Of a DNA stretch of 35,291 bases, positions 1 to 35,291 are shown one piece after another. A program made the position numbers and the translations under genes. The notes beneath the pieces are model-generated. The model searched no databases. It was given only the letters and a program-made list of their open reading frames with translations, and was not told the origin of the DNA. The stretch is from a virus, in IMG/VR virus record IMGVR_UViG_3300027733_000125, positions 1 to 35,291 of that record. One strand, written 5' to 3'. The number at the start of each line of letters is the position of its first letter. The first letter of the stretch is position 1.

Positions 1-54
1 AATTATAAGCGGTATTGATATTGATGCTATTATAATTAATATGTCTGTATACAT
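1..54 (-). CDS. Start of an unidentified gene, hydrophobic N-terminus (partial)
   Basis: Only the first 18 codons are inside the window; the gene runs off the left edge. The start is well supported: an ATG at 54-52 is preceded at 7 nt by a strong TAAGGAG Shine-Dalgarno (68-62), itself downstream of a good sigma70-type promoter. The visible residues (MYTDILIII then ASISIPLII) are almost entirely hydrophobic, which suggests an N-terminal membrane segment or signal anchor. It lies beyond the terminator of the fibre cluster and has its own promoter, so it belongs to a different transcription unit. A small membrane protein such as a holin is possible, but nothing visible identifies it. Confidence 0.7.
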   Translation of the reverse strand, partial: MYTDILIIIASISIPLII

Positions 55-78
55 AAATGAACTCCTTATGTTTTGTAT

Positions 79-107
79 ATTATAGCAAATAGTTGCAAGA
101 AATGCAA
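79..107 (-). promoter_or_regulatory. Sigma70-type promoter with extended -10
   Basis: On the minus strand, TTGCAT (107-102) and TATAAT (84-79) are separated by exactly 17 bp, and the -10 is preceded by TGC, an extended -10. The predicted start lies around 71-73, just before the Shine-Dalgarno of the gene beginning at 54. It differs in type from the NATAAATA late motifs of the fibre cluster, so it marks a change of transcriptional module and probably earlier, host-polymerase expression. Confidence 0.75.
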
Positions 108-111
108 GAGA

Positions 112-138
112 TAAAAAAGCCGCTTAATAAGCGGCTTT
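112..138 (-). terminator. Rho-independent terminator of the fibre cluster
   Basis: A perfect inverted repeat, AAAGCCGCTT / AAGCGGCTTT (10-bp stem, 3-nt loop, 116-138), is followed on the minus strand by six T residues (118-113, partly overlapping the stem end). It begins 5 nt after the stop of the 910-aa fibre gene. It closes the minus-strand late operon. Read on the plus strand the T run is poor, so it probably works mainly in one direction. Confidence 0.92.
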
Positions 139-143
139 GTTTA

Positions 144-2876
144 TTACCAGGTACCTGTACCGTGTGCAGTTCGTTTCCAAATATCGGTAGTATTGTCCAC
201 ATAGTTAGCAGTGCAATAATACATGTAATCAGCATCAAATGCAACCATTCCTACTTTGTCTCCAGTTACACCGTAGCTATGTGCTGGTACTGCAACTTTT
301 TGATATGCAGTTGTTTGTATAGTAGTGTCAGGGAATGTTAATTGACCGCTTGAATTAAATTGCCATTGACTTGTTATACCACTGTTAACAATTACTTTGC
401 CGTAGGTGTTATCTTGGGCATTGCGTCCACCTTCTATATAAACATTTCCAGCAGTTTTACCTGTTGATGCACTACCACTTGGTAAATTTGAACCACGAAT
501 AACCAATGGTGCTGCAGCATTATTGGGTGTGAGATAATCATTAGTAAACGGTTGAACTACTATACCATCGTCGTAGTAAATATATAATTCTGGACCAGTA
601 CCGCCTGTGTTGTGTGATGGGTGCAATCCAATACCGTGACTAGCATGTATATAGTTTGGAGAAGTATCAATGAATGTAGAACCTGGTAATTTTAATTTAC
701 CATCTGTGCCAAATTTCCAATCATTGCCGTTGACACCAATTGCTGTTCCACTTGGTATATAATTTGCAGTATATAACGTTGCAGGGAATGATTTTCCACT
801 TACATTGTCAGTAGTTATCAGCCCACTATACGTATGATTTGGATATTGATTAACACTACTTCCGGTTACTTGTGAGCTAGACCCGTCCGCCCATCTGATA
901 TATGTTGTTGTTTTTGGCGTACGAGTAATCCAACCGTTGTAACCTTGTATAAGAGTACCCGATGTTACAACTGATCCAGTATATGGCACACCGGATTGGG
1001 CAAGTGTAAATCCAGCACCCGGATTGTCATTGTCTCTAAAATTTAAATCGCCCAACAACTGACCACCGACTATTATTTTTGTGTGCAGGTCAAAAGTTCC
1101 AGTGCTTGTGCCTGGTACAAAATCACCGTTTGTAGCAATAGTACCTGTTGTAGTAGTAGCATTTGGAACCGGAGGATCAAATAGATTATTATGTACAGTA
1201 TTGCCTATATTAACAACAGTTTCAGTTCCACCGGACAACGCGCCGCCTGTAGTGTTATTATAAATGTCAGAGGCATATGGACCATAACTGTAACCAACTT
1301 GTGATACTGGAGATATTGTAGACGCATTAGGCAATGTTAAGTTACTATTAGTACCAAATGTCCACTGATGTGTATTTAAATTAGTACCAACAACTACATT
1401 ACCTGCATTTTTCTCAATCTTAACATATTGGTCGTCATCACCTAAATACATGTCAACAGTAGTTGGATTACCAGCTACTAAATGTACGTGACTAAATTCA
1501 GAATTTGTTATACCGTTATTAGTTACAGTAACAAAGTGACCATCTGGTAAACCATTATATTCAAAATTGTGGTCTACGCCTGCTACTCCTACTGCACTAC
1601 CTAGTGTAAAAGTAAATGTTGTGATATTACTATTAGCAGGAATAGTCCATTGAATAGATTGTGGGTTTCCTGTGCCGCCGCCTGGGAATGTTATTTGACC
1701 AGTTAATGCACGACCTAATTGTTCTGCAGTGCAACCTGAGAATGTATAATTAACAGTTCCAAAATATTGTGAATCACTTGTAGTTACAAAAACAGCCTGA
1801 GAAGCACCGTATACAATATAACCGCTTGCGGTTACTGTCCACCCAACTGTAGTTGGACGAATAACTAAACTTTGCCCAGCAGCTGCAGTAGGTGGAGCAA
1901 ATGCTATAGTATTAGATGTTTCACTTACAATGCTACCTTGCGGTAATGTTAAGTTACCATCTGTTCCAAAAGACCATTGATGAGAATTAGCTTGTAATGT
2001 TAATGCACAGTTAGCATCTGCAGATAATTTTATGCTACCGTCAATATTAAGATCTAAATTCCCACTCCAACCTGTAAGATGATTTCCGTCTGTAGCAATA
2101 TTACCAGGTACTGTTAGTATACCATCGGACGCAAAATACCAACCTGCAGTTATTAAGTTATTTGGATCAGTTTCGTTAATTGCTTCTAAGCTAATACCTT
2201 CTCCGCTTGTAATATGAAATCCCATACCGACTCTAATAGAGGTATGTGCGCGATCAAATACAATTCCGCCATTTACTGGCAAGTTTAAATCGCCATTATT
2301 ATCAAATTTCCATTGATGTGCAGCAGTACTAAATTCGGTAGCAATAGTTGCACCAGTTGAATCAACCCACATCCAAGTTTCTTCGCTATGTGAATTGTCT
2401 GGTCCAATTGTTATACCTGTAAAGTTTAGTTCACCAGTACCGGCGACACCTTTTAATGTGCTACCGTTAATAATGCTGCCGTCTGCTAAATGTAATACGC
2501 CATTCGTATCTAATTCTAGTCTATAATGTTGATTTGGATTTGTTGCGTTTGTGTTATATAGTTTAGAAGTTGTAACTTGATCAATGCTATTTGTAGTAAA
2601 CCCTTCGCCTAATTTAACCCCGCCTAAAAATGACGGCGTGGCTACTTCGTTAAGTGCAGCTACCCCAGGAATGCCTTGTTCACCAACAACTCCCGGTATA
2701 CCTTGTGGTCCAATATCCCCAACAAAGAATGATAATGCAGACCAAGTTGATGTGCCGTTGCCAATTTTAATTTTGTCTAATGTAGTATCTAATCCAAGTT
2801 CGCCTTCGCTTAGAATAGGATTTACTGCCGTCCAGTTTGTAGTAGTATCCCTTCTTATTTGTATTTTATTTGCCAT
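144..2876 (-). CDS. Tail fibre protein, Mtd_N-like N-terminus, collagen-like linker, W-F-x-x-x-G-x-L-x-L-P repeats
   Basis: A 910-aa virion fibre or receptor-binding protein. Residues about 3-50 (IQIRRDTT..W, then GELG and KIGNGTSTW) match the N-terminal domain of major-tropism-determinant-type fibres (Mtd_N). A short Gly-X-Y stretch at 53-71 (GDIGPQGIPG) is collagen-like. The body has at least six spaced motifs such as HQWSFGTDGNLTLP and NDWKFGTDGKLKLP, typical of trimeric beta-structured phage fibres. The C-terminus (GMVAFDADYMYYCTANYV...IWKRT) is a common fibre tip ending. The start ATG overlaps the previous stop (TAATG) and has a strong GGAGGAG Shine-Dalgarno inside the upstream gene. It is the last gene of the late cluster, directly before the terminator. 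Receptor binding is inferred from architecture. Confidence 0.85.
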   Translation of the reverse strand: MANKIQIRRDTTTNWTAVNPILSEGELGLDTTLDKIKIGNGTSTWSALSFFVGDIGPQGIPGVVGEQGIPGVAALNEVATPSFLGGVKLGEGFTTNSIDQVTTSKLYNTNATNPNQHYRLELDTNGVLHLADGSIINGSTLKGVAGTGELNFTGITIGPDNSHSEETWMWVDSTGATIATEFSTAAHQWKFDNNGDLNLPVNGGIVFDRAHTSIRVGMGFHITSGEGISLEAINETDPNNLITAGWYFASDGILTVPGNIATDGNHLTGWSGNLDLNIDGSIKLSADANCALTLQANSHQWSFGTDGNLTLPQGSIVSETSNTIAFAPPTAAAGQSLVIRPTTVGWTVTASGYIVYGASQAVFVTTSDSQYFGTVNYTFSGCTAEQLGRALTGQITFPGGGTGNPQSIQWTIPANSNITTFTFTLGSAVGVAGVDHNFEYNGLPDGHFVTVTNNGITNSEFSHVHLVAGNPTTVDMYLGDDDQYVKIEKNAGNVVVGTNLNTHQWTFGTNSNLTLPNASTISPVSQVGYSYGPYASDIYNNTTGGALSGGTETVVNIGNTVHNNLFDPPVPNATTTTGTIATNGDFVPGTSTGTFDLHTKIIVGGQLLGDLNFRDNDNPGAGFTLAQSGVPYTGSVVTSGTLIQGYNGWITRTPKTTTYIRWADGSSSQVTGSSVNQYPNHTYSGLITTDNVSGKSFPATLYTANYIPSGTAIGVNGNDWKFGTDGKLKLPGSTFIDTSPNYIHASHGIGLHPSHNTGGTGPELYIYYDDGIVVQPFTNDYLTPNNAAAPLVIRGSNLPSGSASTGKTAGNVYIEGGRNAQDNTYGKVIVNSGITSQWQFNSSGQLTFPDTTIQTTAYQKVAVPAHSYGVTGDKVGMVAFDADYMYYCTANYVDNTTDIWKRTAHGTGTW

Positions 2877-3235
2877 TATGCGGCTCCTCCGTTGATTAGC
2901 ATATCTGTAAATGTATCTGTAGTAGCGTTACCGCCGTCAAAAATTAGATCCTCAAATATTGTAGAAGCAAAACCGTTATCTACAGTTGCAGATGTATTAT
3001 ATAAATCTAGTGCATTATTTGGGTCGTCATAAGTAGCAGTTAAACCAAACAGAGTACCGTTGGCTATCATTTCTGCTATTGTGTCTTGTATAAGTTCTTT
3101 TAGATTGGCAGATGATCCGCCAGTGAATGTGTACAATTCCTCAAAGTTAGCATTAACTTTATTAAACGCGGCGAATAAACTATCACCACTTCTGTCGTTC
3201 GGAACTGTACCTGTTTTAATAATTAATCGTGACAT
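2876..3235 (-). CDS. Short phage baseplate/fibre connector-like protein
   Basis: A 119-aa protein. Its N-terminus (IIKTGTVPNDRSGDSLFAAF then NKVNANFEELY) is the sequence found at the start of many T4-like aquatic phage structural proteins, where it is thought to attach fibres to the baseplate; the rest is acidic and unrecognised. It is the first gene of the last late unit and its stop overlaps the start of the 910-aa fibre, so the two are probably made together and may form one fibre. Translation start: GAGGA lies 6 nt before the ATG, within the 3' arm of an 11-bp hairpin (3239-3276) whose loop carries a late-promoter octamer. This suggests the gene is silent in read-through RNA and translated only from late RNA. 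Function is inferred from family resemblance. Confidence 0.7.
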   Translation of the reverse strand: MSRLIIKTGTVPNDRSGDSLFAAFNKVNANFEELYTFTGGSSANLKELIQDTIAEMIANGTLFGLTATYDDPNNALDLYNTSATVDNGFASTIFEDLIFDGGNATTDTFTDMLINGGAA

Positions 3236-3238
3236 AAA

Positions 3239-3276
3239 TGATCCTCATTCTAATATTTATCGTAAAATGAGGATCA
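3239..3276 (-). promoter_or_regulatory. Perfect 11-bp inverted repeat: RBS-sequestering hairpin with late promoter in the loop
   Basis: The arms TGATCCTCATT and AATGAGGATCA (3276-3266 and 3249-3239 on the minus strand) are fully complementary, with a 16-nt loop. The 5' arm covers the stop codon of the upstream glycosyltransferase gene; the 3' arm contains the GAGGA ribosome binding site of the next gene. The loop contains GATAAATA. No run of T follows, so it is not a typical terminator. The arrangement matches what is known for T4 gene e, where early RNA hides the site and late RNA, starting inside the hairpin, does not. Confidence 0.75.
3254..3261 (-). promoter_or_regulatory. T4-type late promoter octamer GATAAATA
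   Basis: Minus-strand GATAAATA in the gap between the glycosyltransferase operon and the 119-aa gene. Counting the usual 5 nt after the octamer puts the start at about 3248, giving a leader of roughly 13 nt that keeps the Shine-Dalgarno but loses the 5' arm of the hairpin. Confidence 0.65.
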
Positions 3277-3948
3277 ACACGTATTGGTAGTTGTATAAAG
3301 ATGTAATACCGGGTAAGATGTGTCTAAATAACATTCAAACCCATGCACTGCTGCTCTAACAAAAAATGCTCTGTCTTCCCAAGTAGTACATGATAAATTG
3401 TAAATTGGATTATAGTTTACACCAGCTAATAATACGTTTCTTTTAATTAAATAACACCCGCCGATCATACCAACTTTGTACAATCCGGGTGTTCTAAATA
3501 GTCCTATAGGAAAATTACCAAACTCATAAAAATCAGACATCCATGCATTTGGCATCTCTTCTTCACTAGATTTCCATTTAGTCCAAATTACTTCGCCAAC
3601 AATGTCTTTATCTAATGATAGTAGATGCTGTAGCATATCAGGGTGGGCAATCTGATCACTATCAAATGTTAAAAAATAATCGTAGTTATTAACTTTTGCG
3701 TAATTTAATAACATATTACGCATAATTCCAACTTCTTTTAAATTCTTAGGATTCCATATATGCGGTTTATATAGTGTGCTAGTGTTAAACTCTATATACT
3801 CGTTATCATTTAACAATGGTTTTAAATGCGGAGAATTATGTAGTATAAAGAATAAATCAAAATCACCTTCCATTTCTCGTAATGCTGTAATATACTGTTC
3901 AAAAATTTCAGTAGTTTGATTCACTGGTGCGCCGACTAATATTTTCAT
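3274..3948 (-). CDS. GT-A fold glycosyltransferase (GT2-like)
   Basis: A 224-aa protein, likely a nucleotide-sugar-dependent glycosyltransferase. The N-terminus (MKILVGAPV) is the first beta strand of a GT-A fold. FLTFDSDQIAHPDML carries the metal-binding DxD (Asp96-Ser97-Asp98) and typical following residues. Later come MIGGCYLIKR (Gly163-Gly164), TWEDRAFF with Glu191-Asp192 as acceptor-base candidates, and a late His216, in the order expected for GT2-like enzymes. The length fits a single catalytic domain; no membrane segment is seen. Its ATG overlaps the stop of the preceding glycosyltransferase by 4 nt, so translation is coupled. Location among fibre genes suggests it modifies a fibre protein or a host surface sugar; the substrate cannot be read from sequence. 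Confidence 0.8.
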   Translation of the reverse strand: MKILVGAPVNQTTEIFEQYITALREMEGDFDLFFILHNSPHLKPLLNDNEYIEFNTSTLYKPHIWNPKNLKEVGIMRNMLLNYAKVNNYDYFLTFDSDQIAHPDMLQHLLSLDKDIVGEVIWTKWKSSEEEMPNAWMSDFYEFGNFPIGLFRTPGLYKVGMIGGCYLIKRNVLLAGVNYNPIYNLSCTTWEDRAFFVRAAVHGFECYLDTSYPVLHLYTTTNTC

Positions 3949-4517
3949 AAATTAACCAACGAATACAAATCAAACCCACCCTTGTAGTGGTGTAATGCAG
4001 AATTCCAAATTACATACGCTGGGATATTATATGTTTGCGTCAATGTAAATGCAAATAAGATATCTTCAGATGTAATATTATTGTTAGATTCACGCCATAT
4101 ATTCTTAGGTAACTTTTCAACTAATCTTCTATGTAGCAATATACCAGAACCACCAAATATATTAGTTTGTTTTAACTCATACTTTCCACTTGGTGTATAC
4201 TCTGTTAACTCTAATAGTTCAGTTGTATCTAGCGACATGTTCCATTTTAGTTTATTAGTAATACCAGGAACAAATAAACAATCAACAGTTTGTTGTTCTA
4301 CAAATTTAAATAGATTAGGAGTTGCTGGATGCATATCAGAATCAAGATAGAATAACCACTCGGCAGTTGATTCATTTAAGAATCTTTCCATAAGTTGATT
4401 ACGACCTTTACACACAGAATAACTTTTTTGCAAAAATGGTTTATGATTATTATCAGTTAGCCATTCTACTAAATTTGCATCTATTTCGCCAGTATGTGGA
4501 ATACAAATTTGAATCAT
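3945..4517 (-). CDS. GT-A fold glycosyltransferase (GT2-like)
   Basis: A 190-aa protein with the hallmarks of a small GT2-type enzyme. The first strand is IQICIPHTG. GRNQLMERFL is the usual helix before the metal site, and EWLFYLDSDMHPATP carries the DxD (Asp59-Ser60-Asp61). NIFGGSGILLHRRL has the glycine loop at 122-125, TSEDILF has Glu151-Asp152, and His176-His177 lie near the C-terminus. It shares this motif order, but little sequence, with the next gene downstream. Both junctions in the trio are 4-nt ATGA overlaps, so the three genes form one translational unit. As with its neighbour, the donor and acceptor are unknown. An alternative, that it has lost activity, is not suggested by the motifs. 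Confidence 0.8.
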   Translation of the reverse strand: MIQICIPHTGEIDANLVEWLTDNNHKPFLQKSYSVCKGRNQLMERFLNESTAEWLFYLDSDMHPATPNLFKFVEQQTVDCLFVPGITNKLKWNMSLDTTELLELTEYTPSGKYELKQTNIFGGSGILLHRRLVEKLPKNIWRESNNNITSEDILFAFTLTQTYNIPAYVIWNSALHHYKGGFDLYSLVNL

Positions 4518-5071
4518 ATTAAATCCAGCAAATTTATAATAGTGTTGGTATCTTTGGTTAGTATTTCACCATTACCTATTATACACGATTGTAGAATATT
4601 CCAATTACGTTCATCTAATGGAGTATCTACAAAAGTTGTATAACCAAATAAACTAGCATCAACGGAGCAATTTGATATTTGTTTAATAGATGGTTTACTA
4701 CATCTATTATACCAGTCTAATTTTTCTAGGTATATACCATTAGTAAAGGTCTCAAATAACGGACATTGTTGTTCTTGATATTTTGAATTGGTAAAACATG
4801 GAACTAAAACTTGTGATGTATCAATTTGTAAAGTGCGTAAAAATTGTACTTCCCAAAATTTAGGTAAATAACAATCATTTGTAATTACTAATACAACACG
4901 GTTTTCTATAGCTAATTCAGGCTTATCAGTAACGGTAATTTTTACACTAGGTTCAGTGTTTGTATTATTAAATGGTGTTATGATATGATATGAATTTGTA
5001 TTAGCTTTTAATGTTTGTTCTAAAACATGATTTACCATATTAGCACTAGATAAAACTATAATATCAAACAT
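4514..5071 (-). CDS. Unidentified protein, possibly a divergent glycosyltransferase
   Basis: A 185-aa protein, not recognised with confidence. It starts with a beta strand (MFDIIVLSSAN), and VLVITNDCYLPKFW (Asn65-Asp66) resembles the Asn-Asp or Asp-Asp metal site of some GT-A enzymes, with a late SLFGYTTFVDTPLDERNW segment that could be the acceptor region. No clean DxD is present, so it may be a diverged or inactive member. It has several cysteines, unusual for this window. It is the first gene of a three-gene overlapping set with two clear glycosyltransferases, which is the main reason to suspect a related role. An AGGAT Shine-Dalgarno, part of which is in the last codons of the Hint-domain gene, precedes the ATG. 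Confidence 0.5.
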   Translation of the reverse strand: MFDIIVLSSANMVNHVLEQTLKANTNSYHIITPFNNTNTEPSVKITVTDKPELAIENRVVLVITNDCYLPKFWEVQFLRTLQIDTSQVLVPCFTNSKYQEQQCPLFETFTNGIYLEKLDWYNRCSKPSIKQISNCSVDASLFGYTTFVDTPLDERNWNILQSCIIGNGEILTKDTNTIINLLDLI

Positions 5072-5073
5072 GA

Positions 5074-5964
5074 TTATCCTGTATTATGCATCAATAATCT
5101 TTCTGCAAAATATACCTTTGCATTAGCCACTGATATATTACCAACTTGAACGCCGTCATCGCAATGAATAGGGTCCACCGAGGTTACACCAGTATATGAT
5201 AGATCTGCTGATAAAAGCTCATCATCAACTAATACATCTTTTGATTCTACCCACATAGTAACACCGTTTCTACGTATCCAGACTTCATGTTCTGGGGTTG
5301 GTTCTACTATAGAATTATTTGCGCAGGTAATACGTATTAAGTTATACGAAGTATTTGTATCTAGTACGAACGTTACTTTTTCGTTAGACATTTCATGAGT
5401 ATGTGGGTCAATTGCTTTTACGGTATCACCGACTTTAATACCTCCTATAGCATTTTGAGTATTATCAGCCATCGTAATTAGTGTATGTGTTGGTAAACAC
5501 GTCCAAGTTATATTTAATATACCAGAAACTCCGGATGCTACATGAGTCGCTTTCACATACCCAACATTGTTGCCAGGGCCAGGACTTGAAATGTAACTTG
5601 CAGCAGTTAATGTGTATGGTCTTGTGCGCAAAGTACCAACTGTTGGAAAGTTAGAATATATTGCCCAGGTTAATAATGTGCAGTCTGTGCTAGTAGTACT
5701 GTTTGAGTAGTTTATCAGTACAGTCCAAGTATTTGCATAATCTACCCATGATGCTGCAGTAGGACCGGAAATCACAATTGATGTAATTGACGGAGGTCCA
5801 TTACTCTTCCCGTACCCATCACTCATTGCAATAGTACCACTAGGTTTTACAAACAAAGTACGGACAGTTGTTTGATCCATTTGAATAGAAGTAGTACCAG
5901 TTAACGCAAGTTCTACATTAACTTGATTTAAGGATATTGCTGATCCTGCTGTGGGTAATGCCAT
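5074..5964 (-). CDS. Tail protein with C-terminal Hint (intein-like, BIL-type) domain
   Basis: A 296-aa two-part protein. Residues 1-55 (MALPTAGSAISLNQVNVEL ... AMSDGYGKSN) are the short N-terminal domain of many phage tail proteins; residues 57-155 look like an Ig-like beta domain. The last 140 residues form a Hint domain. Cys156 begins CLPTHTLITMAD; IGGIKVGDTVKA is the usual following strand; TPEHEVWI (223-230) is the block-B-like TxxH motif with His226; and ISVANAKVYFAERLLMHNTG ends it, with His293-Asn294 at the splice or cleavage junction followed by only Thr-Gly. This predicts self-cleavage at Cys156 or Asn294, as in bacterial intein-like domains, rather than splicing of two large parts. 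Cleavage might activate or crosslink the tail domain. The domain call is strong; the processing is inferred. Confidence 0.82.
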   Translation of the reverse strand: MALPTAGSAISLNQVNVELALTGTTSIQMDQTTVRTLFVKPSGTIAMSDGYGKSNGPPSITSIVISGPTAASWVDYANTWTVLINYSNSTTSTDCTLLTWAIYSNFPTVGTLRTRPYTLTAASYISSPGPGNNVGYVKATHVASGVSGILNITWTCLPTHTLITMADNTQNAIGGIKVGDTVKAIDPHTHEMSNEKVTFVLDTNTSYNLIRITCANNSIVEPTPEHEVWIRRNGVTMWVESKDVLVDDELLSADLSYTGVTSVDPIHCDDGVQVGNISVANAKVYFAERLLMHNTG

Positions 5965-5965
5965 A

Positions 5966-6952
5966 TTATATCTCTATTTGTTTTAGTTGACTAATAGTGG
6001 TGCAGCTATCTATTTCTACAATTTTTGGGATTTCATCATCCCATAACGAATCAATATAATCATCTACAGCTATTAACATGATCATCAATTGATCTTTTGT
6101 TACAGAAACTTTAACTTTATTATTATACCAACCACAACTTTCACCGTCTGCTAATCGTAGAAGTTTAGTCATAATAAACAATCGCCCCCAATTAGTCGCT
6201 GAAATAGTAAATGTAACTCCGTCTATATCAACCTCAATTGGCGTCATCTCCAATGCATCTAATTTATTTCTATGATTTTGTTTAAGTGTTGTCTTAATAT
6301 GTTCAATTGAACGTTCAGTAGGAGTGTATGTACCAATTGCTTTACCTGAGGTTAAATCCCAAGATATATCAGTTCCATTAAACAATATATTATCAAATCC
6401 GGTATCGTTAATAATTTCTCCAACTTGATATATTTTTAGTGTATCGGATATTACTAATGGATTATTTATAGGCACCACACCGTGTTTGTATGCTAACATA
6501 TCTGAACTTAACATATCATTAGAACCGTGTTGATTTAATACTTTATTAAATTCGCTGCTGCTCCAATTCAATGGACCTAAAATTATATCATTATTTAATG
6601 TAAGCACAAACTGTTCAGTTCCTGCGTATCCTATAGTTTGATCCCATGGTATTTCTTTTTCAACAATGACTGGAGTTTTTACTAATAACAATTTTTCATC
6701 TAATTCTAGTTTAACTTTGTTAATATCTTCAACTTGTTCAATCCAGCTAAACACAGTTTCAGCAGTTAAACTATTATAATCAATAAAGTTATGCGGATCT
6801 ACTGAATTAAAATAAGTTTCTTTATAAACATCAGCAACATAGGTTGTTTCTTTAACTTGATATCGCCATGTAACTCGTTTAACTACACTAGATAAGTTAT
6901 CAACTGATGGAGTTGTATATAACGATAATATTTCCCAAGAATAATCTTTCAT
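5966..6952 (-). CDS. Tail-associated protein, DUF7936-like N-terminus and DUF4376-like C-terminus
   Basis: A 328-aa protein. The N-terminal 100 residues (YSWEILSLYT, VTWRYQV, then DYNSLTAETVFSWIEQ and LLLVKTPVIVEKEIPW) match a small domain common in aquatic phage tail regions, usually a stand-alone protein. The C-terminal 130 residues (RNKLDALEMTPIEVDIDG, TISATNWGRLF, VSVTKDQLMIMLIAVDDYI) resemble the DUF4376 domain found near fibre genes and thought to assist tail assembly. The middle (about 105-200) is unrecognised. The fusion of the two parts is worth noting. Its ATG overlaps the preceding stop (TAATG), with AAAGGT as Shine-Dalgarno. A fibre-assembly role is inferred. Confidence 0.6.
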   Translation of the reverse strand: MKDYSWEILSLYTTPSVDNLSSVVKRVTWRYQVKETTYVADVYKETYFNSVDPHNFIDYNSLTAETVFSWIEQVEDINKVKLELDEKLLLVKTPVIVEKEIPWDQTIGYAGTEQFVLTLNNDIILGPLNWSSSEFNKVLNQHGSNDMLSSDMLAYKHGVVPINNPLVISDTLKIYQVGEIINDTGFDNILFNGTDISWDLTSGKAIGTYTPTERSIEHIKTTLKQNHRNKLDALEMTPIEVDIDGVTFTISATNWGRLFIMTKLLRLADGESCGWYNNKVKVSVTKDQLMIMLIAVDDYIDSLWDDEIPKIVEIDSCTTISQLKQIEI

Positions 6953-7437
6953 TAGTTGATACCTTTTAATTTGTTAACTTCAATCGTCAGTTCTTTAATT
7001 GCTTCAATTAACAACGGTACTAGTTTTTCGTATTGTACAGTTTTATAATTTTCACCACTAATTGAATATTCAGTGCCATCGTCATGTTTGCCAATATCAA
7101 ACGGAGCAGGCACAACAATCTGAGGCAATACTGCTTCAATTTCTTGTGCAATTACACCAACTTGATCATCTCGATTAATATAACCAAAGCTAGCAGCAAC
7201 GTCATTTGCATTAAATGTTACTCCGCTTATTTTTAAAACTTTATCTAATGCATTTGGTATTACTTTAATATTTGTTTTTAATCGGTTATCTGAATAATAT
7301 GCTGTAATATTGTTGGTGGCTCTAATCTCACCACCTGTCCCGGACGCGCCTGTTCCTACACCAATTGATGTTATTTGGATTCCAACTCCGGAAGCAGATG
7401 CGATTGTATCAGTAGCATGATTTAATAAAATTGCCAT
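6952..7437 (-). CDS. Stand-alone S74 intramolecular chaperone / self-cleaving peptidase
   Basis: A 161-aa protein made almost entirely of the peptidase S74 (endosialidase chaperone) domain. SDNRLKTNIKVI holds the Ser49-Lys54 catalytic dyad in the spacing seen in endosialidase; VGVIAQEIEAVLPQIV and YKTVQYEKLVPLLIEAIKEL are the other signatures, ending in a coiled-coil-like helix. In the family, the domain sits at the end of a long fibre, trimerises it and cuts itself off before the serine. Here only 48 residues (including EIRATNNITAYY) precede the cut site, so it either matures a very short trimeric tip or acts on a neighbouring fibre. It lies two genes downstream of the 748-aa fibre. A GGAG Shine-Dalgarno lies in the end of the previous gene. 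Confidence 0.9.
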   Translation of the reverse strand: MAILLNHATDTIASASGVGIQITSIGVGTGASGTGGEIRATNNITAYYSDNRLKTNIKVIPNALDKVLKISGVTFNANDVAASFGYINRDDQVGVIAQEIEAVLPQIVVPAPFDIGKHDDGTEYSISGENYKTVQYEKLVPLLIEAIKELTIEVNKLKGIN

Positions 7438-7439
7438 TT

Positions 7440-7733
7440 TTAAACTCCAGTAGAGCCTGTCATGTCGTCTTGAGCTGCTACCCAGTTATAAACTTTTTCT
7501 AAAAATGCAGTGCCATCTTGAGATTCTACTTGATCTAAAGGTGCATGATATCTACGAAAATCAATGTCTTTTGTATCGTCATTTGTTGGTTTAGTAGCAT
7601 ATCCAACTACGTCAATCATTACTGAAAATAATGCGCTGCGTTGACGTGAAATTGATGCAGTTACTACTCTAAAATATGCACCTTCAAATGGTACACCGTA
7701 GTTTGATGTTGCTAAATCTAATTGTATTGCCAT
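7440..7733 (-). CDS. Small conserved phage structural protein
   Basis: A 97-aa protein beginning MAIQLDLATSNYGVPFEGAY. Short proteins of this type recur in fibre clusters of T4-like aquatic phages; their exact role is not known to me. Residues 20-50 (YFRVVTASISRQRSALFSVM) look like two beta strands, followed by an acidic, helical C-terminal half. It has no signal peptide or membrane segment. It is the first gene after a late-promoter octamer and has an AAGGAAT Shine-Dalgarno. Its close neighbours are the YadA-like fibre upstream and the S74 chaperone downstream, so a tip or adaptor subunit is plausible. Confidence 0.6.
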   Translation of the reverse strand: MAIQLDLATSNYGVPFEGAYFRVVTASISRQRSALFSVMIDVVGYATKPTNDDTKDIDFRRYHAPLDQVESQDGTAFLEKVYNWVAAQDDMTGSTGV

Positions 7734-7754
7734 GTTATATTCCTTATTGTATTT

Positions 7755-7762
7755 TATTTATG
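7755..7762 (-). promoter_or_regulatory. T4-type late promoter octamer CATAAATA
   Basis: Minus-strand CATAAATA overlaps the TAA stop of the 748-aa fibre gene and lies in a 24-nt gap. The expected start near 7749 leaves an 18-nt or shorter leader with AAGGAAT before the ATG at 7733. Confidence 0.55.
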
Positions 7763-10004
7763 CGTAAGTTACTTCAACAGAATCTAAATTACAGACCCAG
7801 CGTATGCTTGTTGTTAACTTTGCTCCACTGGTTACAGTAAGTGCTTTATTAGTTGCGTCGACTGTAAACGTAGGTTGTGTTGTTAAACCTATAGTGTCAA
7901 CTATTGTTTCAATAGCTATACTAGAGATACTCACAGTACCTGCGTTATTAACGATTGCCCCTTTAATTAGATAACTTGCCATGTTTGCGGATGCAGTTTG
8001 CTTGGCTATTAGAGTGCCAAAGAATGTCATAGCTTGGTTGGTTGCCACGATAAGTTGGTTAGTTGTTGATGCTGCTGCTGCGTCTGAGGTTAATACTACG
8101 GCTGTTGTGGTTGTGGTTGATGCACGAAGAATTATTTTACCAAATTGTGAATCGCCATTTGCTGAAAATAGCCCAGAAGCATATGCGTACTTACCATACT
8201 GATTTGTTTGTGAATAGTATCCAATGGAGAATGTTTTATCTGCAACGGCATTATTGCTAACACCAATTGACACACCTCCATTAGATGTAGTACAACTACT
8301 TCCAATAGCTATGCCATTTGACCCATTATTAAGTGCAGCATTACCTATTGATATTGAATTAAAACCATTGGTTGCGGCATTTTTACCTATCGCAATAGAA
8401 TTATTACCGTTTGCCCCATAACTACTCGTATTATTCCCAATAGCCGCAGCAAAACTGTCTGTGCCAGATGCATATGAACCACCTAACGCAATAGCACTAG
8501 TTCCAGCTGATTGTGCACCATTAGAACTTGAACCGGTTCCGATTGCAAGTGAAAACAACGATGATGCAGCAGCACCGGTACCAATAGCAATACTACCTTG
8601 ACCACTAGCAACTGCTTGATACGACCCGATGGCAATAGCTTCTGTACCTGACGCTGTGCTCGTTCTACCAAGAGCTAAAGAGTTCCAGCCGGATGCAATA
8701 CTTCGTACAATTGTGTTATCGTAACTTTCAACATAACCACGCATTGGTTTTTTGTTAGCAATTTGCCAATTTGTACCGTCACATACTATATCAAGCCCTT
8801 CACCGCTACGTAATAGTATGGTGGTCATTGCATCAATTGTTTCTGTACCGTTTGGGTCAACAGTTATAACAAAATTTGAAAGTGATGATGCTGAGGTGTT
8901 CCAAATAGAACAAGTAAATCCAGATCCTAATGTTGTCGCTGCCGTTAGTGATACAGTAAAGCTAGCTCCGGAACAATTTATTACTTTTCCTAGGTCTCCA
9001 GCAACTACAGTGTATGCAGCTGTTGTATTGGCAATTGTTTTAGTAGCACTCCCTCCACTGCTAATTACTAAATCTCCACTACCTAGTAACGTAGTACCAT
9101 TGATTGATTTAATATTAGTTGCTGATACTAGAGCTGGTTGCTTAGAGTTAAACGTAGTCCAGTCTGTGGATGTTAATATACCGCTTACTGATGTACTTGC
9201 ATTTGACAATGCAGCTTGCTTAGAGTTAAATGTATTCCAATCTGTAGATGTTAATATACCACTTACTGATGTACTAGCATTTGATAACGCAGCTTGCTTA
9301 GAGTTAAACGTATTCCAATCTGTAGATGTCAGATAACCACTTGCGGATGTAGTGGCAGCAGCTATGCTAATAGTAGGTGTTGCACCACCACTTGAAACTA
9401 TAGGTGCAGTGCCTGTCACTGAAGTTACTGTGCCGCTGTTAGTTGTTGTAAGTATACCATTAATATCAATAGTCAAACCTGTACCAACTTTAATACCACC
9501 TAATGTAGATGCACCAGCAGTTGGTAAAGTATATGAACCTAGTTTAGAATTAAACGTAGTCCAGTCAGTAGATGTTAATATACCACTTACAGTTGCACTA
9601 GCATTACTTAAAGCAGCTTGCGCACCTAATGCAGTTAGCGCAGCTGATGCTGATGTTGCACCAGTACCACCACTTGCAACTGCTAGTGTGGCGCTAAGTC
9701 CAGCTGCAGTACCAGTTGTGTTTTGATTTAAAGTTGGGAATGTACAATTTGTAAGTGTACCACTTGTTGGCGTACCTAAGATAGGTGTAACTAATGATGG
9801 ACTTGTTGATAATACAACATTTCCAGTACCGGTTGAAGTTGTAACACCAGTTCCGCCTTGCGCTACACTTAATGCAGTAGTTAACCCAGTTAACGAGGTA
9901 ATGTCGCTGTTAGCTCCAGAAGCAGCTTGACCTGCTAAGGTGTCGCCAATTTGTAATTCTTGAAATGTTGCACCGTTAAGTACTACGGGATATCTTGCTG
10001 TCAT
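7758..10004 (-). CDS. Tail fibre with YadA-like trimeric head repeats
   Basis: A 748-aa fibre. The N-terminus (MTARYPVVLNGATFQELQ, then DITSLTGLTTALS) is paralogous to the 209-aa protein at 15526-16155. It is followed by GGTG segments and LGTPTSGTLTNC, a LGGIKVGTGLTI motif near 168-180, and four copies of a SGILTSTDWNTFNSK element, three of them in a 26-residue tandem. Residues 330-415 form a small beta domain shared with other fibres here. Residues about 441-597 contain repeated SIAIG, AIALG and SLAIG motifs spaced 14-20 residues apart, the left-handed beta-roll of YadA-like trimeric adhesin heads. The last 150 residues form a distinct terminal domain ending RWVCNLDSVEVTYA. The ATG overlaps the preceding stop. 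It probably binds the host surface as a trimer. Confidence 0.85.
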   Translation of the reverse strand: MTARYPVVLNGATFQELQIGDTLAGQAASGANSDITSLTGLTTALSVAQGGTGVTTSTGTGNVVLSTSPSLVTPILGTPTSGTLTNCTFPTLNQNTTGTAAGLSATLAVASGGTGATSASAALTALGAQAALSNASATVSGILTSTDWTTFNSKLGSYTLPTAGASTLGGIKVGTGLTIDINGILTTTNSGTVTSVTGTAPIVSSGGATPTISIAAATTSASGYLTSTDWNTFNSKQAALSNASTSVSGILTSTDWNTFNSKQAALSNASTSVSGILTSTDWTTFNSKQPALVSATNIKSINGTTLLGSGDLVISSGGSATKTIANTTAAYTVVAGDLGKVINCSGASFTVSLTAATTLGSGFTCSIWNTSASSLSNFVITVDPNGTETIDAMTTILLRSGEGLDIVCDGTNWQIANKKPMRGYVESYDNTIVRSIASGWNSLALGRTSTASGTEAIAIGSYQAVASGQGSIAIGTGAAASSLFSLAIGTGSSSNGAQSAGTSAIALGGSYASGTDSFAAAIGNNTSSYGANGNNSIAIGKNAATNGFNSISIGNAALNNGSNGIAIGSSCTTSNGGVSIGVSNNAVADKTFSIGYYSQTNQYGKYAYASGLFSANGDSQFGKIILRASTTTTTAVVLTSDAAAASTTNQLIVATNQAMTFFGTLIAKQTASANMASYLIKGAIVNNAGTVSISSIAIETIVDTIGLTTQPTFTVDATNKALTVTSGAKLTTSIRWVCNLDSVEVTYA
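9138..9315 (-). repeat. 78-bp coding tandem repeat in the YadA-like fibre
   Basis: Units of 78 bp (26 codons) recur with period 78, e.g. TTGCTTAGAGTTAAA on the plus strand at 9138, 9216 and 9294. The two downstream copies differ by only a few bases. They encode the STSVSGILTSTDWNTFNSK unit of the shaft. Recent unequal recombination or slippage is the likely origin. Confidence 0.85.
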
Positions 10005-10345
10005 TAAGTTATACTCACTTGAATTGATATGGTGGAACGTGATAATACTGCTACATAATTAATAGTTACTGCAATATTAGAAAGCGTTGTACCGTTTCTT
10101 GTTAACACAGAAACAGTTTTTGGTATGGTCGTCCAAGATGCAGTAGTTCCGTCTGTTGTTAGGTACTTACCTAAATTACTAGTTTGTGTTGGCAATGAAA
10201 TGGGCGCAGGTTGCGACACCCATGTAGTGCCTGTAGAAGTCAAAATATACCCGGCAGTTCCTGGTGAAGTCAGTCCTGTACCGCCATTTGCTACCGGTAA
10301 TGTGCCGTAATTAGAGCCTCTTAACAATGCAGATAAATTTTTCAT
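10004..10345 (-). CDS. Short GGTG-type fibre protein
   Basis: A 113-aa protein. Its N-terminus (LLRGSNYGTLPVANGGTG) matches that of the 597-aa fibre at 24741-26534, and its middle (WVSQPAPISLPTQTSN.GKYLTTDGT) is shared with the 357- and 597-aa proteins. The C-terminus (VSVLTRNGTTLSNIAVT) is a brief beta region also echoed at the end of the 357-aa protein. It therefore looks like a trimmed-down copy, keeping attachment and linker parts but lacking the central domain. It begins a late unit and overlaps the start of the 748-aa fibre, with which it probably assembles. The Shine-Dalgarno is AAAGGAAT. Confidence 0.75.
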   Translation of the reverse strand: MKNLSALLRGSNYGTLPVANGGTGLTSPGTAGYILTSTGTTWVSQPAPISLPTQTSNLGKYLTTDGTTASWTTIPKTVSVLTRNGTTLSNIAVTINYVAVLSRSTISIQVSIT

Positions 10346-10368
10346 TATTATACAATTCCTTTATTACG

Positions 10369-10376
10369 TATTTAGT
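10369..10376 (-). promoter_or_regulatory. T4-type late promoter octamer ACTAAATA
   Basis: Minus-strand ACTAAATA, one base off the other octamers, in a 32-nt gap directly after the tail assembly chaperone stop. The expected start near 10363 leaves a leader of about 20 nt with AAAGGAAT before the ATG at 10345. Its position in front of a GGTG-type gene matches two other cassettes. Confidence 0.5.
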
Positions 10377-10377
10377 A

Positions 10378-10821
10378 TCATACAGTTGGCCAGCTTACAT
10401 TAAAAGGAAAACCTTCTTGTGTAGTAATATCACGTAACGATTGTCTGTATGTAGACCAAGATGTTTTAACTGCTTTAGTAAACGGTGCATCAGTTACTTG
10501 TGTCCAGTCAGACTCTTTTAATAATTGATCACGTTTTTCTCTAACATTTGCAGATTCAACTGCAATATCAGCTGTAAGATCCTCTTCAGTCTTATCAGCA
10601 ACTTCAACAGTAAATACTTGATTATCTTCAATGTATGGAGCAACTGGTATTAGTTTTTGAGTTGTTTTATCGTGTGGTTTCCAGATAGTAACTCCCAATG
10701 CTGAGTTTGCTTCCATAAAACTGGTGTCTGGACCAGTAGTAGGAAACGATGTAGCAGGAAAGAGTTTTTTGTAGTGACCAATCTCAACAACTTGGTTGTC
10801 TTGTATAATTGCAATATCCAT
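10378..10821 (-). CDS. Phage tail assembly chaperone (APC-type)
   Basis: A 147-aa protein. Residues about 92-147 (REKRDQLLKESDWTQVTDAP, W.TYRQSLRDITTQEGFPF, VSWPTV) are the signature of the phage tail assembly chaperone domain (PF16778-type), found at or near the end of many fibre operons. The first 90 residues (IAIIQDNQVVEIGHYKKLFP) are a beta-rich N-terminal part typical of these fusions. It lies 1 nt after the 1567-aa LamG fibre and has a strong GGAGGAT Shine-Dalgarno encoded in that fibre's last codons, so it is probably produced with the fibre and helps it fold or attach. It is the last gene of its late unit. Confidence 0.82.
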   Translation of the reverse strand: MDIAIIQDNQVVEIGHYKKLFPATSFPTTGPDTSFMEANSALGVTIWKPHDKTTQKLIPVAPYIEDNQVFTVEVADKTEEDLTADIAVESANVREKRDQLLKESDWTQVTDAPFTKAVKTSWSTYRQSLRDITTQEGFPFNVSWPTV

Positions 10822-10822
10822 T

Positions 10823-13800
10823 TTAATATCCTCCAGATGTTGGTAATGGTGCTGTTGGTGGTGTGAAGTTTTGGGTGTAGCGTGCTAAGCCTTTTGTTAT
10901 ACGGAGGTCGTCTATGTAACCATTTAAGAACGTGTTTGCGTTGCCATTTTCTGAACCAACTCTCCACTGTATTGGACCGCCACCATCAACGCTTACCGAA
11001 GTGGTTATACCATTGTCGTAAATCCCATTTACATAAAGAGATATATTTGTTCCGTTTCTAACAATAGCCAAATAATACCATGTGTTTTCTACAACTACAG
11101 TATTACTTACAATACTTCTGGTTGCAGAATAATTATTAATATCAAATGTAAATTTAGTTGGAGCATCACCATGTCTATCGGAAAGCGATATGGCATTAGT
11201 TCCCCATGCAGCAGAATTATTTAATATTTGCGGGTATGTTGATGTTCTAGTTAATGGATAATACCAAAATTCTATAGTAAAATTACCAGTACCAAAGCCT
11301 AAATCTGAAGATGATGACGTTATTAAATAATTACTGCCGCTAAATTTCATACTACCAGTACCAAATTTCTTCACACTTGTATTAACAGTTACGCTACCTG
11401 TATTCGTAATAGTCTTAGGCCTGCTACTCAAATCAGTGAATACCTGTGAGCCATTAGTACCATCACCATTCAACAACAAACTAACCTGAGCATAATTCTC
11501 ATCATACTGAGTACCGGTTACGATTGGGTCTTCGTAGGTTGGTGGTGTAAAGTTAGCAGTGTATCTGGCGTAGCCTTTTGTTATGCGTACGTCGTCGATG
11601 TAGCCATTGAAATTTGGGTTACCTACATGAGAGCCACCAACTTCTAAATGCCCGTTAGCAGAGTAGTTAAAGGAATCTGTAGTACTACCACTACCATCCA
11701 TTACACCATTAATGAAGATTTTAACAGTACCACTTGCCCTAGTTACTGCAATGTGAAACCAAGAGCCGGTTGTTACGAGAGTTGAGCCCATTATCATATT
11801 CGTTCCCGATTGGGGGGAAGAAGAACCCCAAACAAGATAGCCTGCTGGATACATATATAACACCCAGCCTACATTTTTACCTAAAAGTATCGCAGTCTGT
11901 GTTCCAACGGCACTCCAATTTACCCATGACTCTATAGTAAAATCACCTGTTCCAAATGATACCGCTTGATTGTCTGCGTGGGTAGTGTAGTCGCCAGTAC
12001 CATCGAAATACATACTACCTGTACCATACTTCTTAACTGCGGTACTAATCTGAGCATTACCATAAGCTGTAACCGTCAAGTTATTAGGAGATTCATCTGT
12101 AAACGATGTACTACCGTTAGTACCATTACCTCTTAGCAATAACGATGTATCAACACGATTAACGTCAAATGCTGTACCAGTTGTAGTAGCTAATGCGTAG
12201 GTTGGTGGTGTAAAGTTAGCAGTGTATCTGGCGTAGCCTTTGGTTATTCTTATGTCATCGATGTAGCCATACACTTGACTCATAGCAGCATTTGTCCACC
12301 AATTTCCAATAACCTTTGGATATGCCAATCGAGATACAATACTTCCAGAAATTGCTGTTAAATTTAAATCTCTAACTCCATTGATATAAAGTTGCCATGT
12401 TGTTCCACTTCTGACAAATGCAATATGATTCCACGCATTCTGTGTGATACTAATTGTACCAATGCCATTACCACCTAAATCGGAATTGATTAAATTCCAA
12501 CTAGTGCCATTGCTAGATGCCCATAAACCAATTTTTTGATTTGTTGATACTGAACTATAATCAATACCTATACTATAATCAGCTCCAAAACTACCATGAT
12601 ACAAAGCCTGCCTAGCAGTAGATGTTGGATACCACCAAAACTCTATAGTAAAATCCCCAGAACCAAATTCAATATCCGCTGTAGATTGGATTGATAAGTA
12701 ATCCCCACCGCCATCAAAGTACATACTACCTGTGCCATACTTTTTAACTGCAGTGCTAATTTTAGTGTCACCATATGCAGTAATAGTCTTAGGACTACTA
12801 CTTAAATCCGTAAACGCCGTACTACCATTAGTTCCTTCACCTGTCAATAACAACGATACGTTAGCGTAATTAGGGTCAAAACCTGTTGAGATATACTGAG
12901 TAGCAAATGCCTGGCTAGGTGGTGTAAAATTAGCTGTATATCGTGCGTAGCCTTTGGTTATTCTAGCATCATCAATGCAACCATAAAACCTTTGTGATCC
13001 ATCTGGATAAGGTATACTACCTACACCAATATTTTCAGCTTTATGATCAAATGATGCTGAAGTTAATGTGTATACTAATACACCGTTTAAAAATAGTCGA
13101 GCTGTTGTATCACTGTACGTGTATGATAATGCAGCATGACTCCAAGCATTTAATGCAGGTATTGATGTCGAATTATGATTTTGACCTGAAGAAATACTAA
13201 AAGATAAACAACCTGTACCAGAGTCCGTGTACAGCTGCCAAGAGCGACCTGAAGCGCCACGCTTACTAAAAATTTGACCGTAGTCGTTGAAGTTTACTGG
13301 GTAGATCCATGCTTCCAACGTAAAATCTTTATTGGATAAATCAAAAATATCACTATTTAAGAAATAAACATGACCACTCCCAAAGAACATACTACCAGTA
13401 CCATTCTTCTTAACATCAGTGATAAGTTGAACATTACCGTAAGGTATAGCCGTCAGATTATTCTGAGTACGGTCTTGGATTTTGTAGGAAGGAAGTGCTG
13501 CGGTCGGTGGTGTAAAATTACCTGTGTAGCGAGCGATGCCTTTGGTTATTCTTAAATCATCCATATATCCAGCCCAAGGCGCAACTGGGCTTGATGTATC
13601 ACCGCCTATAGCCTGTATTGTAGACGTTGCAAAATTTGTTGAAGTTGTGGCTGATGCAGTTGATACACCATTAACAAATATTTGTAAAGAAGTTCCATTT
13701 CTAACTGCAGCTACATGCGTCCACGTATTTAATGCTGGTATAGTAGATGATGATAATACATCTCCTGTATTATACAATCTAACTTTAAGCGTATTACCAG

Positions 13801-15526
13801 TAACATAGAACACAAATCCATTAGTAATCGCGGTGCAAAATATATAATTATATGTACTATATGATGTAGGATAAACCCAAGCTTCAACTGTAAAATTATC
13901 AGTTCCAAAACCAAAAGCTGCACTTGATGTAGCATATAGATAATTAGTGCTACCATTAAAATACATACTACCAGTACCAAATTTCTTAGTTGTGGTATTA
14001 ACCGTAGCACTGCCAGTCATAGCATTATGCTGATTAGACCAATCAATAAAATCATCACCGGTTAACATTAATGACACATTCTGCCAATACGGGTCATATG
14101 CGTCAGTTGTGTTACCGTCTAGTAACAATGACACATTGCCCCACCAAGGGTCAGCTGCGATAGTCGGTGGTATTGTTGGGAGTGCTGCGGATGGTGGCGT
14201 AAAGTTAGCTGTGTAGCGAGCATAACCTTTGGTTATTCTTAGGTCGTCAATGTAGCCGGTAAATAAATATGTACCGACAATACCACCAACCTGTGATGTT
14301 GTGTCTAACGCTATGCTACCAGCTGACACGTATGTAGAATCCAATACACCGTTTAAGAAAATAGTAAAATTGTTGCCTGCGCGTTGCACTACAACGTGTG
14401 TCCACCAATTTAGTGTTAACGTACCTGTTGAGCTATGAGCTACTATATAGCTACTTCCTGTAGCTGATGAAGAAAAATAGATCGATATTTGTCCTCCGGA
14501 AGTCACATATAACTGAACTGCCCAGTTTCCGATAGAATAAAAACAATGATATGAGGTTGCTACCATTAGGTACAACCAAGCTTCAACGGTAAAATTTTCT
14601 GTACCGTTTATTGCAGTATTGGAAGATACCGGGATAGACAGGTAATCCCCGGTACCGTCAAAATACATACTACCGGTACCGAACTTCTTAGTAGCATTGT
14701 CAATTCTAGCATTACCGTAGGTTGTCACAGGCAATCTATAAACTGAACTATCTAATATCTCATTCGATGGTAATGCTTGCGTAGGTGGGGTGAAGTTACT
14801 TGTGTAACGGGCTATGCCTTTGGTTATACGGAGGTCGTCTATGTAGCATATTCCAGCTTGCATTCCAGCTGCTCCACCACCTACCCCAACACCACTAGGT
14901 GCAGCAAAATTAGCTGTTGATAATGTACTATTTGTTGACGTTCCTTCTAATGTACCGTTTATATACATTTTACATACACCTGATTGACGAACAACAGTAA
15001 CATAATTCCAGGTATTTGCTGATTTACCTGCTGCAGAAGTTACAACAAAATCACTGCTATGCATATAAATTGTACCATTAGCACGACTGTCAATACCCCA
15101 CATTGTAGTTGAGTTGCTTGTTCTAGTCGATACGTGTTGAACAAAGTCAACGAATGATGTGACATATAACCAGAACTCGATAGTAAAATCACCAGTACCT
15201 AAGTCAAGAGTATTTCCTGTGTTAGTAACAGTCAAATATGACGAGGATGTTGGAACGTATATTGACCCAGTGCCAAATTTCTTAAAGATACTTGATGCAG
15301 TAACTGAACCAGTATTAGTAACTGCCAATCTATTATTAGACTTATCCAGCAAATCATTACCAGTCAATAACAACGACACATTAGCAAAATTATCATCAAC
15401 CGTAGTATCGCCATTTAATAGTAATGACACATTGTCGTAATACGGATCACTAATATTGACACTTGCTACTGGATAATAGCCGATCCCGCTAGTTGATGCC
15501 GCATGTATAATCTTACGATTGCTCAT
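10823..15526 (-). CDS. Giant fibre with seven LamG-type (concanavalin A-like) domains
   Basis: The largest gene here, 1567 aa. After a short N-terminus (MSNRKIIHAASTSGIGYYPV), the protein is seven consecutive LamG/ConA-like jelly-roll domains of about 200-230 residues. Each starts near NVSLLLNGD, then has KKFGTGSMYFDG, DFTIEFWxYP or NFTVEAWxYP, a xYINGxxxxx strand, and ends GYIDDLRITKGYARYTANFT. Repeats 1 and 3 carry a doubled NVSLLL header, as if partly duplicated. Such domains bind glycans, so this is a likely carbohydrate-binding, receptor-recognition fibre. The C-terminal SGGY codons supply the Shine-Dalgarno of the next gene. The ATG overlaps the upstream stop, with AAAGGA before it. An eighth, related LamG is in the protein at 26577-27893. 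Confidence 0.9.
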   Translation of the reverse strand: MSNRKIIHAASTSGIGYYPVASVNISDPYYDNVSLLLNGDTTVDDNFANVSLLLTGNDLLDKSNNRLAVTNTGSVTASSIFKKFGTGSIYVPTSSSYLTVTNTGNTLDLGTGDFTIEFWLYVTSFVDFVQHVSTRTSNSTTMWGIDSRANGTIYMHSSDFVVTSAAGKSANTWNYVTVVRQSGVCKMYINGTLEGTSTNSTLSTANFAAPSGVGVGGGAAGMQAGICYIDDLRITKGIARYTSNFTPPTQALPSNEILDSSVYRLPVTTYGNARIDNATKKFGTGSMYFDGTGDYLSIPVSSNTAINGTENFTVEAWLYLMVATSYHCFYSIGNWAVQLYVTSGGQISIYFSSSATGSSYIVAHSSTGTLTLNWWTHVVVQRAGNNFTIFLNGVLDSTYVSAGSIALDTTSQVGGIVGTYLFTGYIDDLRITKGYARYTANFTPPSAALPTIPPTIAADPWWGNVSLLLDGNTTDAYDPYWQNVSLMLTGDDFIDWSNQHNAMTGSATVNTTTKKFGTGSMYFNGSTNYLYATSSAAFGFGTDNFTVEAWVYPTSYSTYNYIFCTAITNGFVFYVTGNTLKVRLYNTGDVLSSSTIPALNTWTHVAAVRNGTSLQIFVNGVSTASATTSTNFATSTIQAIGGDTSSPVAPWAGYMDDLRITKGIARYTGNFTPPTAALPSYKIQDRTQNNLTAIPYGNVQLITDVKKNGTGSMFFGSGHVYFLNSDIFDLSNKDFTLEAWIYPVNFNDYGQIFSKRGASGRSWQLYTDSGTGCLSFSISSGQNHNSTSIPALNAWSHAALSYTYSDTTARLFLNGVLVYTLTSASFDHKAENIGVGSIPYPDGSQRFYGCIDDARITKGYARYTANFTPPSQAFATQYISTGFDPNYANVSLLLTGEGTNGSTAFTDLSSSPKTITAYGDTKISTAVKKYGTGSMYFDGGGDYLSIQSTADIEFGSGDFTIEFWWYPTSTARQALYHGSFGADYSIGIDYSSVSTNQKIGLWASSNGTSWNLINSDLGGNGIGTISITQNAWNHIAFVRSGTTWQLYINGVRDLNLTAISGSIVSRLAYPKVIGNWWTNAAMSQVYGYIDDIRITKGYARYTANFTPPTYALATTTGTAFDVNRVDTSLLLRGNGTNGSTSFTDESPNNLTVTAYGNAQISTAVKKYGTGSMYFDGTGDYTTHADNQAVSFGTGDFTIESWVNWSAVGTQTAILLGKNVGWVLYMYPAGYLVWGSSSPQSGTNMIMGSTLVTTGSWFHIAVTRASGTVKIFINGVMDGSGSTTDSFNYSANGHLEVGGSHVGNPNFNGYIDDVRITKGYARYTANFTPPTYEDPIVTGTQYDENYAQVSLLLNGDGTNGSQVFTDLSSRPKTITNTGSVTVNTSVKKFGTGSMKFSGSNYLITSSSSDLGFGTGNFTIEFWYYPLTRTSTYPQILNNSAAWGTNAISLSDRHGDAPTKFTFDINNYSATRSIVSNTVVVENTWYYLAIVRNGTNISLYVNGIYDNGITTSVSVDGGGPIQWRVGSENGNANTFLNGYIDDLRITKGLARYTQNFTPPTAPLPTSGGY

Positions 15527-16155
15527 TATGCTAGTCCTTTACCTATTACATAACCAGTCCATGTTGCCCCTGCATCATAGGTATAAAACCCAAACGAATC
15601 TCTACCAGAAGCAGTCAAACTAGATGGAGCAGTACCACCAACCCATTTGACGGTAGAAGTACCACCAGCGGCTACTGACAATGTCCATGTAATAGTTGCT
15701 AATCCAGCATTAGTTAAATCCAACACAAATGAACCAACTGAACCAGCAGCAGGAATATTACTTACAGTAAATGTAGTAGCACCAGCGGTTAATGTCTTAG
15801 TAAAGTATGAACCTAATGACAAATCTATGTCTAATGCAGCCATTGCTACTTTAGTTTCATAAGAACCTAATGCAGTAATAGTCTTATTAGTTAATGTTTG
15901 TGTATCGGTAGTTCCGACTAATGTGCCTGTTGGAGCTGTTACTGCAGTAAACGCAGCTGTTCCATTGCCTTTCAAGATACCAGTTAATGTAGCCGCACCT
16001 GAACCACCTTGAGGAACTGATAATGCTGTAGTTAATCCAGTTAATGATGTAATGTCGCTGTTAGCTCCAGAAACAGCTATTCCAGCAACTGTGTCCCCTG
16101 TTTGTAATTCTTGTATTGTAGTTCCATTTAAAACTAATGGATATCTTACTGTCAT
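15526..16155 (-). CDS. Short tail fibre protein, paralogue of the YadA-like fibre N-terminus
   Basis: A 209-aa protein. The N-terminal 55 residues (MTVRYPLVLNGTTIQELQ, then DITSLTGLTTALSVPQGG) closely match those of the 748-aa fibre at 7758-10004. The middle (TGTLVGTTDTQTLTNKTI) is a fibre motif common in phages, and the C-terminal 100 residues form a beta domain (LDLTNAGLATITWTLSV ... RDSFGFYTYDAGATWTGY) of the kind seen in fibre tips. It sits between a GGTG fibre and the giant LamG fibre with TAATG overlaps on both sides, so the three are translationally coupled. It is probably an intermediate segment of one composite fibre. Confidence 0.72.
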   Translation of the reverse strand: MTVRYPLVLNGTTIQELQTGDTVAGIAVSGANSDITSLTGLTTALSVPQGGSGAATLTGILKGNGTAAFTAVTAPTGTLVGTTDTQTLTNKTITALGSYETKVAMAALDIDLSLGSYFTKTLTAGATTFTVSNIPAAGSVGSFVLDLTNAGLATITWTLSVAAGGTSTVKWVGGTAPSSLTASGRDSFGFYTYDAGATWTGYVIGKGLA

Positions 16156-17228
16156 TAATTTACTCCTACCTGTGTAGTTGTTGAGTTGTTATTTAGTATT
16201 GGTAATATTCCCAATACTGCTAATACACATATCGTTCCGTATGCCTGTGAGGTTAGTATAGGAAGTAATCCTGCTGATATAACTACTGATATAGTAGAAG
16301 CTGATCTAGTTAAAATTGAAATAGATCCAACTCCTGCAGATGATCCTGCTACCCAACTAGCAGTAGTTCCGTTTGTAGTTAAATACTTACCGTTGTTACC
16401 AGTTTGACTTGGCAATGATATAGGCGCAGCTTGTGACACCCATGCAGTTCCGTTACTAGTTAACACATTACCGGATGCACCAACTACAGTTAACCCAGTG
16501 CCACCGTTTGCTACAGTCAATGCAGTAGATAATGTGATTGATGTAGCAGATGCTGTACCTAAAATAGGTGTAACTAATGTCGGACTTGTCGAAAGTACAA
16601 CATTACCTGATCCAGTAAACCCGTTCCAAAATGCAGACGACGTGCCTGATGGTGTTTCTAACAACTTCCAATTTGCTGTAGACGTTGTGTACATAAACGA
16701 CACATACGTACCACTTACATCTAACATAAATCCAACACTGTCATCTTCGATAGTATTACCGTTTGCTAATAATGTAATTGCATTATTAGCAAACGTATTA
16801 TTAATGTCAATTATACCAATAATAGCACCATCATTTGGAGATGCAGGGAATGTTATATTAAACGCACTTGAAATAGTATTACATCTTACTAATTCATTTG
16901 CACTTGCAGTATAGGATGCAGTTTTGATTGCAGTTGCAACCAAACCGGAACTAATTGTACTCCAAAGTGCAGTAGTTCCGTCTGTTGTTAGGTACTTACC
17001 TGAATTACTAGTTTGTGTTGGCAATGAGACAGGTGCAGTTTGTGATACCCATGTAGTGCCATCACTTGTTAACACATTATTAGCAGTACCTGGTAGCACG
17101 GATTTCAGTCCGTTAGTACCGTTACCTAATATTACACTATTTAATGGGAATGTACTTACACCAGTTCCACCATTCGATACTGTATTAATTGTATCAGGTC
17201 TTAATGATGATGATAATTTTTTAGCCAT
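16155..17228 (-). CDS. GGTG-type tail fibre protein
   Basis: A 357-aa fibre. The N-terminus (MAKKLSSSLRPDTINTVSNG) is the attachment segment of this family, followed by SVILGNGTNGLKSVLPGTAN and LPTQTSNSGKYLTTDGT. Residues about 94-195 form a beta domain (YTASANELVRCNTISSAFNI ... GTYVSFMYTTSTANWKLLE) that also occurs in the 387- and 597-aa fibres. A second linker (LPSQTGNNGKYLTTNGT) follows, then a hydrophobic beta C-terminus. It is the first gene of a late unit; a late octamer and AAAGGAG lie just upstream, and the predicted leader is only about 13 nt. The TAATG overlap couples it to the 209-aa gene. Confidence 0.78.
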   Translation of the reverse strand: MAKKLSSSLRPDTINTVSNGGTGVSTFPLNSVILGNGTNGLKSVLPGTANNVLTSDGTTWVSQTAPVSLPTQTSNSGKYLTTDGTTALWSTISSGLVATAIKTASYTASANELVRCNTISSAFNITFPASPNDGAIIGIIDINNTFANNAITLLANGNTIEDDSVGFMLDVSGTYVSFMYTTSTANWKLLETPSGTSSAFWNGFTGSGNVVLSTSPTLVTPILGTASATSITLSTALTVANGGTGLTVVGASGNVLTSNGTAWVSQAAPISLPSQTGNNGKYLTTNGTTASWVAGSSAGVGSISILTRSASTISVVISAGLLPILTSQAYGTICVLAVLGILPILNNNSTTTQVGVN

Positions 17229-17244
17229 TAATACTCCTTTACAG

Positions 17245-17252
17245 TATTTATT
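17245..17252 (-). promoter_or_regulatory. T4-type late promoter octamer AATAAATA
   Basis: Minus-strand AATAAATA in the 49-nt gap between 17228 and 17278. The start would fall near 17239, immediately before AAAGGAG, leaving a very short leader. A 6-bp match (AATACT at 17277-17272 with AGTATT at 17234-17229) flanks it, a weaker echo of the perfect hairpin at 3239-3276. Confidence 0.6.
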
Positions 17253-17277
17253 AAAGTTTATTCATTAAGTAAGTATT

Positions 17278-18273
17278 TTATACTGCTACTCTCCGAACAG
17301 CTCTAGTGCTGATCATTTGCCGGTACTTATAGCCGTATATGTACGGTTCTCCAGTGCCAAAGTCTATATTCCATGCGGTTGCAGCATCAGTCTCAGTTGA
17401 AGACCAATAGTTGTTAACGCCAAACGCATTTGTTTCATACCAGCCAAACCCAACAGCACTCGTTTTAGCAGGAGAGCCGCTAGTGTAATTGGTGCTTATC
17501 GGCTCCGGTGATACTGCGTTGGCATTTGAGCCGATACTTGTGTAATTAGAAAAATCCGCAGGTTTTAAGAAGTAATACAACACTTCGAGCTCATTCTTAG
17601 CAGGTAAATACCAATCGCTATAACCACCTATTGTTAAATTTTTGCAAAACACCGCTGCTTGATAAGCTGCGCCTAACGCAGCTAATGACGCAGAATTAGT
17701 AGGTCCGTTGATAACTGACGTAATTCCTGTTGTAACGTCAGATTGTCCCCATTCTCTATTTGGACTTTCACCCGATGCTTTAGGTGCAACGATTAAATAA
17801 TGCGTTGCTACGCCATTTGCTGTAGTTGAGATTTGCCCAGCATAGAATCCACCACCGTAGGCTTGACCAACTTGTAATGGTGTGGTTACTGTATTTGATT
17901 GTACACTAGCAGCACTATTACCACAATTACTATTAGCAACAGCAGTAAATGTATAACTACTACCAGTTGATAGCCCGGTAAGTATAATTGGACTACTTGC
18001 ACCACTTGCAGTTTGCCCACCTGAACTAGTTACAGTATATCCGGTAATAGTAGAGCCGTTTAATGAACTAGGTGCAGTAAATGCAACAGTTGCCTGCCCA
18101 CTACTATAAGTTGCGGTTCCAATAATAGGTGCACCTGGCGCGGATATAGCAGTTGCCCACAATCCGCTTGATTTAAAACGGACTTGTTCATTTAATGAAA
18201 ACAGTCCGTCTGCTCTACCGGTATACGCAGTGCCACTTGGACTAGCTGCTTTTATTGAATGATTATATGGCAT
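17278..18273 (-). CDS. Fn3 + DUF1566 (C-type-lectin-like) receptor-binding protein
   Basis: A 331-aa protein. A common 40-residue head (MPYNHSIKAASPSGTAYTGR...) is followed by one fibronectin type III domain (about 45-131; TFTAPSS-like NGSTITGYTVTSSGG) and a DUF1566/Lcl_C domain (134-331). Diagnostic pieces are GGYSDWYLPAKNELEVLY, NNYWSSTETD and STRAVRRVAV at the very end. This domain has a C-type-lectin-like fold, used for ligand binding. The first 123 bp of coding sequence (18275-18153) are identical to the paralogue at 20594-22168, so the two have recently duplicated or exchanged sequence. AAAGGA is the Shine-Dalgarno. It is the last gene of its late unit. Confidence 0.85.
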   Translation of the reverse strand: MPYNHSIKAASPSGTAYTGRADGLFSLNEQVRFKSSGLWATAISAPGAPIIGTATYSSGQATVAFTAPSSLNGSTITGYTVTSSGGQTASGASSPIILTGLSTGSSYTFTAVANSNCGNSAASVQSNTVTTPLQVGQAYGGGFYAGQISTTANGVATHYLIVAPKASGESPNREWGQSDVTTGITSVINGPTNSASLAALGAAYQAAVFCKNLTIGGYSDWYLPAKNELEVLYYFLKPADFSNYTSIGSNANAVSPEPISTNYTSGSPAKTSAVGFGWYETNAFGVNNYWSSTETDAATAWNIDFGTGEPYIYGYKYRQMISTRAVRRVAV

Positions 18274-18275
18274 TT
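18153..18275 (-). repeat. 123-bp block identical to 22048-22170
   Basis: From TTGCCCAC to GGCATTT on the plus strand, all 123 bases match the paralogue, although the rest of the two genes has clearly diverged. It covers the head of the protein and the start codon. This marks recent duplication or gene conversion. Confidence 0.9.
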
Positions 18276-18283
18276 ATTTTCCT

Positions 18284-20578
18284 TTATGCGATTGCTAAAA
18301 ATATGTAAGTTGCACTCGTAACATTAATATTAGTTGTTGCATTTTGTTTTACAATAAATCCTGAATTAGCTGGATCAATTGAATCGTCAGTGGTTACTTC
18401 AGCAGCAGTTGTATTGAGTGATAAATGTGGATCATTTGCAGCTGCAGTAATACCTCTAACAGAATCCCATATATACCAATCACCAGCTGCATCACTTCGC
18501 TTGATTAAGATAAATCTAGCACCTGTAACAAATCCACAGTTTATAGTTTGTGAGCTACCGTTACCTGCATACGAACCAACTTTACTGATACCAGCTAATG
18601 TAGCAAATAAGTATGCAACGTAAGTACCGCCAGACAGATCAGCAGGCGACCCTGTAGAACTTAAAATTCGCGCAGGCCAAAATGTTGTTGTTGAAACAAG
18701 TGGGTCAGCATAGGTATTGATATATGTAGCGCCAGCAGATGAGTTTAGGTTAATTCCGCTTATGTAGTAGTTTCCTGCGGTAGGCTCGAAATAAGCCACG
18801 CCCCATACTTCTGATGCGTCCCTTCTTTTTCCAATCATTAGTTGAGGTTTAACACCTAGCGCATGAGTCTGTCCAGCAGTTGCCCCAGTCCCCGTATAAC
18901 AAACCACATCAAAAAACCCGGGCGCTCGTCTAAACATCCAACCCATATCTGGAGTACCTTCATAAAAACCGCCGCCATCGTGAACACCATTGTTATATCC
19001 CCAGACCAGTGATGATGAATACGTACCGCTACTATCAATTAATGATGATGTTGTTGGTAAACCGGCTCCCGGTAATAGTCTTGGGTGTAATGATGTCAAA
19101 GTCGAACTATCTATATTTGGACCAAACATAAAAAGATCTACTACAAAATTAGATAAAAATTTAGGTGTACCACCTGGGTGTTCACTATTCGATAAAAAAG
19201 CGTTATATACCTGTGTACCACTCGTCGGCAGCTTGTTTGGGCGGCGGATTGCCATGTAGATAATTGGATTACCGCTACCAACGCCGCGCCATGCAAAACC
19301 TGTAGCCGTTGGAGCAACGTATGACGTGCCACTTTTTAACTCTGCATCAGACGTATTTGGCTTTAAGTATGCGGGAGGTGAATTAGAAAACCCTCTCATC
19401 GTGTCAACAATACGCCAGTCGCCAACCCCGGTAGCCTTTTTCCACAAAAGGAACTGCGGCTCATACCCAAGAGTAACATCAGCATTATTACTTCCATCAG
19501 TAGTAAACGACCCACACTGAATCATCCCATCCGCAGCCGTGTCGTGGGCGAATAGGTAGGCAACGTAGGTTGCTCCGGAAGCATTAGTTACTGCACCGGA
19601 GTTGCTGCTCACGTAAAACGATGTTGCTGAATTTGGCCCAGTTCCCCAAAAAGAATTTGAAGCTGACGTGTCGATTAGATTTAGATATAGATTTTCTACT
19701 TGCATTAACGACCTATGCCATACAGGCCAATCGCCTACTGCGCTTGTATTCTTAACAATTACCATGCCAGGTGTTACGCCAAGCGAATGGCTTATAGCAC
19801 GGTTGCTTGTACCGTCGCCGGTATAAGTAACTACATCAAAAAACTTTGCGGCTTTGCGGAATGTCCATGATACATAATCTCGCCCAGAGGAATTAACTAA
19901 AACAGATGGGTCGCTACCCAAACTAAATCCATTTGAATTAAATCCAGTTATTGTATTTAACCTATTGGCATTAGCTGTTGCGTTATTGCTACATAACTCA
20001 TTATCTGAACCTCGTATTGTATCAACCAAAGTGTGTTGGTCAGTAGAGGTTCTAGTTTTAATCCACACCAAACCACCACTTCCAGCTAAGTCAATGCCGT
20101 TATTAATAGTTTGCGTTGAGCCATTACCCGTATATAAATAAGTGCTAAACACTTCATCTGAATATGTTATTATTGTTATACTAATACTACTACTTGATGA
20201 ACTAGAAAGACTAGCACCTGACGCAGTGTTAGCAACTACTGTAAATGTATAACTAGTTCCACCAGTTAACCCAGATACTGTAATTGGACTGCTTGCACCA
20301 GTTGCAGTAACACCGCCGGGTGAACTAGTAACTGTATAACTAGTAATAGTTTCGCCATTTAATGAACTTGGTGTAGTAAATGCCACTGTTGCTTGTAAAT
20401 TACCAGCAGTTGCACTAGCAGCAGTTGGTGCACTTGGTGCTGCAATAGCCGTTGGCCATACCCCTGCTTGTTTTAATTTAGCTTGGTCATTTGTTGAAAA
20501 TATCCCATTAGCTCTACCAGTATACGCAGTGCCACTTGTTGCTACTGCTGCTACTGAAACTATTCTTCTATTTGACAT
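18284..20578 (-). CDS. Fn3 + DUF7483-like repeat tail protein
   Basis: A 764-aa protein. The head (MSNRRIVSVAAVATSGTAYT) matches the 426-aa protein; one Fn3 domain (about 46-136) follows. The body consists of about five copies of a module: YTGNGSTQTINNG, then LVWIKTRTST.QHTLVDTIRG; HSLGVTPGMVIVKNTSA; LGYEPQFLLWKKATGVGDWR, and so on. Each copy ends with a GxTYVAYLFA- or SWTFRKA-like strand. This module is widespread in aquatic T4-like phage tail proteins (DUF7483-like) and probably forms the binding surface. The weak Shine-Dalgarno (TGGAAT) contrasts with its neighbours. It lies between two DUF1566 proteins. Confidence 0.78.
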   Translation of the reverse strand: MSNRRIVSVAAVATSGTAYTGRANGIFSTNDQAKLKQAGVWPTAIAAPSAPTAASATAGNLQATVAFTTPSSLNGETITSYTVTSSPGGVTATGASSPITVSGLTGGTSYTFTVVANTASGASLSSSSSSSISITIITYSDEVFSTYLYTGNGSTQTINNGIDLAGSGGLVWIKTRTSTDQHTLVDTIRGSDNELCSNNATANANRLNTITGFNSNGFSLGSDPSVLVNSSGRDYVSWTFRKAAKFFDVVTYTGDGTSNRAISHSLGVTPGMVIVKNTSAVGDWPVWHRSLMQVENLYLNLIDTSASNSFWGTGPNSATSFYVSSNSGAVTNASGATYVAYLFAHDTAADGMIQCGSFTTDGSNNADVTLGYEPQFLLWKKATGVGDWRIVDTMRGFSNSPPAYLKPNTSDAELKSGTSYVAPTATGFAWRGVGSGNPIIYMAIRRPNKLPTSGTQVYNAFLSNSEHPGGTPKFLSNFVVDLFMFGPNIDSSTLTSLHPRLLPGAGLPTTSSLIDSSGTYSSSLVWGYNNGVHDGGGFYEGTPDMGWMFRRAPGFFDVVCYTGTGATAGQTHALGVKPQLMIGKRRDASEVWGVAYFEPTAGNYYISGINLNSSAGATYINTYADPLVSTTTFWPARILSSTGSPADLSGGTYVAYLFATLAGISKVGSYAGNGSSQTINCGFVTGARFILIKRSDAAGDWYIWDSVRGITAAANDPHLSLNTTAAEVTTDDSIDPANSGFIVKQNATTNINVTSATYIFLAIA
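20466..20541 (-). repeat. 76-bp block identical to 24229-24304
   Basis: GCTTGTTTTAATTTAGCTTG through CCACTTGTTG on the plus strand is identical between the 764-aa and 426-aa genes, while the flanks differ. It encodes TGRANGIFSTNDQAKLKQA in both proteins. Shared heads like this are likely docking sites and recombination points. Confidence 0.88.
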
Positions 20579-20593
20579 TTGTTTATTCCATTT

Positions 20594-22168
20594 TTATGTT
20601 GCTAAAACTTTACGTACTGCTCTATAGTACATTGTATCTGCGACCTTTCCTGCAGCACTGAACTTGCCAGTAGCCATTTGACAATATATACCATTCGTTG
20701 CATCGTATTCAGTTGATGTCCAAAATCCACCTGATATAAACCATTCTGTATTTAAGAACGCTGCAATTGTGGTTCGTGCTGGATAAGATGCAGTGTATTT
20801 GGTGTTTATTGGCTCTGGTGGCACAGCATTAACATTTGCACCAGAATCTGTATCGTTACTATATAGATTACCTTTAAAATAAAAATATAATAATTCTTGT
20901 TCATTTATTGACGGTAGGTACCAATCGGTATATCCACCAATTGTTAGATCCTTACAGAACCTTGCTGCTGTGTACGATGCACCTAATGCAGAAATAGTCG
21001 CAGTGTTGGCTGAGCCATTAATTGATGAAGTTGCTCCAGTAGTACCAGCTGGCCCAAATGTTGACATCGATTGTCCCGTCGATGCTGGTGCAACTATTAA
21101 ATTATAATACACTCCGCTCACCTTTAGTTGACCTGCAAAGTATCCACCGCCATATGCATCACCAATGTTTGTAACCGGCCATGCAGGTGCAGTACTAATT
21201 CTCCGAACAGCTCTAACATAGACACTATTCTGCTTGCCGTAGCCGAAATCGGCTCCATCGTTGAAACGAACACCCCATGGGTAGTAAGAAATGTATTCAG
21301 TAGAAGACCAATAGCGGTCAGCGGCAAACGCATCTGTTTCGCCAGTTCTAAACCCTACTACACTGGTTTGAGCAGGTGAATTAGCGACGTGGTAGCTGCT
21401 TATTGGTTCTGGTGATACCGCATTGGCGTTGCTACCACTTGTTGGCTCATTAGCAGCTATCGTAGGTTTTAAATTGTAATACAAAACTTCGAGTTCATTT
21501 CTAGCAGGCAAATACCAATCACTATACCCTCCTATTGTAAGCCCCTCAGCAAATATAGCCGCTTGATAGTCTGCACCTAAGGCTGCTAATGATGCAGAAT
21601 TTGTTGGGCCATTGATAACTGACGTTATTCCTGTGGTTACACCATACGTTCCCCATGTTTTAGTTGACTCACCTGTTGCCTTAGGCGCAACTATTAAATT
21701 ATAATCAGCGGTACCGTCTCCTCTAATTGATATTCCACCAGCATAGAATCCACCAGCGTACACTTGACCAACTTGTAATGCGACGATTAATATATTTGAT
21801 GGTGCGCTTGCAGCACTTGAACCTGCATTACTATTAGCAGTAACAGTAAATGTGTAACTTCCAACACTTAGTGTAATTAAGATAGGACTACTTGCACCAG
21901 TAGCTGTTTGCCCCCCACTGCTAGTAACAGTGTATCCAGTAATAGTTGAACCATTTAATGAGCTGGGTGCGGTAAATGTAATCGATGCCTGACCACTACT
22001 ATAAGTTGCGGTTCCGATAATAGGTGCACTTGGTGCTGCAATAGCAATTGCCCACAATCCGCTTGATTTAAAACGGACTTGTTCATTTAATGAAAACAGT
22101 CCGTCTGCTCTACCGGTATACGCAGTGCCACTTGGACTAGCTGCTTTTATTGAATGATTATATGGCAT
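20594..22168 (-). CDS. Fn3 + two DUF1566 (C-type-lectin-like) domains
   Basis: A 524-aa protein. The head is almost identical to that of the 331-aa paralogue, with one Fn3 domain (about 45-130). Two DUF1566 domains follow: the first (about 132-330) has GGYSDWYLPARNELEVLYYN, RYWSSTEY and VRAVRRIS, and the second (about 335-524) has GGYTDWYLPSINEQELLYFY, FWTSTEYD and YYRAVRKVLAT. The two are clearly related but diverged, so a domain duplicated inside the gene. The family is thought to bind ligands through a C-type lectin fold, suggesting a two-headed receptor-binding tip. The Shine-Dalgarno is AGGA. Confidence 0.86.
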   Translation of the reverse strand: MPYNHSIKAASPSGTAYTGRADGLFSLNEQVRFKSSGLWAIAIAAPSAPIIGTATYSSGQASITFTAPSSLNGSTITGYTVTSSGGQTATGASSPILITLSVGSYTFTVTANSNAGSSAASAPSNILIVALQVGQVYAGGFYAGGISIRGDGTADYNLIVAPKATGESTKTWGTYGVTTGITSVINGPTNSASLAALGADYQAAIFAEGLTIGGYSDWYLPARNELEVLYYNLKPTIAANEPTSGSNANAVSPEPISSYHVANSPAQTSVVGFRTGETDAFAADRYWSSTEYISYYPWGVRFNDGADFGYGKQNSVYVRAVRRISTAPAWPVTNIGDAYGGGYFAGQLKVSGVYYNLIVAPASTGQSMSTFGPAGTTGATSSINGSANTATISALGASYTAARFCKDLTIGGYTDWYLPSINEQELLYFYFKGNLYSNDTDSGANVNAVPPEPINTKYTASYPARTTIAAFLNTEWFISGGFWTSTEYDATNGIYCQMATGKFSAAGKVADTMYYRAVRKVLAT

Positions 22169-22170
22169 TT
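22048..22170 (-). repeat. 123-bp block identical to 18153-18275
   Basis: Partner of the block in the 331-aa gene; see that entry. It includes the start codon and the first 40 codons. Confidence 0.9.
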
Positions 22171-22176
22171 GTTTTC

Positions 22177-22551
22177 CTATTTGTTAATTTTGTTAACACT
22201 ATCCCAATATCCGTCATTACGTGCGCTTGCAGATTCAGGATCATGTTGTTCACCATAAATGTCTTCAATAACTTCACCATCCATGTTACGTAGTGCATAT
22301 ACACAGTAATACACTGTACCATCTTCTATTGCAGTAATTTTGTGTTGGTGTTCTTTACGAATAACTATAAAGGTAGGTGCAGTAAACTCTTTAGGATCGT
22401 GACCTTCAATTTCAACCTGAACTTTACCTGATACAAGTAATGTAACATGGTCAAACTTATGTTCGTGCCCGCCGTATGATTCACCGGCTAATTCTAAAAC
22501 GTTTTGCTTTACCCAGATATTACCAAAATAGCCTAGTTCAAATGTTTTCAT
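22177..22551 (-). CDS. Cupin-fold protein
   Basis: A 124-aa single-domain cupin. GGHEHKFDHVTLLVSGKVQV carries the first metal motif (His29, His31, with Asp34/His35 in the place of the usual Glu), and VIRKEHQHKITAIEDG carries the second (His68, His70). The strands between fit a six-stranded barrel. The C-terminus (EDIYGEQHDPES) is polar. Cupins can be enzymes (sugar epimerases, dioxygenases) or sugar-binding domains; which applies cannot be told. Inside a receptor-binding cluster, a role in sugar modification or as a fibre cap is possible. It starts in a 4-nt ATGA overlap with the preceding small gene and has no clear Shine-Dalgarno of its own, so it probably relies on translational coupling. 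Confidence 0.8.
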   Translation of the reverse strand: MKTFELGYFGNIWVKQNVLELAGESYGGHEHKFDHVTLLVSGKVQVEIEGHDPKEFTAPTFIVIRKEHQHKITAIEDGTVYYCVYALRNMDGEVIEDIYGEQHDPESASARNDGYWDSVNKINK

Positions 22552-22973
22552 GGAAGTTGTACCACAGGTGTTTGCTCAACCCAACTTACAGTTGGTTCGT
22601 CCCAGTAGTATTGACTACTATCTTGTGGATATTCAACTGGTGGATTCCACGTCATTGTGTTAATATCACCTACCCATGAAGGGTAGGGTTGTCTTGCAGT
22701 TAACTCTGCTTGTTTATCATCATTAAATTCTTCTTCAGTTAACACTTTTACAATACCAGTTAACGAAGTGTCTGCATCGTCGTCGCATGTACCGTAATAC
22801 AATGGAGTTTCAACATATGAACCGTCAGCATTAGTGCTAATAGGGTAAGTAGATTCATTTGCAAAAACAAACTGGAATCCCTTAACATCCGGTAGTGCCG
22901 GTCCAGTACGCATTGGCTCTGAAGTACATAATATTTTTGTGTGTGCATCTATGTTTGTTATTTGAATATACAT
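22548..22973 (-). CDS. Conserved small protein of phage fibre clusters
   Basis: A 141-aa protein of unknown function. The N-terminal half (MYIQITNIDAHTKILCTSEP, FQFVFANESTYPI) looks beta-stranded; the C-terminal part carries spaced Trp-rich motifs: YPSWVGDINTMTWNPPVEYP and YYWDEPTVSWVE. Proteins with this Trp/Pro ending occur beside fibre genes in aquatic T4-like phages, and I suspect an assembly-helper role, but that is not established. A TEEEFNDDKQAE helix lies between. It has an AAAGGA Shine-Dalgarno and is preceded by an 87-nt gap holding a gene remnant. It is coupled to the cupin gene by overlap. Confidence 0.6.
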   Translation of the reverse strand: MYIQITNIDAHTKILCTSEPMRTGPALPDVKGFQFVFANESTYPISTNADGSYVETPLYYGTCDDDADTSLTGIVKVLTEEEFNDDKQAELTARQPYPSWVGDINTMTWNPPVEYPQDSSQYYWDEPTVSWVEQTPVVQLP

Positions 22974-22997
22974 GTTTATTTTCCTTTTTTTTATTGT

Positions 22998-23060
22998 TTA
23001 ATATACTAAAACTCTGCGAATGGTTTGGCAGAAATAATTACTAATTATCTTTGTTTTCTA
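22998..23060 (-). pseudogene. Remnant of a DUF1566 C-terminus after a double stop
   Basis: Directly after the TAG of the 426-aa gene comes a second in-frame TAG (23060-23058), then an open stretch reading KTKIISNYFCQTIRRVLVY and a TAA. Its end resembles the conserved ending of the DUF1566 proteins nearby (RAVRKVLAT, RAVRRVAV). The frame is the same as that of the 426-aa gene. No start codon or Shine-Dalgarno is visible, so it is best read as a leftover of a longer or replaced C-terminus. Confidence 0.55.
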
Positions 23061-24341
23061 CTACGACACTAATTCGCGTCTAAACAACCGGGTATCAGAC
23101 GTATTACCACCAAAACCGTAAGTAGCATAATCAGGTGCAGTAGTATCAAACCGGATGTGTGGTATATAAAACCCATTTTTAGAGGAGGTCCAATGTTGAG
23201 ACGTTCCAACCCCGCTATCATTACTAGCAACACCAGATGAAGACGTGAAATTTTCCCCGCTTGGTAGTCCCCACCACGCAACCTGGCTACGTACAAATAA
23301 AAATTCAGCAACACTAGCTACAAACCAATCATTATATCCACCTATATTTGATTGCTTTGCAAAACGTGCCGGTAAAATAGTATACCCTGAGTTGTACCAA
23401 AAATTAGTATTCATAGCGCCGACATACCAATGCCATGTTTGCCATGTAATGCTTGATGGTACATTTTCTGCTCCCCACTCTACAGCCCAAATACCACCGT
23501 TAGTTACCGTACCATTAACGGTGGTTTGTAAATCTCCACGAGCACCGTTAACCCAACCAGATGCTTTGGGGGACACTATCATTCTATACTTCTGACTATC
23601 ATACGGGTTAGTATATATCCCAGCAAAATAACCACCTTGATATGCATCACCAATTGACAACGGTACAATCCCGGATGAGACGCTTGATACTGTACTGTTA
23701 CCGATTGCTGAGGTTGCAATAACCCTAAATGTATATCTTGTACCTGGAGTTAACCCATTAACTGTTATTGTACCACTACTAGACTGAGATAACATACCTG
23801 TAATATTTCCAGGTGATGAAGTTGCGGTGTAACTAGTAATTGCAGATCCACCATTTGAACTTGGAGCAGTGTATTCAACTGTTGCTGATGTACCGGATAC
23901 TACAGATACTGCCCCAATAGTAGGTGTACCTGGGACATCTAACATTGTTGCAGATACAGTCGAACTTGCAATGCTGTTGCCGCAATTACTGTTAGCAACT
24001 ACTGTAAATGTATAGGTAAATCCACCGTTATTTAATCCAGTAACAATTATAGGACTAGATGAGCCTGTTGCTGTTTGTCCACCCGAACTAGTTACTGTAT
24101 AGCCAGTTATAGTTGAGCCATTTAATGTATTTGGTGCGGTAAATGAAATTGTTACTTGTGAGTTTCCAACAGTAGCAGTTCCAATAGTAGGTGCATTTGG
24201 CGCTGCAATAGCAATAGGCCAATTTCCAGCTTGTTTTAATTTAGCTTGGTCATTTGTTGAAAATATCCCATTAGCTCTACCAGTATACGCAGTGCCACTT
24301 GTTGACACTGCTGCTACTGATACTAGTCTTCTATTTGACAT
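23061..24341 (-). CDS. Two Fn3 domains + divergent DUF1566-like domain
   Basis: A 426-aa protein. The head (MSNRRLVSVAAVSTSGTAYT) shares a 76-bp identical block with the 764-aa gene. Two Fn3 domains follow (about 46-133 and 134-230; NGSTITGYTVTSSGG and NGGSAITSYTATSSPG). The last 190 residues (IGDAYQGGYFAGIY, MIVSPKASGW, NIGGYNDWFVASVAEFLFVR, HWTSSKNGFYIPHIRF, DTRLFRRELVS) are a distant DUF1566-like lectin fold. It is the third gene of a cassette (597-aa, 129-aa, 426-aa) that repeats the one upstream (387-aa, 129-aa, 438-aa), but with a DUF1566-like tip instead of LamG. It ends in tandem TAG stops, followed by a related remnant. Confidence 0.82.
   Translation of the reverse strand: MSNRRLVSVAAVSTSGTAYTGRANGIFSTNDQAKLKQAGNWPIAIAAPNAPTIGTATVGNSQVTISFTAPNTLNGSTITGYTVTSSGGQTATGSSSPIIVTGLNNGGFTYTFTVVANSNCGNSIASSTVSATMLDVPGTPTIGAVSVVSGTSATVEYTAPSSNGGSAITSYTATSSPGNITGMLSQSSSGTITVNGLTPGTRYTFRVIATSAIGNSTVSSVSSGIVPLSIGDAYQGGYFAGIYTNPYDSQKYRMIVSPKASGWVNGARGDLQTTVNGTVTNGGIWAVEWGAENVPSSITWQTWHWYVGAMNTNFWYNSGYTILPARFAKQSNIGGYNDWFVASVAEFLFVRSQVAWWGLPSGENFTSSSGVASNDSGVGTSQHWTSSKNGFYIPHIRFDTTAPDYATYGFGGNTSDTRLFRRELVS
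24229..24304 (-). repeat. 76-bp block identical to 20466-20541
   Basis: Partner of the block in the 764-aa gene, lying at the same place in the N-terminal head of the 426-aa gene. Confidence 0.88.
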
Positions 24342-24351
24342 GATCTAGTCC

Positions 24352-24741
24352 TTATGAAATAGCTTCGTAGGATACTGTATATGTTATTTTGCTAGCTGTT
24401 CCAGAAGTTACTACTAATGATACGTTTTCTTCTAAGTAGATAGTTTTATCTAAAATAGAGATTGTAGAGCCGGCTGGAATTGAAACTTGATATATAATTG
24501 GATATGCAGTTCCGCCAGTAGGAGCAGATCCTTGTGCAACTGATCCGTTTGTATATAGAGCAACTGTAGCTGAAATAGCCGAAGTTCCATCTACGTTTGC
24601 TACTAAGATATTGTTTACTTTAATACTATTAGCAGAACCAGTAGCATTTGCTAATAATACAACATTTGTTGTTACTGCTGGGGTTAAAAAAGTAGTTTTA
24701 CCATAAATTGATAAGACGTTAACTATATTCGGGTTTGCCAT
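24352..24741 (-). CDS. 129-aa structural protein, copy 2 of a duplicated pair
   Basis: A 129-aa beta-rich protein, paralogous in full length and in size to the one at 27905-28294. Shared segments include MANPNI, TLYTNGSVAQGSAP-like YTNGSVAQGSAPTGGTA, SIPAGSTISILDKTIYLEEN and SLVVTSGTASKITYTVSYE. The pattern (regular strands, IPAG turn) is that of a small virion decoration or fibre-tip domain, as is often seen in aquatic phages. It follows a GGTG fibre and precedes an Fn3 protein, exactly as its paralogue does. The Shine-Dalgarno GGAGG lies in the last codons of the 597-aa gene. No specific function is known to me. Confidence 0.7.
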   Translation of the reverse strand: MANPNIVNVLSIYGKTTFLTPAVTTNVVLLANATGSANSIKVNNILVANVDGTSAISATVALYTNGSVAQGSAPTGGTAYPIIYQVSIPAGSTISILDKTIYLEENVSLVVTSGTASKITYTVSYEAIS

Positions 24742-26534
24742 TATATTCCTCCAAAGATTATAGACAGTGCCATTGATTTGCTAACAGTGGCTTGGCTTGT
24801 TCCAGCTGCTGATGGTGTTGGTGTTACTAGTAATCGCCAGTTTGTAGTTGACACGTTATAGATAAACGATACATAAGTGCCGGTAATATCTAATACATAG
24901 CCATTAGCGTCACCTTCGATATATGCGTTAGTTGGTATTATTGTTATGTTGTTTATTCCAAATGTTTCATTTATATCAATAACACCTATAATTGTACCAT
25001 CTGCCGGAGTTCCCGGAAATACTATATTAAATACGCCAGCAGTAGAATTACATCTAACTAAGTCATTAGCAACTGCAGTATAATTTGCAGTTTTTACAGG
25101 AGTAGCTGTTAAACCTACAGCTGACCATGATGCATTAGTACCGTCAGTGGTTAAATATTTCCCACCATTACTAGTTTGGGTTGGTAGACCGTTAATAGCC
25201 TGCCATGTTGCTGTAGTTGAACTAGTAGCTGTAAGTACTTGTCCAGAAGCTGGTGCAGATGCTGCACTTATACTAACGATTGTACTAGCTGATTTTAATG
25301 AGTACGCTGTTGCGTTTGTACAATTAGTTAAATCACCACTAGTTGGTGTACCTAAAATAGGAGTAACTAATGTTGGGCTATTTGATAATACAACATTACC
25401 GGTACCAGTACTAGTAGTAACACCAGTACCACCACTAGTTACTGCTAGTGTAGCACTAAGTCCAGCTGCAGTACCAGATGTGTTTTGGTTCCAAGTAGGA
25501 ACTGTGCCAGTTAACCCACTATATGGTAACCCTGCGCAATTAGTTAACGTACCACTTGCAGGTGTACCTAATGCACCACCGGATACTAAGTGTGTTGAAG
25601 TATCTAACGATGCAACCCCGTTAGTTAATACAATTAAACCAGTAGATGCTGTAGATAATGCAGAAATAGTAGTTAAGTTTGCATGTTTTGCTTGGTAAGA
25701 TGTTGCGATATCGGTAATATCACTAACAGTTAATGTAGTTGACCCAGTAATTAAGCCTTTTGCATTATATGTTACTTTAGTACCAGTACCTGCAGATACT
25801 ATGCTAGCTAATGTAATAGCTGCAGTTACGTTAGCAGACCCATCAAAACTAACAGTCCAAGATGCATCACCTGACGCTGCAATACTTCTAGCAGTTGCTA
25901 ATTTAGTTGCAGTATCTGAATTACCAACTGTTGGACTAATCTCAATATATGCAGATCCAGACCAACGATAGATTTTATTAGTGTCAATTGCTACGTAAAT
26001 TTTACCAGTTTCACCAGTACCTGGAAGACCTGCTAAGTTTGCGTATTCTAAAATATCATCAACATAACTTGGAAGGTACGTTGCTGCAATCTTTGAATCA
26101 CTACCTAACGGAGCAATACCAGATACTGCGCCAATTGTTGAAGATAAAATAGCATCAGTAATGCCATATCCAGATAACGTAGTTGGTTTAGATGCAATGT
26201 TTGTAAATGTGTAACCTGTACAATTAGTTAACGTACCACTAGTTGGTGTACCTAAAATAGGTGTAACTAATGTCGGACTTGTTGATAAAACTAATGTTCC
26301 AGTACCTGTACCTGCAGCCCAACTTGCAGAAGTACCATCGGTTGTTAAATACTTACCACCGTTGGCAGTCTGTGTTGGTAACGAAATAGGTGCAGGTAAA
26401 CTAACCCATACAAACCCGTTACTAGTTAATAAATTTCCAGAGGTACCAACTGCGGTTATTCCTGTACCGCCATTCTCTACTGGTAATGTACCGTAGTTTG
26501 AACCTCTAAGAGACGTAGATAATAATTTAGACAT
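24741..26534 (-). CDS. GGTG-type tail fibre with phage fibre repeats
   Basis: A 597-aa fibre. The head (MSKLLSTSLRGSNYGTLPVE) with GGTG is the same attachment segment as in the 113-aa protein. The shaft has standard phage fibre motifs: SKPTTLSGYGITDAI, an IVSAGTGTKVTYNAKGLITG segment (phage tail fibre repeat), two LVTPILGTPTSG elements, and GKIYVAIDTNKIYRWSGSAY. The last 110 residues contain the beta domain shared with the 357- and 387-aa proteins (YTAVANDLVRCNSTAGVFNI ... VSFIYNVSTTNWRLL) and end in a hydrophobic IIFGGI whose codons provide the next gene's Shine-Dalgarno. It opens a late unit behind an AATAAATA octamer and has GAAGGAA before the ATG. Confidence 0.82.
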   Translation of the reverse strand: MSKLLSTSLRGSNYGTLPVENGGTGITAVGTSGNLLTSNGFVWVSLPAPISLPTQTANGGKYLTTDGTSASWAAGTGTGTLVLSTSPTLVTPILGTPTSGTLTNCTGYTFTNIASKPTTLSGYGITDAILSSTIGAVSGIAPLGSDSKIAATYLPSYVDDILEYANLAGLPGTGETGKIYVAIDTNKIYRWSGSAYIEISPTVGNSDTATKLATARSIAASGDASWTVSFDGSANVTAAITLASIVSAGTGTKVTYNAKGLITGSTTLTVSDITDIATSYQAKHANLTTISALSTASTGLIVLTNGVASLDTSTHLVSGGALGTPASGTLTNCAGLPYSGLTGTVPTWNQNTSGTAAGLSATLAVTSGGTGVTTSTGTGNVVLSNSPTLVTPILGTPTSGDLTNCTNATAYSLKSASTIVSISAASAPASGQVLTATSSTTATWQAINGLPTQTSNGGKYLTTDGTNASWSAVGLTATPVKTANYTAVANDLVRCNSTAGVFNIVFPGTPADGTIIGVIDINETFGINNITIIPTNAYIEGDANGYVLDITGTYVSFIYNVSTTNWRLLVTPTPSAAGTSQATVSKSMALSIIFGGI

Positions 26535-26558
26535 ATATGTTCCTTCACTTATATTATG

Positions 26559-26566
26559 TATTTATT
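26559..26566 (-). promoter_or_regulatory. T4-type late promoter octamer AATAAATA
   Basis: Minus-strand AATAAATA in the 42-nt gap between 26534 and 26577. The expected start near 26553 leaves a leader of about 19 nt with GAAGGAA before the ATG. No strong flanking inverted repeat. Confidence 0.6.
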
Positions 26567-26576
26567 AAAACTTAGG

Positions 26577-27893
26577 TTATTGAGTTGGCGATGCAGTAGT
26601 AGATGGAGTAAAATTACTAGTGTATCTTGCTACGCCGTTAGTAATACGGAAGTCATCGAGATAACCTTGCATTTCTTCCCCATCGGAACTTAATTGTGTA
26701 TATGTAAATGGGAAACTAGTCGTACCATTCCAAGATGCAACAGATGTACCATTCAAATACATGTTAGTTGTGCTACCTGAACGAACTATAGCAAAATGAT
26801 TCCAAGTATTAGCGGTAAATGTTCCGTATACTGTCAGTGATGCTGAATCAACATTGTATGCAACAATTCCAGTACCATTGTAATAACAGTAGAAATATTT
26901 ATTACCTTCATACTCATTATTAAAGAATCTATGATAACCACTTAACGCAGTGACATTAAACCAAAATTCTACTGTAAAGTTTGCAGATAATGTTATATTA
27001 GTCGCACATCGTAAATAGTCGCCCACACCGTCAAAGTATATCGATCCAGTACCAAACTTCTTAACACCGGTGCTAACTTGTGTATTACCTACTGTAGTAA
27101 CAGTTCTTGAGCCAATACTTAAATCAGTAAAGTTGTTTACTCCATTTGCACCGTCACCGCTTAATAATAAGCTAACTGAACTAAAATATGGATCAATTGC
27201 AGGCATTGATATACTTCCTGTTGCAGTTGAACTACTACTGTTACCTACAGAATTAGTAGCATATACCGTAAATGTATAAGTTGTTAATTGTGCTAATCCG
27301 TTAACTGTAATAGTACCAGATCCTGCTTGAGATAAGGTTCCGGTAATGCCTCCGGGAGAGCTAACTGCAGTATAACTGGTAATAACTGTACCACCGTTTG
27401 ATGCCGGTGCTGTAAACGTAATCATAGCAGATGACGCACCAGAAATTGTTGCTGTTCCAATAGTAGGTACACTAGGCACTGTAAATGTTGTAGGCGTAGC
27501 CGAAACAGATTCACTAGATATACTAGAACCGGATGCACTGTTTGCAACAACAGTAAACGTGTAACTTGTTCCATTAGTTAACCCAGTTATAACAATAGGA
27601 CTAGACGATCCGCTTGCAGTCTGCCCACCAGAAGATGTAACAGTATAACTAGTAATAGTAGAGCCATTTAACGTGCTAGGTGCAGTAAATATAATTGATA
27701 TTTGCGTGTTGCCAATCGTAGCTGTAGTAATAGCAGGAGCAGATGGAGGAGTAATCCCTAATGCCCATAGACCTGCTTGTTTAAGTTGTCCTACAATATC
27801 GCATGACCAGATACCGTTTGCTTTACCGGTATACGCAGTTCCGCTAGTAGCTTGAGGATTAAAACTAATTATATTCCCTTTCCATTTAGCCAC
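26577..27893 (-). CDS. Two Fn3 domains + LamG domain
   Basis: A 438-aa protein. The head (KWKGNIISFNPQATSGTAYT) is of the same type as those of the other Fn3 proteins. Two Fn3 domains follow (about 47-230), with NGSTITSYTVTSSGG and NGGTVITSYTAVSSPG. The last 205 residues are a LamG/ConA-like domain (VSLLLSGDGANG, KKFGTGSIYFDGVGDYL, NFTVEFWFNV, MYLNGT, GYLDDFRITNGVARY) closely related to the seven in the 1567-aa fibre. The start is GTG (27893-27891), the only non-ATG start among the complete genes, with AAGGAT about 9 nt upstream; this may lower expression. It is the last gene of the first late unit. A glycan-binding role is inferred. Confidence 0.85.
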   Translation of the reverse strand: MAKWKGNIISFNPQATSGTAYTGKANGIWSCDIVGQLKQAGLWALGITPPSAPAITTATIGNTQISIIFTAPSTLNGSTITSYTVTSSGGQTASGSSSPIVITGLTNGTSYTFTVVANSASGSSISSESVSATPTTFTVPSVPTIGTATISGASSAMITFTAPASNGGTVITSYTAVSSPGGITGTLSQAGSGTITVNGLAQLTTYTFTVYATNSVGNSSSSTATGSISMPAIDPYFSSVSLLLSGDGANGVNNFTDLSIGSRTVTTVGNTQVSTGVKKFGTGSIYFDGVGDYLRCATNITLSANFTVEFWFNVTALSGYHRFFNNEYEGNKYFYCYYNGTGIVAYNVDSASLTVYGTFTANTWNHFAIVRSGSTTNMYLNGTSVASWNGTTSFPFTYTQLSSDGEEMQGYLDDFRITNGVARYTSNFTPSTTASPTQ

Positions 27894-27904
27894 AGGTTAT
27901 ATCC

Positions 27905-28294
27905 TTATGATAATTCTTCGTATGAAACTGCATAACTAATTTTGCTAGCAGTTCCGGATGTAACTACAATTGATTGATTTTCTGTTAAGTAGATTGATTT
28001 ATCTATAATAGTTAATGCAGCTCCGGCTGGTATAGATAATGCATAAATTAGCGGAAATGCAGTTCCACCGCTAGGTGCAGATCCTTGTGCAACTGAGCCG
28101 TTTGAATATATTGAAACAGTTGTATTAATAGCTACTGAACTATCAATGTTAGTAGCCATGATGTTATTTATTTTTAAAATTTTTCCGCTCGATAGAGGAT
28201 TAGCTATGAATACTACTGATGTAGCTACTTGCGGAATTAAACAGATTGTATTACCATACATTCCAGTAATACCAATTATATTTGGGTTTGCCAT
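27905..28294 (-). CDS. 129-aa structural protein, copy 1 of a duplicated pair
   Basis: A 129-aa protein aligning end to end without gaps with the one at 24352-24741 (both 129 aa): MANPNIIGITGMYGNT, YSNGSVAQGSAPSGGTA, SIPAGAALTIIDKSIYLTEN and VVTSGTASKISYAVSYE. It has the same neighbours (GGTG-type fibre before, Fn3 protein after). It probably forms the same sub-unit of a second fibre. GGAGGT, a strong Shine-Dalgarno, lies in the last codons of the 387-aa gene (encoding Tyr-Gly-Gly) and 10 nt before the ATG. Confidence 0.7.
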   Translation of the reverse strand: MANPNIIGITGMYGNTICLIPQVATSVVFIANPLSSGKILKINNIMATNIDSSVAINTTVSIYSNGSVAQGSAPSGGTAFPLIYALSIPAGAALTIIDKSIYLTENQSIVVTSGTASKISYAVSYEELS

Positions 28295-28300
28295 ATATCA

Positions 28301-29464
28301 TTAACCTCCGTACGCTATTAACATAGCAATTGTATTGGCTGAAGATGCAGGAGATGCAGATGCAGTTGCTGGAGCACTTGGTGTTTCTAGTAGTTGCCAA
28401 TTAGAAGTTGCTGAATTATAGATAAATGTTACGTATGCACTACTTATGTCTAAAATATACGATGTTGAATCTCGTTCAATAGTTTTTCCAACAGATGGAT
28501 ATATAATCAAATTATTAGTACCAGCGATATTATTTATATCAACAATTCCTATCACAGTGCCATCTGTGGGTGATGCAGGCATTGTAATATGTATTGCGCC
28601 GGCAGCCGAATCACATCTAACTAAATCGTTAATACCTGCTGTATAATCTGAAGTTATAGTAGCAGTAGGTACTAAGTTAGTAACTGGTATCCAGCTAGCA
28701 TTTGTACCGTTTGTAGTTAAAAATTTACCAGTATTGGATGTTTGTGCTGGCAATGCAACTGAAGCAGCAGATTGTGATGTCCAGGTAGTCCCGTCTGATG
28801 TTAATACATTACCAGATATTCCAGGAGCAACTGATTGTACTGCACTCAGGCCATTACCTAAAATTACACTGTTAGCCACAAGTGACGTAGCACCAGTACC
28901 GCCTTTAGTTACTGACAATGTTGCACTAAGTCCGGCTGCAGTACCTGTTGTGTTCTGATTAAAAGTAGGCCATGTAAATGTACCGGTACTAAAGTTACCG
29001 CTTACAGGTGTGCCTAATGCGGGTGTGGTATTAAACAACACACTAGCACCAGATTGATTAACAATATCTCCACCGGGTGGTAATGTAATCTTACCACTAT
29101 TATTAAACGCCCAAGTGTAGCCGTTATTTGTAACTGATAAACCACCACCGACTTGTAATGCGCCACCAATGCCGACCCCACCAGATACGGTTAATGCACC
29201 AGTAGACGGAGAAGTCGAACTAGTTGCAGCAGTAACTGATAAATTCGTAAATGCAGGACTTGCAGATGTTTGCAAGTCCTGAGGAGTATTAATTAAATCA
29301 CTATAGTTATTACTAAGTGTGGCAATTGATTGGACACCACTAGCTGTTTTTTTAATAAACAGTCGTCCATCATATGTATTAATTGATATTTCACCATCTA
29401 ATAAATCAGTAACCAACGGTACCTTTGCAGATACCGAACTTCGTTTATGTAAGATGTGTGCCAT
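28301..29464 (-). CDS. Tail fibre protein with GGTG segment
   Basis: A 387-aa fibre. The N-terminus (MAHILHKRSSVSAKVPLVTD, GEISINTYDGRLFIKK) is a fibre-attachment head in which GEI.IN..DGRLFIK resembles the Mtd_N type. Then come STGALTVSGGVGIGGALQVG, a YTWAFNNSGKITLPPGG motif like those of the 910-aa fibre, and the GGTG linker (LPAQTSNTGKFLTTNGT). Residues about 270-370 are the shared beta domain (YTAGINDLVRCDSAAGAIHI ... VTFIYNSATSNWQLLE). The end (IAMLIAYGG) parallels the 597-aa fibre (MALSIIFGG). No clear Shine-Dalgarno lies before the ATG, and only 9 nt separate it from the previous gene. It is the first gene of the first of two similar cassettes. Confidence 0.78.
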   Translation of the reverse strand: MAHILHKRSSVSAKVPLVTDLLDGEISINTYDGRLFIKKTASGVQSIATLSNNYSDLINTPQDLQTSASPAFTNLSVTAATSSTSPSTGALTVSGGVGIGGALQVGGGLSVTNNGYTWAFNNSGKITLPPGGDIVNQSGASVLFNTTPALGTPVSGNFSTGTFTWPTFNQNTTGTAAGLSATLSVTKGGTGATSLVANSVILGNGLSAVQSVAPGISGNVLTSDGTTWTSQSAASVALPAQTSNTGKFLTTNGTNASWIPVTNLVPTATITSDYTAGINDLVRCDSAAGAIHITMPASPTDGTVIGIVDINNIAGTNNLIIYPSVGKTIERDSTSYILDISSAYVTFIYNSATSNWQLLETPSAPATASASPASSANTIAMLIAYGG

Positions 29465-29473
29465 ATTAAGTTT

Positions 29474-32185
29474 TTAGAAAGTACCACCGTCTATGTCAGA
29501 CCATGTAGGTAAGCCACCACTTAGCATTAAGACTTGACCATCGGTCGCCTTTGCTAATTTTGATAATGTGTTAGTTGCAGATGCATATAGAATGTCCCCT
29601 GCAGCATATGAAGTAATACCAGTACCGCCATATGTAGCACTAATTGCAGTACCGTTCCAAGTACCAGTTCCAACTGTACCTAATGTTGTAATACTAGTTT
29701 GACCAACGTATGTACTTGCGATATCAATGCTTGTACCAGATGATGTAATTCTATTTGCAGTACCGCCAACTGTTAATACACCTGATGCATATGATAAACC
29801 GTTACCAGCAACTGATGATGCAAGTTGTACATTTCCGCCACTTATTGTAATACCGTTAGCAGTGTTGACACTAAACGAGTTACCAGTTAGTGTTAAACCT
29901 GCACCTGCTTGCCACGAACCTTGTCCAGCAAACTGTGTAAATGTAACATTAGAAGAACCAAAAATTACACCTTCGGTTGTTTGTACATAACCATATCCGC
30001 TGTCAGACACATAAAAATAGTCACCACCACCAAAGTTACCATAACCGGCTGCAATGTTAATTGCACCTGCAGTAGCATGGTTAACTGTTAATGTAATTTG
30101 GGTAGCACTATTAATACTTAAAATACGTGCATTTGAACCTAAAATACCAGTTCCACCAACTTTAAATACAGGCATACCTTCTGACAATGCTGAAGTATTA
30201 CCAGATGTTAATGTTACAACTGCAGTTAGTGTTGATAATGTAGCTGAAAGACTGTTAACTGCATATGATGAATCGGCGTCAATTGCACGAACAAATGTAG
30301 TAGCAGTTGCCCAAACATAAACACCATTTTGTTTAGCATCAGTTTGACCAATAACTAATACACGGCATTGACTATGACTAGTAAATGTTGCAACTTCGCT
30401 GCCGCCATCCCAACTATATGTAAATTGCGGAGCAGTTGCAAATGTTAAGTAAGAACCAGGTCCTACGTCTCCTAAGTGTGGAGCAGTACCGGCACCTGGA
30501 GTATATGATGCAGCACCTACGTCAGTTGATGTTACAAAATCTACAGTTTCATGTATATGTAAACCCTGTGCTAACGTGTCAACATAATTTTTAGTTGCAG
30601 CGTCTTGTGCAACAACTGGATCTGCTAATCCGGTAATTTTGTAGCCACCCATTGCTACAGTATCGCCAAATGTAGTAGCACCTGTTACACTTAATGTACC
30701 AGCAACTGCAGTATTACCTGTTGCAGACGCAACTGTAAATTTATCAGTAGCAACAGATAAGTTACCTGAGAATGAACCAGTTGACGCACTTAATGTACCT
30801 AATGTAGAGTTACCAGCATTTAATGTACCAGCAATCGTAGTGTTACCTGATGATGCAACTACTTGAAATTTATTTGTATTAACGTTAAAGTTACCAGTAA
30901 CATCAGCTTGTCCAGTAACACTTAATGTACCAGCAACTGCAGTATTACCTGTTGCAGAAGCAACTGTGAATTTATTAGTAGCGACAGATAAGTCACCTGT
31001 TGCATTTAATGTACCAGCAACTGCAGTATTACCTGTTGCAGAAGCAACTGTGAATTTATTAGTAGCGACAGATAAGTCACCTGTTGTATTTAAAGAAGAT
31101 ACCGTAGTACTACCAGTTACACCTAATGTGCCAGCAATTACAGTGTTACCTGTTGCAGCAGCAATTGTAAATTTATTAGTAGCAACTGCAACATCACCTG
31201 AGAATGAACCAGTTGTTGCACTTAATGTACTAAGTGTAGTATTACCTGCGCTCAACGTGCCTGATATAGTTGTATTGCCAGATGTTGTATCTACTAAGAA
31301 TTTAGTAGCCACACTATCAGTAATTCTAAAATATTCAGAAGCAGCAGTTGTGTTACCGGAAATTGTAACACCGTTATTAAATGTAGCAGTATCAGTGAAT
31401 GTCGAAACACCGGTAGTCGTTAACGCACCGCCAATCCATAAATTGCCCCCAATACCTGCACCACCTGCAACTTGTAACGCACCTGAAGTAGCATTGCCTG
31501 CGTTTGCAGTAGATTGTAGTAATTTTAATCCGGTAGTATCTAATTTTGAAACTTCAACTGCAGATGTGCCATTGCTTGCATAAAAATGTAATATATCATC
31601 ACTTGCGCCTGGTGCTGATTCTGCAATAATGTAAGTAAGACCGTCAACTGATCTAACACCGCCTAACGATGCCCAGTTGCCGCTTCCGCTAGTTCCGGTA
31701 TACCCTTCAAATGTTGAACGTTCTGAATTATAACGAACCGCGCCGGCTAATGCAGGACTTTGTTGAGCAGTAGTACCTGTTGGTAGTATTAATGCGTTGG
31801 TTCCTTCAATAATAACATAACCAGCGCCATTTGGTTTGAGTTTAATATTACCGTCAGTATTTGTTGAACTAATAACACTTGTACTACCAGTAATTGTGAT
31901 ATTACCAATGTTAATTACATCGATTTTACTATTAGAATCAACAATAAGTGCTGAACTTGCAGTTAATGTACCAGGAACATGACTCATCATGTCTGTAAAA
32001 TATTTACCACCTAATAGTACCGGAGTAGTTGTTGCGTCAGCTGCACCTATCCCGATATATAATCTATCACCAGTATTTGACTGGGTACCTGCTAACGATG
32101 AATATCCTAATTCACCAATTGCAAGTGTACCAGTAGTTATTGCACTGGTACTGGTTCTTTTAATTCTGATTTTTGAGCTTGCCAT
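29474..32185 (-). CDS. Long repeat-rich tail fibre (903 aa)
   Basis: A long fibre. The N-terminus (KIRIKRTSTSAITTGTLAIG, then GDRLYIGIG and VLLGGKYFTDMM) is a typical head of aquatic T4-like fibres that attach to the baseplate. The shaft has a 28-residue repeat (LSVATNKFTVASATGNTAVA then GTLNATGD) in roughly eight copies between about residues 210 and 510. After this come VAMGGYKITGLADP and AATKNYVD, a common fibre motif, then a domain with GTAPHLGDVGPGSY and NGVYVWATATTFVRAIDAD. The end (YGGTGITSYAAGDILYASAT ... WSDIDGGTF) is a standard fibre ending. The Shine-Dalgarno is AAGGG. It follows the short connector gene by 14 nt and probably forms the main shaft. Confidence 0.85.
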   Translation of the reverse strand: MASSKIRIKRTSTSAITTGTLAIGELGYSSLAGTQSNTGDRLYIGIGAADATTTPVLLGGKYFTDMMSHVPGTLTASSALIVDSNSKIDVINIGNITITGSTSVISSTNTDGNIKLKPNGAGYVIIEGTNALILPTGTTAQQSPALAGAVRYNSERSTFEGYTGTSGSGNWASLGGVRSVDGLTYIIAESAPGASDDILHFYASNGTSAVEVSKLDTTGLKLLQSTANAGNATSGALQVAGGAGIGGNLWIGGALTTTGVSTFTDTATFNNGVTISGNTTAASEYFRITDSVATKFLVDTTSGNTTISGTLSAGNTTLSTLSATTGSFSGDVAVATNKFTIAAATGNTVIAGTLGVTGSTTVSSLNTTGDLSVATNKFTVASATGNTAVAGTLNATGDLSVATNKFTVASATGNTAVAGTLSVTGQADVTGNFNVNTNKFQVVASSGNTTIAGTLNAGNSTLGTLSASTGSFSGNLSVATDKFTVASATGNTAVAGTLSVTGATTFGDTVAMGGYKITGLADPVVAQDAATKNYVDTLAQGLHIHETVDFVTSTDVGAASYTPGAGTAPHLGDVGPGSYLTFATAPQFTYSWDGGSEVATFTSHSQCRVLVIGQTDAKQNGVYVWATATTFVRAIDADSSYAVNSLSATLSTLTAVVTLTSGNTSALSEGMPVFKVGGTGILGSNARILSINSATQITLTVNHATAGAINIAAGYGNFGGGDYFYVSDSGYGYVQTTEGVIFGSSNVTFTQFAGQGSWQAGAGLTLTGNSFSVNTANGITISGGNVQLASSVAGNGLSYASGVLTVGGTANRITSSGTSIDIASTYVGQTSITTLGTVGTGTWNGTAISATYGGTGITSYAAGDILYASATNTLSKLAKATDGQVLMLSGGLPTWSDIDGGTF
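30924..31086 (-). repeat. 84-bp coding tandem repeat, copies identical over 79 bp
   Basis: The blocks 30924-31002 and 31008-31086 are identical over 79 bp, with period 84 (28 codons). They are two adjacent shaft repeats of the 903-aa fibre (LSVATNKFTVASATGNTAVA). The exact identity shows recent duplication, while other copies of the repeat in the gene have diverged. Confidence 0.9.
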
Positions 32186-32199
32186 TTAATTACCCTTAT

Positions 32200-32976
32200 T
32201 TAAAATTCGCCACCGTCCATGTTTTGATTTAACAGTGAAGATTGCACGTCCCATTGACTTGTTGTTTCGTTGTATACTAATAATGAGCCGTCTAATAACC
32301 CTGTGCTGTTCACGTCAGGAATGTCTATAACTTTATTTATCTGGTTCCCGGGAATACCTTGATCCCCTTTCTCACCCGATACATATGGAAGATCATTCCA
32401 ATGTAATATGCCATCTCCAAGTTTGAATGTATTTGTATCTATTTCAAATGCTAATTCACCGTCACCTAATATTGGATTTACATCAATCCATAGTTGCGCA
32501 GTTGCTCTACGAATTGGCGCACTTGTGATAGAACCAATAACGTTTATTATACCATTATTGATTTCTAAACCGGCGCCAATCTTAACACCACCTAATGTGG
32601 TACTAGATGCAACTGGTAATGTATAGGTTGACCCCGATGATCCTGATGATCCAAATGTAACTTCGCTCCAATTTATTTCAGCATTAGGAACTGCACCTGT
32701 AGAAGTACTTCTAACTTCTCCGCTTTGTAATTTGTATGTATAGTACCGATCACCTGTTCTAGTATATGATCCAGATACGTACTCGTTTTTAATATACACT
32801 AACATACCTTCTTGTATGCGTTGTCCAGGTATATTAGTTAGTTGATCATTAGGTAATCCAGTAATACTTTGTAGTGTACCACGAAGTTCTGTATCTAATG
32901 CAATTGGCGCATTAGTAGCAGGACTCCACGTACCTGGCCAAGTGTTTCTTGTTAACCCGTCATAGTTAGCTGCCAT
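32200..32976 (-). CDS. Fibre connector with Mtd_N-like segment
   Basis: A 258-aa protein. The N-terminus (NYDGLTRNTWPGTWSPATNA) and the segment GMLVYIKNEYVSG resemble connector proteins of T4-like aquatic phages. LGGVKIGAGLEINNG (about 128-142) is the same motif as in the 748-aa and 688-aa fibres. Residues about 155-198 (RRATAQLWIDVNPILGDGEL, NTFKLGDGILHWNDL) match an Mtd_N-type domain, here internal rather than N-terminal, and GEKGDQGIPG (201-210) is a short collagen-like piece. The end (LLVYNETTSQWDV ... MDGGEF) is acidic. The ATG overlaps the stop of the 688-aa gene (TAATG). It likely links fibre segments. Confidence 0.7.
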   Translation of the reverse strand: MAANYDGLTRNTWPGTWSPATNAPIALDTELRGTLQSITGLPNDQLTNIPGQRIQEGMLVYIKNEYVSGSYTRTGDRYYTYKLQSGEVRSTSTGAVPNAEINWSEVTFGSSGSSGSTYTLPVASSTTLGGVKIGAGLEINNGIINVIGSITSAPIRRATAQLWIDVNPILGDGELAFEIDTNTFKLGDGILHWNDLPYVSGEKGDQGIPGNQINKVIDIPDVNSTGLLDGSLLVYNETTSQWDVQSSLLNQNMDGGEF

Positions 32977-35042
32977 TATGAAATGCTCACGTAAGTTGCA
33001 CCCGATTGTAAAGTAATTCCGTACAATTGATAATTTTCAGAAACATAATCAGATAATGGTGCATCGGGTGCGAGTGCAACAGTACTGCCATTGGTGTATG
33101 ATACGTCACTTAATAATCCAGCACTTGCCCCTGTTTTAAATGTAGTTGGTTGAGGTGCTGAACTTCTTACTGCAAACCAAAACGCCCGTGGATTTGCATT
33201 TGAATTTGTAATTGATTGTGTTGCTAATGTTTTAACTTGATCACCTAATACAGTAACTCCAACTTCAACACTAGTATTATTAATTATGTCAGCTCTAGTT
33301 GGAACTAATAGTACACTGGCTGTCCATAACCAATAAGTTGGATATGTAAAACTAGCAGCTGCTGCAACATCAGACGAATTTGCAGGACCAAGCGTAACAT
33401 TATACGCAGTGCCTGTTACTGTAACAGGTCTAGATGCAGTAGATGTTAATGTCACATATCTAGCAGTAGATTTGTTACTGTGATTAATTGGAGCAGTAAA
33501 TGTCATAGTACCACTTGCAGTAGTTGACGATACTGTTCCGTTTGTACCGCTAATTAAAAATGTTCTGTTACCTGCTGATATAGCTGATGCAGTTGGTGTG
33601 TAAGTAGTTGAAGTATACGCATCAAGGAATGTTTTTCCAGTTAATGCAGTAATTGCAATTGAATGCGATACTGTATTCCAGTTAACTGAAAATGTTGTAG
33701 TTGTACTCCAACTAGCTGTTGTTGTACCGTTATAATAATTAAACGCAACTACTCCACTTGCTGTACCACCAGTTGCAGAAGTTGAAGTGGATCTAATGTA
33801 CGATGTAGAATTGTTAGTAGTAAAACTTTGATTCCAGTCTACGCCTCCAGCAGGTGTAACACTATACGCTCCTGCAGTATAATTTCCAAGTGTTGTAGAA
33901 ATTGATCCAGTTGATTGTGTAATTGTTGCAACACTATTAATATATTGAGTAGGTACGTCAGCTGGATTATCAACAGTAACAGTAAATCCAGTTGCAGGAA
34001 TATCCCAATTTAATGTTGAGCCTGCAGATGACACTGCACTTACGGTTGGTGTAAACGTTGCTAATGTTAATCGTAATGTACTACCTGAAAATTCTGCAAC
34101 CCTAACTGTGTTAGTGACATCATTTTCTTTATAACCGGTAAGTGTGCGATAATTGCCGTTAGTTGACCAAACTAATGATTCACTTGCAGCAATAGATAAC
34201 CCTATCGGTCCTTGTGGTCCAGTGTCACCTGTATCGCCTGTTAGTCCAGTATCACCTTTGATGCCTTGTGGTCCTTGTGTACCTTGAGGACCGGCGATAG
34301 TACCAACATCGGTCCATTGTGTTAAATCAATTGGGTTGTCAGTATTACACACCCACAAATGGCCTAACACCATGTACCCATCACCGATAATTGCAGTGGT
34401 TAACAATTCTAGTTCAGAGGTTGAGGGTTTTTCACCTTTAAGTTTAATAGTACCAGGATTTATGCCGCCAATAAGTGTTGCTGCTGGTAATGAAATGCCA
34501 CCATCGGCTGTACCTGTTATAGCTCCTTGACCAAGATAAATGGTGTTTGTTGAAAAATACCCAGTTAATGCATGTATTGATGCAAAACGAGCATCTGGAC
34601 TACCGAGGTTTATAGTTCCGTCAACATCTGGATATATGTCTGATGCAAGTAACCCGCCTACTGTATAGTCAATACTAATTGTTCCGTTAGCACTAAGAGT
34701 AATGCCGCTTCCAATTTTAACAGCACCTAGTTGAGTAGCAGTTGCTGCTGATGACGACGATACAGGATTCCATAAATTGTCATATCTAAGGTATAATCTA
34801 TGTTCAGCAGTGTTCCACCAAAATGTTCCACTACTTTCAGAAGTTGGAGGAGTATTACTTGATATTACTGATGCAGGATTACCAGAGGCACCAAGAGTGA
34901 TAGGGATACCTCCAGGAGTAACCCCGTCGGATAGTCTTAGATCGCCAATTTCTTCATTATAAAATATAGTTCCAATTACACCAACATACTCGTCGGCTTC
35001 AATGGTTGTAACACGTCCTGATTTAATCTTTTGAATAGTCAT
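32976..35042 (-). CDS. Collagen-like tail fibre (688 aa), first gene of the late unit
   Basis: A 688-aa fibre. The head (TIEADEYVGVIGTIFYNEEI, GDLRLSDGVTPGG) is a classic T4-like aquatic phage attachment domain. LGAVKIGSGITLSANG is near 105-120. Ten Gly-X-Y triplets (GPQGTQGPQGIKGDTGLTGD and on, 251-281) form a collagen-like rod. The rest is Ig-like beta structure with IPATGFTVTVDNPADVPTQY and a long Ser/Thr-rich region. The ATG at 35042-35040 has no Shine-Dalgarno; an AATAAATA octamer ends only 4 nt before it, so the predicted transcript start falls at or next to the A of the ATG, and this RNA could be leaderless. No better start codon is seen downstream within the conserved head. A collagen-like trimeric fibre is a safe call. 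Confidence 0.82.
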   Translation of the reverse strand: MTIQKIKSGRVTTIEADEYVGVIGTIFYNEEIGDLRLSDGVTPGGIPITLGASGNPASVISSNTPPTSESSGTFWWNTAEHRLYLRYDNLWNPVSSSSAATATQLGAVKIGSGITLSANGTISIDYTVGGLLASDIYPDVDGTINLGSPDARFASIHALTGYFSTNTIYLGQGAITGTADGGISLPAATLIGGINPGTIKLKGEKPSTSELELLTTAIIGDGYMVLGHLWVCNTDNPIDLTQWTDVGTIAGPQGTQGPQGIKGDTGLTGDTGDTGPQGPIGLSIAASESLVWSTNGNYRTLTGYKENDVTNTVRVAEFSGSTLRLTLATFTPTVSAVSSAGSTLNWDIPATGFTVTVDNPADVPTQYINSVATITQSTGSISTTLGNYTAGAYSVTPAGGVDWNQSFTTNNSTSYIRSTSTSATGGTASGVVAFNYYNGTTTASWSTTTTFSVNWNTVSHSIAITALTGKTFLDAYTSTTYTPTASAISAGNRTFLISGTNGTVSSTTASGTMTFTAPINHSNKSTARYVTLTSTASRPVTVTGTAYNVTLGPANSSDVAAAASFTYPTYWLWTASVLLVPTRADIINNTSVEVGVTVLGDQVKTLATQSITNSNANPRAFWFAVRSSAPQPTTFKTGASAGLLSDVSYTNGSTVALAPDAPLSDYVSENYQLYGITLQSGATYVSIS

Positions 35043-35059
35043 ACTGTATTTATTGTATG
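35040..35059 (-). promoter_or_regulatory. Late promoter octamer AATAAATA in a 5-bp stem-loop over the start codon
   Basis: Minus-strand AATAAATA (35054-35047) lies inside CATAC-N10-GTATG (35059-35055 and 35044-35040), where the 3' arm contains the ATG of the 688-aa gene. Read-through RNA from the bS21 gene would place the start codon in this small stem, while RNA started at the late promoter would not contain the 5' arm. The stem is short, so this is weaker than the 3239-3276 case. Confidence 0.45.
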
Positions 35060-35091
35060 CTAAACAAAAGATTAATCAGAAGTTTGTTTGA

Positions 35092-35291
35092 TTAGTACAT
35101 GCGTTTACGATTTGCAGATACTGGATTTGCTTCTTTTTGCAGTTTTTTACGATAGCGTGCTTTAGCTGCACCTGCTTCTCGTTTACGTTTCGTAGTTGGT
35201 TTTTCGTAAAACTCTTTTTTACGTAACGTTTCTAATTTTCCAGAGTCTTCAACTTTGCGCTTAAATCGTCTTAACGATTGTGTAATGTTTT
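35092..35291 (-). CDS. rpsU: Phage-encoded ribosomal protein bS21 (partial, 5' end off window)
   Basis: The last 65 codons of a bS21 gene, read from the window edge to a TAA at 35094-35092. The residues LRRFKRKVEDSGKLETLRKK, then EFYEKPTTKRKRE and a basic C-terminal helix ending NRKRMY, match bacterial S21 (E. coli has LRRFKR, EFYEKPTTERKR and RTRLY in the same order). About ten N-terminal residues lie outside the window, judging by E. coli S21. bS21 binds the 30S subunit near the anti-Shine-Dalgarno and helps initiation. Many aquatic phages carry it, probably to remodel host ribosomes for phage mRNA. It is followed by a 49-nt gap with a late octamer and then the fibre genes. No clear terminator separates them, so read-through is likely. 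Confidence 0.95.
   Translation of the reverse strand, partial: NITQSLRRFKRKVEDSGKLETLRKKEFYEKPTTKRKREAGAAKARYRKKLQKEANPVSANRKRMY

Follow-up and report, generated by a model that had tools for sequence, protein, structure and literature searches.

A late promoter in the loop of a conserved hairpin, a probable T4 gene e-type switch, ahead of a baseplate/tail-fibre connector-like gene of uncultured giant phages

Analysis of a viral DNA stretch of 35,291 nt (the window) identified a hairpin (hairpin 1) that carries a T4-type late promoter in its loop and, in its 3' arm, the Shine-Dalgarno (SD) sequence of the gene which follows, coding for a protein of 119 aa. The element is real and conserved and is of the type found in the lysozyme gene e of phage T4: the device is already known, the kind of gene and the phage are new. 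Its recognition is based on the sequence, the predicted fold, the enrichment that defines the promoter class, conservation among relatives and one compensated base change.

Hairpin 1 probably acts as a switch of the gene e type. RNA entering from upstream has both arms and would fold, so that the SD and, in part, the AUG of the 119-aa gene would be hidden. RNA begun at the loop promoter GATAAATA would lack the 5' arm, since its predicted start is at about position 3248, and would be open to ribosomes. The connector protein would then be made in the amount that its own promoter dictates, whatever fibre cassette is located upstream.

The core of the element is an 11-bp perfect inverted repeat whose arms (3239-3249 / 3266-3276) are 16 nt apart; GATAAATA lies between them on the minus strand. 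Read on this strand from 3276 to 3239, the stem comprises 14 pairs, the 11 perfect outer pairs and three inner ones including one G-U, and the loop is 10 nt long; the order of the parts is TGATCCTCATTTTA CGATAAATAT TAGAATGAGGATCA TTT ATG. Hairpin 1 makes up nearly all of the intergenic gap (3236-3273) between the 224-aa gene and the 119-aa gene, and the start codon of the latter (ATG, 3235-3233) is predicted to be partly paired too in most contexts. An earlier note on this DNA had described a perfect 11-bp repeat filling the gap, with a stop codon in the 5' arm and GAGGA in the 3' arm, all of which was confirmed from the sequence. The same note had placed both a late promoter and the RNA start in the loop: the promoter is located there, but the predicted start at 3248 falls inside the 3' arm.

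Folding of the 61-nt region, a check proposed in the earlier note, gave -19.8 kcal/mol (z = -4.9), and none of 200 shuffled sequences folded as well. Perfect stems of at least 11 pairs with loops of 4-30 nt occur three times in the window, against a mean of 0.28 in shuffles; such a stem with ATAAATA in the loop appeared once in 200 shuffled windows. A search of Rfam yielded no match, and neither did a near-identity search of the phage collection.

Table 1. Position of the two hairpins and of the neighbouring features in the window.
Feature	Position	Strand	Remarks
Hairpin 1, 5' arm UGAUCCUCAUUUUA	3263..3276	-	includes UGA of the upstream gene (3276-3274, first three stem bases)
Hairpin 1, loop CGAUAAAUAU	3253..3262	-	predicted fold
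Hairpin 1, 3' arm UAGAAUGAGGAUCA	3239..3252	-	holds SD GAGGA (3246-3242)
T4-type late promoter GATAAATA	3254..3261	-	site and enrichment in G001; RNA start 3248 predicted from T4 spacing
119-aa gene behind hairpin 1	2876..3235	-	N-terminus like T4 gp9/gp10 baseplate-fibre connector (phrog_677, 1.6e-10; PF07880, 1.5e-5)
910-aa tail-fibre-like gene	144..2876	-	Mtd_N N-terminus; start overlaps stop of 119-aa gene; own SD GGAGGAG
Intrinsic terminator	116..138	-	closes the 119-aa/910-aa unit; terminator scan
224-aa upstream gene	3274..3948	-	weak Anp1-like glycosyltransferase match; other genes in its place in most relatives
Hairpin 2	35018..35079	-	two stems, 23 pairs together; 10-nt loop (35054-35045) with late promoter AATAAATA (35054-35047); inner stem contains start codon
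688-aa tail-fibre-like gene behind hairpin 2	32976..35042	-	late RNA predicted leaderless

The sequences found in the 60 nt before genes were counted in two related genomes of 372 kb, G001 and G002. ATAAATA was the most enriched upstream 7-mer, with 58 occurrences in G001 and 42 in G002 (4.6 and 3.3 expected, respectively), an enrichment of 12-fold in the two relatives; GATAAATA occurred 23 times in G001, against 1.2 expected, and 18 times in G002, against 0.9. The ATAAATA of hairpin 1 lies at -25 from the ATG, which is the genome-wide modal position in the relatives. In the window overall, ATAAATA is not enriched (12 sites vs 20 expected); on the coding strand it precedes the genes starting at 3235, 7733, 17228, 26534 and 35042. 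Matches to gp55-like late sigma factors were found in both 372-kb relatives (the G001 protein matched the late-sigma family phrog_12791 at 1.1e-74), the window itself being a 35-kb fragment. The family of the T4 coactivator gp33 was searched for in the relatives and not found. The assignment of GATAAATA as the T4-type late promoter of this phage group, with the class defined by enrichment, is well supported by these sequence data and agrees with the late promoter proposed in the earlier note.

The distances between ATAAATA and the gene start were found to be bimodal in G001 and G002: the main group lies between -23 and about -56, the second between -9 and -14, and the interval separating them is empty. 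The second group has 17 entries, several of them orthologous, and includes the window gene starting at 35042; promoters so placed would give leaderless late mRNAs.

For each late site, two opening costs of the start region were calculated, and the one for the RNA started at the promoter was subtracted from the one for the read-through RNA. The difference at hairpin 1 was 15.8 and 14.9 kcal/mol in the two relatives and 14.7 kcal/mol in the window, the mean over 105 sites being 2.7, and was the largest of all late sites in G001, G002 and the window. It amounted to 10.7-15.8 kcal/mol across the contexts of all relatives, and no shuffle of the upstream sequence (0/200) reached the value of the window. 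For a start inferred from T4 spacing, the late RNA of the 119-aa gene has an opening cost of 2.8 kcal/mol. Pairing of the SD and/or the AUG in the read-through RNA was predicted in the window and in all relatives with the element. By predicted fold and by opening cost, the SD is predicted to be buried in the read-through RNA and only there, as had been claimed earlier, and we infer that translation of this RNA would be blocked. Extension of the block to the 910-aa protein, which the earlier note had considered, is doubtful, because this gene has a strong SD of its own (GGAGGAG).

The same comparison serves as a simple genome-wide test. Eight of the 100 late sites of G001 and G002 reached p <= 1/150, and the remainder were chance-like (median p 0.51). 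The 119-aa gene and the tail sheath gene are among the eight in both genomes, and the gene behind hairpin 2 is among them in G001; a homing endonuclease and a RusA-like Holliday resolvase also belong here. The endonuclease and the resolvase, which the test picked unprompted, may be regarded as a useful and unplanned positive control, because structures of this sort are known in T4-type phages for genes of these two kinds: I-TevI and mobE for the former, gene 49 (endonuclease VII) for the latter (PMC3014915, PMC2988022).

Three late-promoter regions of the relatives have features of their own. In the tail sheath genes (G001:28210-31641 and G002:88029-91397) the late promoter lies within a start-occluding structure, at p <= 1/150 in both. 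In the homing endonuclease gene (L118:2867-3694, equivalent to G001:262867-263694), GATAAATA is accompanied by a hairpin that covers the SD, AGGAGG, an arrangement like that of I-TevI and mobE. The divergent genes G001:32372-33142 and 33197-34630 have in common a near-palindromic bidirectional late promoter, TATTTATC...GATAAATA, and the SDs at its two ends can pair together.

Hairpin 1 was found to be kept in 17 related contigs, behind seven different upstream genes. Eight representatives, with seven distinct sequences of the hairpin, were aligned. The stem is kept: 11 of the 14 pairs are invariant, the G-U pair is present in every sequence, and one A-U pair is changed to G-C in both arms (L016/L017). 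Two pairs, both outermost, are broken, one in L005 and one in L016. This was the comparison for compensating changes that the earlier note had proposed; the covariation found amounts to one event, equalled in 60 of 500 shuffles and so without excess over the shuffled controls. In L007, GCTAAATA stands in place of GATAAATA. When orthologous late promoters were compared over their 14 upstream nt, 13 of 14 positions were identical at hairpin 1, against a mean of 68%; three other sites are identical at 14/14, and this measure is weak when taken alone.

The close homologues L018 and L019 have neither the late promoter nor the hairpin. When distant relatives were sought by alignment, no further carrier of the hairpin was obtained, and those with ATAAATA nearby showed opening-cost differences of -0.9 to 2.8 kcal/mol; a scan of the genome contigs for the 119-aa protein returned no relatives. 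Since both the close homologues without a late promoter and the distant ones with ATAAATA lack it, hairpin 1 is, as judged from these comparisons, a feature of this lineage.

The upstream genes change right beside the 5' arm, as would be seen if the hairpin were a by-product, namely a conserved stretch at which tail-fibre cassettes recombine and which has no role as RNA. This explanation is quite improbable: a change in one arm is matched by one in the other, the rarity of comparable perfect stems around ATAAATA in the shuffled windows speaks against it, and the strength of the occlusion, measured as opening cost, is seen again at this gene in all contexts. It is very improbable that the stem is a transcription terminator or a 3' stabiliser of the upstream gene. 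It does lie at the 3' end of that gene in the window, but in most relatives it is 6-238 nt away from the nearest called upstream stop. There is no U tract; the U run is of 3 at most and is not conserved, the bases from stem to start being UUU, AUU or UAAU-like in the relatives. The terminator scan, which finds the terminator at 116-138, did not call hairpin 1.

The window contains a second promoter-in-loop hairpin, which by its sequence has the same layout as hairpin 1 and is different in sequence (hairpin 2; z = -6.8 for the fold). Its relatives, with 4 distinct sequences only, showed one compensated change, two changes that preserve pairing and none that disrupts it. The outer stem alone is retained in G002, where the effect is small. 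The late RNA of the 688-aa gene is predicted to be leaderless because the promoter is at -11.

This pair of hairpins bears on the possibility that the palindrome of hairpin 1 acts as DNA, as an operator at which a dimeric protein would cover the promoter. A precedent is I-TevI, which binds in this manner at its own late promoter, and the dyad of hairpin 1 is near-perfect, is centred on the promoter and occurs as a single copy per genome. Against an operator stand hairpin 2, which matches in layout and differs in sequence, and the stem G-U pair kept in every sequence; moreover, the dyad covers the SD and involves the AUG in partial pairing, and no repressor is known. We consider an operator improbable and retain the reading of hairpin 1 as an RNA switch.

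What such a switch would be for is less certain than its mechanism. The upstream genes for which matches were obtained are tail-fibre-like, and several are preceded by late promoters, of which this strand carries four upstream of the one in hairpin 1. The earlier note had called the upstream genes glycosyltransferases; for the 224-aa gene this label depends on the Anp1 match, which is sub-threshold (25.0 vs 28.8 bits). Further upstream on the minus strand, at 5074-5964, a 296-aa protein has a weak match of the intein/Hint type in its C-terminal half (1e-4, below the cut-offs).

The purpose proposed earlier was timing, as in T4 gene e, in which the hairpin would silence early and middle RNA from upstream until late transcription. 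The anatomy is the same as that of gene e, and the T4 genes for which such regulation is known are found on RNAs that code for early and middle products as well (PMC2988022). The upstream genes here, however, look late, being tail-fibre-like and with late promoters of their own. The early motif TTGCTATAAT has its sole match on the minus strand of the window at 79-88, downstream of the unit; the one minus-strand site in G001 (269460) is likewise downstream, beyond a 782-aa gene, and there is none in G002. Timing against earlier RNA is, on this evidence, rather unlikely. The early-type promoter at 79-88 lies directly past the terminator and perhaps marks a boundary between late and early genes.

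Insulation of the 119-aa gene against late read-through from upstream is the most probable purpose, given that the genes ahead of it look late and are swapped among relatives. A caution is that, in this window, ribosomes terminating at the UGA within the stem would partly open hairpin 1 for a time. More tentatively, hairpin 1 may be a portable insulator, by which fibre cassettes could be exchanged upstream of a conserved connector with the dose of the latter unchanged; where the cassette region ends on the other side, a second version would trap the start codon of a leaderless late mRNA.

Several T4-type genes offer a comparison. In soc, 49 and I-TevI of T4 and mobE of Aeh1, the SD or the AUG is paired in the longer RNA and freed in the RNA from the late promoter (PMC3014915, PMC2988022). 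In the opening-cost scan of the jumbo relatives, a homing endonuclease and a RusA-like resolvase rank high, in line with these cases, whereas the 119-aa gene is a baseplate/tail-fibre gene. T4 genes 25 and 38, likewise of the baseplate and tail-fibre class, have structure in their start region too. It is placed, however, between the SD and the AUG, where it improves initiation (PMC3014915), while hairpin 1 is predicted to hide the SD. No description of a promoter-in-hairpin device for baseplate or tail-fibre genes was found in the part of the literature covered by a search with ATAAATA, late promoter, tail fiber and hairpin.

The closest likeness is to the leader of T4 gene e, the textbook case, which has the late promoter TATAAATA in the loop and the SD in the 3' arm, and whose late RNA lacks the 5' arm; its predicted opening-cost difference, calculated on the same scale for the downstream promoter, is 13.9 kcal/mol, compared with 14.7 kcal/mol in the window. 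In T4 the structure lowers lysozyme synthesis about 100-fold (PMC3014915). The two differ in what is guarded against: early RNA and early lysis in T4, and here, for a tail connector, incoming RNA that is apparently late. A T4-type arrangement known from a few genes is in this way extended to tail genes of uncultured giant phages, with a different use suggested, protection from variable late transcription upstream.
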